From Aquaticitalea lipolytica (GTDB lineage Bacteria > Bacteroidota > Bacteroidia > Flavobacteriales > Flavobacteriaceae), in the NCBI RefSeq assembly GCF_014641635.1, contig NZ_BMIC01000003.1, positions 186,001-250,000 on the forward strand: a stretch of DNA of 64,000 nucleotides. Direction: 5' to 3'. Positions 1 to 64,000 of this stretch are shown here, piece after piece (positions within the stretch are counted from its first letter, which is position 1; each line of letters begins with the position of its first letter). The notes below the pieces were generated by a model. It did not search any database. It saw only the letters and a list, made by a program, of their open reading frames with translations, and was not told the DNA's origin. The position numbers and the translations under genes are program-made.

Positions 1-911
1 AAAAAGAAAGGAATACCAACAGCAAAAAGCGATAATAATGATATTAACCAAATTGGCACATTAGCTGCATTTGCTGAATCTATAAGGTCAAATCCAGGAA
101 TATGAATCACATCTGCTACACCAACTGAAAACATAGCTACAATTAATCCTATAAGCACAGAAGCACCTACAATCATTAATAGAATACCTATAAATTTGGC
201 AAACACTTTTAAGAAAAACATTATAATATCACCAATAGAATCAAAAAATGATTTTGAGGATGATTTTATGCGATTGCCTTGTTTTGGTAAATCAATGTTT
301 TTTACTGTATCACTTACGGTTTGAGATACATTTTCAAATCCGTCTTTGATTTTTTTTTCAATGTTGCTAATGTTTACTGGCTCTCCAGTCATGGTTAGCT
401 TTTCTGAAGTTGTTTTAGCTTCTGGAACTAAAACCCAGAACAAAATGTAAATCAGAATAAAAGTTCCACCAGATCCGAAGGCAAATATTATCCAAAGTAA
501 ACGTACCCAAACGGCATCGATGCCTAAATAATGGCCAAGTCCAGAGGCTACACCACCAATATATGAGTTGTCAGTATCTCTAAATAGCTTTTTAGAATTG
601 CTGTTGCTAGATGTTTGTTTTCTAGGTTCGTCTTCAAATATTTCGTCGTCAACAAGATAGTCTTCTGGTTGTCCCATAATGGTGATAACCTCGTCAACTT
701 CTTTATTGCCAATTACTTGTTTGTCATGTTTTACACGCTCACTAAATAATTCGGCAATACGAGCTTCAATATCTGATATGATTTCAGAACGACCTTGAGA
801 ATCTGTAAAAGAACGTTTTATAGCCTCAAGGTAACGTTGAAGTTTTAAGTATGCATCTTCATCGATATGAAAAAATATACCTGCTAAATTTATATTGACT
901 GTCTTATTCAT
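1..911 (-). CDS. PspC domain membrane protein (3' end outside window)
   Basis: The reading frame starts at the ATG whose first base is 911 and is still open at base 1, so the C-terminus is missing (303 codons visible). Residues 1-95 are soluble and contain a conserved block (HIDEDAYLKLQRYLEAI, about 15-31) typical of the N-terminal extension of flavobacterial PspC proteins. Residues 108-165 form the PspC domain, with the GGVASGLGHYLGID signature followed by a hydrophobic segment. Further membrane segments follow after about residue 230. PspC domains belong to envelope-stress (phage-shock) sensing systems. The start codon overlaps the last 8 bases of the upstream PadR gene, which implies translational coupling. 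I infer that the PadR protein controls this gene. Confidence 0.9.
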   Translation of the reverse strand, partial: MNKTVNINLAGIFFHIDEDAYLKLQRYLEAIKRSFTDSQGRSEIISDIEARIAELFSERVKHDKQVIGNKEVDEVITIMGQPEDYLVDDEIFEDEPRKQTSSNSNSKKLFRDTDNSYIGGVASGLGHYLGIDAVWVRLLWIIFAFGSGGTFILIYILFWVLVPEAKTTSEKLTMTGEPVNISNIEKKIKDGFENVSQTVSDTVKNIDLPKQGNRIKSSSKSFFDSIGDIIMFFLKVFAKFIGILLMIVGASVLIGLIVAMFSVGVADVIHIPGFDLIDSANAANVPIWLISLLSLFAVGIPFF

Positions 912-1248
912 TTTTTGATTTTTTTTGTCTGGTTACTAAATTTACTGCGTTTTGTAATTCGCTCCAAGTGGTATTTAACTCGTTAAGGAATAATTTTCCT
1001 GTTTCGGTTAATCCATAATATTTTCTAGGAGGTCCTGATGTAGACTCTTCCCATCTGTAATTAAGAAGACCTGCATTTTTAAGCCTTGTAAGTAAAGGGT
1101 AAATTGTGCCTTCTACCACGAGCAGTTTTGCGTCTTTAAGTGTGTCTAAAATTTCTGCAACATAAGCGTCTTCGTCTTTTAAGACCGAAAGTATGCAGTA
1201 TTCTAATACACCTTTTCGCATTTGTGCTTTTGTGTTTTCTATCTTCAT
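904..1248 (-). CDS. PadR family transcriptional regulator
   Basis: This 114-residue protein is a single winged helix-turn-helix domain of PadR type. It contains the typical VLEYCILSVL start, the EGTIYPLLTRLKNAGLL recognition-helix region (about 47-63) and the wing GPPRKYYGLTETGK. It has almost nothing beyond the DNA-binding domain, so it belongs to the short PadR class that dimerises through a C-terminal helix. It overlaps the PspC gene by 8 bp and is transcribed with it. PadR-PspC pairs are common in Bacteroidota, where the regulator is thought to repress its own operon; the inducer is unknown. Confidence 0.9.
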   Translation of the reverse strand: MKIENTKAQMRKGVLEYCILSVLKDEDAYVAEILDTLKDAKLLVVEGTIYPLLTRLKNAGLLNYRWEESTSGPPRKYYGLTETGKLFLNELNTTWSELQNAVNLVTRQKKSKNE

Positions 1249-1303
1249 AGTGTCATTCGTTTTAATTTTTTAAACTGTTCATTTTTTGATTGATTGATGA
1301 TGA

Positions 1304-1750
1304 TTATTTGATGAAATTTATTGTTAATGGATATTTGTATTCTTCTCCATCTCTAGCTTTTAAACTTGCTTTAACTATAAATAAGAGTTCTAAAATAAAA
1401 CCTACTATAGCCAAAAAGCCAAGTCCACCTCCAATATAAAGTAGAGGAGAAGGTTTGTCTATATTAATACTGAAATTATCAAACCCATTAAAGTCTAAAA
1501 AATCAATACCATTAAAAATATTGAATATAAAAAACGGTATCGTTAGTGTTCCAATTATTACAGCATAAAGCAAAATGCTTATTTGAAAGTTAATAGCTTG
1601 TTTACCATGACCATCAACAAAAGGTGATTTTTCTTTATTAGCAATCCAAAGAATTAATGGACCTATAAAATTTCCAAACGGAATTATAAACCTCGAAAAG
1701 GTTGATAAATGTATAAACGTTGCGATATTTTTTTGGTGATTATCTAACAT
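1304..1750 (-). CDS. DUF4870 domain membrane protein
   Basis: The 148-residue protein has about four hydrophobic segments (roughly 12-40, 58-80 and 100-127, the first probably two helices). It carries the DUF4870/Tic20-like signature in which a helix is followed by GHGKQAINFQ (about 48-57). The function of the family is not established. The gene lies 55 bp upstream of padR in the same direction, and DUF4870, PadR and PspC genes often travel together in Flavobacteriia, so a role in the same membrane-stress unit is likely. A TATATTTG -7 box lies 29 bp upstream of the start. Confidence 0.85.
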   Translation of the reverse strand: MLDNHQKNIATFIHLSTFSRFIIPFGNFIGPLILWIANKEKSPFVDGHGKQAINFQISILLYAVIIGTLTIPFFIFNIFNGIDFLDFNGFDNFSINIDKPSPLLYIGGGLGFLAIVGFILELLFIVKASLKARDGEEYKYPLTINFIK

Positions 1751-1779
1751 GATGTAAAAGCATATAATAGTTTCTTATG

Positions 1780-1811
1780 CAAATATATATCTAAAAAAAG
1801 GTATTATGCAA
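1780..1811 (-). promoter_or_regulatory. Bacteroidota-type promoter for the DUF4870-padR-pspC unit
   Basis: On the minus strand a TTG (1809-1811) is separated by 21 bases from TATATTTG (1780-1787), matching the TTG...TAnnTTTG consensus. The predicted start of transcription is near 1776, giving a short leader before the ATG at 1750. Confidence 0.55.
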
Positions 1812-1846
1812 AACATAGTAGTATAATTTAACATAATTTTAACAAA

Positions 1847-1876
1847 TTGTAATGTGAATTATTTTCGATAATTTTG
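1847..1876 (+). promoter_or_regulatory. Bacteroidota-type promoter for the DUF4442 gene
   Basis: TTG at 1847-1849 is followed after 19 bases by TAATTTTG (1869-1876), a full match to the sigma-A promoter consensus of this phylum. The ATG follows at 1895. Confidence 0.65.
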
Positions 1877-1894
1877 AGAAAAATAAACTAACAA

Positions 1895-2350
1895 ATGAAG
1901 TTAACACCTAGTAAAATAAATACTTTCAATCTGTTTAAGCTACCATCAGTTTTTTTTACAGGAGTAAGAGTAAAAACAATTGATGATGTATCATGTACAG
2001 TTTCTGTAAAGCACAGATGGATAAATCAAAATCCATTTAAATCTATGTTTTGGGCTGTACAAGGCATGGCTGCAGAGCTTACAACAGGAGCTTTAGTACT
2101 AATGAAAATTAGAGAAAGTGGTAAAAATATATCAATGCTTGTGTCTAATAACAATGCAACATTTACAAAAAAGGCAACAGGCAGAATTACTTTTAAATGT
2201 AACGATGGACATTTAATAGATAATGCAATTGCTAAAGCAATTGAAACTGATGAAGGGCAAACTATTTGGATGACATCTGTTGGAACAAATACTGATGGTG
2301 TTGAGGTGTCAACTTTTAATTTTGAATGGAGCATTAAAGTAAAAAGCTAA
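1895..2350 (+). CDS. DUF4442 domain protein, hotdog-fold thioesterase-like
   Basis: The 151-residue protein matches the DUF4442 family, which has a hotdog fold related to the PaaI/YiiD acyl-CoA thioesterases. Recognisable features are the N-terminal PSKINTFNLFKLPSVFFTGVR stretch, the central helix FWAVQGMAAELTTGALVLM (about 52-70) and the strands ending in FNFEWSIKVK. Substrate and reaction are not known for this family, so acyl-CoA thioester hydrolysis is an inference from the fold. The gene stands alone behind its own promoter and is followed after 66 bp by the AIM24-family gene in the same direction. Confidence 0.8.
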   Translation: MKLTPSKINTFNLFKLPSVFFTGVRVKTIDDVSCTVSVKHRWINQNPFKSMFWAVQGMAAELTTGALVLMKIRESGKNISMLVSNNNATFTKKATGRITFKCNDGHLIDNAIAKAIETDEGQTIWMTSVGTNTDGVEVSTFNFEWSIKVKS

Positions 2351-2416
2351 TTGTATTTGTAACAAAACTGAAACTGAATCAACATATACTTGAATCAATT
2401 AAAAAAACAAAAAATC

Positions 2417-3217
2417 ATGACAGCACACGAAATTGACTACAGAATCTATGGAGAAGAAATGCAATACGTAGAAATTGAACTCGACCCTCAAGAAGGTGTT
2501 ATTGCAGAAGCAGGAAGTTTTATGATGATGGATGATGGTATAAAAATGGAAACTATTTTTGGTGATGGCTCTGAAAAGAATAAGGGTTTTTTAGGCTCTA
2601 TTTTAGGAGCTGGAAAACGTATTCTTACAGGTGAAAACTTGTTTATGACAGCATTTTATAATACAGTTCCAGGCAAGAAAAATGTTTCTTTTGCGTCACC
2701 TTATCCAGGAAAAATTATACCAATAGATTTAACCGAATTTAGAGGTAAATTCATTTGTCAAAAAGATGCATTTCTTTGCGCAGCTAAAGGCGTTAGTGTT
2801 GGTATTGAGTTTTCTAAACGTTTAGGACGTGGACTTTTTGGTGGTGAAGGTTTTATAATGCAAAAGCTTGAAGGCGACGGAATGGCTTTTGTACATGCAG
2901 GAGGAACCACAGCAAAAAAAGAACTTAAATCTGGTGAGATATTAAGAGTAGATACTGGTTGTATTATTGGTTTTACTCAAGATATAGACTATGATATAGA
3001 GTTTATAGGAGGTATAAAAAACACCATATTTGGTGGCGAAGGTTTGTTTTATGCAAAACTTCAAGGTCCAGGTACAGTTTATATTCAATCATTGCCTTTT
3101 AGCAGATTAGCTGGTCGTGTCTTGGCAAGTGCACCACAAGGAGGAGGAAAAGATAAAGGAGAAGGTAGTATTCTTGGTGGATTAGGTAATATTTTGGATG
3201 GTGATAATAGGTTTTAA
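2417..3217 (+). CDS. AIM24 / TIGR00266 family protein
   Basis: The ATG at 2417 is chosen because the family begins with a MxxHEIDYxI motif; a longer in-frame TTG start at 2390 would add nine poorly conserved residues. The 266-residue protein is rich in glycine and beta strands. It carries family blocks such as [39 protein letters not shown] and [14 protein letters not shown], and ends in a glycine-rich tail. The family is named after yeast mitochondrial AIM24; bacterial members have no defined biochemical role. A hairpin terminator starts at its stop codon. Confidence 0.88.
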
Positions 3218-3241
3218 TACCATTTTATGAATGGTATTTTT
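3216..3241 (+). terminator. Rho-independent terminator after the AIM24 gene
   Basis: A 9-bp stem (AATACCATT / AATGGTATT) with a 5-base loop is followed by a run of T. It begins inside the TAA stop codon. Confidence 0.75.
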
Positions 3242-3363
3242 CTGTTAAAGTTTTCATTACAAAAATGAGTGTATTCTTTTTTTTAGTATATTTAATTATA
3301 ATTTAAAAAGAAACCGCCTATTATTACAAAGCTACCTATCTAAACCTAAACCTAAAAGAAACT

Positions 3364-3561
3364 ATGGCAAGAGCAATGTTTGAGTACACTAAAACTGTGC
3401 TTAATAAAGTTAGTTTTGACGCTAACTTGTTCTGTAGAGAAGTTCAAAAAGCAATTCAGAGGTTATTACCTTATGAAATTGAAGAATTAAAGGTATTTAT
3501 AAAATCTTTAATTCAACAGAACCCAGAATTAAATCAATGTTTAATCTATTTAAAACCATAA
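3364..3561 (+). CDS. Small conserved flavobacterial protein, unknown function
   Basis: This 65-residue protein begins MARAMFEYTKTVLNKVSF and is predicted to be all-helical and soluble, with a single amphipathic core (residues 18-52, including LFCREVQKAI and EIEELKVFIKSL). It has two cysteines (about 23 and 59) and no signal peptide or membrane segment. I recognise it as a small protein recurrent in Bacteroidota genomes, but no function is known to me. It is a monocistronic unit closed by a strong terminator immediately after the stop codon. A 146-bp upstream region separates it from the AIM24 gene. Confidence 0.75.
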   Translation: MARAMFEYTKTVLNKVSFDANLFCREVQKAIQRLLPYEIEELKVFIKSLIQQNPELNQCLIYLKP

Positions 3562-3564
3562 AAA

Positions 3565-3596
3565 AAAAGACCTCCAATTTGGAGGTCTTTTTAGTT
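3565..3596. terminator. Bidirectional hairpin terminator between convergent genes
   Basis: AAAAAGACCTCC and its complement GGAGGTCTTTTT form a stem of about 12 bp with a 5-base loop. A-runs and T-runs flank both sides, so it can end transcription of the small protein gene and of oxyR. Confidence 0.85.
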
Positions 3597-3610
3597 TATA
3601 TAGTTTTAAC

Positions 3611-4549
3611 TTATTTAGGTAATGGGCTAATAATTTCAACATTATGAAATGCTATTGCTCCTCTTATAATACCTGAAATAACATTGTGTAACGCATCAAC
3701 TATTTGCATTTTAAGTTCGCTTTTATGATAAATAACACTAACTTCTCTTGCAGGAGATGGCTCAACAAAATGATGCAGGTTAGCTTTCATTTTATCATTT
3801 AGTTCTAGTGTATGTAAATAAGGCAGTAAGGTCATGCCTAAGCCTTCGTTAGATAGTTTTAATAGTGTTTCAATACTTCCACTTTCTAACTGAAAATTAT
3901 CATCATTGTGGTCTTTAAAAGCTTTACATAAATTAATTACACCATCTCTAAAGCAATGACCATCTTCTAATAATAGCATATCGTCAATTTCTAAATCAGA
4001 AACATTAATCTTTTTCTTATCAGCTAATCTGTGAGTTTCAGGTATGTAACCTACAAAAGGCTCATAATACAATACACGTTCTTTAATATTATCATTCTCT
4101 AATGGTGTAGCAGCAATTGCAGCATCTAAATGACCTTCATTAATTCTGAATATAATTTCTTCGGTGGTTAACTCTTCAATTTTCAACTTCACTTTTGGGT
4201 ATTTCTTTATAAATGCTTTTAAAAACATTGGTAAAAGAGTTGGCATTACTGTAGGTATTATACCTAGTCTAAATTCTCCTCCAATAAATCCCTTTTGTTG
4301 GTCTACAATATCTTGTATTCTATCAGACTCGTTTACTATATTTCTAGCTTGGTGTACAATTTTGCGTCCTACATCTGTTAATTCAATAGGTTTTTTACCT
4401 CTGTCAAAAATTATGATATCGAGTTCTTCTTCTAGTTTTTGTATTTGAGTGCTTAAAGTTGGTTGTGTAACAAAGCATTTTTCTGCTGCTTTTGTAAAAT
4501 TTTTATGTTCAGCTATCGCCAGAACGTAGTGTAATTGTGTTATCGTCAT
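3611..4549 (-). CDS. oxyR: Hydrogen peroxide-responsive LysR regulator OxyR
   Basis: The 312-residue protein has an N-terminal LysR winged helix (1-60, with NFTKAAEKCFVTQPTLSTQI) and a periplasmic-binding-like effector domain (90-300). The redox pair characteristic of OxyR is present: Cys199 in GHCFRD and Cys208 in NLCKAF. Both the nine-residue spacing and the residue numbers equal those of E. coli OxyR. Oxidation to a disulfide by peroxide is the established activation mechanism of the family. The gene is divergent from dps across 106 bp, the classic arrangement for an activator next to its target. It probably controls dps and itself. Confidence 0.92.
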   Translation of the reverse strand: MTITQLHYVLAIAEHKNFTKAAEKCFVTQPTLSTQIQKLEEELDIIIFDRGKKPIELTDVGRKIVHQARNIVNESDRIQDIVDQQKGFIGGEFRLGIIPTVMPTLLPMFLKAFIKKYPKVKLKIEELTTEEIIFRINEGHLDAAIAATPLENDNIKERVLYYEPFVGYIPETHRLADKKKINVSDLEIDDMLLLEDGHCFRDGVINLCKAFKDHNDDNFQLESGSIETLLKLSNEGLGMTLLPYLHTLELNDKMKANLHHFVEPSPAREVSVIYHKSELKMQIVDALHNVISGIIRGAIAFHNVEIISPLPK

Positions 4550-4621
4550 CGTTATTCATTTAAACTATAAAATTATAAAAAGGATTAATAAAAACTATAG
4601 TAGAGCGTGTTAATTATACCT

Positions 4622-4629
4622 TAAATTTG
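4622..4629 (+). promoter_or_regulatory. -7 box of the dps promoter
   Basis: TAAATTTG matches TAnnTTTG and lies 26 bp before the dps ATG. No TTG is present at the expected -33 distance (TAG instead), as expected for a promoter that depends on an activator. CTAT/ATAG fragments at 4565-4568 and 4595-4600 resemble OxyR half-sites, but their spacing is not canonical. Confidence 0.5.
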
Positions 4630-4655
4630 TATTGAATAAAAAAATAGTAAATATT

Positions 4656-5135
4656 ATGACATTAAATAGCATAGGTTTAGATACTAAAAAGACTAAAGAT
4701 TTAGCTAATGATTTAAATGATTTGTTGGCTAATTTTCAGATATATTATCAGAATTTAAGAGGCATACACTGGAATATTAAAGGGAAACGATTTTTTGATC
4801 TTCATGTTAAGTTTGAAGAGTTATATACTGATGCAAATATGAAAGTTGATTTGATTGCAGAACGTATATTAACATTAGGAGACACACCATTACATACATT
4901 TGACGATTATACAAAATTGGCAAAAGTGCCTGTTGGGAAAAATATTTCGATTGATGAAAAAGCGGTTAGATTAATTGTAGATTCTTTAACGCAATTGCTA
5001 ACTATTGAGCGAAAAATTTTAAATAAGTCTGGAGAAGCAAATGATGAAGGTACCAATTCAATGATGAGCGACTTTATTACTGAACAAGAAAAAACAGTTT
5101 GGATGATGAAAGCTTGGTTAGGCGAAATAGTATAA
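4656..5135 (+). CDS. dps: Dps family ferritin-like DNA-protection protein
   Basis: The ATG at 4656 is preferred over an in-frame TTG at 4632, which lies only just downstream of the -7 box. The 159-residue product has the four-helix ferritin fold. The inter-subunit ferroxidase ligands are conserved in exact spacing: His38 (GIHWNI), His50, Asp65 and Glu69, equivalent to H51, H63, D78 and E82 of E. coli Dps. Dps dodecamers oxidise Fe(II) with hydrogen peroxide and store it, protecting DNA. The C-terminal helix has the usual EQEKTVWMMKAWL. Divergent oxyR next door indicates peroxide induction. Confidence 0.93.
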   Translation: MTLNSIGLDTKKTKDLANDLNDLLANFQIYYQNLRGIHWNIKGKRFFDLHVKFEELYTDANMKVDLIAERILTLGDTPLHTFDDYTKLAKVPVGKNISIDEKAVRLIVDSLTQLLTIERKILNKSGEANDEGTNSMMSDFITEQEKTVWMMKAWLGEIV

Positions 5136-5160
5136 TATTTTAAATCAATTTAACACATAA

Positions 5161-5204
5161 AAAACCACAAAGAGGACTTAAACTTAAGTCCTCTTTGTGG
5201 TTTT
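5161..5204. terminator. Long perfect hairpin terminator between convergent dps and DUF2141 gene
   Basis: Positions 5161-5181 and 5184-5204 are perfectly complementary over 21 bp with only two bases between them. One side begins AAAACCACAAAGAGG and the other ends CCTCTTTGTGGTTTT. The flanking A and T runs allow termination in both directions. Confidence 0.85.
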
Positions 5205-5214
5205 AAATAGTTTG

Positions 5215-5637
5215 TTATCTTAATTTAATTGTTAGTTCAATATCATTGTTTGAAACTTCAAATTTTGCAGTATTAAATTGTGGTGGTCCAAAGCTTGAAG
5301 GATTACTACTTATGCCATATACTTCTATTGGCATTCCATTTTCTTCATAATCCATGTGACCATTGTCATTAGCATCGTGCAAAGCTAAAATTGCATAAAC
5401 TCCTGGTTTTACATTTGTAAAAGTAACTGTTGTTTTACCGTTTTTTATTTCACTTTTCATATCTATTAATCCATCACCTTTCATAAAGGTGTCTTTTGTA
5501 TGTAGGCTTAATAGAGCATGTCCATTTTCACTCATAAAATTGTCAATTGTAACAGTAATTGTATAGCCTTCTTCATTTTGGCTATAACCAAAAATTGAAG
5601 ATAATGTAATTGCGATAATTGATATTAGAGTTTTCAT
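5215..5637 (-). CDS. Secreted DUF2141 domain protein
   Basis: The 140-residue precursor begins with a Sec signal peptide (MKTLISIIAITLSSIFGYSQ, cleavage near 20). The mature part is one DUF2141 domain, seen in VTFTNVKPGVYAILALHDANDNG, the Asp/Asn-rich turn DANDNGHMD and the GPPQFNTAKFEV region. The domain is a small beta sandwich of unknown function found in secreted proteins. The Asp/Asn-rich loop could bind calcium, which is inference. The gene is monocistronic. Confidence 0.85.
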   Translation of the reverse strand: MKTLISIIAITLSSIFGYSQNEEGYTITVTIDNFMSENGHALLSLHTKDTFMKGDGLIDMKSEIKNGKTTVTFTNVKPGVYAILALHDANDNGHMDYEENGMPIEVYGISSNPSSFGPPQFNTAKFEVSNNDIELTIKLR

Positions 5638-5770
5638 ATTAATTGATTTTATTGGTTAATGATGAATCAAATATCAATCAATGCGATAAAGTCTCACAAT
5701 TTGAAATACTGAATTGTTGAATTATTTGGATGAGTTGTTATTAAAGAGTAGAAGTAATAAAAATTGAAGA

Positions 5771-7108
5771 TTATAAAAGGCCTCTAGATTTTATTTCTAA
5801 ATACTTATTAATTGTATCAATAGTTAAATTTTCTGGAGTAGTAAGGATAGAGTAGATGCCATAGTTTTTGAGTTCGTTGACAATAAGTCGCTTTTCGAAG
5901 GCAAATTTTTCGGCAATAACTTTATCATACACTTGCTGAATAGTTTCTGCCTTATCATTAATAACAGTATTAAGCTCAGTGTTTTTAAAGAAAATGACAA
6001 CAATTAAGTGGCTTTTAGCAATGGCTTTTAAGTAAGGTAATTGCCTGTTTAAACCATCCATGGTTTCAAAATTGGTGTATAACAAAATAAGGCTTCTGTG
6101 TGTTATGTGTCTTTTAATATTGGCATATAATCTACTAAAGTCGCTTTCAAAATAATCGGTTTTTACATTATAAAGCGATTCTAAAATCATTCTCATTTGC
6201 GAGGTGCGACGTTGAGCAACAACTACATTTTCAACTTTTTTTGAGAAAGACATCATACCTGCTTTATCATGCTTTTTTAGAGCGATACTACTCATTACAA
6301 GTGTAGCATTAATAGCATAATCTAAAAGGCTTAAACCATCAAAAGGCATTTTCATTACACGACCTTTATCAATGATGGAGTAGATGGGTTGCGATTTTTC
6401 ATCTTGAAACTGATTTACCATCAAGCTGTTTTTCTTTGCAGTTGCTTTCCAGTTAATGGTTCTTAAATCGTCACCTAATACATAATCTTTAATTTGCTCA
6501 AATTCCATAGTATGACCAATACGTCGTATTTTTTTTATACCATAATCTTGTAATGTATTATTAATATTTAGCAATTCGAACTTTCGCAATTGTTTAAAGC
6601 TAGGGTAAGTTGGTACCATTGCATTACTCTCTAGCGTAAAGCGTTTGGCAACTAAACCTAAAACAGAAGACGCATAGATATTTAAACTTCCAAAGTGATA
6701 TTCTCCTCTTTGTGTGGGTTTTAAATTGTAAGTAATTGACTTTGTTTTTCGTGGTGATAATTTTAAGTTGAGCTCAAAATCTCTCACTTGAAATTGCACA
6801 GGAATTTCATCAATAATTGTGCAATGAGTTATAAAAGGATAGTTGTTTGTTATGTTAATTTGAACTGTATTATCATCTCCATTTGAAAATTTATCAGGAA
6901 GAATTCTTTGAGCTTCAATTCGGTTTTTACCAATAAAAACAATTAGAAAGTCTAAAAAGAAAAATGTTAAAACCACTAGTATAGATAGCTGTGCCACATT
7001 GAAAAGAATTGGCAAAAAGTAGCTACATATAAAAAGTACTACAATAGCAATTCCGCAATAAAAAAAGCGTGGCTGTATATAAAAGGGTTTAAAGAATTTC
7101 ATTTTCAT
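5771..7108 (-). CDS. DUF58 domain membrane-anchored protein (MoxR partner)
   Basis: The 445-residue protein has two N-terminal membrane helices (about 14-58), a beta-sandwich region and then the DUF58 signature (LGDDLRTINWKATA, 211-224) with NQFQDEKSQPIYSIID. The following von Willebrand A-like fold lacks the full DxSxS metal site and has IIDKGR (245-250), as is usual in this family. DUF58 proteins work with MoxR ATPases, probably in maturation or insertion of membrane or periplasmic proteins. Its start overlaps the DUF805 stop by one base, and it is the last gene of the minus-strand run that starts with the SpoIIM gene. Confidence 0.88.
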   Translation of the reverse strand: MKMKFFKPFYIQPRFFYCGIAIVVLFICSYFLPILFNVAQLSILVVLTFFFLDFLIVFIGKNRIEAQRILPDKFSNGDDNTVQINITNNYPFITHCTIIDEIPVQFQVRDFELNLKLSPRKTKSITYNLKPTQRGEYHFGSLNIYASSVLGLVAKRFTLESNAMVPTYPSFKQLRKFELLNINNTLQDYGIKKIRRIGHTMEFEQIKDYVLGDDLRTINWKATAKKNSLMVNQFQDEKSQPIYSIIDKGRVMKMPFDGLSLLDYAINATLVMSSIALKKHDKAGMMSFSKKVENVVVAQRRTSQMRMILESLYNVKTDYFESDFSRLYANIKRHITHRSLILLYTNFETMDGLNRQLPYLKAIAKSHLIVVIFFKNTELNTVINDKAETIQQVYDKVIAEKFAFEKRLIVNELKNYGIYSILTTPENLTIDTINKYLEIKSRGLL

Positions 7109-7467
7109 TAAATGCTATCTTCAGGTTTTCCGATTTGATTTATTTCGTCATTATTGCCAAGTCCTTTAGGGTTTGGTCCATATTGGTTTGGTCCTGGATC
7201 ACTATCGGCAAATAACATCCATAATCCGTAAAAGGGAATAATTTGAAAGATTCCACTATTACCTCTGTCGTGACAACGTTTTGCTCCTTGAGCCAATAAA
7301 AACCAAAATAAAACAATGAATAAGATAAAAAATACGACGACTCCTATTTCTTCAAAAGGTACAATTATCATAGCAGACATGAAGTAGCCAGCAATATACA
7401 TTAAGTAACTTAAACCATACTCAGTTCTTCTAATTCGGCCTTTAAATGAAAATGGGTTTTTAAACAT
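7108..7467 (-). CDS. DUF805 membrane protein
   Basis: The 119-residue protein has three hydrophobic segments and the DUF805 hallmarks: [17 protein letters not shown] at the N-terminus, [24 protein letters not shown] in the middle and the polar [15 protein letters not shown] tail. Family function is unknown. It sits between the moxR and DUF58 genes, 23 bp after moxR and overlapping the DUF58 start by one base. This insertion is unusual because MoxR and DUF58 genes are normally adjacent. Confidence 0.87.
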
Positions 7468-7490
7468 AGGTTGAAAAATTTGGTTAGTAA

Positions 7491-8546
7491 TTATCTAGGT
7501 ATTTCTACGGTTTCAATAATTTGTTTAATAACATCTTTGCTTGTAATGCCTTCCATTTCGCGTTCTGGTGTTACAATAACCCTATGGTGTAATACTGGTA
7601 TTGCAGCACGTTTGATGTCTTCTGGAGTCACAAAGTCGCGACCACTCATGGCAGCAAAGGCTTTACTTGCTTTAAGTATTGCTATAGATGCTCTTGGTGA
7701 AGCACCCAAATATAAAAATTGATTACTACGTGTTGCTACTATTAAATCTGCAATATATTTTAACAAATGTTCTTCAACCAATACTTGAGTAACAAGGCTT
7801 TGGTATTTCGCTATTTGTTCAGCTGTTAAAAAAGAGGTAATAGCATCGGTCTTAATTTTATCTTTTAAGTTATGCTCTCGAGTTAAAATTTCTATCTCAT
7901 CTGTTAAGTCTGGATAATCAACATCTATTTTAAACAAAAAGCGATCTAATTGAGCTTCTGGTAAACGATAAGTTCCTTCTTGCTCAATTGGATTTTGCGT
8001 TGCCAATACCATAAAAGGCGTATCTAATTTATATCGATGACCATCTATTGTTATTTGTTGCTCTTCCATTACTTCAAATAAAGCTGCTTGAGTTTTTGCA
8101 GGAGCTCTGTTAATCTCATCAATAAGAATCATATTAGAGAAAATAGGTCCTTTTTTAAATTCGAATTCGGTTGACTTTAAATTAAATACAGAAGTACCCA
8201 AAATATCACTAGGCATTAAATCTGGTGTAAACTGTATTCTACTAAACCCAACGCTTAACGATTTTGCCAATAGTTTTGCTGTAATGGTTTTTGCAACTCC
8301 AGGAACGCCTTCAATTAACGAGTGTCCTTTTGCTAGAAGAGAGGCAATTAGCATATCGACCATGTCTTTTTGACCTACAATTACTTTGCCTATTTCGCGC
8401 TTAATGTTATGTACATTATGTTGTAGCTCTGATAAATCTAAGCGATTTGTAAACTGCAAATCGTTAGTTTCAGATTGCTCAATCGCAGGTTTTGACTCTG
8501 GTTGAGGTGTGTTTTGCTGTGATGAGTCGTTGTTATGTTCTTCCAT
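7491..8546 (-). CDS. MoxR family AAA+ ATPase
   Basis: The 351-residue protein has a polar, Gln/Ser-rich N-terminal 40 residues followed by an AAA_3 ATPase domain. Walker A is GVPGVAKT (80-87), Walker B is MILIDE (139-144), sensor 1 is LATQNP (181-186) and the arginine-finger region is [10 protein letters not shown] (194-203). A lid domain ends with the MoxR-type [19 protein letters not shown] stretch. MoxR ATPases act as chaperones for vWA/DUF58 partners. The DUF58, DUF4350, DUF4129 and SpoIIM genes around it are its usual Bacteroidota context. Start and stop codons in this run are nearly contiguous, so it is one operon. Confidence 0.92.
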
Positions 8547-8548
8547 AA

Positions 8549-9772
8549 TTATTTAGAATAAAATTCTTCAATATGTTTATTGAGTTTTAAAAGATTGTCT
8601 TCAAAAAACTCGTTTTTGGTTCTTAGCCAGTTAATATAATTAATTAGCTTTTTTATAGTCTCTTTTTTCTTTCCTGATTTTGATGAAAGACGATCAATAA
8701 ATTCATCATTTAAAACAGATGTATCTATATTATAATCTCTTCTTATCTTTTCTAAAAAGTAAGTAATTTTCTTCTCTATAAGATTACGATGGTCTTGGGT
8801 TTCAAAGTATAGATTTGAAATGGTTTTAACAAACGCAACAGTTGTATTCTCTAAAGGTTTTATTATTTCTATAATACGCTGTTTACGTTTGGCATTAAAA
8901 ATTATAAATAATAAGGTTAGTATTAAAGCCAAATACCAAGCCCATTTAAATGATACTTGTTGCATAAACCAACTTAAATCAGATTTTTCTTCAACATCGC
9001 CATAGTAGGTGTCATAATATTTAGTGTATGAATCAAAATACAATGTTTTGTTTGGTAAATATGATAAGACGCCTTCAACATATTTAAATCTATCGCCTTT
9101 TAATATGTTGTAATTTGTGAATATACGAGGTTGTAAATGAAGATAAATTGTGCCACTCTCATAAGGAATTTCAATAAAATTGATTAGGCTAGTATCATTT
9201 TTTGCATAACCGAGTGATGTGTAATTTTCGCCTTCAAATTTTGAAAAGTAGTAGTCTTCTATATTCTTATCAATTTCACTGTTTTTATCTTGAAGTTTTC
9301 TAGCTTTAAAAGATAGTTTAGAAATACTGTCTTTACTTGTCTGCTTCTCGTATTCAACATAATCAACCTCAATATTAAGTGTGTCTAATAACTTATTAGG
9401 CGGATAATAATCTGAAAGAAATAGTGTGTTACCTCGTTCTACAAATAATAATAACTCATCAATATCATCATCTTCTAAATAATCAGAATTTCCGATAATC
9501 ATATAAACACCTTCTGCAATATGATCACCATAACTATCTTCAGAATTAGCATATAAATAATTTGAAGGTGTATGATAAACGGTTTTAAATTTTTGGTCTT
9601 TAAAAAGCTTTGGTAACTCTTTATAAAGCACGCTAACACCATAAGGCTTATTGCTTTTTTCGTTGTACGACTCTTCCCAATCTACAATTTTAGTAGTCCT
9701 TATACCAATAACATACGACAAACCAATTATGGCTGCTATAATAACAAATATGATTATGAGTCCTTTTTTCAT
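8549..9772 (-). CDS. DUF4350 domain membrane protein
   Basis: The 407-residue protein has an N-terminal membrane helix (about 4-24), a periplasmic domain of DUF4350 type (about 40-250, with YGVSVLYKELPKLF and LFLSDYYPPNKLLD) and a second helix near 275-293 (WAWYLALILTLLFIIFNAKRKQR). A cytoplasmic tail of about 110 residues follows, ending in WLRTKNEF. DUF4350 has a fold related to ThuA/glutamine amidotransferase-like domains, without a known enzyme activity here. It lies 2 bp upstream of moxR and shares one base with the DUF4129 gene. A role in a MoxR-dependent membrane complex is inference from context. Confidence 0.8.
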   Translation of the reverse strand: MKKGLIIIFVIIAAIIGLSYVIGIRTTKIVDWEESYNEKSNKPYGVSVLYKELPKLFKDQKFKTVYHTPSNYLYANSEDSYGDHIAEGVYMIIGNSDYLEDDDIDELLLFVERGNTLFLSDYYPPNKLLDTLNIEVDYVEYEKQTSKDSISKLSFKARKLQDKNSEIDKNIEDYYFSKFEGENYTSLGYAKNDTSLINFIEIPYESGTIYLHLQPRIFTNYNILKGDRFKYVEGVLSYLPNKTLYFDSYTKYYDTYYGDVEEKSDLSWFMQQVSFKWAWYLALILTLLFIIFNAKRKQRIIEIIKPLENTTVAFVKTISNLYFETQDHRNLIEKKITYFLEKIRRDYNIDTSVLNDEFIDRLSSKSGKKKETIKKLINYINWLRTKNEFFEDNLLKLNKHIEEFYSK

Positions 9773-10500
9773 TACTTAACCTGATTTAAAAAGTTCTGAA
9801 AATTGCTCTTTGCAGTACTGTATTGCTCAGTATTTAAAGGAAACTCACCATACCATATGTAATTATACAAGTATGAAGTGTAAGCAAATCCTTTGCTGAA
9901 TTTTTGCGATTCTATTTCATTTAAATAATCGGCATTTGTTTTGTCATCTTCAAATTTTATATAGTTTTTAACTGCTAATGTTTTTAGTACTAATAAATAA
10001 TAGTATCTAATCGCTAGTCTGTAATCGTTTTGGTTTTCAGCATCATTAATTAATGACGCTATATCAGCATTTTCAATATTCTCGGCAGTGATTTCTCCAT
10101 ATTTGTTTAGTTTTTTATGACTTCTAGAGTTAAATAATCCACTGCTGCCATCATTTAATAAAGTATATGCCAAATAAACTACAGCCAATATAAGAATGAT
10201 TATAAACAAAGTGTTTATAGGATTAAATCCAACTGATATATTGCTTGAGTTGTTATCTTCTTTAATATAAGGAGAGTCTTCTTTATATTCAGATCCAGAA
10301 GCAGAGCCATTACCTTCTCCAGAAGAATTCACTACTTTTTTGCCTTCGTAGTTATACTTGCTTCCAGAATATTTGTCTTTAAAATCTTTATCAAATGCTC
10401 GTTCTGTTTGAGGTTCTTGAGCAATAGATGTAGCAAAAGACCTATTGTAATTTGTCTCAACAATAAACACTAATAAAAAAGAGAGTAGAATATGTCTCAA
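9772..10500 (-). CDS. DUF4129 domain membrane protein
   Basis: The 242-residue protein starts with a signal-like hydrophobic stretch (1-24). A low-complexity Ser/Gly/Glu-rich linker (about 50-90) precedes one membrane helix (about 95-114), and the C-terminal DUF4129 domain contains AIRYYYLLVLKTLAV, DYLNEI and the conserved YNYIWYGEFPL ending. DUF4129 often forms the C-terminal part of transglutaminase-like membrane proteins and also occurs alone in MoxR operons. It overlaps the SpoIIM stop by 4 bp (ATGA). Confidence 0.82.
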   Translation of the reverse strand: MRHILLSFLLVFIVETNYNRSFATSIAQEPQTERAFDKDFKDKYSGSKYNYEGKKVVNSSGEGNGSASGSEYKEDSPYIKEDNNSSNISVGFNPINTLFIIILILAVVYLAYTLLNDGSSGLFNSRSHKKLNKYGEITAENIENADIASLINDAENQNDYRLAIRYYYLLVLKTLAVKNYIKFEDDKTNADYLNEIESQKFSKGFAYTSYLYNYIWYGEFPLNTEQYSTAKSNFQNFLNQVK

Positions 10501-11489
10501 GCTAAAACAGGGCTAAATGTTAACATCTGATTCTGAATTCTTTTACGAACCAAAAAAGGATAAATTAGATAATAGTAACTAATTGCTCCTAATGTAATTA
10601 ATATAATTCCGACAGAAAGGAATTTAGGCATTTCTTGTGAGTATCTTGTAATAAAGCCTTCTAAAAAACCCGCAAAAAACGTAAAAGGGAAGGTGCTAAT
10701 TAAAATTTTAACTCCTGTTTTTGCACCTTGTTTAAACGAAGTAAACCTAGAATGTGTACCAGGAAACAATATACTTGCGCCTAAAATTAAACCTGCTCCA
10801 GCTTCTATCACAATAGCAAATATTTCCATAGAGCCATGTATCCAAATACCTCTTACGCTTTCCCAAAACACTTCTTTTTCGTAAAAGAAATACTGAAAAG
10901 AGCCCAGCATAATGCAGTTTTTAAACAAAACCCAAACAGTACCAAGTCCGCCAAAAACTCCTAAAACAAACGAAATTATACCAACGCGAAGATTATTTAT
11001 GGTAATACCAATAAAACTTCCCCAATTGCTTCCGCTTTTATAAACTGCAACAGGATTTCCGTTCTCAATATTTTCTAAAGTCATATCAACATATTGGTCA
11101 CCTAAAATAGAACGAACAAACTCACCATCGTTAGCTGCTGAAATAGCTCCAATTGCAGTAAACAAAGTAAAAATTGCAAACGCTAAATAAATATATTTTC
11201 GGTACTCGTAAACAATAAGAGGGACTTCTGTTTTCCAGAATTCTACAATTCTGTTAGTGTCTTCTCGCTTGGTTTTATAAATTTTTTGAAAAGCTTTTGC
11301 AGCTAATTGATTTAAATAAGTAATTACTTTACTTTTGGGGTAGTAAGTTTGCGCGTAAGATAAGTCGTTAATTAAATGGATATATTGAGATGCCAATTCA
11401 TCAGGATCTTTAAAATCGTTGTTGAAAATAGCAGTTTCAAAACTTAGCCATTTTTCTTTATTTTGCTTAATAAATGCGACTTCTCTCAT
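10497..11489 (-). CDS. Stage II sporulation protein M (SpoIIM) family membrane protein
   Basis: The 330-residue protein begins MREVAFIKQNKEKWLSFE, has a soluble helical N-terminal 90 residues and then five to six membrane helices. Family blocks are visible: ANDGEFVRSILGD, NNLRVGIISFVLGVFGGLGTVWVLFKNCIMLG and HGSMEIFAIVIEAGAGLILG. In spore formers SpoIIM belongs to a peptidoglycan-remodelling complex. This organism does not sporulate, and homologues in Bacteroidota sit in MoxR operons with RDD and DUF4129 proteins. It is the first gene of the minus-strand run, and its start codon is 24 bp from the divergent RDD start. Confidence 0.88.
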   Translation of the reverse strand: MREVAFIKQNKEKWLSFETAIFNNDFKDPDELASQYIHLINDLSYAQTYYPKSKVITYLNQLAAKAFQKIYKTKREDTNRIVEFWKTEVPLIVYEYRKYIYLAFAIFTLFTAIGAISAANDGEFVRSILGDQYVDMTLENIENGNPVAVYKSGSNWGSFIGITINNLRVGIISFVLGVFGGLGTVWVLFKNCIMLGSFQYFFYEKEVFWESVRGIWIHGSMEIFAIVIEAGAGLILGASILFPGTHSRFTSFKQGAKTGVKILISTFPFTFFAGFLEGFITRYSQEMPKFLSVGIILITLGAISYYYLIYPFLVRKRIQNQMLTFSPVLA

Positions 11490-11513
11490 ATAGTTGATAA
11501 ATTAAAAAAGAAA

Positions 11514-12230
11514 ATGTCAGAGTTACAAATTAACACCACCCAAAATGTAAAAATAAATTTTACTGCTGCTGGTGTGGGTGAGCGTTTATTAGCTTTTATT
11601 ATTGATGGCGCTATTAAGATAGGCTACTTAATAGTCTTAAGTTATGGTTTTGGTGCTTTTGAAGATATGGATCAGTGGTCGCAAATTGGCCTAAATACAT
11701 TATTAAGTTTGCCTGTTGTGTTTTATACGCTAGTGTTAGAATCAATTTTAGAAGGGCAGACCTTAGGAAAAAAAGCCTTAAAAATTAAAGTGGTAAAGAT
11801 TGATGGTTACCAGGCATCATTATCTGATTATGTTGTGCGATGGTTTTTTAGAATTGTAGATATATACATTTTCGGACTCGGGTTTTTTGTTATTCTTTTT
11901 AATAAGCGCTCTCAGCGATTAGGTGATATGGCTGCTGGCACAGCTGTAATTTTGCTTAAAGACAAAGTGAATATCAGTCATACTATTTTAGAAAATTTAA
12001 GAGACGATTATCAGCCAACTTATCCAACAGTTATAAAGCTGTCTGACAATGATGCCAGAATTATAAAAGAAACTTTTGCTAATGCCAAAGCGGCAAACGA
12101 TTACCAAACACTTATAAAATTAAGAACTAAAATTGTTGAAGTTATTGGTGTGAAAAACAAAGATGGTAACGATATGCAGTTTATAGATACTATTTTAAAA
12201 GATTACAACTATTACACACAAAATATGTAA
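11514..12230 (+). CDS. RDD family membrane protein
   Basis: The ATG at 11514 (MSELQINTTQNVKINFTAAGVGERLLAFIIDG) is chosen over a TTG extension at 11463 that would overlap the SpoIIM start region. The 238-residue product has three to four hydrophobic segments with the RDD pattern: ERLLAFIIDGAI, TLGKKALKIKVVK and FNKRSQRLGDMAAGTAVIL. The C-terminal 80 residues form a soluble helical tail. RDD proteins are of uncertain function, possibly in transport. It is divergent from, and almost always neighbours, the SpoIIM gene in this phylum, so it is probably part of the same membrane system. Confidence 0.87.
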   Translation: MSELQINTTQNVKINFTAAGVGERLLAFIIDGAIKIGYLIVLSYGFGAFEDMDQWSQIGLNTLLSLPVVFYTLVLESILEGQTLGKKALKIKVVKIDGYQASLSDYVVRWFFRIVDIYIFGLGFFVILFNKRSQRLGDMAAGTAVILLKDKVNISHTILENLRDDYQPTYPTVIKLSDNDARIIKETFANAKAANDYQTLIKLRTKIVEVIGVKNKDGNDMQFIDTILKDYNYYTQNM

Positions 12231-12258
12231 ATAGTTTATACGGAATAATTAAAAAAAT

Positions 12259-12864
12259 ATGTTTTTTCAAGTTATCGACATACTAGGAACAATCGCTTTT
12301 GCTATTTCAGGAGTTTCTGTTGCTATGAATAAAAAAATGGATGCCTTTGGGCTGCTCATCATAGCATTTGTAACTTCAGTAGGAGGAGGAACACTTAGAG
12401 ATATTCTTATTGGGCAAACTCCTGTATCGTGGATGACAAATATGACCTATGTGTATGTTATTTTTGGAGCTACAGTATTTACAATTGCTTTTAGAAAGCG
12501 TATTAATTATTTAAGAATTTCATTATTCCTTTTTGATACTATCGGAATTGGTTTGTATACTGTAGTAGGTGTAGAAAAAGGATTAAATATTGGATTACAT
12601 CCTATTATTTGTATAGCATTAGGAACAATGACAGCCTGCTTTGGAGGTGTTATTAGAGATATTTTATGTAATGAAATACCTGTTATTTTCAGAAAAGAAA
12701 TTTATGCCACAGCATGTATCGCAGGAGGTATTAGTTATTTTGTGTTAAGACAATTACCAATAGACAATAATATTGTATTTATAATAGCTGGAGCTGTTGT
12801 TATAACTATTAGATTAATTGCAGTAAAATTTAAAATTAGCTTACCAAGTTTATATAAAGATTAA
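12259..12864 (+). CDS. TRIC-type (UPF0126/YicG) cation channel family protein
   Basis: The 201-residue protein consists of two tandem UPF0126 repeats totalling about seven membrane helices. Each repeat contains the glycine-rich pore signature: SVGGGTLRDILIG near residue 45 and FGGVIRDILCNEIPVIFRKEIYA near 130. Prokaryotic members of this family have been shown to be trimeric potassium-permeable channels related to the animal TRIC channels. The gene lies 28 bp after the RDD gene in the same direction and is closed by a strong terminator. Confidence 0.88.
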   Translation: MFFQVIDILGTIAFAISGVSVAMNKKMDAFGLLIIAFVTSVGGGTLRDILIGQTPVSWMTNMTYVYVIFGATVFTIAFRKRINYLRISLFLFDTIGIGLYTVVGVEKGLNIGLHPIICIALGTMTACFGGVIRDILCNEIPVIFRKEIYATACIAGGISYFVLRQLPIDNNIVFIIAGAVVITIRLIAVKFKISLPSLYKD

Positions 12865-12870
12865 AACAAA

Positions 12871-12900
12871 AAAAGGCATTAGTTATCTAATGCCTTTTTA
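12871..12900. terminator. Bidirectional hairpin terminator
   Basis: A 12-bp perfect stem (AAAAGGCATTAG / CTAATGCCTTTT) with the loop TTAT and flanking A and T runs sits between the convergent TRIC and Dcp genes. Confidence 0.85.
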
Positions 12901-12918
12901 TTATATATAATTTTGAAT

Positions 12919-15063
12919 TTATTCTTTAGGAACAGGGAAACCTCTATCTCTCATTAATGCTTCAATTTTTGCATCACGACCTCTAAATAAACGATAAGCT
13001 TCAGCTGGATCCATAGAGTTTCTTGGTGCGAATAAAAACTTTACCAATTTAGCAGCAACGTCTTTATCATAAAATCCACCTTCAGACTCTTTAAATGCTT
13101 CAGAAGCATCACTAGTTAGTACATCTGCCCACATATAACCATAGTAAGCTGTTGCGTAACCTTCTCCAGAAAACACGTGACCAAAGTGAGGTGTTCTATG
13201 ACGCATTACTAATTCTTTTGGCATTTTTAACTCAGCTAAAGTCTCACGCTCAAATTTATCAATATCAATATTTGTTGGGTCTGCAAGATGGAATTTCATA
13301 TCCATAATAGCTGATGCTAAATACTCAGTAGTTGAAAACCCTTGATTAAAAGTTGATGCTTTTTTTATTTTCGCAACTAATTCAGCAGGAATTGGTTGTC
13401 CTGTTTTATAATGTACCAAAAACTTATTGATAACTTCGTCTGTAGATAACCAACGCTCTAATAATTGTGATTGAAACTCTGTATAATCTCTAACACCTCC
13501 ATTTAAAGTTGGGTATTTTACATTTGAAGAAAAGAAATGCAATGCGTGTCCAAACTCATGAAAAAATGTATTTGCATCATCCCAAGACACTAATACAGCT
13601 TCGCCTGGCGCTGGTTTTACAAAGTTAGAGTTGTTTGAAGCTAATACATTCTTTTCGCCTTCAAAAGAGGTGTAACTTCTATAGGTAGTTGCCCAAGCAC
13701 CTGAGCGTTTTCCAGCACGTGCAAACGGATCTAAATACCATAAACCAATATGTTTACCTGTGTCTTTATCTGTTACTTCCCAAACTTTTACATCTTCATG
13801 AAATACAGGAACAGAGCCTTCGGCTACTGGAGTAAATTTGTAATTAAATAATTCTCCTGCTGTAAAAAATAAAGCTTCGGTTAATTTATCTAACTGCAAG
13901 TATTGTTTTACTTCATCGCTATCTAAATCATATTTTTTCTGACGCACTTTTTCAGCATAATATCTGTAATCCCAAGGTTCGATAGTAATATTATCACCAT
14001 TTTCATTAGCAACTGTTTGCATATCAGCAACTTCTTCGCTAACCCTTGCAATAGCTGCTGGCCAAACAGCATTCATAAGTGCCATTGCATTTTCTGGAGT
14101 TTTTGCCATACGATCTTGTAATCTCCATTGTGCATAATTATCATAACCTAATAGAGCAACACGTTCTTTACGAAGTTTTAAAATTTCTGCAATTAATTTG
14201 TTGTTATCAAATTCATCACCATTATCACCACGAGAGTAATAGTTGGTCCAAACTTGCTTGCGTAATTCGCGTTCAGTTGAATATGTAAGAAATGGATCCA
14301 TCGAAGAGCGTGTGTTAGTAATTGCATACTCGCCATCACGACCTTTATCTTTTGCAATTTTAGCTGCTGATTTTATAAACCCTTCAGATAGTCCTCCTAA
14401 TTGATCTTTGTTTAAGTAAGTAACATAATTTTCTTCATCATGAAGTACGTTATTAGAAAACGAATTGTATATAGATGATAGCTCTTTGTTTATGGCTGCA
14501 TAACGTTCTTTTTTGGCAGCATCTAAATTAGCGCCATTCATTTCAAAACTTTTATATGTTAAATCTACAACACGTTGTTGGTCTGCAGCTAAAGGCTTTT
14601 TTTGAGAAGCATCATAAACTGCTTTTATACGTTGAAAAAGTTTTTCGTTTTGAGATATTTTAGATTGGTATTCTGATAGCTTTGGTGCAAGTTTAGATGA
14701 AATCTCTCTAAATTCTGGAGACGACATATTACTACTTAAAATTCCGTAGTATGTAAAAACTCTGTCTAATTCTTTGCCAGAGCTTTCCATTGCAACAATA
14801 GTGTTTTCAAAAGTTGGAGCCGCAGGATTATTTGCAATTTTTTCAATGTCTGCAAGACTTAATTCCATTCCTTTTTCAACTGCAGCGCTTACATCTTCTA
14901 CTTTCATTTTATCAAAAGCTGGCACGCCTTGATAAGATCCTGTCCATTCTTGCAGTAATGTGTTATTAGTCATATTATCAGGGTTTTGGGCATAGCTGGA
15001 AAATGCTACTATCACACATAAACTAAAGGCTTTTATGTGTTTTAACTTGTTTTGTTTAGTCAT
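12919..15063 (-). CDS. dcp: M3 family zinc metallopeptidase, Dcp-like peptidyl-dipeptidase
   Basis: The 714-residue precursor has a signal peptide (about 1-25, ending FSSYAQ). The mature enzyme spans the length expected for family M3A. The zinc site is HEFGH at 502-506, with the third ligand Glu529 in DYTEFQSQ. The substrate-loop region GKRSGAW and the C-terminal HFGHVFSGEGYATAYYGYMWA are also conserved. Dcp removes C-terminal dipeptides from oligopeptides; the signal peptide places this copy in the periplasm. It is separated by 60 bp from the cyclophilin gene that lies upstream in the same direction. Confidence 0.9.
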   Translation of the reverse strand: MTKQNKLKHIKAFSLCVIVAFSSYAQNPDNMTNNTLLQEWTGSYQGVPAFDKMKVEDVSAAVEKGMELSLADIEKIANNPAAPTFENTIVAMESSGKELDRVFTYYGILSSNMSSPEFREISSKLAPKLSEYQSKISQNEKLFQRIKAVYDASQKKPLAADQQRVVDLTYKSFEMNGANLDAAKKERYAAINKELSSIYNSFSNNVLHDEENYVTYLNKDQLGGLSEGFIKSAAKIAKDKGRDGEYAITNTRSSMDPFLTYSTERELRKQVWTNYYSRGDNGDEFDNNKLIAEILKLRKERVALLGYDNYAQWRLQDRMAKTPENAMALMNAVWPAAIARVSEEVADMQTVANENGDNITIEPWDYRYYAEKVRQKKYDLDSDEVKQYLQLDKLTEALFFTAGELFNYKFTPVAEGSVPVFHEDVKVWEVTDKDTGKHIGLWYLDPFARAGKRSGAWATTYRSYTSFEGEKNVLASNNSNFVKPAPGEAVLVSWDDANTFFHEFGHALHFFSSNVKYPTLNGGVRDYTEFQSQLLERWLSTDEVINKFLVHYKTGQPIPAELVAKIKKASTFNQGFSTTEYLASAIMDMKFHLADPTNIDIDKFERETLAELKMPKELVMRHRTPHFGHVFSGEGYATAYYGYMWADVLTSDASEAFKESEGGFYDKDVAAKLVKFLFAPRNSMDPAEAYRLFRGRDAKIEALMRDRGFPVPKE

Positions 15064-15123
15064 TGGTTTAGTTTTAAATTTTAAGGTTTCAAGGTATTAC
15101 TTTTTCGTATAGAATTATCTTAA

Positions 15124-15834
15124 TTATTTTATAATTTCTACTTTGGTTATGTATATGTTTTTTAAAGGCCAATCGCCTTCATCTGTAGATTGTGCTGCTA
15201 TAGTATCTACAACATCCATTCCCGCAATTACTTTCCCAAAAATGGTATAGTCGCCATTTAAATGGTGCGCACCACCTTTTTGTTGAACAATAAAAAATTC
15301 AAAAGGAGAGGCGAGTTTGTATGGGTTTTCAATTTCTCCACTTGGCATACTAACAACACCTCTGTCGTGTACAAAACCCTTTTTAGAGTCTGTAGGGAGA
15401 AGGTATTTGCCTATAGCGTTTCGTTTTCTTGCAATATCGTAGTCATCACTATTACCACCTTGAATTACAAAATTATTTATAACTCTATAAAACTGCGTGT
15501 AACTAAAATAGTTTTGCTTGGTTAAAAATATAAAATTTGCTCTATGGTATTTTGTTTCTTCAAAAAGTAGAATATCTATATTACCAAAATCTGTGTAAAT
15601 CCTTACTTTGTTTTCTTTATTCTCCTTTTCATATTGTTGAAAAAACGGAATAGCATTTTTATCATCTAATAAAGGTATTTCATTAGTCTCTGTAGTTACA
15701 GAATCTTTTTTTGTAATTTCCTTTTCGGTTTTTGTTGAATCTATTGTAGAACTGTTATTTTTTTTTTGGCGAGATTGTTTATCTTCACAGTTCGTTAAAA
15801 GTAAACACAAGCATATTAATACTAAAATTCTCAT
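15124..15834 (-). CDS. Lipoprotein cyclophilin-type peptidyl-prolyl isomerase
   Basis: The 236-residue precursor has a lipoprotein signal with lipobox LLTNC (Cys16). A 50-residue polar Lys/Thr/Glu-rich linker leads to a cyclophilin domain (about 78-234). Domain landmarks are the TDFGNIDILLFE strand, FYRVINNFVIQGG, SPFEFFIVQQKGGAHHLNGDYTIFGKVIAGMDVVD and the closing I.KVEI. It would fold periplasmic proteins while anchored to a membrane. Its start codon lies only 6 bp from the divergent Nudix start, so its promoter must lie inside the Nudix coding region. Confidence 0.88.
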   Translation of the reverse strand: MRILVLICLCLLLTNCEDKQSRQKKNNSSTIDSTKTEKEITKKDSVTTETNEIPLLDDKNAIPFFQQYEKENKENKVRIYTDFGNIDILLFEETKYHRANFIFLTKQNYFSYTQFYRVINNFVIQGGNSDDYDIARKRNAIGKYLLPTDSKKGFVHDRGVVSMPSGEIENPYKLASPFEFFIVQQKGGAHHLNGDYTIFGKVIAGMDVVDTIAAQSTDEGDWPLKNIYITKVEIIK

Positions 15835-15840
15835 AACTAG

Positions 15841-16482
15841 ATGAATTTTGATTTGTTTTTAAATTCTATATCTAAGATAGAACAAGCTCCACTTCCAGGG
15901 CAAGCGTCTCAGTTTAAAATGTCGCCTCCATATCGTATGGATTTGATTGAAAAACAAGCAGAGGCTATGAAAAGCTCAAAGAGAGCAGGAGTTTTGGCAT
16001 TGTTTTACCCAGATACTTTACAAAACACAAATCTAATTTTAATTTTAAGAAAAACCTACAAAGGTGTTCATTCTGCTCAAGTAGGGTTTCCTGGAGGAAA
16101 ACTTGAGCCGCAAGACGAATCGTTGGAGTATACTGCTGTTAGAGAGACACAAGAAGAAGTAGGAGTGCCTCTAAAAGATATTAAAGTTATAAAGGCAATG
16201 ACTGAGGTTTATATTCCGCCAAGCAACTTTACAGTGCATCCTTTTATGGGAATAACTACGAAAACACCAAAATTTGTAAAACAAGAAGATGAAGTTGAAG
16301 ATTTGATTGAGGTTACTATTAAAGATTTTATCGATGATAATTTAATGACTTCACAGTTGATAATGACATCGTTACAAAAAGAAGTTGAGGTGCCAGCTTT
16401 TCATTTTAATGGACATATTGTTTGGGGAGCTACAGCAATGATGCTTAACGAAGTAAAAGACTTGCTAAAAACTGTATTGTAA
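15841..16482 (+). CDS. Nudix hydrolase, coenzyme A pyrophosphatase type (NudL/PCD1 family)
   Basis: The 213-residue protein has the UPF0035/CoA-diphosphatase motif LILRKTYKGVHSAQVGFPGG (67-86) running into the Nudix box at 85-108 with core RETQEEVGV. These two motifs together separate CoA/acyl-CoA pyrophosphatases from other Nudix enzymes. The expected reaction is hydrolysis of CoA to 3',5'-ADP and 4'-phosphopantetheine, which removes oxidised CoA. It is divergent from the cyclophilin gene with 6 bp between start codons and is followed by an acyltransferase gene after 41 bp. Confidence 0.88.
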   Translation: MNFDLFLNSISKIEQAPLPGQASQFKMSPPYRMDLIEKQAEAMKSSKRAGVLALFYPDTLQNTNLILILRKTYKGVHSAQVGFPGGKLEPQDESLEYTAVRETQEEVGVPLKDIKVIKAMTEVYIPPSNFTVHPFMGITTKTPKFVKQEDEVEDLIEVTIKDFIDDNLMTSQLIMTSLQKEVEVPAFHFNGHIVWGATAMMLNEVKDLLKTVL

Positions 16483-16504
16483 GTTTTGATTTTTTGTAAT
16501 TTTG
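16477..16504 (+). promoter_or_regulatory. Promoter for the acyltransferase gene, partly inside the Nudix stop region
   Basis: TTG at 16477-16479 and TAATTTTG at 16497-16504 are separated by 17 bases. The -33 element lies in the last codons of the Nudix gene, so the acyltransferase can be transcribed independently. Confidence 0.5.
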
Positions 16505-16523
16505 TACTTCAGAGAAAAATATA

Positions 16524-17348
16524 ATGGGATTATTTAAAAGAAACCCTTTTGGGCATATACTTTTTATAAAAAAATGGTTAATCAGAATTTTAGGAACCCT
16601 AACTCACAGGCGATTTAGAGGTTTTAACGAATTGCAAATTGATGGTTCTGAAATTATAAGAAGCTTGCCAGACACTAACGTGTTGTTTATATCTAATCAT
16701 CAAACTTATTTTGCTGATGTAGTAGCTATGTTTCATGTGTTTAATGCTAGTTTGAGTAATCGTGACGACTCTATTAAAAATGTAGGGTATTTATGGAATC
16801 CGAAATTAAATATCTATTACGTTGCTGCAAAAGAAACGATGAAGGCAGGCTTGTTACCTAAAATATTAGCTTATGTTGGCTCTATTAGTATTGAACGTAC
16901 TTGGAGAGCAGAAGGTAAGGATGTGAACAGGCAAGTAAAAATGAGCGATATTAGTATGATTGGTAAGGCGCTTGATGATGGTTGGGTAATTACCTTTCCT
17001 CAAGGTACTACAACACCTTTTAAGCCTATTAGAAAAGGAACAGCTCATATTATTAAGAAATACAAACCAATTGTTGTACCAATCGTAATTGACGGTTTCA
17101 GACGCTCTTTTGATAAAAAAGGACTACGTGTTAAAAAGAAAAATATTCTGCAGTCTATGGAGATTAAAGCTCCTTTAGAGATAGATTACGAAAATGATAG
17201 CATTGCTCAAATAGTTGAAAAAATAGAATATGCAATAGAGCAGCATCCTTCTTTTTTAAAAGTTATTCCGCAAGATGAACTTATGGCTCAAGAAGAACTT
17301 AATAAATTACGCAAATGGAAGGCAGATAATAAAAAGCCTTTGGTGTAA
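16524..17348 (+). CDS. PlsC-like lysophospholipid acyltransferase with variant motifs
   Basis: The 274-residue protein has the PlsC/LPLAT fold: motif I SNHQTYFADV (about 60-69), motif II region YVAAKETMKAGLLP, motif III TFPQGTTTPF and motif IV region VPIVIDGF. Two motifs deviate from the textbook enzymes. The His-to-Asp spacing is HX5D rather than HX4D, and the FPEGT motif is PQGT. This looks like a flavobacterial subfamily rather than a damaged gene because the surrounding residues are intact. The acceptor lipid is unknown; lysophosphatidic acid or an amino-lipid are possible. A short hydrophobic stretch at 18-28 may bind the membrane. Confidence 0.8.
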   Translation: MGLFKRNPFGHILFIKKWLIRILGTLTHRRFRGFNELQIDGSEIIRSLPDTNVLFISNHQTYFADVVAMFHVFNASLSNRDDSIKNVGYLWNPKLNIYYVAAKETMKAGLLPKILAYVGSISIERTWRAEGKDVNRQVKMSDISMIGKALDDGWVITFPQGTTTPFKPIRKGTAHIIKKYKPIVVPIVIDGFRRSFDKKGLRVKKKNILQSMEIKAPLEIDYENDSIAQIVEKIEYAIEQHPSFLKVIPQDELMAQEELNKLRKWKADNKKPLV

Positions 17349-17352
17349 AAGT

Positions 17353-17997
17353 TTAGACTTCTAACTTTCTTAATTCTTTGTAATTTCTGTTTAAACGCTT
17401 TAATAAAATACCATAAATAAGCCAGTAAAACAGTAATAATATTCCGATGATTATTAGTAATACGGCTGAGGTCATTAAAAACAGTTTAGCATAAAACATA
17501 AATGCTTCACCATTTGCAGAAGCCATTTCGGCCCTGTTAATTACCGCTGGGTTTTGGTCAAATTGAATATATATACCAGCAAATGTTGCAATAACTAGGT
17601 ATACCAGGTTAAATGCTACGTATTGCCTAACAGTTCGGCGAGTTTTTAAGATGTTTTCCATTAACACCTTTGCATTGTCAGTTACAGAAATATTTCTATA
17701 GTTTCTGTAAAACAAATAGAAGAAATAAGCTAGTACAATGTAACCAGCTATAGTTAGTGGAATAATTACGAAGTCTGAATCAAATTTTTCAAACTCTTTA
17801 AGGCTTTTACTACCTTTAAAAGCAAAGGCAATAAATGTCCAGAATACAAATTCTAGAATACTGATAATGAATATCCACTTGACTATTGAAGAAGATTTCC
17901 TCAAAATCATTGTATATATTTCGTTATAGGACAGTTTAGGATACTTAAGAGTATCGTCTTTCTTCCAGTCCTTTTTTAATAGCTCTAATTCATCCAT
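17353..17997 (-). CDS. Membrane protein paired with ECF sigma factor, putative anti-sigma-like
   Basis: The 214-residue protein has a charged 40-residue N-terminus (MDELELLKKDWKKDD) and four hydrophobic segments (about 40-60, 78-97, 122-142 and 166-192). The WKK motif near the start is typical of flavobacterial membrane proteins encoded right after ECF sigma factors. It does not match a named anti-sigma domain that I can recognise. It is 4 bp after the sigma gene, so co-transcription is certain by spacing. An anti-sigma function is inference from position and topology. Confidence 0.7.
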   Translation of the reverse strand: MDELELLKKDWKKDDTLKYPKLSYNEIYTMILRKSSSIVKWIFIISILEFVFWTFIAFAFKGSKSLKEFEKFDSDFVIIPLTIAGYIVLAYFFYLFYRNYRNISVTDNAKVLMENILKTRRTVRQYVAFNLVYLVIATFAGIYIQFDQNPAVINRAEMASANGEAFMFYAKLFLMTSAVLLIIIGILLLFYWLIYGILLKRLNRNYKELRKLEV

Positions 17998-18001
17998 AAT
18001 C

Positions 18002-18496
18002 TTACGGATTTAGTATTGTTTTTAATTTTGTTTTTACCCTGTTCATTTTTACTCTCGCATTTACTTCGCTAATACCTAGGGTTTCACTTATTTCTCTATA
18101 ATCTTTATCCTCTAAATATAAAAACACTAATGCTTTTTCAATATCATTCAATTGATGTACTGCTTGATATAATAGTTTTAACTGCTGCTCTTCTGTGTCG
18201 TCATACTCTTCAGCTTTTATCTTAAACTGAAACGACTCTATATCATACGTATTAATTATACGTTTGGATTTTCGGTATAAAGTAATAGCTGTGTTTAAGC
18301 CAACTCTGTACATCCAAGTGCTAAATTTTGAGTCACCTCTAAACTTAGGATATGCCTTCCATAATTGTATGGTAATTTCTTGAAACAAATCATTATGCGC
18401 ATCTTGATTATTAGTATATAATCGACATACTTTATGCACAATGTTTTGATGCTCTTCAAGTAATTCTACAAAACTATGTTCAAGTTCTTTGTTCAA
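18002..18496 (-). CDS. ECF-type RNA polymerase sigma-70 factor
   Basis: The 164-residue protein has sigma region 2 (about 14-75, with DLFQEITIQLWKAYPKFRGDSKFSTWMYRV) and region 4 (about 105-160, with LEDKDYREISETLGISEVNARVKMNRVKTKL). Regions 1 and 3 are absent, as in ECF factors. The only possible start is a TTG at 18496, because an in-frame stop lies just upstream and the next Met falls inside region 2. It is followed after 4 bp by a membrane protein that may hold it inactive. A TGTAACA...GCTACTAA motif upstream may be its own target promoter. Confidence 0.92.
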   Translation of the reverse strand: MNKELEHSFVELLEEHQNIVHKVCRLYTNNQDAHNDLFQEITIQLWKAYPKFRGDSKFSTWMYRVGLNTAITLYRKSKRIINTYDIESFQFKIKAEEYDDTEEQQLKLLYQAVHQLNDIEKALVFLYLEDKDYREISETLGISEVNARVKMNRVKTKLKTILNP

Positions 18497-18519
18497 ATCA
18501 AAGTTGGTTAGTTAATCAA

Positions 18520-18548
18520 TTAGTAGCTTGTTTTTCATTTATGTTACA
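18520..18548 (-). promoter_or_regulatory. Possible autoregulated ECF promoter
   Basis: On the minus strand TGTAACA (18542-18548) is followed after 14 bases by GCTACTAA (18520-18527). An AAC-containing -35 and a CTA-containing -10 at this spacing resemble ECF-type promoters. No sigma-A type TAnnTTTG box is present in this gap. Confidence 0.35.
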
Positions 18549-18657
18549 CTAATTTCAAATTATTTTAAAATATAAAATATATATTAAATTAATTATTTAA
18601 TAATAGTATTTTAATTATCTGAATATTAATTTAATAACATTTAGCTATAGGTTTTGT

Positions 18658-19326
18658 CTATCGTTGTTTTATGAGTCCAATTACAATCAAAAATTGAGCT
18701 AGAGCATAGGTTAGCATAATACTTATGTTAGATAGTGGTATTGGTTGATAAAATTTATTTAGTGCTAAAATGCTATCAGAAATCATAAATAAAATTGCTC
18801 CTAAAAACACAAAGTTATAACTCGCTTTTGATGTTTTATTTTGTCTTAAAAATGCCGATGTTGCCATAGCCAAAATTGCCAACATATAAATAATTACTGG
18901 AAGCAATAAATCACCTAATCCATCTTTTAGCAGATAAAATAATCCTAGAGCATAAGTCACTAAAATGATGATAAAAGCTATTGGGTTTTTGTTTGTATTT
19001 CTATGTTTCAAAAAAGCAAAAACATAAAGGATATGTGCTATTAAAAAAGACACTAAACCTAACATAAAATATATTGGAGCTCTATCAACAAACATAAGTA
19101 GTACATCTCCAATTAATGAAAACAGTAAAGCAAAAAGTGCTAGTTGTTTTAGTGTGTTTGTTAAATGATTGCTTCTTCTGAAAAAATAAATCATTAGAAC
19201 AATAACTATGGCAGATTTTGTAAAGTAATGTAAAAATGAAAGACTTTCTAAACTACCACAAACCAGCTCAGATATTAATATTAGGCTAAAAATAAGACTG
19301 AACTTTTGTTCGGAAGAATTGAGCAT
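18658..19326 (-). CDS. YhhN family membrane protein, lysoplasmalogenase-like
   Basis: The ATG at 19326 (MLNSSEQKFSLIF) is preferred to a TTG extension at 19386 that would add 20 charged residues before the first membrane helix. The 222-residue product has about eight membrane helices and the YhhN/TMEM86 pattern, including KSAIVIVLMIYF, ALLFSLIGDVLLMF and LGAILFMISDSILALNKF with the conserved acidic residues in GD and SD. TMEM86 proteins hydrolyse the vinyl-ether bond of lysoplasmalogens. For bacterial members the activity is less secure, and an ether-lipid substrate here is inference. Confidence 0.8.
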   Translation of the reverse strand: MLNSSEQKFSLIFSLILISELVCGSLESLSFLHYFTKSAIVIVLMIYFFRRSNHLTNTLKQLALFALLFSLIGDVLLMFVDRAPIYFMLGLVSFLIAHILYVFAFLKHRNTNKNPIAFIIILVTYALGLFYLLKDGLGDLLLPVIIYMLAILAMATSAFLRQNKTSKASYNFVFLGAILFMISDSILALNKFYQPIPLSNISIMLTYALAQFLIVIGLIKQR

Positions 19327-19491
19327 ATTTAATCTTTTAGTGCCTAAATATACTCTTTTATATGATTTGTCAATTCTCAAATTCAATTCATCCTAGTTAT
19401 TCAACAATTCGGTTATATAGAATTTTAATCACCAGTTTACTAGTGCAACTTTGCTTCATCAAAAAAAACGAACAGTAAAAAGTATTCAATC

Positions 19492-21645
19492 ATGAAACAA
19501 ACAATTACAATTTTAAGCTTGCTAATCACAATGCTAACATTCTCTCAAAGTACAATAGATGGTAAGGTTAAAGATACTAACGGATTACCTATTATTGGTG
19601 CTAATGTGTATTTAGAAGGAACATATGATGGAGGTACAACTAATGAAAATGGAGCGTTTTCATTTACAACTAACGAAACAGGAACACAAACCTTAATCGT
19701 TTCATATTTATCTTATGAAACGTTTACAATGGCTGGAGATATAAAATACATGAAGGCATTGCAAATTAAACTTCGCGAAGATGTAAATACTTTAGACGCA
19801 GTAGTTATTTCAGCAGGAACATTTTCTGCAGGAGATAATAGTAAAGTGTCAGTTTTAAATGCTTTAGATGTTGTCACTACAGCTAGTGCTTTAGGTGATT
19901 TTGTAGGTGCATTGCAAACACTTCCAGGTACTACAACAGTAGCCGAAGATGGTCGTTTGTTTGTTCGTGGTGGAGACGCAGATGAAACACAAATTTTTAT
20001 CGATGGTATTCGTGTGTTTACACCTTATAGCCCAACAACTAATAACACGCCAACACGAGGACGCTATTCGCCTTTTTTGTTTGATGGTATTACCTTTTCA
20101 ACAGGAGGTTATTCGGCTGAATATGGTCAAGCCTTATCTAGCGTACTGCTTTTAAATACAATTGACGAGCCAGATCAGAATAAAACAGATATTGCTATTA
20201 TGACTGTAGGTGGAGGCGTAGGTCATACCAAAAAATGGGAAAGAAGCTCCTTAAGTGTTAATACTTCTTACATTAACTTAGCGCCTTATATTGCTTTGTT
20301 TCCCGATAGAAATGATTGGGAAAAGCCTTTTGAAAGCGCTTCAGGCGAAGCTGTTTTTAGACAAAAATTTGATAAAGGTTTACTTAAATTGTATACAGCT
20401 TTTGATGCTTCAAATTTTGAGCTTACACAGGAAGATATAAATAGAACTGAAGGAGTTCATTTTAAACTGAATAACAAAAACCTTTACTTTAACGGATCGT
20501 ATCAAGGTTTATTAAATGATGTTTGGTCAGTGTCTGGAGGAATGAGTTATACTTATGGAAACACAAAAATTGGTGTTGTAGATAGTGATATTAAAGACAT
20601 AGAAAACTCTATACATGCCAAGCTAAAATTTAAACGTCATTTTAGTAATAGACTAAAACTTTATTTTGGAGCCGATTATTTTGCAACAGATTTTAATGAG
20701 CGTTATGAAGATGATGCGACACCTCAAGTTAATTATGGTTTTAATAATAATATTGCAGCAGCCTTTGCTGAAGCTGATGTGTTTTTCTCTAAAAATGTAG
20801 CAATGAAACTTGGAGTGAGAGCAGAGTATAGTGCTTTGTTTAAAGATGCAACAGTATCACCAAGATTGTCGTTAGCTTATAAAACTTCAGATAAAAGTCA
20901 GTTATCATTAGCTTATGGTCAATTTTACCAAAACCCTAGTAATGACATTTTAAAATTTGAGCAAGATTTAAAAGCACAAAACACCTCACATTATATACTT
21001 AACTACCAATACAATGTAGATGGTAAGATATTTAGAGCTGAAGCTTACTACAAAAACTATAATAGCCTAATAAAATATGATACTGATTTTGCGAGTTTTG
21101 ATAGTAATTATAACAATTCAGGTGATGGTTTTGCAAGAGGATTAGATTTGTTTTGGAGAGATAATAAAACCTTTAAGAATTTAGACTATTGGTTAAGCTA
21201 CTCTTATTTAGATACAGAGCGTGATTATAAAAACTACCTTAACTCTGCAAGACCAAGCTTTGCAAATACCCATAATATTTCAGTAGTTGGTAAATATTGG
21301 ATTGAAGACTGGAAAAGTCAAGTTGGTATGAGTTACGGATTTGCGTCTGGACGCACATATACAAACCCTAACCAAGAAGGATTTTTAAATGCTAAAACGA
21401 AATCATATAATAGCATAAGTCTTAATTGGGCTTACTTAGTTTCGCAGCAAAAAATTTTATATGTATCGGTAAATAATGTGCTAGGTTTTAAAAATATAAA
21501 TGGATATCAGTATAGTAATACACCAGATATGAATGGTAATTTTGCACGTCGCTCATTACAACCAGCAGCAGATCAGTTCTTTTTTGTAGGCTTCTTTTGG
21601 ACTATTAGTGAGAAAGGAACAGATAATCAGTTGGATAAATTGTAA
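19492..21645 (+). CDS. TonB-dependent outer-membrane receptor
   Basis: The 717-residue precursor has a signal peptide (MKQTITILSLLITMLTFSQS), a carboxypeptidase-regulatory-like domain (about 20-100, with GKVKDTNGLPIIGANVYLEGTYDGGTTNENG) and a TonB plug (about 105-220, with GRLFVRGGDADETQIFIDGIRV and YSAEYGQALSSVLL). The remainder is a 22-stranded barrel ending in an aromatic-rich strand. The protein is short for a SusC relative and no SusD gene follows, so it is more likely a siderophore, metal or peptide receptor; the ligand cannot be read from sequence. It faces the T9SS lyase-like gene with only 6 bp between stop codons. Confidence 0.88.
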   Translation: MKQTITILSLLITMLTFSQSTIDGKVKDTNGLPIIGANVYLEGTYDGGTTNENGAFSFTTNETGTQTLIVSYLSYETFTMAGDIKYMKALQIKLREDVNTLDAVVISAGTFSAGDNSKVSVLNALDVVTTASALGDFVGALQTLPGTTTVAEDGRLFVRGGDADETQIFIDGIRVFTPYSPTTNNTPTRGRYSPFLFDGITFSTGGYSAEYGQALSSVLLLNTIDEPDQNKTDIAIMTVGGGVGHTKKWERSSLSVNTSYINLAPYIALFPDRNDWEKPFESASGEAVFRQKFDKGLLKLYTAFDASNFELTQEDINRTEGVHFKLNNKNLYFNGSYQGLLNDVWSVSGGMSYTYGNTKIGVVDSDIKDIENSIHAKLKFKRHFSNRLKLYFGADYFATDFNERYEDDATPQVNYGFNNNIAAAFAEADVFFSKNVAMKLGVRAEYSALFKDATVSPRLSLAYKTSDKSQLSLAYGQFYQNPSNDILKFEQDLKAQNTSHYILNYQYNVDGKIFRAEAYYKNYNSLIKYDTDFASFDSNYNNSGDGFARGLDLFWRDNKTFKNLDYWLSYSYLDTERDYKNYLNSARPSFANTHNISVVGKYWIEDWKSQVGMSYGFASGRTYTNPNQEGFLNAKTKSYNSISLNWAYLVSQQKILYVSVNNVLGFKNINGYQYSNTPDMNGNFARRSLQPAADQFFFVGFFWTISEKGTDNQLDKL

Positions 21646-21651
21646 AATGAT

Positions 21652-22716
21652 TTAATGAGATATAATAAGTAATTTAGATTGATACAGTTGTTTGCCTTTA
21701 ACAATAATAATATAGCTACCATTAGAAATTGAAGAAATATCTATATCTACATTAGTTTCAAAATTTGAATCTTTTTCCAAGACTTTTCTTCCGTCTAAAC
21801 TGTAAAGTTGTATTAAGCTAGCATTTGTGTTCACATTTTTTAGATGTATTATGTTACTTGATGGATTAGGAACGATACTAAAAGTAGTATTATCAACATC
21901 AGCTTCATTTATTGATAAAGTTGGTAATTCTTCAATACTAAAATTGGCAAATAAAATGGTTTCATCTCTCAAATCTTGTGCATTTAGCAAACTTCTGTAA
22001 ATTCCCCATTTAGGTCTAACAAAAGAAGCTCCAGTTCTCCAGTTTATAATAGAATTATTAGAGTAGTTTAATAATATATTGTCATTATCAACTCTTTTTA
22101 TTTCAATGGCATAAGTACCTGATGTACCATAAGTAATAGTCTCTGTAACATCTAACCAAGTGCCAATAAATGGCGCTAAGCTTGTTTGTAACAGTGTAAC
22201 TTGAGTATCGGTTTCTGCGTAACGTAGTTCCAATCGATCTGGATTTGATTTTCTTGCCGTTAAAGTATACATTGGCATATCTTCAAGTGCTCCACCTACA
22301 GATTTTAACTGATGTAAATGTGTGAAATTTGATGAGGTTTTAAAACCTGCTTCCAGTTTAAACTTCCATTTATACACTACAATTTCGTTTTGTCTTCCTA
22401 ATAAATTTTCAGGCGATTGGTCATAAGTTTTTATTTCATTTCGCTGTCTGTCAACATTTATACATCTGTCATTATCAGGCGAAGTATGAATATAAAAGCG
22501 AAACACATTTGTGTTTAATTCATTGTCATAAACTTCGTCAATATGTCGACCAAAACTAGTATGATTACAATCTGGAACTTCTACTGGATTATATCCAGGC
22601 GCAAGAACTGAAGTAATTAACTCGTATGTATTTCCTGGTCCATCAGCGTTGAGTGTTACTTGAGTGTAGCTTATATTAAATTGTAAGACACAAATTAAAA
22701 TGATAATTTTTTTCAT
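21652..22716 (-). CDS. T9SS-exported lyase-like (concanavalin-type jelly-roll) protein
   Basis: The 354-residue precursor has a signal peptide (ending NISYTQ), a jelly-roll domain (about 20-265) and a C-terminal type A sorting domain for T9SS (about 275-354, with VPNPSSNIIHLKN and LYSLDGRKVLEKD). The jelly roll resembles heparin-lyase-I or alginate-lyase-like folds, with short motifs RNEIK, FTHLHQLK and KWGIYRS at places where such lyases have their catalytic strands. The polysaccharide is unknown. Two TGGTTWACCA palindromes overlap its promoter, suggesting carbohydrate-responsive repression. Enzyme activity is inference. Confidence 0.7.
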   Translation of the reverse strand: MKKIIILICVLQFNISYTQVTLNADGPGNTYELITSVLAPGYNPVEVPDCNHTSFGRHIDEVYDNELNTNVFRFYIHTSPDNDRCINVDRQRNEIKTYDQSPENLLGRQNEIVVYKWKFKLEAGFKTSSNFTHLHQLKSVGGALEDMPMYTLTARKSNPDRLELRYAETDTQVTLLQTSLAPFIGTWLDVTETITYGTSGTYAIEIKRVDNDNILLNYSNNSIINWRTGASFVRPKWGIYRSLLNAQDLRDETILFANFSIEELPTLSINEADVDNTTFSIVPNPSSNIIHLKNVNTNASLIQLYSLDGRKVLEKDSNFETNVDIDISSISNGSYIIIVKGKQLYQSKLLIISH

Positions 22717-22726
22717 TATTATAAAT

Positions 22727-22755
22727 TGGTTAACCAGTTTGGTTTACCAAATATA
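22727..22755 (-). promoter_or_regulatory. Tandem operator overlapping the -7 box of the lyase-like gene
   Basis: TGGTTAACCA (22727-22736) and TGGTTTACCA (22740-22749) are two 10-bp palindromes or near-palindromes 13 bp apart. On the minus strand a TATATTTG -7 box occupies 22748-22755 and overlaps the second one. A repressor bound here would cover the promoter and predicted start site. Confidence 0.6.
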
Positions 22756-22877
22756 TGAAAAATATATTTTTAAATGATAAAATTGATTACAAAGGCTTGC
22801 AATTCAATATTTCTGATAATTGTCATAGAAAATATCACTTCAATGCGCTAACTTCATAAATATAAAATATTGTTATT

Positions 22878-23627
22878 ATGGAAGTTAAGAAAAATCCAGA
22901 AGTAGCAGTCGAGAGAAATAGTAAACTCTATTTTGCAATTGGTCTTTGTCTCACTTTATTATTTTCATGGCAAATGCTAGAATACAAGAGTTATAAAGTG
23001 AAAGTTAAACCAATTGAGATCATATCTTTTGAGGATTCTTTTGAAGAAGAAATTCCTATTAAATCAATAAAAACACCTGCAACATCAGCACCTCAAATAG
23101 CTATAAAAGCTGGAGCTATTAAAATAGCCGAAAATATAGCAGATGTTAATGAGACTTTTATTGAAAGTAGTGAAACCAGTCAATTAGATGTTATTGGTAA
23201 GGTTACCAATACAACTGGACCAATTTCTAAAATTGAAGATATAAAAGTTGTTGAAGTAGAGGAAGATATAGAGATTCCTTTTGCTGTTATTGAAAGTGCT
23301 CCAATTTTTCCTGGCTGTGAAAAAGGGACAAAAGAAGAAATTAAAGAATGTTTTCAAAATAAAATTAAAGAACACGTTATAAGCAATTTTATATACCCTG
23401 AATTAGCTCAAGATTTAGGTATTCACGGCAAAGTTTATGTTTTGTTTGCGATAGATAAAAATGGAGTTGTAACTAATATTAAAACTCGTGGTCCTGATAA
23501 AATTTTAGAAAAAGAAGCCGTACGAATTATTAGCTTATTACCAAAAATGACTCCTGGAATGCAAAGAGGTAAAGCTGTAAAAGTGACTTATAGTTTGCCT
23601 ATTAACTTTAAATATGTTGAACGATAA
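22878..23627 (+). CDS. Energy transducer TonB family protein
   Basis: The 249-residue protein has a short cytoplasmic N-terminus, one membrane helix (about 18-33, YFAIGLCLTLLFSWQML), a periplasmic linker without the usual Pro-rich repeat, and a C-terminal TonB domain (about 145-247). The domain includes the flavobacterial FPGCEKGTKEEIKECF cysteine pair and the core IHGKVYVLFAIDKNGVVTNI followed by KAVKVTYSLPINF. It would couple the inner-membrane proton motive force, through ExbBD encoded elsewhere, to TonB-dependent receptors such as the one nearby. Confidence 0.88.
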   Translation: MEVKKNPEVAVERNSKLYFAIGLCLTLLFSWQMLEYKSYKVKVKPIEIISFEDSFEEEIPIKSIKTPATSAPQIAIKAGAIKIAENIADVNETFIESSETSQLDVIGKVTNTTGPISKIEDIKVVEVEEDIEIPFAVIESAPIFPGCEKGTKEEIKECFQNKIKEHVISNFIYPELAQDLGIHGKVYVLFAIDKNGVVTNIKTRGPDKILEKEAVRIISLLPKMTPGMQRGKAVKVTYSLPINFKYVER

Positions 23628-23634
23628 ATTTGTA

Positions 23635-23997
23635 TTAAGCTCGTAAAATCTTTTCCATCTTACGACCTTTGGCTAATTCATCAATTAACTTATCTAAATA
23701 GCGTGCCTGTTTTGTTAAAGGAGTTTCAATATCTTCAATACGATAACCACAAATAACACCTTTAATAAGTTGTGCATTAGGGTTTAATTTTGCTTGCTTA
23801 AAAAAAGTTTCGAAGGTTGCTTTTTCTTCAATAAGAGTTTTTAGTTTTTTTTCATTAAAACCTGTTAACCATTCAATTACTTGATGTAGTTCTTCAATTG
23901 TTCTGCCTTTTTTTTCAACTTTTGTAACATAATGAGGATATACTGAAGCAAAAGTCATATTTGCAATGCGTGCATCGTGTTCTGGTGTTGTATTCAT
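23635..23997 (-). CDS. DUF2200 domain protein
   Basis: The 120-residue soluble protein matches DUF2200 across its length: [24 protein letters not shown] near the start, the Trp-Leu-Thr-Gly centre EWLTGF and the C-terminal [32 protein letters not shown]. No biochemical role is established for the family. It ends 7 bp from the tonB stop on the other strand and lies 30 bp after the DUF1801 gene, with which it is probably co-transcribed. Confidence 0.88.
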
Positions 23998-24027
23998 TAA
24001 TTGCTATTTTAATAAAATTATCATTAG

Positions 24028-24420
24028 CTATTTTAGCCTTTCTAATTTACCTTTTCGTTTTACAATATTTTTATAGTCCCATTGTATAGTTTTCGATTTT
24101 TCGAGCCATTGTTGCAATTTTTCGACATCTATTTCTGAGGCAGATTTAAAGAAAATTGATGCATCTTTAAATTTTTCACCTCTAACATTTAAATCAGTCT
24201 CTCCAAAATCAGCTCCACTCCAAAACATAAGTCGTAAACCCTTTTTTTGCTTGCTGTAACCAACAGTTGGATTATCGTTTAAAAACCAAACAGGATGAGC
24301 ATGCCAAATTTTACTATCAGCTTCAGTTAATATATTATCAATAGCAGCAGCTAGTAAATTGCAAATGTCTTTATCTGAAGACTCTAAATTGTTATTATAT
24401 GCTTTTATATCAGTATTCAT
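24028..24420 (-). CDS. DUF1801 (YdhG-like) domain protein
   Basis: The 130-residue protein has the DUF1801 pattern: the early helix CNLLAAAIDNIL, then AHPVWFLNDNPTVGYSKQKKGLRLMFWSGADFGE, and the C-terminal WDYKNIVKRKGKLERLK. The fold is the two-layer YdhG/frataxin-like type. Function is unknown. It is co-directional with DUF2200 (30 bp) and lies 43 bp after lpxD. Confidence 0.85.
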   Translation of the reverse strand: MNTDIKAYNNNLESSDKDICNLLAAAIDNILTEADSKIWHAHPVWFLNDNPTVGYSKQKKGLRLMFWSGADFGETDLNVRGEKFKDASIFFKSASEIDVEKLQQWLEKSKTIQWDYKNIVKRKGKLERLK

Positions 24421-24463
24421 TTTAATGTAAAAGCTAATTATAATATGGTTTTAGATTATAAAT

Positions 24464-25459
24464 TTATTGATTTTTTACCAATCGTCTTACAGCTACCCAT
24501 TCTTTTAGCATATCTCTAGCGTCTTGTGCAGGATAACCTAAAACAGTTTTTCCTGCTTCTACATCATTCATAACTCCAGAACCAGCTCCAACTGTTGCGC
24601 CAGAATGTATTGTGGTATGGTCTTTAATAGATGCGCTTCCTCCAATAATAACACCATCACCTAATGTAACAGAGCCTGCAAGTCCGCTATGTCCAGCCAT
24701 TATGCAAGAGCGTCCCATAATGCTATTATGTGCTATTTGTACTAAATTGTCAATCTTACAACCATCACCAATAATTGTAGAGCTAAATTTGGCTCTGTCA
24801 ACACAAGAGTTAGCGCCAATTTCAACATAGTTACCAATTATTACATTTCCAATCTGTGGTATTTTAACGAGTTGCCTACCATCTTCACTTGGTCTATAAC
24901 CAAACCCATCTGCTCCAATACTCACATTAGTATGAAAAATACAATGGCTACCTATAATACAACGTTCACGAATAATAGTACCAGACCAAACAATGGTATT
25001 GTTGCCAATTATGGTTTCGTCAAACACACAAACATTTGGGTATAAAACAACTCCATTTCCTAACTCTACATCTTTACCTATATAGCAATTTGCACCAATT
25101 TTGCAGTCTGTGCCAATTTTTGCAGTTTCATGTATAACTGCAGTTGGATGTATATTGGTGTCAAAAACAGGTGATGGTAAATTAAAAAGATCTAGCACTT
25201 TAGCCATTGCTAAATCAACATTTTTTACTTTAATAAAAGCGCGATTATCACCAGGACTGATAGTTACATTGTAATCTATAAATGCAGCACAAGCCTTTGA
25301 TTCAGCCCAAAATTTCACATATTTATTACTTCCTATAAATGTAATTTGATTACTATTTGCTTTTTGTATTTCTTCAGGACTTTCAATACTTAAGGTTGTA
25401 TTGCCTATTAATTCGCCTTTTATAATGTTGTTGATTTCACTTATTGAGTAAGATGCCAT
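24464..25459 (-). CDS. lpxD: UDP-3-O-acylglucosamine N-acyltransferase LpxD
   Basis: The 331-residue enzyme has the LpxD N-terminal uridine-binding domain (1-100), a left-handed beta helix built from hexapeptide repeats (about 100-300) and a C-terminal helix (DMLKEWVAVRRLVKNQ). The catalytic histidine is His244 in VQIAHN, equivalent to His239 of the E. coli enzyme. LpxD adds the second 3-hydroxyacyl chain, on nitrogen, in lipid A synthesis. It is not next to lpxA, lpxC or fabZ here. Bacteroidota often carry one lpxD in the lipid A operon and a second, solitary copy, so this may be the paralogue. Confidence 0.9.
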   Translation of the reverse strand: MASYSISEINNIIKGELIGNTTLSIESPEEIQKANSNQITFIGSNKYVKFWAESKACAAFIDYNVTISPGDNRAFIKVKNVDLAMAKVLDLFNLPSPVFDTNIHPTAVIHETAKIGTDCKIGANCYIGKDVELGNGVVLYPNVCVFDETIIGNNTIVWSGTIIRERCIIGSHCIFHTNVSIGADGFGYRPSEDGRQLVKIPQIGNVIIGNYVEIGANSCVDRAKFSSTIIGDGCKIDNLVQIAHNSIMGRSCIMAGHSGLAGSVTLGDGVIIGGSASIKDHTTIHSGATVGAGSGVMNDVEAGKTVLGYPAQDARDMLKEWVAVRRLVKNQ

Positions 25460-25608
25460 TTGTAGTTTAGGTATTAGTTAGTTAATTGTAAATCTAAGGT
25501 GAAAAAAGGGAAATCTATGTAGATTGTTTAATTACTTAACTAAAACTTTGCGCAATCGAGTAAATATGGTATAACTAAGTGTTTTTTTTATTCAAACAGT
25601 ATTGGTAT

Positions 25609-26076
25609 TTAGCTGCTTTTATTTTCTGCGATTTTTTTAAGTATGTTTAATGCTTTAGGCCATGATTCTTTAAAATAGTCAATGTAGTCATCCATTGTAT
25701 CCATTTCAACTTTTACGGTTGTTATACCATTACTTTCTTGAAATGAATAGTTTTCTAAACTTCCTGCCCAATTATCAACTTGCTCTCCAGAGGTTATTTC
25801 ATTGTCTCCATCAAGAATTCCGTAGTGTCTTATAGATACAAATTCATATGGTTTGTTTTCAGCAATTTCAGAAATCATTCCACCACGCTTGCCATTTTCA
25901 TCTGTTCCTGTAAAATACATTTTTTCTCCTTTTTTCCAACTGCCTTCATAAGTAGAAGTAGGGTTAAATTTAGCAGTCCATTGCTCATAAGTAGTAATAT
26001 CATTTAATCCAAGCATAGTTTCATATACTATTTTTGGTGAGGCTTTTATCTGTTCTTTAAATTCTATTTTTTTCAT
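25609..26076 (-). CDS. SRPBCC (START/Bet v 1-like) domain protein
   Basis: The 155-residue protein has the AHSA1/polyketide-cyclase type SRPBCC fold. It opens with the strand KKIEFKEQIKASPKIVYETML, followed by the YEQWTAKFNPTSTYEGSWKKGEKMYFTG region and a long C-terminal helix (IDYFKESWPKALNILKKIAENK). Such proteins bind hydrophobic ligands; no catalytic assignment is possible. It is probably monocistronic. Confidence 0.85.
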   Translation of the reverse strand: MKKIEFKEQIKASPKIVYETMLGLNDITTYEQWTAKFNPTSTYEGSWKKGEKMYFTGTDENGKRGGMISEIAENKPYEFVSIRHYGILDGDNEITSGEQVDNWAGSLENYSFQESNGITTVKVEMDTMDDYIDYFKESWPKALNILKKIAENKSS

Positions 26077-26119
26077 GTGTTTAGATTTTAATTATACACG
26101 TTTTTGGGATTACTAGCTT

Positions 26120-27181
26120 TTATAATTGTATTTTATTTCCACTTAATGTACCTCTAAAGAATTGATTGTTTTCAATAAATAGAATCTCTCCGTATTCGCC
26201 TTTTTTAATACTAGAATCTACACCAAAAATTTTATTATTATATAATTGAACAATCTCATCATTTGAACAATGCCCAACAATAATATGTTTTGAATCTAAC
26301 AGTTTCAATATTTTTGAAATATCTGAATCTAATAAACTATCATAAAAATAACCTCGATACCATATCAAACTTTTGCTACCATAATAAGTGTCATAAAAAT
26401 TGGTCGACTTCATTTCTTGTTTAGTTCGATCAATAGATTTTCTCATTATATCGTTTACTTTTTCAAAATTAAAATCAGTATCAGCTATAAAATCTTCGGA
26501 AATGCCACCATGAACAAAAACATATTCATTTATTTTAATAATTGTTGATTTTGAGCGTAGCCATCTTCCAAGAATAGTTTTTGTACTGTACAATTCATTA
26601 TACTCCAAATTCAGTAATTTAGAAGTTAATTCGTATTTTTTACTTAAGTATCTTAGGTCTTTATGAAGAATCATATATTCATGATTTCCAAGAAGAAAAT
26701 GTACATGACCTCCTTTGCTTTTTGCTTGAGCTTCGAGTTTATAAACCAGCCAAAGCATTTCATTAACTTTATCGCCTCTGTCAAAAATATCTCCAGTAAT
26801 TACCAAATGACCTTTTCCAAAATTCCAATTTAGATTCTTGTCAATTACTTTATTGATTTTTAATATCTCAATTGCTAAGTCATATTGTCCATGAATATCA
26901 CTTAATGCAGCGATATTTTGTACGTCATTAAAAATGGATTTTTCAGGAGAGTATATTGTGTCGAATGAATTGATTTTTAAAAGCCTTGAGAAAACTTTAC
27001 CATTTATTATTGTTTTTTCAACTAGTTTGTCTTTTTCAATAAAAATATATGGACCATCGGAAAATTTAGAAAACTCCGATTGTTCATTTTTAATGCTATC
27101 TTTTTTGTTTTCAACTTCTTGGCTAAAGGCTGATGAAGTTGAGATGATTAAAATTATTAGATATAAAGAGCTTTTAATCAT
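26120..27181 (-). CDS. Periplasmic metallophosphoesterase, PPP-type phosphatase-like
   Basis: The 353-residue precursor has a signal peptide (about 1-20). The calcineurin-like motifs are complete and in order: SDIHGQ (Asp95, His97), GDIFDRGD (130-137), LLGNHEYM (164-171), FVHGG and IIVGHCSND. GDxxDRG with GNHE is the signature of the PPP Ser/Thr phosphatase branch, including Shewanella-like phosphatases, so dephosphorylation of proteins or small phosphoesters in the periplasm is likely. A degenerate 91-bp intergenic repeat lies 21 bp upstream of its start, in a stretch that looks accessory. Confidence 0.85.
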   Translation of the reverse strand: MIKSSLYLIILIISTSSAFSQEVENKKDSIKNEQSEFSKFSDGPYIFIEKDKLVEKTIINGKVFSRLLKINSFDTIYSPEKSIFNDVQNIAALSDIHGQYDLAIEILKINKVIDKNLNWNFGKGHLVITGDIFDRGDKVNEMLWLVYKLEAQAKSKGGHVHFLLGNHEYMILHKDLRYLSKKYELTSKLLNLEYNELYSTKTILGRWLRSKSTIIKINEYVFVHGGISEDFIADTDFNFEKVNDIMRKSIDRTKQEMKSTNFYDTYYGSKSLIWYRGYFYDSLLDSDISKILKLLDSKHIIVGHCSNDEIVQLYNNKIFGVDSSIKKGEYGEILFIENNQFFRGTLSGNKIQL

Positions 27182-27201
27182 TTGTCTTTTGCTTTTGATT
27201 A

Positions 27202-27292
27202 TTACGTATTTATTTATGGTTGAGTACTAATTTAGTAAATAAAATCTACGAGACACAAGCAATTACTTATAACCATTATTAGTAGTAGCTCT
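27202..27292 (-). repeat. Degenerate intergenic repeat, copy 1 (cassette-like)
   Basis: This 91-bp element shares with 28390-28457 a perfectly identical 20-mer (27226-27245, ACTAATTTAGTAAATAAAAT) and a 19-mer with two mismatches (27257-27275, AAGCAATTA.TTATAA.CA). TATGGTT, TTA(G)CGT and GCTCT at the edges match too, all in the same order and orientation. The 20-mer starts with the palindrome ACTAATTTAGT. The two copies flank the propeller lipoprotein gene. Confidence 0.75.
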
Positions 27293-27303
27293 TTTTTTAT
27301 TTG

Positions 27304-28353
27304 TCATTTTTCAAATTTCACAAAAGCTGTTCCATTGAATTTAAACACTCCATTTTCGTGTGTTCCAAGCCAAAGTTCGCCATTGTTATCTTTGTAAATA
27401 CTAAATAAAGTAATGTCTTTTGAATTATTTTGAACTGGATAATGCGTAATTTTTGTTCCGTCATATTTCCAAACGCCATTACGATAGGTTACAAACCATA
27501 AATTGTTATTATTGTCTGTTACTGTTGATAGATACTCATCCAAATCGCTGTCCTTTTTCCCATCTAAACCACCTATGCTTTCGTGTCTTGTGTAAAGTGT
27601 CTTGTTTTTTAATGTTGTGCTATCGTAAACACTATAACGATATTCAGTATTGAACCAAAAGTCGCCATTTTTGTCTTCAGTAATTGAACGCACTCCGTTT
27701 GCACCTTCGTTGCGAAATTCTGTTACATCTTCTTCTGTAATCCATTCAAATGATTTTCCGTCATAACGACAGACACCAGATGGATTTGTACCAAACCAAA
27801 TGTTTCCTTTTTTGTCTTTATAAATGCTATAGATTCCAAAAGGATTGGAGAGGTTGGGTGGTTTAGGCAACTGTAATTCATGTAAAGTAATGCCATCATA
27901 ACGATACACTTTGTTCTCAAATTCATAAGAATGTCTAAACCATAAATCATCTGATTGAAGTTGCCATTCAATACTCGGAATTGCGGTTAATGTAGTAAAA
28001 TTATGTCCATCAAACTTAACAATTGTTGAATTGGGATAACAGCTATTAAAATATATGTTGCCCAATTTATCTTCTTTAATTTCGTCAATTCTGTTGCTTG
28101 GTAAACCGTGTTCAGTCGTAAAATTTGTGAATGATTTTCCGTCATATTTATACACGCCATTATCCCAACTTCCAAACCAGTACATATTATTCTTGTCTTG
28201 ATGAATAACCATAATATTATTTCCAAGTTCTGTTACAGTATCGCCTTTTACAATGTTGTCTGTTTTAACGTGTTGTTTAGTGGTTTGTCCATTACAAGAT
28301 GTTAATAAAACCAATGCGTTGAAAAATGTAAATATGCTCAATTTTATAGTCAT
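27304..28353 (-). CDS. Lipoprotein with two-component-regulator-type beta-propeller repeats
   Basis: The 349-residue precursor has a lipoprotein signal (lipobox LLTSC, Cys20). The mature part holds about six to seven propeller blades, each with a variant of (N/G)xxWFGTxxxGVxxYDGKxF (for example MYWFGSWDNGVYKYDGKSF, IWFGTNPSGVCRYDGKSF, LWLGTHENGVFKFNGTAF). These repeats usually form the periplasmic sensor of hybrid histidine kinases, but here there is no kinase, only the propeller. The gene is a single-ORF unit between two same-direction repeat copies, suggesting acquisition as a cassette. Ligand and partner are unknown. Confidence 0.82.
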   Translation of the reverse strand: MTIKLSIFTFFNALVLLTSCNGQTTKQHVKTDNIVKGDTVTELGNNIMVIHQDKNNMYWFGSWDNGVYKYDGKSFTNFTTEHGLPSNRIDEIKEDKLGNIYFNSCYPNSTIVKFDGHNFTTLTAIPSIEWQLQSDDLWFRHSYEFENKVYRYDGITLHELQLPKPPNLSNPFGIYSIYKDKKGNIWFGTNPSGVCRYDGKSFEWITEEDVTEFRNEGANGVRSITEDKNGDFWFNTEYRYSVYDSTTLKNKTLYTRHESIGGLDGKKDSDLDEYLSTVTDNNNNLWFVTYRNGVWKYDGTKITHYPVQNNSKDITLFSIYKDNNGELWLGTHENGVFKFNGTAFVKFEK

Positions 28354-28389
28354 CTGTTTGAAGTTTGTACTGTTGTCATGGAGTAACAG

Positions 28390-28457
28390 TTAGCGTGTTT
28401 TGTATGGTTAACTAATTTAGTAAATAAAATGAAGCAATTAGTTATAAACAGCGCTCT
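28390..28457 (-). repeat. Degenerate intergenic repeat, copy 2 (cassette-like)
   Basis: This 68-bp copy has the identical 20-mer at 28411-28430, the 19-mer partner at 28432-28450, TATGGTT at 28403-28409 and GCTCT at 28453-28457. Compared with copy 1 it lacks an internal segment of about 11 bases between the two conserved blocks, and it is shorter between the second block and GCTCT. Confidence 0.75.
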
Positions 28458-28466
28458 AGTAAGAAT

Positions 28467-28886
28467 TTATTTCACTATATTATTTATCAGAGTCAGAATA
28501 TATTCCGCATTAAACGTTTTTATTTTTTTATTCAATTCGTTAATATCTTTTTGTTCAACTTTTCTTAAATTCAGTTTTTCACAAATTCCATCTATAATAT
28601 CAATATAATCTAAATCCTCAATTCCATATATTTTATGTAAATCATCTTCAGGGTAAATTGAGAAGTCGTCCATTTGTATAAATTCTTGAATTTTGTCATA
28701 AACAACTTCGACGTGTATTTTATCAAATCCTTTTTTACTAAGTCGGTTTATATATTCAGAACGAGTGAGATTTGGTCGACTTTCATTTAGTTTCTGCAAC
28801 TTTTTCTCGTTCATTTTATTTTTAATACTACTAAAAATTAGCATTAAAAAAAAGACTGTTCCAATTATGAATAGCGTTTTGTTCAT
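28467..28886 (-). CDS. Membrane-anchored acyl-carrier-like protein, unknown function
   Basis: The 139-residue protein has one N-terminal membrane helix (about 4-20), a basic linker and a helical C-terminal domain (about 55-139). The domain has the outline of an acyl carrier protein: helix I VEVVYDKIQEFI, then DDFSIYPEDDLHKIYGIEDLDYIDIIDGICEKLN. Where ACPs have the DSL phosphopantetheine serine, this protein has DLDYID, so it cannot carry the prosthetic group at that place. Similar ACP-fold proteins of unknown role occur in polymorphic and accessory regions. It is not a confident family assignment. Confidence 0.6.
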   Translation of the reverse strand: MNKTLFIIGTVFFLMLIFSSIKNKMNEKKLQKLNESRPNLTRSEYINRLSKKGFDKIHVEVVYDKIQEFIQMDDFSIYPEDDLHKIYGIEDLDYIDIIDGICEKLNLRKVEQKDINELNKKIKTFNAEYILTLINNIVK

Positions 28887-28912
28887 ATTGAGTAGAACTA
28901 ATTATATACCAA

Positions 28913-28920
28913 CAAATATA
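28913..28920 (-). promoter_or_regulatory. -7 box upstream of the ACP-like gene
   Basis: TATATTTG on the minus strand matches TAnnTTTG and lies 26 bp upstream of the start at 28886. No clear TTG -33 element is visible. Confidence 0.4.
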
Positions 28921-28970
28921 TGGTTTTATCGGTTTTAATTTCGGGATAAGAAAACATTTTCATTGTCTTG

Positions 28971-29525
28971 TTACTTCCACTTTATGTTACAACCAATACT
29001 AGGTTTTTGCATTTCAGTTATGGGTTTATTGCTCAATAAAGCTTCTAGAGTATTACGTATATCTTGTCCTGTTACTGGCAATCCATTTCCTGGTCTAGAA
29101 TCGTCTAACTGTCCTCTATACACCAATGCTAAATCCTCATTAAACACATAAAAATCTGGTGTGCAAGCAGCATCATAAGCCTCAGCAACTTCTTGAGTTT
29201 GATCGTATAAATACGGAAAAATAAAACCTTGTTCTATAGCATTTTGTTTCATTAAGTGAGGAGCATCTTGAGGATAATTTTCTACATCATTACTAGAAAT
29301 AGCTACAAAATTTACACCTTTAGATTTGTAGTCTTTTGCTAATTGTGCTAACTGTTTATTTACATGCTTTACAAATGGGCAATGATTGCATATAAACATA
29401 ATAACGGTAGCTTTTAAACCCTTAACTTCTTGTAAGGCGAGCATTGTGTCGCTTACAGTATCTAATAATTTAAAATCTGGTGCTGTGGTGCCTAAAGGCA
29501 ACATATTTGATGGAGTTTGAGCCAT
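28971..29525 (-). CDS. Thioredoxin-fold protein, AhpC/TSA-like with CxxC
   Basis: The 184-residue cytoplasmic protein has a thioredoxin fold of the peroxiredoxin-like type: GTTAPDFKLLD, VIMFICNHCPFVKHVN with Cys46-Asn-His-Cys49, FVAISSND and ACTPDFYVFNEDLALVYRGQLDD with the conserved cis-Pro. The CNHCPFV motif marks a bacterial subfamily of thioredoxin-like proteins of unknown substrate. A disulfide reductase or redox-buffer role is inferred. It is divergent from csaA, with 38 bp between start codons. Confidence 0.87.
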   Translation of the reverse strand: MAQTPSNMLPLGTTAPDFKLLDTVSDTMLALQEVKGLKATVIMFICNHCPFVKHVNKQLAQLAKDYKSKGVNFVAISSNDVENYPQDAPHLMKQNAIEQGFIFPYLYDQTQEVAEAYDAACTPDFYVFNEDLALVYRGQLDDSRPGNGLPVTGQDIRNTLEALLSNKPITEMQKPSIGCNIKWK

Positions 29526-29563
29526 TTATTTGTCTATTTAGTTTTATAATGTATTTTTATCTC

Positions 29564-29899
29564 ATGGATAATATAATAACATTTGATGACTTTACAAAAG
29601 TCGATTTACGTGTAGGAACCATTATTGAAGTTAATGACTTTCCTGAAGCAAGAAATCCTGCGTATCAATTAACTATCAATTTTGGTGAGTTAGGAATTAA
29701 AAAATCGTCAGCTCAAATTACAACTCTATATACTAAAGATGAATTGTTGCATCGTCAAATTGTTGCTGTGGTTAATTTCCCAAAAAAGCAAATCGCAAAA
29801 TTTATGAGCGAATGTTTGGTGTTAGGTGCTGTAAATGGTAAAGATGTAATTTTACTAAACCCTGAACAAAAAGTTAAAAACGGCTCTACGGTAGCTTAA
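29564..29899 (+). CDS. csaA: CsaA family tRNA-binding domain protein
   Basis: The ATG at 29564 (MDNIITFDDFTKVDLRVGTI) gives 111 residues, the family's usual length; longer in-frame starts from 29480 lie inside the neighbouring gene. The protein is a single OB-fold EMAP/tRNA-binding domain with the CsaA signature FPEARNPAYQLTINFGELGIKKSSAQIT and the closing VLGAVNGKDVILLNPEQKVKNGS. CsaA was described in Bacillus as a secretion-related chaperone, and its homologues bind tRNA-like RNA. It begins a tight plus-strand run with a symporter (4 bp gap) and an acyltransferase. Confidence 0.9.
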   Translation: MDNIITFDDFTKVDLRVGTIIEVNDFPEARNPAYQLTINFGELGIKKSSAQITTLYTKDELLHRQIVAVVNFPKKQIAKFMSECLVLGAVNGKDVILLNPEQKVKNGSTVA

Positions 29900-29903
29900 G
29901 CCT

Positions 29904-30815
29904 ATGCAACAGCTAGATAAAGTCACTATAAATTTTAATAACGAAAGTCTTTGGGTTTTAAATATAGCTTTAGCAATTGTTATGTTTGGCGTTGCGCTAA
30001 ATATTACAACTAACGATTTTAAAAGTTTACTTAAGCAACCTAAATTAGTATTAGTTGGCATTTTGTCTCAGTTTGTGGTTTTGCCTTTGGCTACATATGC
30101 TTTGGTACTAATTATAAAACCACAACCTAGTATAGCTCTTGGTATGATGATGGTTGCTGCTTGTCCTGGTGGAAATATCTCAAATTTTATGACGCATTTG
30201 GCTAAAGGGAATACAGCTTTGTCTGTAAGCCTAACTGCCTTCGCAACATTTATAGCAATTATAATGACACCTTTTAATTTTGAATTTTATGGCAATTTAT
30301 ACGAGCCAACGGCTCAGATATTAAGAACCGTTGAATTAGATGCTTTTGAATTGGTGAAAGTAGTGTTGCTAATTTTAGGCATTCCTTTAGTTTTGGGTAT
30401 GTTAGTACGTTGGAAATTCCCAGAGCAAGCATTAACTATAGCTAAGTATTTAAAACCTTTTTCTATTGTGTTTTTTGTAGCACTTGTTATTATCGCACTA
30501 GCAAATAATATTGAGGTATTTAATAGTTATGTTAAGCACGTTTTATGGATTGGCATTACGCACAATATTATTGCCATTGCATTAGGATTTGGTTTGGCTA
30601 CAGTATTTGGATTGTCGTTTGTAAACAGAAAAACGATAGCTATTGAAACAGGAATTCAGAATTCTGGATTAGGACTACTGCTTATTTTTACATTTTTTAA
30701 TGGGTTAGGAGGTATGGCAATTTTAGCTGCATTTTGGGGCATTTGGCATATAGTTTCTGGATTGCTTTTAGCATTGTTTTGGTCTCGTAAATCTTCAAAA
30801 ATAGTTTTAGATTGA
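29904..30815 (+). CDS. Bile acid:sodium symporter (BASS) family transporter
   Basis: The 303-residue protein has nine to ten membrane helices and the BASS signatures: GVALNITTNDFKSLLKQPKLVLVGILSQFVVLPL, MMVAACPGGNISNFMTHLAKGNTALSVSLTAF and the second crossover helix ETGIQNSGLGLLLIF. The two-helix crossover sites for sodium are therefore intact. Bacterial members transport organic anions such as pantoate or keto acids with sodium; the substrate here is unknown. It follows csaA by 4 bp, and its TGA overlaps the TTG start of the next gene. Confidence 0.9.
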   Translation: MQQLDKVTINFNNESLWVLNIALAIVMFGVALNITTNDFKSLLKQPKLVLVGILSQFVVLPLATYALVLIIKPQPSIALGMMMVAACPGGNISNFMTHLAKGNTALSVSLTAFATFIAIIMTPFNFEFYGNLYEPTAQILRTVELDAFELVKVVLLILGIPLVLGMLVRWKFPEQALTIAKYLKPFSIVFFVALVIIALANNIEVFNSYVKHVLWIGITHNIIAIALGFGLATVFGLSFVNRKTIAIETGIQNSGLGLLLIFTFFNGLGGMAILAAFWGIWHIVSGLLLALFWSRKSSKIVLD

Positions 30816-31828
30816 AACAATTGTGGTTACATAGCGTAAGATTATATTTAAAAATTGGACTCTTTTTTTACTTCAAAAAGATAACAGTTGTTAATGCAGA
30901 CAAAGTACCAAAAGATGGCGCAGTTTTGCTTTTGTCTAATCATCAAAATGCTTTACTAGATGCTTTGTTAATTGCAACTAATAGTGGCCGATTTTCATAT
31001 TTTCTTACTAGAGCTAGTGTATTTAATAATAAACTTATAAGTAAGATTTTAAGGAGTTTATTAATGATTCCTGTGTATAGAATTAGAGATGGATGGGGAA
31101 ATCTGACTAAGAATAACTCTGTATTTTCATCAACTGCGAAGTTGTTATCTAAACAAAAAGCTATTGTTATTTTTCCTGAAGGAAGTCATAATCTAAAACG
31201 AACTGTTAGACCTTTAAGTAAAGGGTTTGCTCGTATTATTTTTGAAACGTTAGACGATTTTCCTGATACAAAAATAACGCTTGTACCTGTTGGAGTTAAT
31301 TTTGTTCATGCCGAGCGTTTTGCTGATAGTACATTGCTTAATTTTGGTAACGCAATAGTGGTTGATGCAAATTCAACAAAAAGTGCTAGCGAATTAAAAG
31401 AAACGATTTTTAAAGAATTATGTCAACTTACAATACATATTAATAGTGATGATTACGATGAGACACTTAAAAAGTTAGAACATCTTAATATAGATTTTTT
31501 AAATCCTGATGCAGTAAATACATGTATTGCCAGTAATTTTAAAACGTGTAAGGCAGTAAAAAAAGAAAGCAACACATTTAAAAAACTATTTAAAGTGTTG
31601 CTTATCATTAATTTGTTTCTTCCTTATCTACTTTGGAAAAAAGTTTTTCAGCCTAACATAAACGAAATAGAATTCACATCTACATTTAGGTTTGCTATAG
31701 CTATTTCTGTTGTTCCAATATTTTTGGTTCTAATAATGGTTTTATTAAGTTTAACTATTGGTGTTAAGTTTGCAATTATGTATTTGCTAAATGTTTTAGT
31801 GTTAACACTATTGGCTGTTAAACTATAA
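30812..31828 (+). CDS. 1-acyl-glycerol-3-phosphate / GPAT-like acyltransferase
   Basis: The 338-residue protein starts at a TTG that overlaps the upstream TGA by 3 bases (TTGA); no ATG exists before the active site. Motif I is SNHQNALLDALL with HX5D spacing, as in yeast Gpt2/Sct1-type acyltransferases, and motif III is IFPEGSHN. The C-terminal 80 residues contain two or three membrane helices. It probably acylates glycerol-3-phosphate or a lysolipid at the inner membrane. Its stop codon interleaves with that of the convergent M14 gene (6-bp overlap), leaving no room for a terminator. Confidence 0.83.
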   Translation: MKQLWLHSVRLYLKIGLFFYFKKITVVNADKVPKDGAVLLLSNHQNALLDALLIATNSGRFSYFLTRASVFNNKLISKILRSLLMIPVYRIRDGWGNLTKNNSVFSSTAKLLSKQKAIVIFPEGSHNLKRTVRPLSKGFARIIFETLDDFPDTKITLVPVGVNFVHAERFADSTLLNFGNAIVVDANSTKSASELKETIFKELCQLTIHINSDDYDETLKKLEHLNIDFLNPDAVNTCIASNFKTCKAVKKESNTFKKLFKVLLIINLFLPYLLWKKVFQPNINEIEFTSTFRFAIAISVVPIFLVLIMVLLSLTIGVKFAIMYLLNVLVLTLLAVKL

Positions 31829-34330
31829 TTCGTCTCTAAAAAATATAGCATTCATCATTAACTTATTTGTGCCATACCAAAAGGCTCTAAAGTTAGTGTT
31901 ATCAGTAAACGCTACTACTTTTCCGCGTTTTAAACGCTGTACTTGAAAAGGTACAGTATTAGCCAAACTATCTAAATTACGTTTTGAAATATAGCCACTT
32001 AATAATGGGTTTTTAGTATACTGTATTGGGTTGTTATAACTTTGTTTATCGGCATTTATAAAAATTGAATTGCCTCTAAATAATGGTAATGTTTCGTTTT
32101 TATAACCAAATGCAATAGGATGCGATCTGTCGAGCTTGGTTTCAAAAATAGCTCCAGATATTAATTGCGCACCACTAAAATCGTCTTTTTGTTCAAAAGA
32201 AATATGCTTTGCTTTTAGCTCTAGTTTTTTAATATCTAGCTTCATAAACTCATTGCTACTTAACCAGCGTACAGTGTTTTCAAACCCAATTAGAGTGCCT
32301 CCATCTCCAACCCAAGCCTTAAGCTTTTCAGCAGCAGAACCACTTAAATTTGCACTAGGTAAAATAATAGTGTTGTACCTGCTTAAATCTGTTCGTGTAA
32401 GTGACTCTGTGTCTAGTTTTGTGAGTGTCATATTATAGCGCTGATCAAATAAATGCCAGACTTCACCAGCATCGTAAGGACTAACACCTTCACCAACAAT
32501 CATAGCTACTTTTGGTGCCGTAAGTGCTCTAAACTGTCTGCTTCCTAAATCGATACCATCAGTCAAACCTGTTGATACAGCATCAATTTGTAAATGACTT
32601 TCTTTAGCAACTTCTGTTAAGAACGCATATAACTCTTCAGCAGATTTTGATTGATTTTGAACAGGAATTAAAATGGTTCCATAATCATAAGTAGTTCCAT
32701 TTAGCTTAAATGTACTCATAGCAACTTTTGCTCTTATATTGGCATTTAAAATGGTGTTTAATGCTTTTGGTGAATAATATTCATGCCACTGCATTACATA
32801 ACCATAGTTGCTTTTTGATGTTACAGTTCCTGTTTTTAACTGCAAATCGGTCACTTCGTTACCTATGTTTGCTGTTGATACATTTTCATCGTAATCTAAA
32901 TTAAAAGCTAGTGGGAACGTCCATGCCGAAATATCATAAAACAAACTATCTTGAAACGACGTGCGTTTTTCGAACATCGCTTGAATTAAACGTGCATTCT
33001 TCTGATTTTTAGGAATAATAAAACTATATCCTTTTTTGAATTTTTTTCCATTTGATGTAAAATCAGACTTTACTTCATTTATGGTTATTTGATGGCGCTT
33101 AAGAATTTCTGCCAAATGATAGGTTGAAGCAGCATCTTTTTCATTACCAAAAACTATTGCTTTTCCGTTGTCTTTTAAAGCTTCAGCTCTTGCATTTTTG
33201 TAAAAATCATGTTGATATTTTAAAATATCTTCTCGCATTGTTTTTGCTGCTTCTAATGTAGATAATGCAGCAGTAAATTGATTTCTAATCGTAAATGGGA
33301 ATGTTAGAATACCATTATCACTTTCTTGTATATGGCCACGAGAACTGGCTTGCTCAAACAAAATACCTATACTTCCATTAATATCAGGAAACGTTGAGCC
33401 TTTGCCATAATAGAAATCGTCGTAATCTTCTTCTGTGTAGTACAATGAACCAATTTTATTTAAAGCATTAGCATGAAAATCGCCAATGCGTCTTGTAAGT
33501 TCTTGATTTAGTTTTGGTGTTAATGGGTGAGTTCTACTTGGTATTCCTGGTTGAAAAAAGAAAGTAGAATTTGTTCCCATTTCATGATGGTCTGTTAAAA
33601 TATTTGGTAACCATTTATGAAACGTTTGTATTCTTACTCTAGATTCAGGTAATTGTACAGGTAACCAATCTCTATTCATATCAAACCAATAGTGATTTGT
33701 ACGTCCACCAGGCCAAACCTCGTTATATTCTCTGTCGTTTGGATCTGGATTTAGATTATTACTTTTATTAGTATTTGCCCAATACGCAAAGCGTTGTAAG
33801 CCATCAGGATTAAATGAAGGGTCAAATAAAATAACAGTGTTGTCAAGTAAATTTTTAACATCATCACTTTCAGCAGCAGCGAGATAATAAGCAACTAATA
33901 ACGCTGCGTTTGAGCCACTAGGTTCATTTCCATGAATTGAAAATCCTTGATATACTACAATAGGCATTTCAGAAATATTTACAGCATTGTTGTTATTTGT
34001 AGCATCTACATGTGCTTTACGAATGCTTTCAAGGTTTTGATGATTCTTAGGCGATGTTATGGTAAGCAACAGTAAAGGTCTGTCTTCAAATGTTGTTCCT
34101 CTGTTTTCAATAGTAATTCTATCAGATGCTGCATCTAATGCATACATGTATTGTGCTAGTTTATCATGAGTAACATGCCATTTTCCAACCTCATGACCAA
34201 TTACCGATTGTGGTGTTGGTATGTTAGAATTATAGCTGGTGTTTTGAGGTAAATAGTAATCGAGCTGCGTTTGCGATTGCGATAAAAGGGTAAAGGAAGC
34301 TAAAAAAACAAGTAAGAACAGATTTTTCAT
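31823..34330 (-). CDS. Secreted M14 family zinc carboxypeptidase
   Basis: The ATG at 34330 is chosen because it begins a clean signal peptide (MKNLFLLVFLASFTLLSQSQ); upstream in-frame sequence runs through a terminator. The 835-residue protein has an M14 domain (about 45-400) with zinc ligands His133 and Glu136 in SIHGNEPSGSNAA and a third His at 248 or 249 in DHHEMG. Substrate-binding elements FNPDGLQRF and FDMNRDW are present. Residues 660-830 look like a ThuA/amidotransferase-like domain (KVAMIVGEGVSPYDAGEVWHLF). It probably trims peptides in the periplasm. Confidence 0.87.
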   Translation of the reverse strand: MKNLFLLVFLASFTLLSQSQTQLDYYLPQNTSYNSNIPTPQSVIGHEVGKWHVTHDKLAQYMYALDAASDRITIENRGTTFEDRPLLLLTITSPKNHQNLESIRKAHVDATNNNNAVNISEMPIVVYQGFSIHGNEPSGSNAALLVAYYLAAAESDDVKNLLDNTVILFDPSFNPDGLQRFAYWANTNKSNNLNPDPNDREYNEVWPGGRTNHYWFDMNRDWLPVQLPESRVRIQTFHKWLPNILTDHHEMGTNSTFFFQPGIPSRTHPLTPKLNQELTRRIGDFHANALNKIGSLYYTEEDYDDFYYGKGSTFPDINGSIGILFEQASSRGHIQESDNGILTFPFTIRNQFTAALSTLEAAKTMREDILKYQHDFYKNARAEALKDNGKAIVFGNEKDAASTYHLAEILKRHQITINEVKSDFTSNGKKFKKGYSFIIPKNQKNARLIQAMFEKRTSFQDSLFYDISAWTFPLAFNLDYDENVSTANIGNEVTDLQLKTGTVTSKSNYGYVMQWHEYYSPKALNTILNANIRAKVAMSTFKLNGTTYDYGTILIPVQNQSKSAEELYAFLTEVAKESHLQIDAVSTGLTDGIDLGSRQFRALTAPKVAMIVGEGVSPYDAGEVWHLFDQRYNMTLTKLDTESLTRTDLSRYNTIILPSANLSGSAAEKLKAWVGDGGTLIGFENTVRWLSSNEFMKLDIKKLELKAKHISFEQKDDFSGAQLISGAIFETKLDRSHPIAFGYKNETLPLFRGNSIFINADKQSYNNPIQYTKNPLLSGYISKRNLDSLANTVPFQVQRLKRGKVVAFTDNTNFRAFWYGTNKLMMNAIFFRDEL

Positions 34331-34351
34331 ATAGTATAAGTTAGGATATAA

Positions 34352-34385
34352 ATATAAAAAAACCGCTACTTTAAAGTAACGGTTT
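34352..34385 (-). terminator. Hairpin terminator after the PUR family gene
   Basis: AAACCG.TACTTTAAAGTA.CGGTTT forms a 12-bp stem with one internal mismatch, followed on the minus strand by a seven-T run. It lies between the PUR gene and the start of the M14 gene. Confidence 0.75.
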
Positions 34386-34409
34386 GTGTGTATTTTAACA
34401 TTGAATAAA

Positions 34410-34799
34410 TTAAATGTCTTCAAAATTGATATCAGTAAAACTTCCAGTCGATTTTGGAGTTTCATCTTCAACAGTAGCTTCTGTTGTATCAAAATCATCT
34501 TTTTTAAAGTCTTTTTGATGACGTTCGCTAATAACTTCATCACCTTTTTCGTCAACTATATAAGATGTCATTTCGTTTAAAATCTCACTAAATTCAGCAA
34601 AATCTTCTTTGTATAAATAGATTTTATGCTTTTTGTAATGAAAAGAACCATCGTCATTAGTAAACTTTTTACTTTCAGTGATAGTAAGATAATAATCTCC
34701 AGCTTTAGTAGCTCTCACATCAAAAAAATAGGTTCTTCTTCCTGCTCTTAATACTTTAGAGAAAATTTCCTCTTTCTCCATCATTTCATTATCACTCAT
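34410..34799 (-). CDS. PUR family (DUF3276) DNA/RNA-binding protein
   Basis: The 129-residue protein has one PUR-alpha-like domain (about 8-90): EEIFSKVLRAGRRTYFFDVRATKAGDYYLTITESKK and HYKKHKIYLYKEDFAEFSEILNEM. The C-terminal 40 residues are acidic and disordered (DDFDTTEATVEDE). PUR repeats bind single-stranded purine-rich nucleic acid, and structures of bacterial members show a Whirly-like dimer. Single-repeat PUR proteins are widespread in Bacteroidota but their cellular role is open. Confidence 0.88.
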   Translation of the reverse strand: MSDNEMMEKEEIFSKVLRAGRRTYFFDVRATKAGDYYLTITESKKFTNDDGSFHYKKHKIYLYKEDFAEFSEILNEMTSYIVDEKGDEVISERHQKDFKKDDFDTTEATVEDETPKSTGSFTDINFEDI

Positions 34800-34948
34800 A
34801 ATTTTTTTAAATTAATTCGGTTTGTGTCTCAAAAATCTAAAAAAAAAGAATAGTAACCAACAAATTATGTTATTTCTTTTAGTTGATAGTATAATAATTG
34901 ATTAGTGATACTCTGGTTTTTGTTTTAAAAAGCAATACAAAATTCTGA

Positions 34949-36712
34949 TTATAAGTTGTTTGAATTGTTTTCTGTGAGTTGGTTTAAGTACAGTTTTTTG
35001 TAATATCCATCTACATCTATCAAGCTTTCATGAGATCCAGTTTGAATGATTCTCCCATCATCTAAAACAATTATTTTATCAGCATTTTTAGCTGATGAAA
35101 CTCTATGACTTACTATTATTGTTGTTTTGCCTACAATTAGCTTGCTTAAATTTTTAAGTATTTTTTCTTCTGTTTCTGTATCTACTGCAGATAGGCAATC
35201 GTCAAATAATAAAATTTTTGGTTCTTTAATTATTGCTCTAGCAATAGAAACACGCTGCTTTTGTCCACCAGAAAGTGTAATACCACGTTCACCAAGTATA
35301 GTATTGTAACCATTGGTAAATCCTTTAATATTTTTGTGTACATCTGCATTTTTAGCAGCATTAATTACTTCCTCTTCTGTTGCATCTTCTTTTCCAAACA
35401 TAATATTGTTTTTTATAGAGTCTGAAAACAAAAATGCATCTTGAGGTACGTAGCCAATACTATTTCTTAGACTTTTTAGGTTTAGTTTGTCTATTTCAAT
35501 ACCATCAATAGTTATTTGACCACTGTTAATATCATAAAGTCGACCAATTAAGTCTAAAATTGTAGATTTTCCTGAACCTGTATTTCCTAATATAGCTAAT
35601 GTTTGTCCTTTATCAATTGTAAAGCTAACATCTTTTAATGCTTGAATATTTGTGTCTGGATATATAAATGATACGTTTTTAAACTCAATAGCACCATCAA
35701 TTTTTGAAGGCTCAATGGTTTTGTTTTTAATTTCAGGATCTTGCTTTAAAAACTCATTAATACGTTTTTGAGATGCTTCTGCTTGTTGTACAACAGATGT
35801 TACCCAGCCAACAGTGGCAACAGGCCATGTTAGTAAGTTAACGTAGATAATAAACTTGGCAATAACACCTATACTATCTATTTCGCCATTGATATACTGT
35901 AAACCACCTATGTAAATAACAATAACGTTACTCAATCCTATTAAGAAAATCATTAAAGGAAAAAATAGTGCTTGCACTTTTACTAAATCGATATTTTTTT
36001 GTCTACTCTCAGCTGATAAGATATCAAAGTCACGATTTATTTGGTCTTCAATACTATATGATTTTATAACACTTACACCACTAAACGATTCTTGAGTAAA
36101 GGTTGATAGTTTTGCTAGCCACACCTGAACAATCGTACTTTTTTTATGAATTTTTTTACTTAATACATAAATGAAAAACGAGAGTATTGGTAAAGGAATT
36201 ATTGTGTACAGTGTAAGCATTGGAGCTTCTCTAAACATTAAAAATAGTGCAATAATAAAAAGGGTTAACGTATTAATGCTGTACATAAGAGCTGGACCAA
36301 CATACTCTCTAACTTTACCAACATCCTCACTTATTCGACTCATTAAATCTCCTGTTCTATTAGATTTATAAAAGCCTAACGATAGTCTTTGGTATTGTTG
36401 ATATACTTCGTTTTTTAAATCGTACTCAACATATCTAGAAACATTAATCAATGTTTGTCTCATTAAAAAAGTAAAAATACCACCAACTATAGCTGCTCCA
36501 ACCAGGTATAGCAAGTTTATGGTTAATTCTTTTTTATAAACTTCTAAAGTAATTTCACCATTTATTTTTTTTGTAATAGTATCAACTATTTCACCAATTA
36601 ATTCTGGCGTAAATAGTAAAAAAATTCTAGCAATAATGGTTATGATTATACCTGAAAGCAGTTTGTATCTATACTTGTAAAAATATTTGTTAATATGCTG
36701 TAATTCTTTCAT
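34949..36712 (-). CDS. ABC transporter, fused permease and ATPase (exporter type)
   Basis: The 587-residue half-transporter has a six-helix membrane domain (about 15-310) and an ATPase domain (about 335-575). The ATPase motifs are Walker A GNTGSGKST, Q-loop YVPQDAFLF, signature LSGGQKQR, Walker B ILLFDDCLSAVD and H-loop VSHRVSS. The Walker B aspartate is followed by Asp where the catalytic Glu is usual (DD instead of DE), so this copy may need a partner subunit or be slow. It resembles MsbA/MdlB-type exporters; the substrate is unknown. Confidence 0.88.
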   Translation of the reverse strand: MKELQHINKYFYKYRYKLLSGIIITIIARIFLLFTPELIGEIVDTITKKINGEITLEVYKKELTINLLYLVGAAIVGGIFTFLMRQTLINVSRYVEYDLKNEVYQQYQRLSLGFYKSNRTGDLMSRISEDVGKVREYVGPALMYSINTLTLFIIALFLMFREAPMLTLYTIIPLPILSFFIYVLSKKIHKKSTIVQVWLAKLSTFTQESFSGVSVIKSYSIEDQINRDFDILSAESRQKNIDLVKVQALFFPLMIFLIGLSNVIVIYIGGLQYINGEIDSIGVIAKFIIYVNLLTWPVATVGWVTSVVQQAEASQKRINEFLKQDPEIKNKTIEPSKIDGAIEFKNVSFIYPDTNIQALKDVSFTIDKGQTLAILGNTGSGKSTILDLIGRLYDINSGQITIDGIEIDKLNLKSLRNSIGYVPQDAFLFSDSIKNNIMFGKEDATEEEVINAAKNADVHKNIKGFTNGYNTILGERGITLSGGQKQRVSIARAIIKEPKILLFDDCLSAVDTETEEKILKNLSKLIVGKTTIIVSHRVSSAKNADKIIVLDDGRIIQTGSHESLIDVDGYYKKLYLNQLTENNSNNL

Positions 36713-36769
36713 TTAAAGTATTGAGGCTTTTTAAGTTTTTAACAATATATCATTTTAACATCCATATTT

Positions 36770-36800
36770 TTGTTAATACTCTAATATTGATTTATTTTTG
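36770..36800 (+). promoter_or_regulatory. Promoter for leucine dehydrogenase
   Basis: TTG at 36770-36772 and TATTTTTG at 36793-36800 are separated by 20 bases. The leader to the ATG at 36848 is about 44 bases. Confidence 0.6.
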
Positions 36801-36847
36801 CACGCTGTTTTTAGAGAATCTATAAACATTAAATCAAATTTTAATAT

Positions 36848-37945
36848 ATGATATCAGACGTTATCAATGCTAAAGACCTTCCAAAGTTAGACCCAGTTTT
36901 TGGGCAATTGTCTTTTGATGATCATGAGCAAATTGTGTTTTGCAACGACAAAGATACTGGTTTAAAAGCAATAATTGGTATTCACAATACAGTTTTAGGA
37001 CCAGCTCTTGGAGGTACAAGAATGTGGCAATATAATAATGAGTGGGAAGCATTAAATGATGCTTTAAGGCTTTCAAGAGGTATGACGTTTAAGTCTGCTA
37101 TCACAGGATTAAATCTTGGTGGAGGTAAAGCAGTGATAATTGGTGATGCTAAAACTCAAAAAACACCAGAACTTATGAGAAAGTTTGGTGAGTTTGTTCA
37201 TTCATTAAGTGGAAAATATATTACTGCTGAAGATGTTGGTATGACTACCGACGACATGGATACAGTAAGAGAAGTTACACCTTATGTAACTGGTATTTCT
37301 GAAAGTAAAGGTGGAGCAGGTAACCCTTCTCCAATTACTGCTTATGGTGTGTTTATGGGAATGAAAGCAGCAGCTAAATTTAAGTTTGGCTCTGATGTTT
37401 TAGAAGATAAAAACATTCATGTGCAAGGTATTGGTCACGTTGGTGAGGCTCTAGTTGAGCATTTGGTTAACGAAGGAGCAAAGGTAACTATCTCTGATAT
37501 TAGCCAAGAAAGATTAGAGACAGTTCGCTCTAAATACAACGTAACTATTTATGGTGGAAATGACGTCTATAGTGAAGAGATGGATATTTATGCGCCTTGT
37601 GCTCTTGGAGCTACTATTAATGATGCTACAATTAATAAAATTAAGGCTAAAATTATAGCAGGAGCTGCAAACAATCAGTTAGCAGAAGATAAACATGGTA
37701 AAATGCTTCAAGATAGAGGTATTGTTTACGCACCAGATTTTTTAATTAATGCTGGAGGTATTATTAATGTTTATGCTGAGTTAGAAAACTACGGAAGACA
37801 AGAAATTATTCGTAAAACAGAAAATATCTACAATACGACTATTGAAATCTTAGAACGTGCTAAAGCTAACGGAGTAACTACTAATACTGCAGCACTTAAT
37901 ATGGCTAAAGAAAGAATTGAAGCTCGAAAAAAAGAAAATTCTTAA
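36848..37945 (+). CDS. Leucine dehydrogenase (Glu/Leu/Phe/Val dehydrogenase family)
   Basis: The 365-residue enzyme matches Bacillus leucine dehydrogenases in length and motifs. The substrate domain has LGPALGGTRMW and the catalytic lysines Lys82 (MTFKSAITG) and Lys94 (GGGKAVI). The nucleotide domain has VQGIGHVGEALVEHL, and the C-terminus has DFLINAGGIINVYAEL. It converts branched-chain amino acids and NAD+ to 2-oxo acids, ammonia and NADH. In this phylum it feeds branched-chain fatty acid synthesis and leucine breakdown, the latter fitting the HMG-CoA lyase-like gene at 49.3 kb. Confidence 0.93.
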   Translation: MISDVINAKDLPKLDPVFGQLSFDDHEQIVFCNDKDTGLKAIIGIHNTVLGPALGGTRMWQYNNEWEALNDALRLSRGMTFKSAITGLNLGGGKAVIIGDAKTQKTPELMRKFGEFVHSLSGKYITAEDVGMTTDDMDTVREVTPYVTGISESKGGAGNPSPITAYGVFMGMKAAAKFKFGSDVLEDKNIHVQGIGHVGEALVEHLVNEGAKVTISDISQERLETVRSKYNVTIYGGNDVYSEEMDIYAPCALGATINDATINKIKAKIIAGAANNQLAEDKHGKMLQDRGIVYAPDFLINAGGIINVYAELENYGRQEIIRKTENIYNTTIEILERAKANGVTTNTAALNMAKERIEARKKENS

Positions 37946-37989
37946 AAAATACATTATCAGAATAATGTTCTGATATCACAAAATAATAT

Positions 37990-38029
37990 TATTTTTGCGA
38001 GGCGAAAAAGTTTAAAAACTATTCGCCTC
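37990..38029 (+). promoter_or_regulatory. nusB -7 box and adjoining leader hairpin
   Basis: TATTTTTG (37990-37997) is a -7 box. Immediately after it, 37999-38006 (GAGGCGAA) pairs with 38022-38029 (TTCGCCTC), and an inner AGTTT/AAACT pair extends the stem. The sequence after the stem is TTTAATTT. It could be a 5' leader hairpin of nusB or a weak terminator for leucine dehydrogenase. Confidence 0.55.
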
Positions 38030-38054
38030 TTTAATTTATAAAAGTTCTTTACAT

Positions 38055-38999
38055 ATGCTAAATAGAAGACATATTCGTATAAAAGTAATGCAAACCTTAT
38101 ATGCGTTTGATGGTTCAGAAAGTGACGATTTAAAAAAGGATGAAAGATTTCTTATTCAAAGTCTTGAGAATATGTACGACCTACATCTGTTAATGATGTC
38201 TTTGTTTATTGAAGTTCAAAAAAGAGCTGAAGACCAATTGGAGAAAGTTCAAAAAAAGCATTTAGCAACTAAAGAAGAAAAAAATCCCAACAAAAAATTT
38301 ATTAATAACAGTATTCTGCAATTTTTGAAGAATAACGAAGTTGTTAAAAACGAATTAGAAAAGCGTAAAATTGATTACTGGTATTTAGATTTTGAATACG
38401 TAGATATTATTTATAAAGCTATTTTAGAAAGTGATATTTATGCAGATTATATGAAAACAGAAGAGTCTTCATTTAAAGAAGATAAAGACTTCTTAGTTGA
38501 TGTGTTTTCAGAAATTATTGCTCCAAACGAAAAGCTTTATGAATACATCGAAGACAAGAAGTTAACTTGGGTAGATGATTTACCTGTAATTAACACAAGT
38601 ATTCTTAAGTTATTAAGAAAAGTTAAGAAAGACTCATTAGATACTTATTTTACACCAGAACTTTTTAAAGACGATGAAGATAAGGACTATGCTGTGGTAT
38701 TATTTAAAAAAACCATTTTAAATCGATCAAAGTTTAACGAAGAAATAGCTCAAAAAACAACAAATTGGGATTCTGATAGAATTGCAAATTTAGACGCAAT
38801 AATGCTTCAAATGGCTATTTGTGAGTTTCAAAAATTCCCTTCAATACCAGTAAAAGTAACCATTAATGAGTATTTAGAATTAGCAAAAGAATACTCAACT
38901 CCAAAAAGTAGTTTCTTTATTAATGGTATTTTAGATAAAATTGTTAAAGAATATACTGAGCAAGGAAAACTAAATAAAATAGGTAGAGGATTGATGTAA
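38055..38999 (+). CDS. nusB: Transcription antitermination factor NusB (long form)
   Basis: The 314-residue protein begins with the NusB signature LNRRHIRIKVMQTLYAF and ends with the conserved core DRIANLDAIMLQMAICEFQKFPSIPVKVTINEYLELAKEYSTPKSSFFINGILDKI. Between them lie about 170 extra, mostly helical residues not found in the 140-residue E. coli protein. Long NusB is normal for Bacteroidota. NusB binds boxA RNA with NusE to promote rRNA antitermination. It has its own promoter with a hairpin at the predicted transcript start and is followed by the DUF1573 and yajC genes. Confidence 0.9.
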   Translation: MLNRRHIRIKVMQTLYAFDGSESDDLKKDERFLIQSLENMYDLHLLMMSLFIEVQKRAEDQLEKVQKKHLATKEEKNPNKKFINNSILQFLKNNEVVKNELEKRKIDYWYLDFEYVDIIYKAILESDIYADYMKTEESSFKEDKDFLVDVFSEIIAPNEKLYEYIEDKKLTWVDDLPVINTSILKLLRKVKKDSLDTYFTPELFKDDEDKDYAVVLFKKTILNRSKFNEEIAQKTTNWDSDRIANLDAIMLQMAICEFQKFPSIPVKVTINEYLELAKEYSTPKSSFFINGILDKIVKEYTEQGKLNKIGRGLM

Positions 39000-39059
39000 T
39001 AAGAAATATTTACTACTTTTAACCTCTCAAATTGAAATAATAATTTAAAAATTGAAATC

Positions 39060-39641
39060 ATGAAAAAAGTAATATTAGGTTTAAGTGCACTTTGTTTAGT
39101 GGCTTTTACATCTTGTAAAGACAATGCAGAGAGTAAAATTAAATCTGAAAATGTAGCTGAAGCTGCGCAAAGAGACGCTAATTCTGGAAATTTCCCAACA
39201 ATTGAGTTTAATGAAACAGTTCACGATTTTGGCTCAATTCCTAACGGAATACCAGTATCTACAGTATTTACATATAAAAACGTTGGTAAATCTCCTTTAG
39301 TAGTAAGTAATATTAAAAGTACTTGCGGATGTACTGTACCATCAGATTGGACAAAAGAAGTTGCTCCAGGTGAAACAGGTGAGTTTAAAGTAGAGTTTAA
39401 TGGTAAAGGTAATGGAAACCAAGTTTCTAAAACAATTACATTAACAACAAATACTGAAAAAGGTACTGAAACAGTAGAAATTAAAGCATTTGTAGAAGTT
39501 GATCCTAATGCACCAAAACAAAAAGCTGGAAGTGCAACTATTAATCCTGTTGGGTCTTCAAACTCACCAACGCCATTAATGCAAAATACGGCAACTAAAA
39601 CGAGTACTCAACCAGGTCACGAAGGTCACAATCATAACTAA
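39060..39641 (+). CDS. DUF1573 domain lipoprotein
   Basis: The 193-residue precursor has a lipobox (AFTSC, Cys19), a single Ig-like DUF1573 domain (about 48-145) with ETVHDFGSIPNGIPVSTVFTYKNVGKSPLVVSNIKSTCGCT, and a low-complexity His/Pro tail ending GHEGHNHN. DUF1573 is an ASH/MSP-type beta sandwich common in secreted Bacteroidota proteins. The TCGCT motif with two cysteines is invariant in the family. The histidine-rich C-terminus could bind metal, which is inference. It precedes yajC by 5 bp, so the two are co-transcribed. Confidence 0.88.
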   Translation: MKKVILGLSALCLVAFTSCKDNAESKIKSENVAEAAQRDANSGNFPTIEFNETVHDFGSIPNGIPVSTVFTYKNVGKSPLVVSNIKSTCGCTVPSDWTKEVAPGETGEFKVEFNGKGNGNQVSKTITLTTNTEKGTETVEIKAFVEVDPNAPKQKAGSATINPVGSSNSPTPLMQNTATKTSTQPGHEGHNHN

Positions 39642-39646
39642 TATAG

Positions 39647-39934
39647 ATGGAGCAATTAAGTAGTTTTTTACCTTTTATAGCAATGTTTGCTGTAGTGTAT
39701 TTTTTTATGATAGCACCACAGATGAAACGAGCTAAACAAGAAAAAAAGTTTGCAAGCGAATTAAAAAAGGGAGATAAAGTAATTACTAAAAGCGGTATGC
39801 ATGGTAAGGTTATCGAACTTAATGATAAAGATAGTAGTTGTGTAATTGAAACTTTAGCTGGAAAAATTAAATTTGAACGTTCAGCTATTTCAATGGAAAT
39901 GAGTAAAAAAGTTAACTCTGACACTGCGTCTTAA
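39647..39934 (+). CDS. yajC: Preprotein translocase subunit YajC
   Basis: The 95-residue protein has one N-terminal membrane helix (about 7-24), the family motif FFMIAPQMKRAKQEKKF directly after it, and a small cytoplasmic domain LKKGDKVITKSGMHGKVIEL. YajC associates with SecDF and the SecYEG translocon. The order nusB, DUF1573, yajC is a conserved arrangement in Flavobacteriia. A strong terminator follows. Confidence 0.92.
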   Translation: MEQLSSFLPFIAMFAVVYFFMIAPQMKRAKQEKKFASELKKGDKVITKSGMHGKVIELNDKDSSCVIETLAGKIKFERSAISMEMSKKVNSDTAS

Positions 39935-39955
39935 TCGCAAAAACATAAAAAAATT

Positions 39956-39986
39956 AAAGCCACTTAAAATAAGTGGCTTTTTTATT
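39956..39986. terminator. Bidirectional hairpin terminator
   Basis: AAAGCCACTTA and TAAGTGGCTTT form an 11-bp stem with the loop AAA, followed by a T run. It separates yajC from the convergent YdeI gene and overlaps the latter's stop codon. Confidence 0.82.
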
Positions 39987-40581
39987 AGCAGTTTTTATAC
40001 TTATCATTTAATCCTACACCTTTAAGAATCATAGGTGTAATTTTTTCTAAACGAGTTTGCTTTGTAGCATCTTGTTTTGCTGTTTGAATGTATTCTGCAT
40101 ACTCTCTTTGCTTACCAGGAGTTAGCATTTTAAAAGCATCGTTTAAAACAGAATTTTTATTTAGAGCAGATTTTAATTCTGCTGGCATATCTACTTTTTT
40201 GCCTTTTCTTTCAGGTTTAATCTCTTTGCCTAATTTCTGATTTTGTATGGCTTCTTTTACATAAGCTAGTACTGCAGCTTTATCTATATCTGCCATACCT
40301 GTAAATCGCATTTGACGTAACGCTTTGGTTTTTTCTTGAGCTTGCTCTAATAAGTTTTTTTCGTCTTTTAAAAAGACACCATTAAAAAACCAAATTCCAA
40401 AATGATTTTTAAAAGCACCAAGTCCAACAACATTTTTACCTTCTAGGGCATAAACAGGAGCACTCCATTTTAATGTCTCAGAAAGTTCGGTAGAATTTAT
40501 TATAGATCGTAAAAGTGTTAACTCTTCACCAAAATGTGAATTTACCTCAATATACTCTTCAACTGAATAGACTTTTTTCAT
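39985..40581 (-). CDS. YdeI/OmpD-associated family protein (DUF1801 plus OmdA)
   Basis: The 198-residue protein has an N-terminal DUF1801/YdhG-like domain (about 10-110, with LSETLKWSAPVYALEGKNVVGLGAFKNHFGIWFFNG) and a C-terminal OmdA helix pair (about 130-190, with VDMPAELKSALNKN and LTPGKQREYAEYIQTAKQDATKQTRLEK). YdeI-type proteins have been linked to peptide and bacteriocin resistance in enterobacteria, but the mechanism is unclear. It lies 25 bp downstream of pepT. Confidence 0.87.
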   Translation of the reverse strand: MKKVYSVEEYIEVNSHFGEELTLLRSIINSTELSETLKWSAPVYALEGKNVVGLGAFKNHFGIWFFNGVFLKDEKNLLEQAQEKTKALRQMRFTGMADIDKAAVLAYVKEAIQNQKLGKEIKPERKGKKVDMPAELKSALNKNSVLNDAFKMLTPGKQREYAEYIQTAKQDATKQTRLEKITPMILKGVGLNDKYKNC

Positions 40582-40606
40582 AATAATCTTAAAATTACTA
40601 AAAAAA

Positions 40607-41851
40607 TTAATTCTTTAAAGCAGTTAATTCGGCTATCTTACAAATTACTTGAGTTGCTTTCACCATACTTTCTACTGGAACATATTCATATCGTCCATGG
40701 AAGTTATGTCCTCCTGCAAAAATATTTGGACAAGGTAAACCCATATAACTTAATTGTGAGCCATCTGTGCCACCTCTAATTGGTTTTATTAAGGGTTTTA
40801 TACCTAATTGCTTCATTGCTTCTTCAGCAATATCAACAATGTGCATTACAGGCTCAACTTTTTCTTTCATGTTATAATATTGGTCTTTTATTTCAACAAC
40901 TATAACTTCTCTTTCGTATTGCGAATTAATTTCGTCAGCAAGATTTTGTATCATCTCTTTTCGAGCTTCAAAATGCTTCTTATCGTGATCACGAATTATA
41001 TACTGTAATATAGTTTCTTCGACCTTTCCTTCTATACTACTTAAATGAAAAAAGCCTTGATAGTTTTCAGTATGTTCAGGTGTTTCTAGCTCTGGCAATG
41101 AGTTAATGAACTCTGTTGCAATGTACATAGAGTTAATCATTTTACCTTTTGCGTAACCAGGGTGAACAATCTTTCCTTTTACTTTAATAACTGCTCCTGC
41201 AGCATTAAAGTTTTCGTATTCTAATTCTCCAATTTGGCTTCCATCCATTGTATAAGCCCAATCTGCACCAAATTTTTCAACATCAAATTTATGAGCTCCT
41301 CTGCCAATTTCTTCATCTGGTGTAAAACCGACACGTATTTTACCATGCTTAATTTCTGGATGATTAATTAGATACTCCATGGCTGTAATAATTTCAGTTA
41401 TTCCAGCTTTATCATCAGCGCCTAAAAGAGTCGTGCCATCTGTTGTAATTAATGTTTGACCTTTGTACTGTAACAAATCATCAAATAAATCTGGAGATAG
41501 GATTATACCTTCTTCTTCATTAAGAATGATGTCTTTTCCGTTATAGTTTTTTATTATCTGCGGATTAACATTTGCTCCAGTAAAATCTGGAGTTGTATCA
41601 AAATGAGATATAAAACCTATAGTTGGTACATCATGATTAACATTACTAGGTAAAGTAGCCATAATGTAAGCATTTTCATCAATTGTGACGTCTTGCATCC
41701 CAATTGTTTTAAGTTCTTCAACTAACTTGTTTGCTAAATCCCATTGTTTTAAAGTACTAGGAGTTGTGCTTGATTTTGGATCAGACTCAGTGTCGATGAT
41801 AATATAGCTTATGAATCTATCTATAATATTCTGCATATCAGATATTTGCAA
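40607..41851 (-). CDS. pepT: Peptidase T (aminotripeptidase), family M20
   Basis: The 414-residue enzyme has the di-zinc M20 site of PepT: His83 and Asp85 in SHFDTTPDF, bridging Asp146 in LGADDKAG, catalytic Glu and ligand in TPDEEIG (178-183) and a late His in [12 protein letters not shown]. The [14 protein letters not shown] segment is also diagnostic. It releases the N-terminal residue from tripeptides in the cytoplasm. An alternative ATG at 41836 would remove five residues and cannot be excluded. Confidence 0.92.
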
Positions 41852-41936
41852 TTTTTTTTAACAAAAATTTATAATTTTTCAAAAATACTAATTATTATTT
41901 CATTATATTGATTGGATAACCAAAAAATATTAACTA

Positions 41937-44582
41937 ATGATTAAAAATTATTTAACTATTGTAATGATTTACTTTTGCTCTATAGCATTTGTAAATGCTC
42001 AGGTTTCTGGTACAGTTGTAGATGAAAACAGCCAACCTTTACCTGGAGTTTCTATTGTTGTTAAAGGAACATCAACAGGAACAACATCAGATTTTGATGG
42101 TAAATATTCCATTAATGCCAATCAAGGTGATGTATTAGTATTTTCTTACGTTGGATACAATTCACAAGAACTTACCGTAAATGGTAGTGTTTTGGATGTT
42201 TCAATGCAAGCTGGAGTTGCCTTAGATGAGGTGGTTTTGATTGGTAACAGAGCAAAACCGAGAACTATTTTAGACTCTCCTGTGCCAATTGACAATATTG
42301 GTATTAATGAGTTAACAAGTGGTGGTCAGCCTACATTAGAGGCGATGCTTACATTTAAAGTGCCATCATTTAATGCTCAGCCACAAGCAATCTCAGATGC
42401 AACTGCACATTATGACCCAGCAGATTTGAGAGGATTAGGCCCTAGTAGAACTTTAGTTTTGGTTAATGGAAAACGTAAAAATCAAAGTGCTCAAGTATAT
42501 TTAAACAGAACACCTGGTAAAGGTGAGGTTGGAATCGATTTAAAAAGTATTCCTACAGCTGCTGTTGAGAGAGTAGAAATTTTACGTGATGGAGCTTCTG
42601 CGCAATATGGTTCTGATGCTATTGCAGGAGTTATAAATATGGTACTTAAAAAAGATGTAGATTATTCTGTTTTTAGTACAAAAGCAGGTATTACATCAGA
42701 AGGCGATGGATTTAATTTCGCTACAGATTTTAATACAGGATTAACTTTTGGAGATGGTGGATATATTAACCTTACTCTTGGGTATTACAATCAAGAATTT
42801 ACAAATAGAGCTGGTACACCAGGGATTGCAGATTTACCTTCAGATGCTAGACCTAACGAAATTGCTTGGGCACAAAATAATCCAGATTTAGGAATGAAAG
42901 TTGGTCAGCCTGATTTAGAAAAAGGTGATTTATTTGTTAATTTATCTCATCCAATGGGAGAAAACGCTGAGTTTTATTCTTTTCATGGATATACATTACG
43001 TACAGGACGAAGCTTTGCATATTACAGAGCTCCTTATTGGAGACGTGATGTTGCAGATGCAGATTTTATAACTCGTTCTGAAGATTTTCAAGGATACCAA
43101 CCAACTTTCGAAGCAAGAATTAAAGATCATTTAAATGTAGGTGGAATTAAATTTGAAGTAGGTGATGGATGGAATTTTGATACAAGTTTAACTTATGGTA
43201 GTAATAGTGTTTCTTATACAGTAAATAACTCGGTAAATAGAAACTATTTAGCAGATCATGGAACATCTCCAAGAACATTTAAACCTGGAGGATATAGTCT
43301 TAATAATGTTATAGGAAACTTAGATGTATCTAAAGTATTCTCAGACATGATTAGTGGTTCTTTTGGTCTTGAGTACAAAAAAGAGACTTTCAAAGCTATA
43401 GAAGGTGACCCATTATCATATTATGGTTCTGGTTCAGATTCATTTGCAGGTATCAAGCCTGCTGAAGCTGGCGAGTGGGATAGAAATAACTTTGCTGCTT
43501 ATGCTGGTTTAGATTTTGATATCACTGAAGATTTATTAATTGGTGTGGCTGGACGTTATGAAGATTTCTCTGATTTTGGAGATAACTTTTCTTGGAAAAT
43601 TAACGGACGTTATAAGTTAGGAGAAGATGGAGCAATTAGAGCTTCTTATAGTACAGGATTTAGAGCGCCTACATTACACCAACGTCACTTAACAAATAGC
43701 CAGTATATTATTGTTGCAGGTTCATCAGAACCATTGTTACAAGGTACGTTAGCAAATAATAATCCTGCTGTACAAGCACTAGGTGTTCCTAACTTATTTG
43801 CTGAAACATCTAAAAACTTTTCAGCTGGTTTAACATATAAGTTTGATACAAACTTCTCTGCATCATTAGACTTTTATCAAATTAAAGTTGATGATCGAGT
43901 TTTATTCTCATCTCAAATTGGTTCAGATGGAGATGATACAACAACAAATCAAGTTGAGCAAATACTTGAAGATAATAACGTTGTTGCAGTACAATTCTTT
44001 ATTAACGCTGGAGACACTAAAACAACAGGAGCAGATTTTGTGTTAAACTATAGAAATATTGAAATTGGAGCTGATTCTAGATTACATACTAGTTTAGCTG
44101 CTAACTTTAATACTACTAAAATTGATGCAATTACAACTCCAGATGCATTAGCAGCAAATGGGTATAATATCTTTACACGTGAAGAAAAAGGGTTAATTAC
44201 TAACTCTAGACCAAAATCTAAGTTTATTTTAGCTTTAGATTATGAAGCTGAAAAATTCAATATAGGTCTATACAATACTTTATTTGGAAAAGTAACTATT
44301 ACTGCGCCTTCAGGTGGAACAGTTAATGGTGTAGAAACTGCTAATGGTGTTGACCAAGAGCTGTCTTCTAAATTAGCTACAGATTTAAGTTTCTCTTATA
44401 AGTTTACTGACAAGTTAAGCTTAACAGCTATAGTAAATAACTTATTTGATGTTTATCCTGATGTTACAAAAGCATCTACTAATACAGCACAAGCTGGTTC
44501 TCGTTTTGTTTACTCTTCAGAAGTACAACAATTAGGTCAGTTAGGTACTAATTATAGTATTGGATTAAACTACAGATTTTAA
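41937..44582 (+). CDS. TonB-dependent receptor
   Basis: The 881-residue precursor has a signal peptide (ending CSIAFVNAQ), a carboxypeptidase-like domain (about 22-100, with GVSIVVKGTSTGTTSDFDGKYSI), a plug (about 110-240, with LRGLGPSRTLVLVNGKRKNQ, then VERVEILRDGASAQYGSDAIAGVINMVLKK) and an outer-membrane barrel ending ...GTNYSIGLNYRF with the required terminal Phe. The LRDGASAQYGSDAIAGVIN plug form is shared with receptors of the iron/vitamin/sugar type in many proteobacteria and Bacteroidota. No SusD partner is present. The ligand is not predictable. Confidence 0.9.
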   Translation: MIKNYLTIVMIYFCSIAFVNAQVSGTVVDENSQPLPGVSIVVKGTSTGTTSDFDGKYSINANQGDVLVFSYVGYNSQELTVNGSVLDVSMQAGVALDEVVLIGNRAKPRTILDSPVPIDNIGINELTSGGQPTLEAMLTFKVPSFNAQPQAISDATAHYDPADLRGLGPSRTLVLVNGKRKNQSAQVYLNRTPGKGEVGIDLKSIPTAAVERVEILRDGASAQYGSDAIAGVINMVLKKDVDYSVFSTKAGITSEGDGFNFATDFNTGLTFGDGGYINLTLGYYNQEFTNRAGTPGIADLPSDARPNEIAWAQNNPDLGMKVGQPDLEKGDLFVNLSHPMGENAEFYSFHGYTLRTGRSFAYYRAPYWRRDVADADFITRSEDFQGYQPTFEARIKDHLNVGGIKFEVGDGWNFDTSLTYGSNSVSYTVNNSVNRNYLADHGTSPRTFKPGGYSLNNVIGNLDVSKVFSDMISGSFGLEYKKETFKAIEGDPLSYYGSGSDSFAGIKPAEAGEWDRNNFAAYAGLDFDITEDLLIGVAGRYEDFSDFGDNFSWKINGRYKLGEDGAIRASYSTGFRAPTLHQRHLTNSQYIIVAGSSEPLLQGTLANNNPAVQALGVPNLFAETSKNFSAGLTYKFDTNFSASLDFYQIKVDDRVLFSSQIGSDGDDTTTNQVEQILEDNNVVAVQFFINAGDTKTTGADFVLNYRNIEIGADSRLHTSLAANFNTTKIDAITTPDALAANGYNIFTREEKGLITNSRPKSKFILALDYEAEKFNIGLYNTLFGKVTITAPSGGTVNGVETANGVDQELSSKLATDLSFSYKFTDKLSLTAIVNNLFDVYPDVTKASTNTAQAGSRFVYSSEVQQLGQLGTNYSIGLNYRF

Positions 44583-44606
44583 TTCTGAATAAATTTATTT
44601 AAAATT

Positions 44607-44635
44607 AAGGCTACCTTTTTGGTAGCCTTTTTTTA
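44607..44635 (+). terminator. Terminator after the TonB-dependent receptor
   Basis: AAGGCTACC/GGTAGCCTT is a 9-bp stem with loop TTTTT and a trailing T run. Its 3' part overlaps the -33 region of the pyrD promoter. Confidence 0.85.
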
Positions 44636-44650
44636 TTATGCTTAATTTTG
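44619..44650 (+). promoter_or_regulatory. pyrD promoter overlapping the upstream terminator
   Basis: TAATTTTG (44643-44650) is a -7 box. TTG at 44619-44621, 21 bases upstream, lies within the loop and second arm of the preceding terminator. Confidence 0.5.
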
Positions 44651-44670
44651 CTCACATCTAATTATCACTA

Positions 44671-45693
44671 ATGTATAAATTAATTATCCGCCCTTTATTA
44701 TTTTGTTTTGATCCTGAAAAAGTACATTATTTTACATTTTCGGCTGTAAGATTTATAAACAAAATACCTTTTGTATCTTCAATTATTAAGAATGTTTATC
44801 AAGTAAATGATAAAAAATTAGAGCGTAATCTATTTGGATTAACTTTTAAGAATCCTGTTGGATTAGCTGCTGGTTTTGATAAAGATGCCAAATTGTTTAA
44901 TGAGCTTAATAATTTTGGTTTTGGTTTTATTGAGATAGGAACCTTAACTCCAAAACCTCAAGAAGGAAACCCTAAGAAGAGATTATTTAGGCTGAAAGCA
45001 GATAAAGCTATAATCAACAGAATGGGCTTTAATAATGGAGGTGTATTTGAAGCTGTTGAGCGATTAAAGAAGAACAATAATGTACTTATAGGAGGTAATA
45101 TTGGAAAAAATAAAATTACACCTAACGATGATGCTGTTGAAGATTATATTATTTGTTTTAATGCTTTGTTTAATTATGTAGACTATTTTGTAGTTAATGT
45201 AAGTTCTCCAAACACACCAAATTTAAGAGCGCTTCAAGATAAAGAGCCACTTACTAAGCTTCTACAAACACTTCAAAACTTAAATAAAGAGAAACCTAAT
45301 CCTAAACCAATATTATTAAAAATAGCTCCAGATTTAACAAATGAGCAGCTTTTAGATATTATTGATATAGTTTCTGATACTAAGATAGATGGTGTTATAG
45401 CAACCAATACAACTATTTCTAGAGATGGTTTGCACGATATTAATAAAACTGAGATTGGAGGTTTAAGTGGAAAGCCTTTAACCAATCGCTCTACTGAAGT
45501 AATTAGGTTTTTATCTGAAAAAAGTAATAAAGCATTTCCAATAATAGGAGTTGGAGGGATACATACAGTTGATGACGCTTTAGAGAAGCTTGAAGCTGGT
45601 GCAGATTTAATTCAACTATATACTGGCTTTATTTATGAAGGCCCTAATCTTATTAAACAAATTAATAAAGCACTTATAAAAAAAGAGGATTGA
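44671..45693 (+). CDS. pyrD: Dihydroorotate dehydrogenase (quinone), class 2
   Basis: The 340-residue enzyme has the class 2 N-terminal membrane-binding helices ([20 protein letters not shown]) before the TIM barrel. Barrel motifs include [44 protein letters not shown], the catalytic serine loop [13 protein letters not shown] and the FMN phosphate site [19 protein letters not shown]. It oxidises dihydroorotate to orotate with electron transfer to menaquinone, step four of pyrimidine synthesis. Its stop codon lies inside a palindromic terminator. Confidence 0.94.
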
Positions 45694-45714
45694 AATTTCA
45701 ATCCTCTTTTTTGT
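45681..45714. terminator. Palindromic bidirectional terminator containing the pyrD stop codon
   Basis: A 30-bp perfect palindrome (45681-45695 pairs with 45696-45710; arm AAAAGAGGATTGAAA) with T runs on both strands. The pyrD TGA at 45691-45693 is inside the arm. The convergent M43 protease gene ends 10 bp further on. Confidence 0.85.
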
Positions 45715-45719
45715 TGTTT

Positions 45720-47471
45720 TTAGTTTTTAATAAATGGGATGGAAGTGAATTGATCATCCTTAAATATTTTTATAAAATACATACCATTGTTTAAAGTACT
45801 AGTTTCAATTTTTAAATGTGAGATGTTATTAATCTCTTTAGTATCTATTAGTTGCCCAAGCATATTATATATTTTATAACTATCTGGTAGATTGCTATTC
45901 TGATTTAGTGTTATGTTTAAAATTGAATTTGTAGGATTTGGATAAACACTAATTTTATTTTTAATAAAATAATCATCAACACCTAAAGATTGATTAGACA
46001 TATAAGTTTCTTCTCCAAAGCCATAATCACCTCCAGTTGCTATAACCACGTTTTCAAGAGTTTTTAACTCGTATGATCCAGTTCCTGATGCACAGCATAT
46101 ACCATCACCATAACTATCACTAACAGTTAGTGTATAACACTCATCAGCTACAATATTAAAAGTTTCATTAAAAGTTGTAAAATCATGAGTTCCTTCTATG
46201 TATGGACCTCCTGAATATAAAACGATATCATTACTATCTTTAAACTCCCAAGTTGTTTCAGCAGGCCAATTATCTGTTGTTAATGTAAAAAGAAGCTGAG
46301 TTGTGTTTATAGGATTAGAACCTACTTCAATAAGTTCGGAATACACTTTTGTTAACGAACTTGTTCCATTAGAAATAGTTAAGGTAACATCAAAAACACC
46401 TTCATTATAAACATGTGTTGGATTTTGAGTTGTATAATCAATAATATCATCGCCATCAATATCCCATTGCCAAGATGTCGCTCCAACACTAGAATCAGTA
46501 AAATTAACTGTTAACGAATTACTGCAATCTCTTGTGTAATTTGCATCAAAAGCCACATTAAAGCTTGGGCATGATAGATTATTTCTTGACGTTTGAAAAG
46601 TTGCATAAATGCGAGCATATTGTTGTGGCGAAAATAAAGTTCTGCACTCTTTTCTCGAATACGACATTATGTTTTGAGGGTCTGGTACAAATGTATCACC
46701 ATTTGCATCTGTATCTGTACCAATATAATTACATGCACCAGTAACATTGCTATATGATAATTGAGGATCTGCAGGTGTATCACAAATTAAGTCACCATTA
46801 GAATCACAATTAGTTCCGTTTACTAATTCTGTTGTTAATGCAGAATTACTTGGTCCATGAGTATGGTATAATGCAAAGAAATGACCCATTTCGTGAGGTA
46901 ATGTACTACCATTTATCGCACAACCATTATCCATTAAAATAACTTCTGGACCACCAGGAAAATAGGCATAACCACATAATCCACCACCAGAATCACTACT
47001 TGTTACTGTATTCGCAAAGTAAATATTAATAACATTATTTACATTATTTCCACTTGTTAAAGCACTTTGTTCATTGGTTTCAAAGTCATAATATGTTGAA
47101 TCATCTATATAGTTTATTCCATCACATAAAAAGAATTCTATATAAGCATTTGCATAATACGCATTCATATTTGCAATTGCATCATTCAACTGAGTAACAG
47201 TTAAGCCACCAGTACCAGATGATGTTCTTAAAATATGGGCTTTAATGGGAATAGAGCTTATAGCTGTTGATGATCTTGATAAAGACTTGTTATAATATTC
47301 TTGCTCATATTTTTTAATTTGAGGAAGAAGTCTTTCAAATCGTTCTTGAGCTTCAGGTGTAGCAACAAAACCGCAAACAGGCTCTACTTGAGAATAACCA
47401 TTTGAAGAAACTAATAGTGCTATACTTAAAACAAAGAATATGTTTTTAAGAGGTAAAAATCTAATAATCAT
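45720..47471 (-). CDS. Secreted M43 (pappalysin/cytophagalysin) metalloprotease with PKD domain and T9SS tail
   Basis: The 583-residue precursor has a signal peptide (ending SSNGYSQ) and an M43 catalytic domain (about 75-300). The metzincin zinc site is HEMGHFFALYH with His193, Glu194, His197 and His203, and the Met-turn is NIMSYS. A PKD domain follows (about 305-390, WQWDIDGDDIIDYTTQNPTHVY), then a calcium-rich region and a type A T9SS sorting domain (about 510-583, VYPNPTNSILNITLN). It is predicted to be an extracellular or surface endopeptidase. Confidence 0.9.
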   Translation of the reverse strand: MIIRFLPLKNIFFVLSIALLVSSNGYSQVEPVCGFVATPEAQERFERLLPQIKKYEQEYYNKSLSRSSTAISSIPIKAHILRTSSGTGGLTVTQLNDAIANMNAYYANAYIEFFLCDGINYIDDSTYYDFETNEQSALTSGNNVNNVINIYFANTVTSSDSGGGLCGYAYFPGGPEVILMDNGCAINGSTLPHEMGHFFALYHTHGPSNSALTTELVNGTNCDSNGDLICDTPADPQLSYSNVTGACNYIGTDTDANGDTFVPDPQNIMSYSRKECRTLFSPQQYARIYATFQTSRNNLSCPSFNVAFDANYTRDCSNSLTVNFTDSSVGATSWQWDIDGDDIIDYTTQNPTHVYNEGVFDVTLTISNGTSSLTKVYSELIEVGSNPINTTQLLFTLTTDNWPAETTWEFKDSNDIVLYSGGPYIEGTHDFTTFNETFNIVADECYTLTVSDSYGDGICCASGTGSYELKTLENVVIATGGDYGFGEETYMSNQSLGVDDYFIKNKISVYPNPTNSILNITLNQNSNLPDSYKIYNMLGQLIDTKEINNISHLKIETSTLNNGMYFIKIFKDDQFTSIPFIKN

Positions 47472-47555
47472 TAGTTAGTAGGTTAAGATTTATTGGGTAA
47501 AAATAGCCAAATATTGTTAAAAACAAAGGATTGTATAAATTTTTAGATATCTGAT

Positions 47556-48491
47556 TTAGTTTAAAATAAGCTTCCTTGAAACAATTGAACCATCAGTTAA
47601 ACTAAGTTTTAAAACATAAATTCCGTCTTTAAAGTTTGAAGTATTTATTTTAAATTTATCTGATTGAGTAATGTTTTTAAAATTACCAACATGTTTCCCT
47701 AAAACATCGTATATAGAAGCCAAAGCAACACTATTTGCTCCAGAGGTTTTTATGTTTACAATTCCGTAAGATGGATTAGGGTAGATTTCAACTTTTTTCA
47801 CAGAATTAAAATTCTCAACACTTAATGTAGATGAGTTATAGGTGAATGTTATTGTTGCCATTTTATTTCCATTAATAGGGAATCCTGTAATCATAAATAC
47901 TGGTACTGGAGCATTTGGGTTATCTGATGAAGTATAATTAGTACCACTATCTGTACCAGAATCATAAGCAAAAACATCCAATGTAAATGTATCTTTCCAT
48001 CCATTATTTATTGCATTATTTCCGGATCTTAAATTTAAACTGTTTACTGCAATAAACCAATCTGGACTTGGCGCAACCATCGACACTAAAGTTATAAAAG
48101 GAAAGTCTTCACTTACTTGTAAACCTGTAAAACCAGCAGTGCTAACTGCTGCAAAAGGGAAGTCGTCTTGTAATAATTGGTCAGCTCTTCCTGCAGTAAT
48201 AACTGAATTTATTTCATTAGTAATTGCACCATTATCACCACCTTCAGCTACATTTTTAATACCTAAAGTTGCAAAAACACCTAAATCTACAAATTCATTT
48301 TCTGTATTATGTGTTGCTCCAATGAGATCAGACCAATGTGCGTTTCCAGGTACTGAAGTATGATCTGTTGTATTCCATATTGTAGTTATAGATACATCAT
48401 AATTTGCTACAGATTGCGCAAAAACATTTGACACAATAAGCAATGCAAAGAGAAAAATTGGGGTTTTTAAGGTTTGAGTAAAGTTTTTCAT
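47556..48491 (-). CDS. Secreted spondin-domain protein with T9SS sorting domain
   Basis: The 311-residue precursor has a signal peptide (ending SNVFAQ), a Spondin_N-like domain (about 28-220) with YDVSITTIWNTTDH, HWSDLIGATHN, LQDDFPFAAVS, FITLVSMVAPSPDWFIAVNSLNL and WKDTFTLDVFAYDSGTDSGTNYTS, and a type A T9SS sorting domain (about 235-311). Spondin_N resembles a C2-like membrane- or matrix-binding fold. It lies 84 bp upstream of the M43 protease gene in the same direction, so the two may be co-exported adhesion and degradation factors; that is inference. Confidence 0.87.
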   Translation of the reverse strand: MKNFTQTLKTPIFLFALLIVSNVFAQSVANYDVSITTIWNTTDHTSVPGNAHWSDLIGATHNTENEFVDLGVFATLGIKNVAEGGDNGAITNEINSVITAGRADQLLQDDFPFAAVSTAGFTGLQVSEDFPFITLVSMVAPSPDWFIAVNSLNLRSGNNAINNGWKDTFTLDVFAYDSGTDSGTNYTSSDNPNAPVPVFMITGFPINGNKMATITFTYNSSTLSVENFNSVKKVEIYPNPSYGIVNIKTSGANSVALASIYDVLGKHVGNFKNITQSDKFKINTSNFKDGIYVLKLSLTDGSIVSRKLILN

Positions 48492-48598
48492 TTGTATAGA
48501 GTTAGTATTGAAATAATTATGTCGAAAATAAGTAAGGGTTACTTACATTTTTTTGCTACTTTTTTTAATATTATTTTTACTTAAAAAATAAAGCCAAC

Positions 48599-49225
48599 TT
48601 GAACTACGACCTTTTACTATCATTTATACTAGCTACTTCTGCTTTAGCAATTTCTCCTGGACCAGATAATATTTATGTTTTAATGCAAAGTTTAGTTAAT
48701 GGGAAAAAGTATGGTATAGCAACAGTTTGTGGGCTAATAACAGGATGTTTAGTTCATACTACTTTAGTAGCTTTTGGTGTTTCAGCAATTATAAAACAAA
48801 ATGACTCACTGTTTTTTATTATTAAGCTTTTTGGAGCATTGTATTTGCTTTATTTAGCTTTTAATGTCTATAAAAGCGATGCCGAATTGAGTTTAAATTC
48901 TAGTAATATCCCTAAAAAAAGTACCACACAATTATTTAAACAAGGGTTTATTATGAATGTTCTAAACCCAAAAGTGTCTATTTTCTTTTTGGCCTTCTTT
49001 CCTGGTTTTTTATTTAGCACTACGTTAAACACCATTACGCAATTTTATGTTTTAGGGTTTATTTTTATGATCGTATCGTTTATTATATTCTCTATTATAG
49101 CTGTCCTTTCAGGATTAATTTCAGAATATATAAAAAAGCATAAGAATGTAGGTTTTATACTTAAATGGTTACAAATCATAGTATTTGTTGGTATTGCAAT
49201 TTTCATTTTACTATCAGAAAAATAA
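48599..49225 (+). CDS. LysE family translocator
   Basis: The 208-residue membrane protein starts at a TTG (48599). This places 19 residues before the family motif SPGPDNIYVLMQSLVNGKKYGIATVCGLITGCLVH, the usual position, and there is no ATG nearby. Six membrane helices and the central MNVLNPKVSIFFLAFFPGF segment are typical of LysE/RhtB amino-acid exporters. The exported amino acid cannot be predicted. It precedes the HMG-CoA lyase gene by 29 bp and may be co-transcribed. Confidence 0.88.
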   Translation: MNYDLLLSFILATSALAISPGPDNIYVLMQSLVNGKKYGIATVCGLITGCLVHTTLVAFGVSAIIKQNDSLFFIIKLFGALYLLYLAFNVYKSDAELSLNSSNIPKKSTTQLFKQGFIMNVLNPKVSIFFLAFFPGFLFSTTLNTITQFYVLGFIFMIVSFIIFSIIAVLSGLISEYIKKHKNVGFILKWLQIIVFVGIAIFILLSEK

Positions 49226-49254
49226 TAGTAATTTTACAATCTAATTAAAGCTGA

Positions 49255-50118
49255 ATGTCAAAGCCAGTAAAAATCATTGAATGTCCTAGAGATGCTATGC
49301 AAGGCATTAAAGACTTTATTCCGACTGATAAAAAAGTACAGTACATTCAATCGTTATTAAGAGTTGGTTTTGATACTATTGATTTTGGTAGTTTTGTGTC
49401 TCCAAAAGCAATACCTCAAATGGTAGATACAGCAGAAGTTTTATCAAAATTAGATCTATCAAAAACCTCTAGTAAATTACTTGCTATAATTGCCAATACA
49501 AGAGGAGCTGAAGATGCTTCTAAACATGGTGAGATAGATTATCTTGGTTATCCGTTTTCTATTTCTGAGAACTTTCAAATGCGTAATACACACAAAACCA
49601 TAGCACAATCTGTAGTAACTTTAAGTGAGATTTTAGAGATTGCTAATAAAACCAATAAGGAGGTTGTAGTTTATATTTCAATGGGATTTGGTAATCCTTA
49701 CGGAGACCCTTGGAGTGTTGAAATAGTAGGCGAGTGGACTGAACGTTTGGCTAAAATGGGAGTAAAAATACTATCGTTAAGTGATACTGTAGGAACATCT
49801 AATCCTGAAAATATCGACTATTTATTTTCTAACTTAATACCAAAGTACCCACAAATAGAGTTTGGCGCCCATTTACATACAACACCTAATACATGGTTTG
49901 AAAAAGTTGATGCAGCACATAAGGCAGGATGCAAACGTTTTGATGGCGCAATACAAGGTTTTGGTGGCTGTCCAATGGCAAAAGACGATCTTACTGGCAA
50001 TATGCCAACAGAAAAACTATTATCATATTTTACTTCTAAACAAAACAACAGCTTAAACGCATTAAGTTTTGAAAGCGCCTATAATGAGGCCACAAAAATT
50101 TTCACAGCTTACCATTAA
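49255..50118 (+). CDS. Hydroxymethylglutaryl-CoA lyase (HMGL-like TIM barrel)
   Basis: The 287-residue enzyme has the HMGL/isopropylmalate-synthase TIM barrel. It retains the catalytic Arg-Asp (PRDAMQ, residues 11-16), the metal ligands HLH (206-208) and the active-site cysteine in the signature GAIQGFGGCPMAKDDLTGN (Cys239). The first motif reads ECPRDAMQG rather than the common GPRDGLQNE, a variant I associate with Bacteroidota. The expected reaction is cleavage of HMG-CoA to acetoacetate and acetyl-CoA at the end of leucine degradation. It fits with leucine dehydrogenase at 36.8 kb. Confidence 0.87.
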   Translation: MSKPVKIIECPRDAMQGIKDFIPTDKKVQYIQSLLRVGFDTIDFGSFVSPKAIPQMVDTAEVLSKLDLSKTSSKLLAIIANTRGAEDASKHGEIDYLGYPFSISENFQMRNTHKTIAQSVVTLSEILEIANKTNKEVVVYISMGFGNPYGDPWSVEIVGEWTERLAKMGVKILSLSDTVGTSNPENIDYLFSNLIPKYPQIEFGAHLHTTPNTWFEKVDAAHKAGCKRFDGAIQGFGGCPMAKDDLTGNMPTEKLLSYFTSKQNNSLNALSFESAYNEATKIFTAYH

Positions 50119-50174
50119 TTTTTTATTCTCTTAATCGTTGTTAATTAATTAGTTAGATAATCTTCATTTTTTTT

Positions 50175-50193
50175 ATTTAAAATAAGTCTAAAT
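50175..50193 (+). promoter_or_regulatory. Fur-box-like 19-mer upstream of the porin promoter
   Basis: ATTTAAAATAAGTCTAAAT has inverted outer arms ATTTA/TAAAT and lies 5 bp before the -33 TTG of the porin promoter. A second copy with 17 of 19 bases identical lies at 50249-50267. The pattern resembles iron-regulator (Fur) boxes of Flavobacteriia. Confidence 0.5.
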
Positions 50194-50198
50194 AAACT

Positions 50199-50228
50199 TT
50201 GCAAAATTAAAATGTCCTATTATTTTTG
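50199..50228 (+). promoter_or_regulatory. Porin operon promoter
   Basis: TTG at 50199-50201 and TATTTTTG at 50221-50228 are separated by 19 bases, a full consensus match. The leader is about 58 bases long. Confidence 0.65.
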
Positions 50229-50248
50229 CACTCGAATTAGAAATAATT

Positions 50249-50267
50249 ATTTATAACAAGTCTAAAT
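50249..50267 (+). promoter_or_regulatory. Second Fur-box-like 19-mer in the porin leader
   Basis: ATTTATAACAAGTCTAAAT is 17/19 identical to the upstream copy and lies about 17-35 bases after the predicted transcription start, so binding to both could loop or block the promoter. Confidence 0.5.
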
Positions 50268-50289
50268 AAAAACAACAACAATCAAAAAA

Positions 50290-51447
50290 ATGAAAAAATT
50301 AACCCTACTTTTTGCAAGTTTTATATGCGCAACTTCTTTTGCGCAAACAGTACCAGATTCTTTATCAACAAACCCTCAAAATCAACAAAATGCTGCGCAA
50401 CGTATTCTGTCTGGAAACATTAATAGCGGTGTAACAGTTGGTGGTTATGGTGAGATTACTTATAACCAACCTGAAGGAAATAATGGAGAATTAGATGTAC
50501 AGCGTTTAGTATTACTTTTTGGTTACAAGTTTAATGATAAAGTACAATTTGTAACAGAAATTGAGTTAGAGCATGTTGAAGAAGTTTTTGTAGAGCAAGC
50601 TTTTTTGCAGTATAACTTATCAGATAATGTTAACCTTCGTGGAGGTTTAATGTTAGTGCCAATGGGAATCGTAAACGAATATCATGAACCAACTACTTTT
50701 AATGGAGTTGAGCGACCAAGTATAGATGGAAGTATTGTACCAACAACGTGGAGAGAAATAGGTGCTGGAGTTTCAGGGCGTTTTAATGAAATATCTTTAG
50801 GGTATCAAGCTTACGTATTTAATGGTTTTGCATCTGTAAATGGTACAAAGGTTTTAGGTGGTAGTAACGCATTACGTAATGGACGTCAAAAAGGAATTCA
50901 ATCTACAATAGATTCTCCAAACTTTGCAGCTAAATTAGATTACTATGGCTTACCAGGATTACGTTTAGGTTTATCAGGGTATTTTGGTCGTACTCAAGCT
51001 GAAGATGATGTAGATGATATAGATGGTTCTTCAGTAGGAATTTCAATGTTAGGTTTTGATGCACGCTACGCATACCAACGTTTTACAGCAAGAGGTCAAT
51101 TTATATATGCTAGCTTAAATGATACAGAAGATTATAACACATTATACTCAACAGATTTAGGAAGTGCTTTACAAGGTTGGTATTTAGAGGCTGCATATAA
51201 TTTGTTGCCTACAGATAAACAACAACAATTGTTTGCTTTTGCACGCTATGAAGATTATGATACTCATGCCTCTGTTGATGGTGGTTTAGTAAAGAATGAT
51301 GCTTATAATAGAAACGAATGGACTTTAGGATTAAGCTATAAAGTAGCTCCTGGAGCAGTGGTAAAAGCAGATTATCAAATAAAAGATAATGCAACCAATG
51401 CAGATTTACCAAACCAATTAAATGTTGGATTAGGCGTATGGTTCTAG
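50290..51447 (+). CDS. Outer-membrane porin
   Basis: The 385-residue precursor has a signal peptide (ending CATSFAQ) and then a 16-strand-like barrel with alternating aromatic strands, ending in GLGVWF with a C-terminal Phe. The segments VGGYGEITYNQ, VQFVTEIELEHVEEVFVEQAFLQYNL and LRGGLMLVPMGIVNEYHEP match flavobacterial porins related to phosphate-selective OprO/OprP-like barrels. It is the first gene of a run with an FMN-binding protein and two unknown proteins. The upstream Fur-like boxes suggest iron control. Permeating substrate is unknown. Confidence 0.83.
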   Translation: MKKLTLLFASFICATSFAQTVPDSLSTNPQNQQNAAQRILSGNINSGVTVGGYGEITYNQPEGNNGELDVQRLVLLFGYKFNDKVQFVTEIELEHVEEVFVEQAFLQYNLSDNVNLRGGLMLVPMGIVNEYHEPTTFNGVERPSIDGSIVPTTWREIGAGVSGRFNEISLGYQAYVFNGFASVNGTKVLGGSNALRNGRQKGIQSTIDSPNFAAKLDYYGLPGLRLGLSGYFGRTQAEDDVDDIDGSSVGISMLGFDARYAYQRFTARGQFIYASLNDTEDYNTLYSTDLGSALQGWYLEAAYNLLPTDKQQQLFAFARYEDYDTHASVDGGLVKNDAYNRNEWTLGLSYKVAPGAVVKADYQIKDNATNADLPNQLNVGLGVWF

Positions 51448-51538
51448 AAACAAAAATATTTTTAGAGTGAATTAGTTTTTAATTGTCCTATGGCTAAAGG
51501 TGAAAAGAAATTTTCTCTTTAGCTATTTGGCATTTATG

Positions 51539-51570
51539 TTGTACTAACAACAATTAATTAAATACCTTTG
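51539..51570 (+). promoter_or_regulatory. Promoter for the FMN-binding gene, probably leaderless
   Basis: TTG at 51539-51541 and TACCTTTG at 51563-51570 are separated by 21 bases. The ATG follows only 4 bases after the -7 box, so transcription should start at or next to the A of the start codon. Confidence 0.55.
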
Positions 51571-51574
51571 CAAA

Positions 51575-52102
51575 ATGAAATTTAAACAATTTACAATCTT
51601 ATTAACAGCATTTGTTTTTTTGTCTTTCGGACTTCCAAAGCACCTTCAAAAAAAGGTAGATAAGGAGATTAAAGACACATATAATGTTGAGGTATTTGAG
51701 TTTAAATCTAAAATTATTGATGCAAAAGTAGCTTCTAATTTACCTTCAAAATTTGGTTCAGATAATTTATTCGAAATAAAATCTAAAACAAAAACCATAG
51801 GTTATGCTTATGTGTCTAAAGCGCCAAGTAAAACTGATGAGTTTGATTATTTAGTACTATTAGATACTGATTTAATTGTAAAAAAGGCCAAAATATTAGT
51901 TTACAGAGAAGATTATGGTGGCGAAATTGGTAGTAAGCGTTGGTTGCAACAGTTTATTGGTAAAACACAAAATGACGAGTTGAGATATAATGATACTGTA
52001 GTTGCTATTTCTGGTGCTACAATTTCAGTTCGGTCAATGACAAATGCTATGAATGATTTGTTAAAATCATTAAAAATACTTCATTCTAAAAACATCTTAT
52101 AA
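51575..52102 (+). CDS. FMN-binding domain protein, periplasmic
   Basis: The 175-residue precursor has a signal peptide (about 1-18) and one FMN_bind domain (about 70-165). The covalent flavinylation motif is VAISGATISVRSMTNAMN, with SGAT as in NqrC, RnfG and other proteins flavinylated by ApbE. The flavin would be attached to the second Thr/Ser of that motif, placing a redox centre outside the inner membrane. The next gene overlaps by one base and encodes a membrane protein that could pass electrons to it. The likely role is extracytoplasmic electron transfer, perhaps for iron reduction, which fits the Fur-like boxes; this is inference. Confidence 0.85.
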   Translation: MKFKQFTILLTAFVFLSFGLPKHLQKKVDKEIKDTYNVEVFEFKSKIIDAKVASNLPSKFGSDNLFEIKSKTKTIGYAYVSKAPSKTDEFDYLVLLDTDLIVKKAKILVYREDYGGEIGSKRWLQQFIGKTQNDELRYNDTVVAISGATISVRSMTNAMNDLLKSLKILHSKNIL

Positions 52103-52602
52103 TGCAGCTAAACGGTCTTATATATACTTTACCAAAAGAAATTAAGCTACTTATAGGTGCTTTTATTTTAGTATTAAGTATTGGTTTTTATACAGGACTA
52201 CTTTTTGTTGGTGAAACGTCATCTGCTGCTCCAAATGGTATTGAAGAGCAGTATTTAGGAAACGAAACCGATGAAGATGCAGAAGTTATGAAGTTTAAAA
52301 AAAGTGAACAGGAAATACTCACTTTAGTACATAATCACATTTTATCGATGTCGATTATCTTTTTTTTAGTTGGATTAGTTTTGAGTACAACAAAGCTTAA
52401 TCAAAAACTAAAACTGTTTTTAATTGTAGAGCCATTTGTATCAGTAGTTCTTACTTTTGGTGGCTTATATTTATTATGGACTGGATTGCTTTGGATGAAA
52501 TATATTGTAATGCTTTCAGGTATTCTAATGACATTAACTTTTACAGCATCAGTGCTAATCATCTTATTTCAATTGTTTAAAAATAAAACCACTACAGCAT
52601 AA
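52102..52602 (+). CDS. Four-helix membrane protein, partner of the FMN-binding protein
   Basis: The 166-residue protein is not a family I can name. It has four membrane helices (about 15-36, 75-93, 104-124 and 129-157). The segment between helices 1 and 2 (about 37-72) is acidic and periplasmic or cytoplasmic, with GNETDEDAEVMKFKKSEQE. Helix 2 begins LVHNHILSMS, where His residues at the membrane edge could bind haem or metal. Its ATG overlaps the stop of the FMN-binding gene by one base, so the two proteins are made together. An electron-transfer subunit is the most natural guess. Confidence 0.7.
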   Translation: MQLNGLIYTLPKEIKLLIGAFILVLSIGFYTGLLFVGETSSAAPNGIEEQYLGNETDEDAEVMKFKKSEQEILTLVHNHILSMSIIFFLVGLVLSTTKLNQKLKLFLIVEPFVSVVLTFGGLYLLWTGLLWMKYIVMLSGILMTLTFTASVLIILFQLFKNKTTTA

Positions 52603-52638
52603 ATTCTCGTATATTTATTCGACATTGAATATATATAC

Positions 52639-53343
52639 ATGAAGCTAATAGTCTTTTCAATTTTATTACTTTTTTCTTTTACAACATTCTCCAGAGAATG
52701 GAAAAGCCTAAAAGACTATCAGAAGTCAACTCAAAATAATGAACTCTTGCCTCAAGATTGGCTAAAATCTGATAGAAAGCACAATACAGACGTTTGGCAA
52801 AAAGCAAACAATTACAATCTCACAAATAATAAACCAGAAGAATATACTTCAATTCAGCAACGTCGAGATTTTTACTCTTGGATAATTGCTAAACTAGATA
52901 CTAAAGAGCATGAAGTAGTGTGGCCAAAAATGGCTTATTATATTTCGAAAAAATTGCGATTAGTTGAAGCATTTCCTTATAGTATTTTTACTAATAAAAA
53001 GGTTAAAGGTTATGCTAATCAAGGGAGTGAAGAAGTGTTTTTTAATTCGTTTGAATTTTTACAAGAAGTATATCTGTCTGAAACTGTTTTAAAAGGTGAA
53101 GAAGCTTTAAATTGGGATAAAACTATTTTATATGAAGAGCAGTTTGTTTGGATTGAAGATATTTATCTTTTGATGGACGAGCGTAGTTTAAAAAAGATTG
53201 AACGGATGGCAAAAGGAAAGTTTTTGTATAGTTTAGTTGTGCCCAAACAGATTAGATTTGAAGGCGATATTGCCAATCCTCAAGAGCGATTCAATTATGC
53301 ATTAAACATACTTAGACCATATTGTATTTCAGAAATAAAATAA
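52639..53343 (+). CDS. Secreted protein of unknown function
   Basis: The 234-residue precursor has a signal peptide (MKLIVFSILLLFSFTTFSRE, cleavage near 18). The mature protein is charged and mainly helical, with no cysteines and repeated Trp/Tyr (KSLKDYQKSTQ, LLPQDWLKSDRKHNT, SIQQRRDFYSWIIAKLD, VWPKMAYYISKKLR and ERFNYALNILRPYC). The QRRDFYSWI motif recurs in secreted flavobacterial proteins that I cannot assign. It follows the membrane protein by 36 bp and closes the porin/FMN gene run, ahead of guaB. Confidence 0.65.
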   Translation: MKLIVFSILLLFSFTTFSREWKSLKDYQKSTQNNELLPQDWLKSDRKHNTDVWQKANNYNLTNNKPEEYTSIQQRRDFYSWIIAKLDTKEHEVVWPKMAYYISKKLRLVEAFPYSIFTNKKVKGYANQGSEEVFFNSFEFLQEVYLSETVLKGEEALNWDKTILYEEQFVWIEDIYLLMDERSLKKIERMAKGKFLYSLVVPKQIRFEGDIANPQERFNYALNILRPYCISEIK

Positions 53344-53381
53344 ATAATATTCACTTAAAACGGTATTAGCAATAATAATTG

Positions 53382-53389
53382 TATCTTTG
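53382..53389 (+). promoter_or_regulatory. guaB -7 box
   Basis: TATCTTTG matches TAnnTTTG. The predicted transcription start (about 53393-53396) lies downstream of the in-frame ATG at 53391, which excludes the longer N-termini. Confidence 0.6.
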
Positions 53390-53411
53390 CATGCAATTAA
53401 ATTTTAATTGC
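53387..53411 (+). promoter_or_regulatory. Overlapping palindromes at the guaB transcription start
   Basis: TTGCATGCAA (53387-53396) is a perfect 10-bp palindrome that overlaps the end of the -7 box. GCAATTAAATTTTAATTGC (53393-53411) is a 19-base palindrome with a single central base and ends 3 bp before the ATG. They share a GCAA arm and could be an operator or, in RNA, a hairpin covering the start region. Confidence 0.55.
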
Positions 53412-53414
53412 AAA

Positions 53415-54887
53415 ATGATAGCACATCAAAATAAAATAGTAGGTGAAGGACTAACTTACGACGACGTCCTTTTAGTTCCAGCTTTCTCTGAAGTACTTCC
53501 TCGCGAAGTCAATATTCAAACACAATTTACACGTAATATTAAAATCAATATTCCTATTGTTTCCGCAGCTATGGATACAGTTACCGAAAGCGCTATGGCT
53601 ATTGCTATTGCTCGCGAAGGAGGTATTGGTGTGTTGCATAAAAATATGACTATTGCAGAGCAAGCTAACGAAGTTCGTAAAGTAAAGCGTGCTGAAAGCG
53701 GAATGATTACTGATCCTGTAACACTTCCACTAACTGCTAAGGTTTTAGATGCCAAGCAAAATATGGCAGAACATAGTATTGGCGGAATTCCTATTGTTGA
53801 TGATAAAGGTGCTTTAAAAGGTATTGTTACAAATCGTGATTTACGCTTTGAAAAAGATAACAACAGACCAATTATTGAAGTGATGACTAAAGATAATTTA
53901 GTAACAGCTCCAGTTGGTACTTCGTTGCAAGAAGCTGAAGGTATTCTTCAAAAAAACAAAATTGAGAAATTACTTATTGTAGATGATAACTACAAACTTG
54001 CAGGATTAATTACATTTAGAGATATTACAAAACTGACTCAAAAACCAATTTCTAATAAAGATAGTTTTGGACGTTTGCGTGTTGCGGCTGCACTTGGTGT
54101 TACTGCAGATGCTGTTGATAGAGCAGAAGCACTAGTTAAGTCTGGTGTCGATGCAGTAATTATTGATACAGCTCATGGTCATACAAAAGGAGTGGTAACT
54201 ATTTTAAAAGCTATAAAGCAGCAGTTTCCTAAATTAGAAGTTGTAGTTGGAAATATAGCTACAGGCGAAGCAGCTAAATATTTAGTTGAAGCAGGTGCAG
54301 ATGCGGTAAAAGTTGGAATAGGGCCAGGTTCTATTTGTACAACAAGAGTAGTAGCTGGTGTTGGTTTTCCACAATTTTCTGCAGTATTAGAAGTTGCTGC
54401 AGCTATTAAAGGAAGTGGAGTTCCAGTTATTGCAGATGGTGGAATACGCTATACAGGAGATATACCAAAAGCTATTGCTGCTGGAGCAGACACAGTTATG
54501 TTAGGGTCGTTATTAGCAGGAACAAAAGAGTCACCTGGAGAGACCATAATTTATGAAGGACGTAAGTTTAAATCGTATAGAGGAATGGGTTCTGTTGAAG
54601 CTATGAAGCAAGGTAGTAAAGACCGTTATTTTCAAGATGTTGAAGACGATATTAAAAAATTAGTTCCTGAAGGTATTGTAGGTCGTGTGCCATACAAAGG
54701 CGATTTATTTGAGAGTATACATCAGTTTGTTGGTGGTTTACGTGCAGGAATGGGTTATTGCGGAGCGAAAGATATTGCAACATTACAAAACACAGGGCAG
54801 TTTGTGAAAATTACTGCTTCAGGTATAAATGAAAGTCATCCACACGATGTTACTATAACAAAAGAATCTCCTAATTATTCGAGATAA
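53415..54887 (+). CDS. guaB: IMP dehydrogenase
   Basis: The ATG at 53415 ([22 protein letters not shown]) is used because the -7 box and transcription start lie downstream of the longer in-frame starts. The 490-residue enzyme has the TIM barrel interrupted by two CBS domains (about 95-205). Active-site features are the GPGSICTTR loop with catalytic Cys308, [18 protein letters not shown] and the flap residues [10 protein letters not shown]. It oxidises IMP to XMP, the rate-limiting step to GMP. Palindromes at the transcription start suggest specific regulation, possibly by purines. Confidence 0.95.
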
Positions 54888-54902
54888 CCCTTAATAAAAG
54901 AC

Positions 54903-55478
54903 TTAATTTTTAAGTATAATGTACCAATCCCAATCTGCTGGATTACCAATTCCGACACTTGGTGTATATAGGAATAAATTTATTTTTCCATTAGGATTAG
55001 AGTTTAAATAATTATTGACAATTTCTAAATTAGATATTGAGTTCCAAATACTGGAATAATCAATTGTGTCTGGATAATAAGCAAACTCATCATACATTAC
55101 TTTTTTAAACTGATTTAAATTAGGTAAAGGTAAATTTGAGTTAACAGTAGTAAATGTTTCTGGTAAATCTATTGTTGAAGGATATGATACGTCTCCTAAT
55201 CCCATCCAAATAATATCACCATCAAATAACAATTGATTTAATTCTTGATAATATAATTGTACACTTCCAAAATCACCTGGTGGATGATAAGTATGCGTAA
55301 TTGTGAATGTGTTTGTCTCTGGGAAAACAATCTCTTTTCCTCCTTCAAAAGTGCTATTTAAAAAATCAACTTTTAATAAAACAACACTATTGGTTGTATT
55401 TTTATCTATTTGCGAATCATCATTATTACATGAAATTAATGTAATTGTAAAAATGAAAAGTAAAATTAAATTTCTCAT
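54903..55478 (-). CDS. Lipoprotein of unknown function
   Basis: The ATG at 55478 begins a lipoprotein signal (MRNLILLFIFTITLISCNNDD, lipobox LISC, Cys17); a longer in-frame start adds six residues. The 191-residue protein has a beta-rich mature part with TNTFTITHTYHPPGDFGSVQLYYQEL, a Pro-rich loop and a conserved-looking WNSISNLEIVNNYLNSNP segment, and ends NPADWDWYIILKN. I do not recognise the family. It is probably at the inner face of the outer membrane and convergent with guaB, with 15 bp between stops. Confidence 0.65.
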   Translation of the reverse strand: MRNLILLFIFTITLISCNNDDSQIDKNTTNSVVLLKVDFLNSTFEGGKEIVFPETNTFTITHTYHPPGDFGSVQLYYQELNQLLFDGDIIWMGLGDVSYPSTIDLPETFTTVNSNLPLPNLNQFKKVMYDEFAYYPDTIDYSSIWNSISNLEIVNNYLNSNPNGKINLFLYTPSVGIGNPADWDWYIILKN

Positions 55479-55570
55479 ATAGTTATATATTAACAAGTTA
55501 ACACTTTTTTTATAGATGTGTTTTTTGTAAAAAGGTTGCGTCTTAATTCTTAATTGTATTAAATATAACT

Positions 55571-55611
55571 AAAAACGTCCTAAGAGTAAATTCACTTTTA
55601 GGACGTTTTTT
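55571..55611 (-). terminator. Hairpin terminator after the 480-residue secreted protein gene
   Basis: AAAAACGTCCTAA pairs with TTAGGACGTTTTT (13 bp), extended by four inner pairs including one G-T wobble, with a six-base loop. T runs occur on both sides. Confidence 0.82.
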
Positions 55612-55629
55612 ATTATTGAAAGATAAATT

Positions 55630-57072
55630 TTACCAACTCATTTTATTCAACCAATATTGGTCACCATAATTAGTAATATAATACACTAAATTATATTTTT
55701 TTACTTCACTTACAGTAGCAGGAATAATATATGGAGTTGTTCCTATTCCGTTTGGCCTAACAGAAGGAGAGTTAAAAGTTGCTTTGTTTTGTGTAAAAAA
55801 AGAATCGCAACGAATATAATCGTTGTTAGAAAATATACGTAAGCCATTTTCTAGATATAAAGCAGCAACAGATCCTTTTTCTTTATCTGTGTTTTTATAT
55901 AGTTTTGAACCCATAAGAGGTGTAAAACTTTTAAGTGTGCCTTTAGTATCTAAATTTACTATAACGCTAGACCCAAAAGTGTAGAAATAATCTAAATCCA
56001 TAGTAGGAGTAGAGCCATTTTTTCTGAATTCACTTTTTTCCAATCTTTTTTCACCAATCATAAAAATATCGTCACCAACAACTTTTACATCAACAACTTC
56101 AAGACTTTTAAGATCACTTGTATTTAAAGAAGTACTCCATTTATGAATACCTATTAATTTGCTTTCAGATAAATCATATAAAAAAGCGCCATCATTATCA
56201 TTGCCTTCTTCAGAATTTACCTTTATAATTCCTTTTGTACCATCCCAGAAAAACCCAACTAACATTGGCTTTCCAGTTACATTAATAAGTGACATGTCCA
56301 TTGGTTGAAAACCATCGGCTGATAGTACAGAACTCTCAAAAGATTTACCATTACATTTTAAAAGATGAGTAGTTCTAGTTTTTTTATAAAAATCGGTCAC
56401 TTTAGATACATATAGCTGACCTTCATTACTAACGAAAGTTTCTTCTTGATAAGCTCTTTCGCTTTCAAAACTTAACGTTTCTGAATGTTCCCAAAGGTTG
56501 TTTAGTTCAATATCATACATCCACGCCTGAACTTTTTCCTGCATCTTCTTTTCGAAAGGCATGTTAGCATATATGGCTATTTTAGACTGGTTTGGAGACA
56601 CAGCAATTTGGTAATACCCAGAATTTGAATAACCTTCAATTGGTATTGAAGCTAATACTTTTTCAGCACTTACACTATTATCTTTTTGATTGTAAACTTG
56701 TGCGAATACTTGATGAGCACCAGTTTTTTTATCCATTGAGGTTGATAAGAAAATTAACTTATCATCTAATTCAATAACACGTTGCAAATCGGCAGCTCGT
56801 TGACCTAATTTAGGCAAATTGAAAGTTTTAGTTTCAATAGACTGCATCGTTTGGTCATATTTGGTTAAAACCATTGCTTTAGTATTATCCATCATTACAT
56901 TGTCTAAATGATGAAGTGTCATAAATCCATAAGCAGAAGGGAATACAATATGATAAATATCTTTTTCACTTTCTTTTTTGAAGCTTGGTCCAACTTGTGT
57001 TTGGAATGTTTGGGCAAATCCAAAGTTTAAAGTAAGGATAGCAATTGCAGAGATTATTATGTTTTTTGTCAT
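55630..57072 (-). CDS. Secreted protein of unknown function, propeller-like
   Basis: The 480-residue precursor has a signal peptide (ending NFGFAQ). The mature protein has many short strands with a repeating layout of about 50-60 residues (for example KLIFLSTSMDKKTGAHQVFAQVYN, KIAIYANMPFEKKMQEKVQAWMYDIEL, FVSNEGQLYVSKVTDFYKKTRTTHLLKCNGKSF), consistent with a beta propeller. No enzyme motif is evident and I cannot name the family. It lies 3 bp after the 397-residue secreted protein gene, so the two are translated as a pair. Confidence 0.68.
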   Translation of the reverse strand: MTKNIIISAIAILTLNFGFAQTFQTQVGPSFKKESEKDIYHIVFPSAYGFMTLHHLDNVMMDNTKAMVLTKYDQTMQSIETKTFNLPKLGQRAADLQRVIELDDKLIFLSTSMDKKTGAHQVFAQVYNQKDNSVSAEKVLASIPIEGYSNSGYYQIAVSPNQSKIAIYANMPFEKKMQEKVQAWMYDIELNNLWEHSETLSFESERAYQEETFVSNEGQLYVSKVTDFYKKTRTTHLLKCNGKSFESSVLSADGFQPMDMSLINVTGKPMLVGFFWDGTKGIIKVNSEEGNDNDGAFLYDLSESKLIGIHKWSTSLNTSDLKSLEVVDVKVVGDDIFMIGEKRLEKSEFRKNGSTPTMDLDYFYTFGSSVIVNLDTKGTLKSFTPLMGSKLYKNTDKEKGSVAALYLENGLRIFSNNDYIRCDSFFTQNKATFNSPSVRPNGIGTTPYIIPATVSEVKKYNLVYYITNYGDQYWLNKMSW

Positions 57073-57075
57073 TAC

Positions 57076-58269
57076 TTACATTTTATATACTTGCTCTTCT
57101 AAACGTGTAAATGTGTTTTTCTCGTCGTAACTTAAATCTAAATCAATACGTTTTTCTTGCATTGCAGCTAGAGTTTCTTCTGCTTGAGCTTTATCTTTTA
57201 AACTGATATCAACACGCATAAGATTGAAGAAAATCATTTTAGCAACATCTTTGTTCATTACAGCTTTTTTGTCGTTGTAATCTATTTTAGCAAGTTCGGC
57301 TTTCCAAACTTCTCTTACAGCTTCTAACTCAGATTTTGCACGTTCTCTAGTTTCTGTAGTGGCATCTTTTTTAAGTTTTCTGTAAGCAGAAAGAGCTTTA
57401 ATTTTTGCGTTTTCAAGAGCGTCGTATTCTCTGTCTTTATTTTTAGGATATTCTATCATAATATTTGAAGCTACTGGTATATGACCAAATTCTTCATTTA
57501 TATATGTAGATATATTTCTCATTATTTTATTAACGTTATTTTTTTCATGACGATCTAAATTAATGGTATTACTAGACGATGAGGTTAAAAATTGGAATTC
57601 GTTATCAAAAGTTTTCTCATTAATAACAGCGCTTCCTTTCATAACTTTTAATGTTGTTGGTTGACTATAAAATGTTTGTCCTCCATTATCTTGAAACACC
57701 ATTTTTGAAATGTTTATAATAAACAAAACATCTGATCCTCCTTTTTCATAACCTAGTAATTCAACACCATCTGCAAGTACTTGATTATCAAAAATTAAAT
57801 GGTCATCAAGGTTAGGTTGAATATATTGAGGCTCTCTAGGTTTAACATATGTTGGTTTAGAAGGTACAATAAGTTGTGGCTTTTTACCTTGGTCAGTTAA
57901 TGCAAGGCGCTCTAATAACGAAAGGTCTTTAAAATCTGCCATTTCTTTGTCATAACGGGCTTCTGCCTTTTTTACTTCGTCATCATGATTAGCTAAGCGG
58001 TCTTGATATTCTGCTTCACTTTCTTTAAGAATATTACCATAGTTAGCTTTTTCAGCTTCAAAATCGGCTTTAGATTGTGCTTCTAATTCTTCAACAGTTA
58101 AGGTATAAGGTGTATCTACAATTACTTTATAAGTTTTTACCGAACTCTCTAATGGCTGATTTGGTATTCTTATATCAAAATAACTTACCTCTTCAGAGAT
58201 AGCTCTTTGAGCATAAAAGTTTGTAATAGCAATACATGCGATAATAATAGTAAGTAAAGTTTTTTTCAT
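57076..58269 (-). CDS. Secreted coiled-coil-containing protein of unknown function
   Basis: The ATG at 58269 gives a clean signal peptide (MKKTLLTIIIACIAITNFYAQ); a longer in-frame start adds 11 residues. The 397-residue protein has a charged, probably coiled-coil segment (about 55-115, EAQSKADFEAEKANYGNILKE, EAEYQDRLANHDDEVKKAEARYDKEM), a Pro-rich hinge (IVPSKPTYVKPREPQYIQP), a beta-rich middle and a helical C-terminus (about 290-395). I know no family for it. It is coupled by 3 bp to the propeller-like secreted protein, and a physical complex of the two is plausible. Confidence 0.65.
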   Translation of the reverse strand: MKKTLLTIIIACIAITNFYAQRAISEEVSYFDIRIPNQPLESSVKTYKVIVDTPYTLTVEELEAQSKADFEAEKANYGNILKESEAEYQDRLANHDDEVKKAEARYDKEMADFKDLSLLERLALTDQGKKPQLIVPSKPTYVKPREPQYIQPNLDDHLIFDNQVLADGVELLGYEKGGSDVLFIINISKMVFQDNGGQTFYSQPTTLKVMKGSAVINEKTFDNEFQFLTSSSSNTINLDRHEKNNVNKIMRNISTYINEEFGHIPVASNIMIEYPKNKDREYDALENAKIKALSAYRKLKKDATTETRERAKSELEAVREVWKAELAKIDYNDKKAVMNKDVAKMIFFNLMRVDISLKDKAQAEETLAAMQEKRIDLDLSYDEKNTFTRLEEQVYKM

Positions 58270-58339
58270 TTTGTTTAGTTTTTTAAGGGTTGCAAAATAC
58301 AATAAATATTGTTTGTTGATTTTTAATTATTATTTGATA

Positions 58340-58924
58340 TCAGAATTTATAAATTAAAGTAAAAACATGTGTGTCGCCATTTGATGAAAATCCGACATCT
58401 ACTTTGCTTTTTTCATAAGGCGTAGTAAATATATAAGTGCTACCAATGCCAACTACTGCACCTGCTAACACATCCCAAATATCATGCCATCCATCTGGTC
58501 CTTCCATTCTGCTAACGCCTACGAGAGCTGCGCCTAAATAAGCCCATTTACCATATTTCCAACCATAACGTCTTTGAATAAATGATGCTCCGGAAAAGGC
58601 CGAAGTTGTATGCCCTGAAGGAAATGCATCGTATAAGTTTCTATCTTCAGGACGTTCTTTTCGAATTATTTTTTTTAAAGAATGTGTTACTACTAAACTC
58701 GTAGCATAAGAGAATACAAATTGCTTTGTTCCATCCCAATCTTCTTTAAAAAGTGTTGTAAGACCAGCAGCTACTGGAATAGCTATTTGAAGTACATCGC
58801 CAGTATCTTCTAAAACAAACTCCCATTTTTCATGTGTGCTGTTAGGTTCTATTGTTTGCGATAAAGCTTTATTAGTAAATATAAAAAGCAAACTAATTAA
58901 TAATATAGTGGTTTTATTTACCAT
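58340..58924 (-). CDS. PAP2 family phosphatase
   Basis: The 194-residue precursor has a signal peptide or N-terminal helix (ending NKALSQ). The acid-phosphatase triad is visible: KX6RP (KKIIRKERP, 84-92), PSGH (102-105) and an SR...H...D motif (SRMEGPDGWHDIWD, 138-151). In the third motif the distance from Arg to His is seven residues instead of the usual five. Likely substrates are undecaprenyl or phosphatidyl phosphates, dephosphorylated on the periplasmic side. It is monocistronic by spacing. Confidence 0.85.
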   Translation of the reverse strand: MVNKTTILLISLLFIFTNKALSQTIEPNSTHEKWEFVLEDTGDVLQIAIPVAAGLTTLFKEDWDGTKQFVFSYATSLVVTHSLKKIIRKERPEDRNLYDAFPSGHTTSAFSGASFIQRRYGWKYGKWAYLGAALVGVSRMEGPDGWHDIWDVLAGAVVGIGSTYIFTTPYEKSKVDVGFSSNGDTHVFTLIYKF

Positions 58925-58981
58925 AGGTTGATTTTTACAGGTAAGTTTAATTATAACTTTAATTCTTAAAAACTATTGTAA

Positions 58982-59218
58982 TTAAAGTTGATATACCTGT
59001 CCTCTATGTGGTTTTAGTATATCTCTAATGGGCTTCATATCACTTTCATTCACTACAATAAAAGCTATTGCATGAAGTTCGTTTATAACTTCATTTCCTG
59101 TAGCTAATACTTCTACATTATTAATATTGATGTATTCTTTTAAGTGAATAAGATGGTGTTCAGCAATTTTACTCGCTGTAGGTCCTTTAAAATCCCAAAT
59201 AAGTTTTAGTTTACGCAT
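58982..59218 (-). CDS. Small alpha/beta protein of unknown function
   Basis: The ATG at 59218 (MRKLKLIWDFKGPTASKIAEHHLIHL) is chosen because it overlaps the stop of the upstream SRPBCC gene by 8 bp, a typical coupled junction. The 78-residue product has a beta-alpha-beta-beta-alpha outline resembling DUF3303-like ferredoxin folds (VEVLATGNEVINELHAIAFIVVNESDMKPI). No function is known. It is almost certainly made together with the SRPBCC protein. Confidence 0.7.
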   Translation of the reverse strand: MRKLKLIWDFKGPTASKIAEHHLIHLKEYININNVEVLATGNEVINELHAIAFIVVNESDMKPIRDILKPHRGQVYQL

Positions 59219-59666
59219 TTGATACAGATATACCTTTTTCCACAAAGTTTTTAAAGTCTTTCATGTACTTTAAGGATTGTTTTTTAAAAGCTTTTGGCAT
59301 TAAATACGTCATAATTCGCATTGTGAAGTTTAAAGGCATAAAATCACTTACTGAGGTCCATTTTGTATAACCTTCATCTGTAGATTTAAAATAATTTTCT
59401 TGAGTATTATGAATACCTTTCATTGTATATGTGCCATGAAACTCATGTGGTAAATTGCGATGTGTTATGGTTTCAAGTAAAGTAAACTCTCTTTTATCTA
59501 ATTTATAATTTAATTTCATTTTTGCACCTAATTGACCAGGATCACCAGAAACATGCTCTACAGAAACTAAACCTCTTTGCCAATGTTTCATGTTTTCGGC
59601 ACTGTCAAATTTTTTAATGAATGTTTCAATTGGTACTTCAACAATTATTTCAGTAGTATATTTCAT
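59211..59666 (-). CDS. SRPBCC (START-like) family protein
   Basis: The 151-residue protein has the polyketide-cyclase/SRPBCC outline: the first strand YTTEIIVEVPIETFIKKF, then NMKHWQRGLVSVEHVSGDPGQLGAKMKLNYKL, the GTYTMKGIHNTQENYFKS region and a C-terminal helix SLKYMKDFKNFVEKG. It would bind a hydrophobic ligand in a cavity. The overlapping small gene downstream suggests a two-protein module, and the upstream region contains only a 227-bp gap shared with the divergent folding-factor operon. Confidence 0.83.
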   Translation of the reverse strand: MKYTTEIIVEVPIETFIKKFDSAENMKHWQRGLVSVEHVSGDPGQLGAKMKLNYKLDKREFTLLETITHRNLPHEFHGTYTMKGIHNTQENYFKSTDEGYTKWTSVSDFMPLNFTMRIMTYLMPKAFKKQSLKYMKDFKNFVEKGISVSNA

Positions 59667-59838
59667 TTTTATTTTAAAAATAGAAGTTATAAAGATATAC
59701 AGATTCTAAAAAATAATAGTCATTGAAAGTTCAATAGCTAAAAAATTAGTTAATTAGCAAATTAGGCTATACTTTTTATGAAAATCTTATGTTTAAAGGC
59801 ATACTAAAACAATATTATGGTCGTTTCAAAAAAGCAAC

Positions 59839-59868
59839 TTGCATAATGTGTTAATTGTGTTATTTTTG
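59839..59868 (+). promoter_or_regulatory. Promoter for the periplasmic folding-factor operon
   Basis: TTG at 59839-59841 and TATTTTTG at 59861-59868 are separated by 19 bases, a full consensus match, 25 bp before the ATG. The rest of the 227-bp gap upstream is AT-rich and I see nothing else in it. Confidence 0.65.
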
Positions 59869-59893
59869 CTGTAATTGTTAATTAGTTTAAGTT

Positions 59894-61840
59894 ATGAATT
59901 TTAAATTTTCAATATTTTTTTTGTCGCTGTTTATAACAGCAAATAGTCTTGCTCAAAAAAGCTCTGACGATGTTTTATTTACTGTTGATGACGAGCCTGT
60001 TAGTGCTACAGAGTTTGTTAGGGTTTATAATAAAAACTTAGATTTAGTTAAAGACGAATCGCAAAAAGATGTAGATACTTATTTGCAATTATTTATTAAT
60101 TATAAACTTAAAATTAAAGAAGCTAAACGTTTAGGTTTAGATACAATACCTACTTATAAAAGAGAGTTTTTAGGATACAAAAAGCAATTATCTAAAAACT
60201 ACATGTCTGATTCTAATGTAACTGAAGCATTAATAAAAGAGGCTTACGACAGAATGGCTTACGATATAAAAGCTAAGCATGTATTAGTTAGAATTGATGA
60301 AAACGAAAAAGACACTCTTAATGTTTATAACCAATTAATCGATTTGCGCAAACGTGTTTTGAGTGAAGGGTTTGAAAAAGTTAAAAGTGAAGTTCATGAT
60401 GGTGAGACGGTTTTTGCTGAAGATTTAGGTTATTTTTCAGCTTTTAAAATGGTTTATCCTTTCGAAAATGCTGCGTTTAGTACAAAAGTAGGAGAGATTT
60501 CTATGCCTTTTAGAACCCGATTTGGTTACCATATTGTTATTGTGGAAGATAAAAGACCTACACTTGGCGAAGTTACAGTTGAGCATATAATGATAATGAA
60601 CAACCAAAAAGATAGTTTGGTTAATCCTGAAGTTCGTATAAATGAAATTTATAAAAAGATTAATCAAGGTGAAAATTTTGAATCATTAGCAAAACAGTTT
60701 TCAGAAGATAAAAGTTCATCAGATAAAGGAGGTCTTCTTACTCCATTTACAGGAGGTCAATTAAGCTCACAAGAGTTTGAAAAAGTGGCGTTTAGCCTTA
60801 AAGAAAAAGGCGAAATATCTAAACCTTTTAAATCTAATTACGGTTGGCACATTATTAAGTTGATTAGTAAAGAAGGTTTGCAACCAATCGAAAAAATTAA
60901 AAATGAAGTAGAAAATAGAGTTAAAAGAGATTCACGCTCTAGCCTTATTAATGACGCTTTAGCTAGTAAGCTTAAAAAGCAATACGATGTGAAAGATAAT
61001 GAGAAAGCATTAATTTATTTTGAATCTATTTTAACACCAAGTTATTTTTCTAGAGGCTGGATAGTGCCTTCTAATGTAGAAGCAAACAAAGAACTGTTTA
61101 AAGTTGGTAGTAAAACAGTATTGTATAGTGATTTTGCAAATCATTTAGCTGCAGTTCAAAAAGCTTATTTTGAAAAACAAATGGCATTTAGTGATATTAT
61201 AAGAAAAGAGTATAAATCATATCAAGAAGCTGTAATATTAGCTTACCATGAAGAAAATTTAGAGTTTGTAAATGAAGATTTTGCTCAAATTTTAAAAGAA
61301 TATAGAGATGGGTTGTTATTGTTTGATTTAATGGAGAAAGAAGTGTGGAGTGCAGCAATAAACGACAGCATTGGTCTAAAAACTTATTTTGAAAAAAATG
61401 CGTCTACTTATGTTTGGAATACTAGAGTAGATGTTGTTATTGCTACAGCGGCAAAACAAAAAGACATTGAAAAAGTTAAAGCCTTAATGAATAAAGATAA
61501 GTCTGATGAAGATATTAGTCAAGAATTAAACTCTGATAAAATCCAAAAGGTAATTTTTACAAAAGGACTTATGGAGACCTCTAATCAATCATTACCAATT
61601 GATTTAGAACTTAAAGAAGGTGTTTCAAAAATTTATAATTATAATGATGCCTTTCATGTAATTTTAATTAATAGTATAAAACCAGCTTCAAATAAAACTT
61701 TTGATGAGGCAAAAGGAAAAGCAACTAGCGATTATCAAGGATTTATTGAAGAAAACTGGTTAAACACGTTAAATAATCGCTACAAAGTAATAGTGAATGA
61801 AGATGTATTAACTAAGGTGAAATCTCAAATTAAAAACTAA
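59894..61840 (+). CDS. Periplasmic peptidyl-prolyl isomerase with two parvulin domains (SurA/PpiD-like)
   Basis: The 648-residue precursor has a signal peptide (ending ITANSLAQ), an N-terminal SurA-like helical region (about 20-120) and two PpiC parvulin domains (about 122-222 and 225-327). The domains contain IKAKHVLVRIDENEKDT, MPFRTRFGYHIVIVEDKR and SKPFKSNYGWHIIKLISKEG. The second domain has the SSDKGGLLTPF segment typical of active parvulins. It should chaperone outer-membrane proteins. It leads a three-gene run with two more proteins of this type. Confidence 0.88.
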   Translation: MNFKFSIFFLSLFITANSLAQKSSDDVLFTVDDEPVSATEFVRVYNKNLDLVKDESQKDVDTYLQLFINYKLKIKEAKRLGLDTIPTYKREFLGYKKQLSKNYMSDSNVTEALIKEAYDRMAYDIKAKHVLVRIDENEKDTLNVYNQLIDLRKRVLSEGFEKVKSEVHDGETVFAEDLGYFSAFKMVYPFENAAFSTKVGEISMPFRTRFGYHIVIVEDKRPTLGEVTVEHIMIMNNQKDSLVNPEVRINEIYKKINQGENFESLAKQFSEDKSSSDKGGLLTPFTGGQLSSQEFEKVAFSLKEKGEISKPFKSNYGWHIIKLISKEGLQPIEKIKNEVENRVKRDSRSSLINDALASKLKKQYDVKDNEKALIYFESILTPSYFSRGWIVPSNVEANKELFKVGSKTVLYSDFANHLAAVQKAYFEKQMAFSDIIRKEYKSYQEAVILAYHEENLEFVNEDFAQILKEYRDGLLLFDLMEKEVWSAAINDSIGLKTYFEKNASTYVWNTRVDVVIATAAKQKDIEKVKALMNKDKSDEDISQELNSDKIQKVIFTKGLMETSNQSLPIDLELKEGVSKIYNYNDAFHVILINSIKPASNKTFDEAKGKATSDYQGFIEENWLNTLNNRYKVIVNEDVLTKVKSQIKN

Positions 61841-61846
61841 ATTAAA

Positions 61847-62704
61847 TTGATTAAAAAAAGTCATATAACTATTCTTGTTTGCTTTTGTTCTTTATTATCA
61901 TGTAATTTTTTTAAAGAATCAGATGATAGGATTCCTGTAGCGAGAGTAAACGATAATTATTTATATGAAGATGATATTAAAGGTTTAGTGGCCGAAGGAA
62001 CTTCACCAAAAGACAGTATACTTGTTGTAAACGGATTCATTACGCGTTGGGCAACTCAGCTATTATTAGTTGATGGTTCTGAGCGTAACTTACCAGAAGA
62101 GCAACAACAAGAATTTATTAAACTAGTAGAGCAGTATAAAAAAGACTTATTTACAAAAGCTTATTTAGAAGCATTAGTAAACAAAACAATGGATACATTG
62201 GTGACTCCAGAAGAGGCAAAAAAAGTTTACGAAACTAATAAAGAGACCTTTAAACTAAACGAAGAGCTAATAAAATTCAGATATATAAATATTCCGCTAA
62301 ATGCTCTTAATAAAGACGATATAGAAAATCGTTTTAAAAGATACACAAAAAAGGATAAGAAGTTTTTAGATTCTATCTCTGTGCAATTCAAATCTTATTC
62401 ATTAAAGGATTCAACATGGATTAAGACTTCTCAAGTGATGCATAAAATTCCTGTAGTCAATGCAGAGAACAAAAAAGAACTGTTAAAAAAATCTAATTTT
62501 ATACAACTCAAAGATTCTTTAAGCCTATATTTGATGCAAATTAATGATGTGTTATTGCAAAACGATTATGCGCCATTAGAGTACGTTAGACCTACCATAA
62601 ATCAAATTATAATTAACAAAAGAAAATTAGAGTTAATAAAACAACTCGAAACTGATATTACAAAAGATGCAATTAAAAACAATCAATTTGAAATTTACAA
62701 CTAA
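61847..62704 (+). CDS. Lipoprotein SurA/PpiC-like folding factor
   Basis: The start is a TTG at 61847, 6 bp after the upstream stop; no ATG is available before the lipobox LLSC (Cys19). The 285-residue protein has a SurA N-terminal-like helical domain (RVNDNYLYEDDIKGLVAEGTSPKDSILVVNGFITRWATQLLL), but I see no clear parvulin active-site region, so it may act only as a chaperone or assembly factor. It overlaps the next gene by 17 bp (62688-62704), which implies translational coupling. Confidence 0.78.
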   Translation: MIKKSHITILVCFCSLLSCNFFKESDDRIPVARVNDNYLYEDDIKGLVAEGTSPKDSILVVNGFITRWATQLLLVDGSERNLPEEQQQEFIKLVEQYKKDLFTKAYLEALVNKTMDTLVTPEEAKKVYETNKETFKLNEELIKFRYINIPLNALNKDDIENRFKRYTKKDKKFLDSISVQFKSYSLKDSTWIKTSQVMHKIPVVNAENKKELLKKSNFIQLKDSLSLYLMQINDVLLQNDYAPLEYVRPTINQIIINKRKLELIKQLETDITKDAIKNNQFEIYN

Positions 62705-64000
62705 CACTAAGTTAGCACTTACATTATTAACGCTTTTAAGTTTTAATATTAATTCGGCTCAAGAAGTTATTGAAGACAAAGTTGAAGCTAAATCAAAAAA
62801 AGACACTACAATTAATAGTAACCAACGTGTTAAAATAGATGGTGTTATTGGAGTTGTTGGAGATTATGTAATATTAGATTCTGATATTGATAAAGAATTT
62901 ATTCAATTAAAGGCTAGAGGAGTTTCAACTGCAGATATTACACGTTGCCAATTATTTGGTAAATTATTAGAAGATAAATTGTACGCACATAATGCAATAC
63001 AAGATAGTATTACAGTAAATGAGCTAGAAATACGCTCTAATATTGATCAACAAATTAATGCCTTCTTACAAGAAACAAATGGTTCAATGGATGAGCTTTT
63101 AAAATTTTATAATAAAGATACAGAGCAAAGTTTGCGTGAAGAAATGTTTGAAATCAATAGAGATGGAAAACTTGCGGCAGATATGCAACGTAAAATTGTT
63201 GAAGATATTGAAGTAACTCCAGAAGAAGTTAGAGAATACTTTAATAGCATACCAAAAGACGAACGTCCAATATTTGGTACAGAACTAAAAGTTGCACAAA
63301 TTGTAATTATCCCAAAAGTATCTGAAGAAGAAAAGAAAAAAGTTGTAGATAGACTAAAATCTTTTAAAGCTGATATTATTGAAAATGGAGCTAGCTTTGT
63401 TTCTAAAGCGGTATTGTACTCTGATGATATAGCTTCAAGAAAAGATGGTGGAATGTATACACTTAATAGAAAACGACCACAAATGGTTAAAGAGTTTAGA
63501 GATGTTGCTTTCTCATTAGAAGAAGGCGAAATTTCAGAACCATTTGAAACAGATTTTGGATACCATATTATCTTACTAGAAAAAATTAGAGGACAAGAAT
63601 ATGATGTTCGTCATATATTACTTCGTCCAGAAGTAACACAAGCGTCAATTAATGAGGCAAAAGAAAAAATCAATACTATAAGACAACGTGTTATTGATGG
63701 AGAAATTACTTTTTCTGATGCAGCAAGACAGTTTAGTGACGAAAAAGAAACTAGAAATGATGGAGGACAATTAATCAACCCTCGTACTCAAGATTACAGT
63801 TTTGAGTTAACAAAAATGGATCCTGAATTATATTCTCAAATACAAAATCTTAAAGACAATGAGTTGAGTTTAGTGCTTCAAGATGAAGATAGAATTAACA
63901 GAATAAAGTTTAAAATACTTACAGTTACTGATAGAATAGATGAGCATGAGGCAAATTTTGCTAGAGATTATTTAAAAATTAAAAACTTAGCAGAACAAGA
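62688..64000 (+). CDS. Periplasmic SurA-type peptidyl-prolyl isomerase (3' end outside window)
   Basis: The frame starts at a TTG (62688) inside the end of the upstream gene and is open to the window edge (437 codons). It has a signal peptide (MKFTTNTKLALTLLTLLSFNINSAQ), a SurA N-terminal domain with KIDGVIGVVGDYVILDSDIDKEF, and two parvulin domains: the first with TELKVAQIVIIPK, SRKDGGMYTLNRKRPQ and FETDFGYHIILLEKIRG, the second beginning YDVRHILLRPE. This is the standard layout of SurA, the main periplasmic chaperone for outer-membrane proteins. It is the third such protein in a row. Confidence 0.88.
   Translation, partial: MKFTTNTKLALTLLTLLSFNINSAQEVIEDKVEAKSKKDTTINSNQRVKIDGVIGVVGDYVILDSDIDKEFIQLKARGVSTADITRCQLFGKLLEDKLYAHNAIQDSITVNELEIRSNIDQQINAFLQETNGSMDELLKFYNKDTEQSLREEMFEINRDGKLAADMQRKIVEDIEVTPEEVREYFNSIPKDERPIFGTELKVAQIVIIPKVSEEEKKKVVDRLKSFKADIIENGASFVSKAVLYSDDIASRKDGGMYTLNRKRPQMVKEFRDVAFSLEEGEISEPFETDFGYHIILLEKIRGQEYDVRHILLRPEVTQASINEAKEKINTIRQRVIDGEITFSDAARQFSDEKETRNDGGQLINPRTQDYSFELTKMDPELYSQIQNLKDNELSLVLQDEDRINRIKFKILTVTDRIDEHEANFARDYLKIKNLAEQ

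Follow-up and report, generated by a model that had tools for sequence, protein, structure and literature searches.

Bacteroidota appear among the phyla listed with integrons in a review (PMC8618304), and a Tenacibaculum genome paper reports no integrons by IntegronFinder (PMC10013915). The strand of the attC site bound by integron integrases is the bottom strand (PMC3053210). An integron survey kept only matches holding the additional domain of IntI (PMC2426708), and its reference list includes a paper whose title calls this domain necessary for activity. In a classification of tyrosine recombinases the insertion is described as not fully conserved in the integron-like subgroup, yet essential for integron function (PMC8138268). 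Integron surveys and IntegronFinder searches of this kind would miss cassettes moved by a system that does not bear the marks of IntI. Here a widespread integron-like system of Bacteroidota is described from sequence comparison, without bench evidence; its putative recombinase is missing the very domain regarded as the hallmark of integrons. Among the entries listed in searches of the open-access literature none described such a system; subscription journals and preprints were not covered.

The locus lies in a stretch of 64,000 nucleotides, referred to as the window, where a run of genes follows a redoxin gene. The features are as follows.

29525-28971, minus strand: redoxin gene, with its stop at 28971
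28895..28920, minus strand: attI-like site heading the run of units, TATATTTGTTGGTATATAATTAGTTC, between the redoxin stop and the ATG of the ACP-like gene
28467..28886, minus strand: first unit, a 139-aa protein with no Pfam match (membrane-anchored and ACP-like are labels of the first-pass annotation)
28391..28457, minus strand: element 2, putative decayed attC-like element upstream of the propeller gene
27304..28353, minus strand: propeller lipoprotein, putative cassette cargo, with Reg_prop repeats (Pfam PF07494)
27202..27292, minus strand: element 1, putative decayed attC-like element following the propeller gene and preceding the phosphoesterase
26120..27181, minus strand: calcineurin-like phosphoesterase (Pfam PF00149), probable cassette cargo
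26088..26109, minus strand: perhaps what is left of a third element (its left half), AACGTGTATAATTAA, following the phosphoesterase gene, identified by eye
25609..26076, minus strand: co-oriented single gene, 155 aa, no Pfam match
24464..25459, minus strand: LpxD-like acyltransferase gene (Pfam PF04613/PF00132) in the co-oriented run, cassette status not shown
24028..24420, minus strand: DUF1801 gene (Pfam PF08818) in the co-oriented run, cassette status not shown
23635..23997, minus strand: DUF2200 gene (Pfam PF09966) in the co-oriented run

The first-pass annotation had placed the units on one common strand, which stands with the correction that the minus strand is the direction of reading. 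The propeller lipoprotein also gives a part-match to PorZ that is far under the cut-off of that model (NCBIfam). By eye, the junction of element 2 would fall at 28395/28394. The possible remnant at 26088..26109 was missed by the covariance model described below, and no recognisable elements are present between the genes from 23635 to 26076. The attI-like site carries one mismatch to a 26-base consensus, which was written after the sites of relatives had been seen, and is its sole match in the window at up to three mismatches; shuffled windows gave a mean of 0.06 matches, with a match in 6 of 100 shuffles.

The two elements flanking the propeller gene had been reported to share an identical 20-mer (27226-27245 and 28411-28430) and a 19-base block with two mismatches (27257-27275 and 28432-28450), together with a set of edge words in the same order and orientation, and all of this was confirmed. 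A 22-base pattern around the 20-mer, allowing three mismatches, occurs only at these two places in the 64 kb, two matches being reached in none of 100 shuffles, and three further clear copies were found elsewhere in the window's genome with a pattern taken from the 20-mer. A BLASTN search of that genome with an 80-nt window element returned mostly chance matches, and patterns and a covariance model were used instead. Rfam at its gathering thresholds gave no match in the window. The best covariance-model matches of the pair are partial (18.9 bits, E 0.07, and 15.8 bits, E 0.4); only the 20-mer part of both elements still fits the family model, neither has kept an apical hairpin, and the two ends of the propeller unit itself do not complement each other. 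Judged by its sequence the pair represents decayed copies, weak as they are, of an attC-like site of about 125 bp, and the unmatched ends of the propeller unit are read as decay after loss of the integrase. The window repeats are very probably decayed attC-like sites of an integron-like gene-cassette system, for which no recombination has been observed.

The 20-mer pattern matched in 18 of 60 genomes, some of these matches not being elements. Alignment of 30 copies gave a consensus with NNNNNYAAC-(3 nt)-GTGTATAATTAATTGC as its 5′ part, then a variable centre with its own hairpin, and CTAAATTAGTTGCTTAAACAC-GCAACTAACCATACAC-(about 6 nt)-GTTRNNNNN as its 3′ part. The inner stem shows double changes in six of its 13 pairs; 96.4% of its cells are paired, compared with 86.5% after shuffling and 18-52% when slid, and 30 cells carry double changes, compared with 8.8 in shuffles. 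A further measure of covariation, the number of further pair types, gave no excess over shuffles (7 vs 7.6). With the covariance model, made mostly from relatives' copies, the scoring of 150 of 3455 candidates in the window's genome gave at least 40 sites at E ≤ 1, and at least 97 and at least 33 were found at E ≤ 0.01 in two relatives. The first-pass impression that further copies stand between different single genes was borne out, with at least one site at E ≤ 1e-8 in at least 80 of 100 genomes of the family, each from another genus. All of these counts are lower bounds obtained with strict filters, and the family is taken to be Flavobacteriaceae by inference from named loci. A model built from the family's own sites (R1) matched in 7 of the 39 named loci searched. 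The core motifs of integron attC sites are not met, RYYYAAC being present in 7 and GTTRRRY in 8 of 193 sites; the relaxed cores YAAC and GTTR are present in 178 and 166 of them.

The observation that bears most directly on gene movement is the relation between the two ends of a unit. In 124 of 170 units the start is the reverse complement of the unit's own end at five or more of six variable positions, the other 46 failing this cut. The two flanks of one and the same site, used as a control, match that well in only 15 of 193 cases and shuffled pairs in 4.5%; over the six positions the mean match is 4.75, compared with a mean of 2.0 and a highest mean of 2.29 in 1000 shuffles. The match usually extends nine bases from GTT, forming a stem whose sequence differs from cassette to cassette. 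Repeated cassettes are counted among the 170 units, and the 124 matched ones represent 102 different sites. Sites were sampled to about E 5e-4, one set to E 0.0011, leaving out weaker matches, opposite-strand shadows, overlapping parts of loci and the isolated L087 and L088 sites, as well as an other-strand match (L142:3952-4075, E 7e-4) about 5 kb from an array. Matched ends of this kind are, on sequence evidence, the expected signature of circularising cassettes and constitute the decisive test of the cassette reading.

The arrangement of the units is of the same character. Neighbouring sites within 5 kb lie on the same strand in all 173 cases. Matched units have a median length of 671 bp, and the longest open reading frame is in the sense direction in 111 of 124, starting a median of 29 nt from the unit start, so that mostly a single co-oriented frame is carried per cassette, as the criterion for integrons has it. 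Large arrays are found in G015, for example at 2.215-2.263 Mb and 2.724-2.792 Mb, where nine cassettes, counted as copies at least 95% identical, recur in 31 of 91 complete units, units of unfetched stretches not being counted. One 558-bp cassette is present 13 times in two arrays of one chromosome, including three tandem pairs (L079-L083, L132 and L142). With itself counted as a neighbour, it has 11 different contexts upstream and 11 downstream, and its sequence stays the same as far as CAC|GTT at one end and from GTT onwards at the other. Cassette boundaries resolve only to within CGTT, and at the G035 attI to the base before G, consistent with G^TT. The gain or loss of a gene with exactly one repeat, put forward as a check in the first-pass annotation, is therefore seen with exact ends in the arrays of this relative. 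These array features are what integron cassettes show, as far as the analysis goes, and the reaction itself is not thereby shown.

A few units are of interest in their own right. Next to the integrase of G035, a unit of about 6 kb (L134:5180-11310) with matching ends GTTGTATGCC / GGCATACAAC holds an HTH gene, two cytosine-methyltransferase-like genes and a gene for a 1061-aa protein; judged by eye and without a family search, the whole unit looks like a defence system in the form of one cassette. Inside a cassette array of G015 (C1:2765942-2766760, L080) there is a second gene for a tyrosine recombinase, with a 427-aa frame. Chains of end-matched units are also present in L306 (Anaerolineales), L316 (Calditrichia) and L298 (Bacteroidetes GWF2); L306 and L316 group with IntI in the tree and L298 was not placed. 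A generic scan for 9-mer chains over the named loci, from which these chains come, also gave chains in some reversed controls and was not relied on.

Tyrosine recombinase genes stand at the heads of arrays in G015 (390 aa) and G035 (305 aa), and in G001, of the same genus as the window, a recombinase of 391-408 aa is followed by an attI-like site and then by the end of the contig. With a profile of these three, 33 of 37 family genomes gave scores of 180 bits or more, G006 and G007 with two such matches each; a group below these, at 156-169 bits, was taken for XerC/XerD and the like. Eleven of the recombinase genes lie within about 1 kb of a contig end with their 3′ side outward, as expected before a repetitive array. 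Behind the recombinase stop codon two types of attI-like site were recognised, TATATTnGTnnnnATATAACnA|GTTR and a palindrome such as AATAAACACA..TGTGTTTAT..|GTTR, and by eye one or the other is present in 19 of 28 loci, meeting the integron criterion of an attI site. The pattern of one type is found directly behind the integrase tail in 11 loci and elsewhere in four (the window, two leaders and L183); no attI was found in L177-L179, relatives matched by the integrase profile. Behind the integrases, 11 of 20 stretches hold same-strand sites and one (L199) an other-strand site, and in the remaining eight, four of them under 3 kb, there is no site. Loci L167, L176 and L210, which could not be parsed, are not included. 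In G035 the first cassette, behind the integrase, has a copy deep in the array behind an attC, and the sequence the two have in common begins exactly at the G of GTT. Among named genomes, which include Zunongwangia, Winogradskyella, Seonamhaeicola, Flavobacterium aciduliphilum, Algoriphagus, Aquiflexum, Rufibacter and Pontibacter, an end-matched first unit lies behind the integrase in 13 of 18 loci, 42-214 nt from the recombinase match, compared with 105 of 920 random starts; the other five have no matched first unit. This test drew on 24 Bacteroidota-like loci of at least 80 named, which include plain Xer-like proteins, and six of the 24 had under 1.5 kb downstream. The criterion of a tyrosine recombinase gene next to the array is met in these 13 of 18 first-unit loci and 11 of 20 stretches.

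Two explanations without site-specific movement of genes by this recombinase have to be considered here. The first, that the repeats are a shared regulatory element or a terminator or RNA-stability hairpin between unrelated genes, is compatible with their intergenic position and their folding, and since no Rfam family explains the window an undescribed one is possible. The shared regulatory element had been offered as an alternative in the first-pass annotation; the explanation as a whole is extremely unlikely, as it leaves unexplained why a unit's start is complementary to its own distant end, why 13 copies of one gene have sharp, exactly recurring junctions amid changing neighbours, and why units set in immediately after a recombinase. 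REP and MITE families typically place hairpin-bearing repeats between genes, and repeats of the transposon or REP/MITE kind, moved by a Y1 or DDE transposase and bracketing genes by chance, would fit the sites in that respect. The ends of a MITE are constant, however, whereas here they are private to a unit and complementary across a gene; neighbouring sites also keep to one strand without exception, and the arrays follow a tyrosine recombinase and an attI-like site, so that this explanation can scarcely be entertained at all. The recombination site carrying genes, similar to an integron attC, that had been suggested from the window alone is supported, and its reading as a cassette was largely right; what changes is that the pair is decayed and is part of a longer run headed by an attI-like site.

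The type of the recombinase is less easily settled. The best NCBIfam match is the XerA-like model (214-218 bits, cut-off 220), and the integron model TIGR02249 scores 185.9-207.3 bits in all three recombinases, its cut-off of 265 not being reached. The same model is over its cut-off in 84 of 296 Bacteroidota genomes; of 86 genomes of the phylum with any match to it, the window's class accounts for one and its order and family for none, and at least 20 genomes of the family are among those of the phylum without a match. The alignment to VchIntIA (2A3V) breaks over chain residues 203-246, and KDR and HxLRH stand 61-63 residues apart in 16 of the 17 rows (47 in L260), compared with 103 in rows of the IntI group (three of six rows measurable). 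In its aligned sequences the recombinase lacks the IntI additional domain, and by length 16 of the 17 aligned members have an extra N-terminal part. A structure model (mean pLDDT 81.5, pTM 0.55) matches XerA and IntI structures. Its N-terminal extra domain, of about 80 aa and with a pLDDT of 91, has no significant relatives in the PDB; the idea that it might be HARP-like is unsupported, the best fold match being XPB at E 0.26.

A first tree left the new type unresolved against IntI. In a wider tree it forms its own clade (97/93) apart from IntI, with weak deeper forks, and an AU test did not reject IntI and the new type as one clade (p 0.098). It remains conceivable, at somewhat less than an even chance, that the system is a canonical integron by ancestry, a divergent member of the IntI/attI/attC type that has lost the additional domain. 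This would be compatible with the mechanism proposed below, and the shared architecture and junction, the unrejected single clade and the scores that TIGR02249 still gives all point towards it; the failure of these scores to reach the cut-off, the absence of the additional domain, the rarity of both full core motifs and the separate clade point away. With similar reserve, the arrays may instead be a second integron lineage of the Bacteroidota, with a XerA-like founder independent of IntI, no helix of the kind with which IntI reads extrahelical bases and a strand choice based on G.T pairs that arise solely on the bottom strand, in which one integrase could serve several attI-headed arrays in trans.

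In the window's genome itself the profile found no intact recombinase of this type. A C-terminal integrase remnant with an attI-like site behind it lies on another contig, C5; four opposite-strand genes and one more precede the first site there, after which come mobile mystery proteins A and B and then a second site. Across the whole genome the attI pattern, at up to two mismatches, matches exactly on C5 and in the window and also at C1:447853 and C3:127645, a reversed control giving two matches to these four; a fifth variant lies at about C3:171756. A pattern built from the window itself was not counted as evidence. All four attI-like sites outside the window are 0.7 to 3.2 kb upstream of a same-strand group of sites. 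Several attI-headed runs without an integrase thus remain in this genome, one of them held by the window, and the criterion for CALIN, arrays without a functional integrase, is met. At C1:447853, C3:127645 and C3:~171756 (L340, L341 and L086), none of which has an integrase, a leader of about 150 bp, TTACGTAGTTnTACGTATnGGAAAT ... ATTCCTGTTATCCCTTTATTA, stands just before the attI-like site; this shared leader may be a unit of promoter and attI that has spread by copying to several positions.

None of the seven genes at 23635-28886 was found in 18 loci around the redoxin gene of relatives (tblastn, 1e-6). In the genome of the same genus the redoxin gene is followed by a 138-aa ORF and then tonB, and in G010 it adjoins tonB, which is not near redoxin in most of the 18 loci. 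At the window, gain or loss of a gene with its repeat is accordingly met only in a looser form, the run being absent at this place in the same-genus genome, where the propeller gene lies on another contig; no clean one-unit difference was found at the window's place. Redoxin and integrase genes are 1.8 kb apart in G013. That the window attI lost its integrase from just this spot is not claimed, because two opposite-strand genes separate the two in G013.

The propeller gene, called an orphan in the first-pass annotation, has homologues. One, 74% identical, is on that other contig of the same-genus genome (G001) directly behind a site of the family (45.5 bits), and by eye the propeller unit starts of the two genomes align; another (41%) is a complete cassette in G035 with the start GTTGTAAGC and a matching end. 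The phosphoesterase has a 68% identical homologue in an array region of G035, between the sites L140:5174-5279 and 7704-7828, for which matched ends were not seen, and the DUF2200 gene one (64% identical) that is a complete end-matched cassette in G033, whose start, GTTAGCACC, is the reverse complement of its end, GTTAGCACC. At a fifth homologue match (propeller, 24%, L048) there is no element, and the other four window genes have no homologue in the fetched loci. The search covered only loci already fetched, which are array-rich and mostly near sites. The nearness of homologues to sites is for this reason partly built in; their matched ends are not. These homologues bear on the possibility that the window pair has nothing to do with the family-wide site and arose by local duplication or merely looks alike by chance, for which the weak model scores and the non-complementary ends of the propeller unit could be cited. 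Against this, the two elements rank first and second among all model matches in the 64 kb, the 5′ end of the same gene has such a site elsewhere in the same-genus genome, a homologue is an end-matched cassette in G035, and the window has an attI-like head. Such a coincidence is very unlikely, and the pair is better regarded as decayed sites of the cassette system.

The first-pass suggestion that the sites depend on folding is in keeping with the predicted folds, which also indicate a preferred strand. In 105 of the 124 matched units the end stem has A.C at position 11 of the top strand, which becomes G.T on the bottom strand; counted over positions 4-12, G.T pairs number 123 on the bottom strand and four on the top. 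When the folding of the circular DNA is predicted, the bottom strand comes out ahead in 116 of 124 units and 95 of 102 different sites, with mean energies of -25.2 and -21.5 kcal/mol for bottom and top, an average gap of 3.7 kcal/mol. Recombination by way of the bottom strand may thus be proposed from a preference found only in silico, folding in vivo being inferred.

The intact system, as seen in other genomes, has its own tyrosine recombinase, as a rule a single one in each genome; an attI-like site comes next, and behind it an array of mostly single-gene cassettes that share one strand. The circular cassette, or its single bottom strand, would fold into a hairpin with the cassette's own two ends as outer stem and GTGTATAATTAATTGC / GCAACTAACCATACAC as inner stem, and the choice of the bottom strand may be aided by the A.C mismatches of the top strand turning into G.T pairs below. 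The recombinase would cut at GTT, with exchange of attC x attC or attC x attI. The reaction itself, single-strand folding in vivo and the role of this recombinase as the agent are inferred; the repeats, the arrays, the matched ends, the exact recurrent junctions, the attI-like sites, the linked recombinase, the wobble asymmetry and the homologues of window genes in cassettes of other genomes, on which they rest, can be read directly from the genomes. If the proposal is correct, a large share of the accessory genes in Flavobacteriaceae and other Bacteroidota would lie in large unrecognised cassette arrays, and the need of the IntI domain for cassette recombination would become testable through a natural exception.

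Set beside the described systems, the arrays most resemble a sedentary chromosomal integron, with which they share the recombinase gene, the attI-like site, co-oriented and mostly single-ORF cassettes with complementary ends, a crossover at or next to GTT, an imperfect palindrome of about 125 bp and a predicted preference for the bottom strand. They differ from it in the recombinase, which is of a new type without the IntI additional domain and in 16 of 17 members has the extra N-terminal part, and in the end stem, which is variable and of about 9 bp rather than RYYYAAC/GTTRRRY. The recombinase gene also points towards the array, with attI behind its 3′ end, and the window's genome has several runs with an attI head. 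With CALIN the system shares arrays that have no integrase nearby, which is the state of that genome, although here they can keep an attI-like head. The closest solved sequences and folds are those of XerA / XerC-like proteins (5hxy and 4a8e), and the spacing from KDR to HxLRH equals that of the archaeal rows. In the trees the new type is separate from XerC/XerD of the same genomes, and it is linked to cassette arrays.
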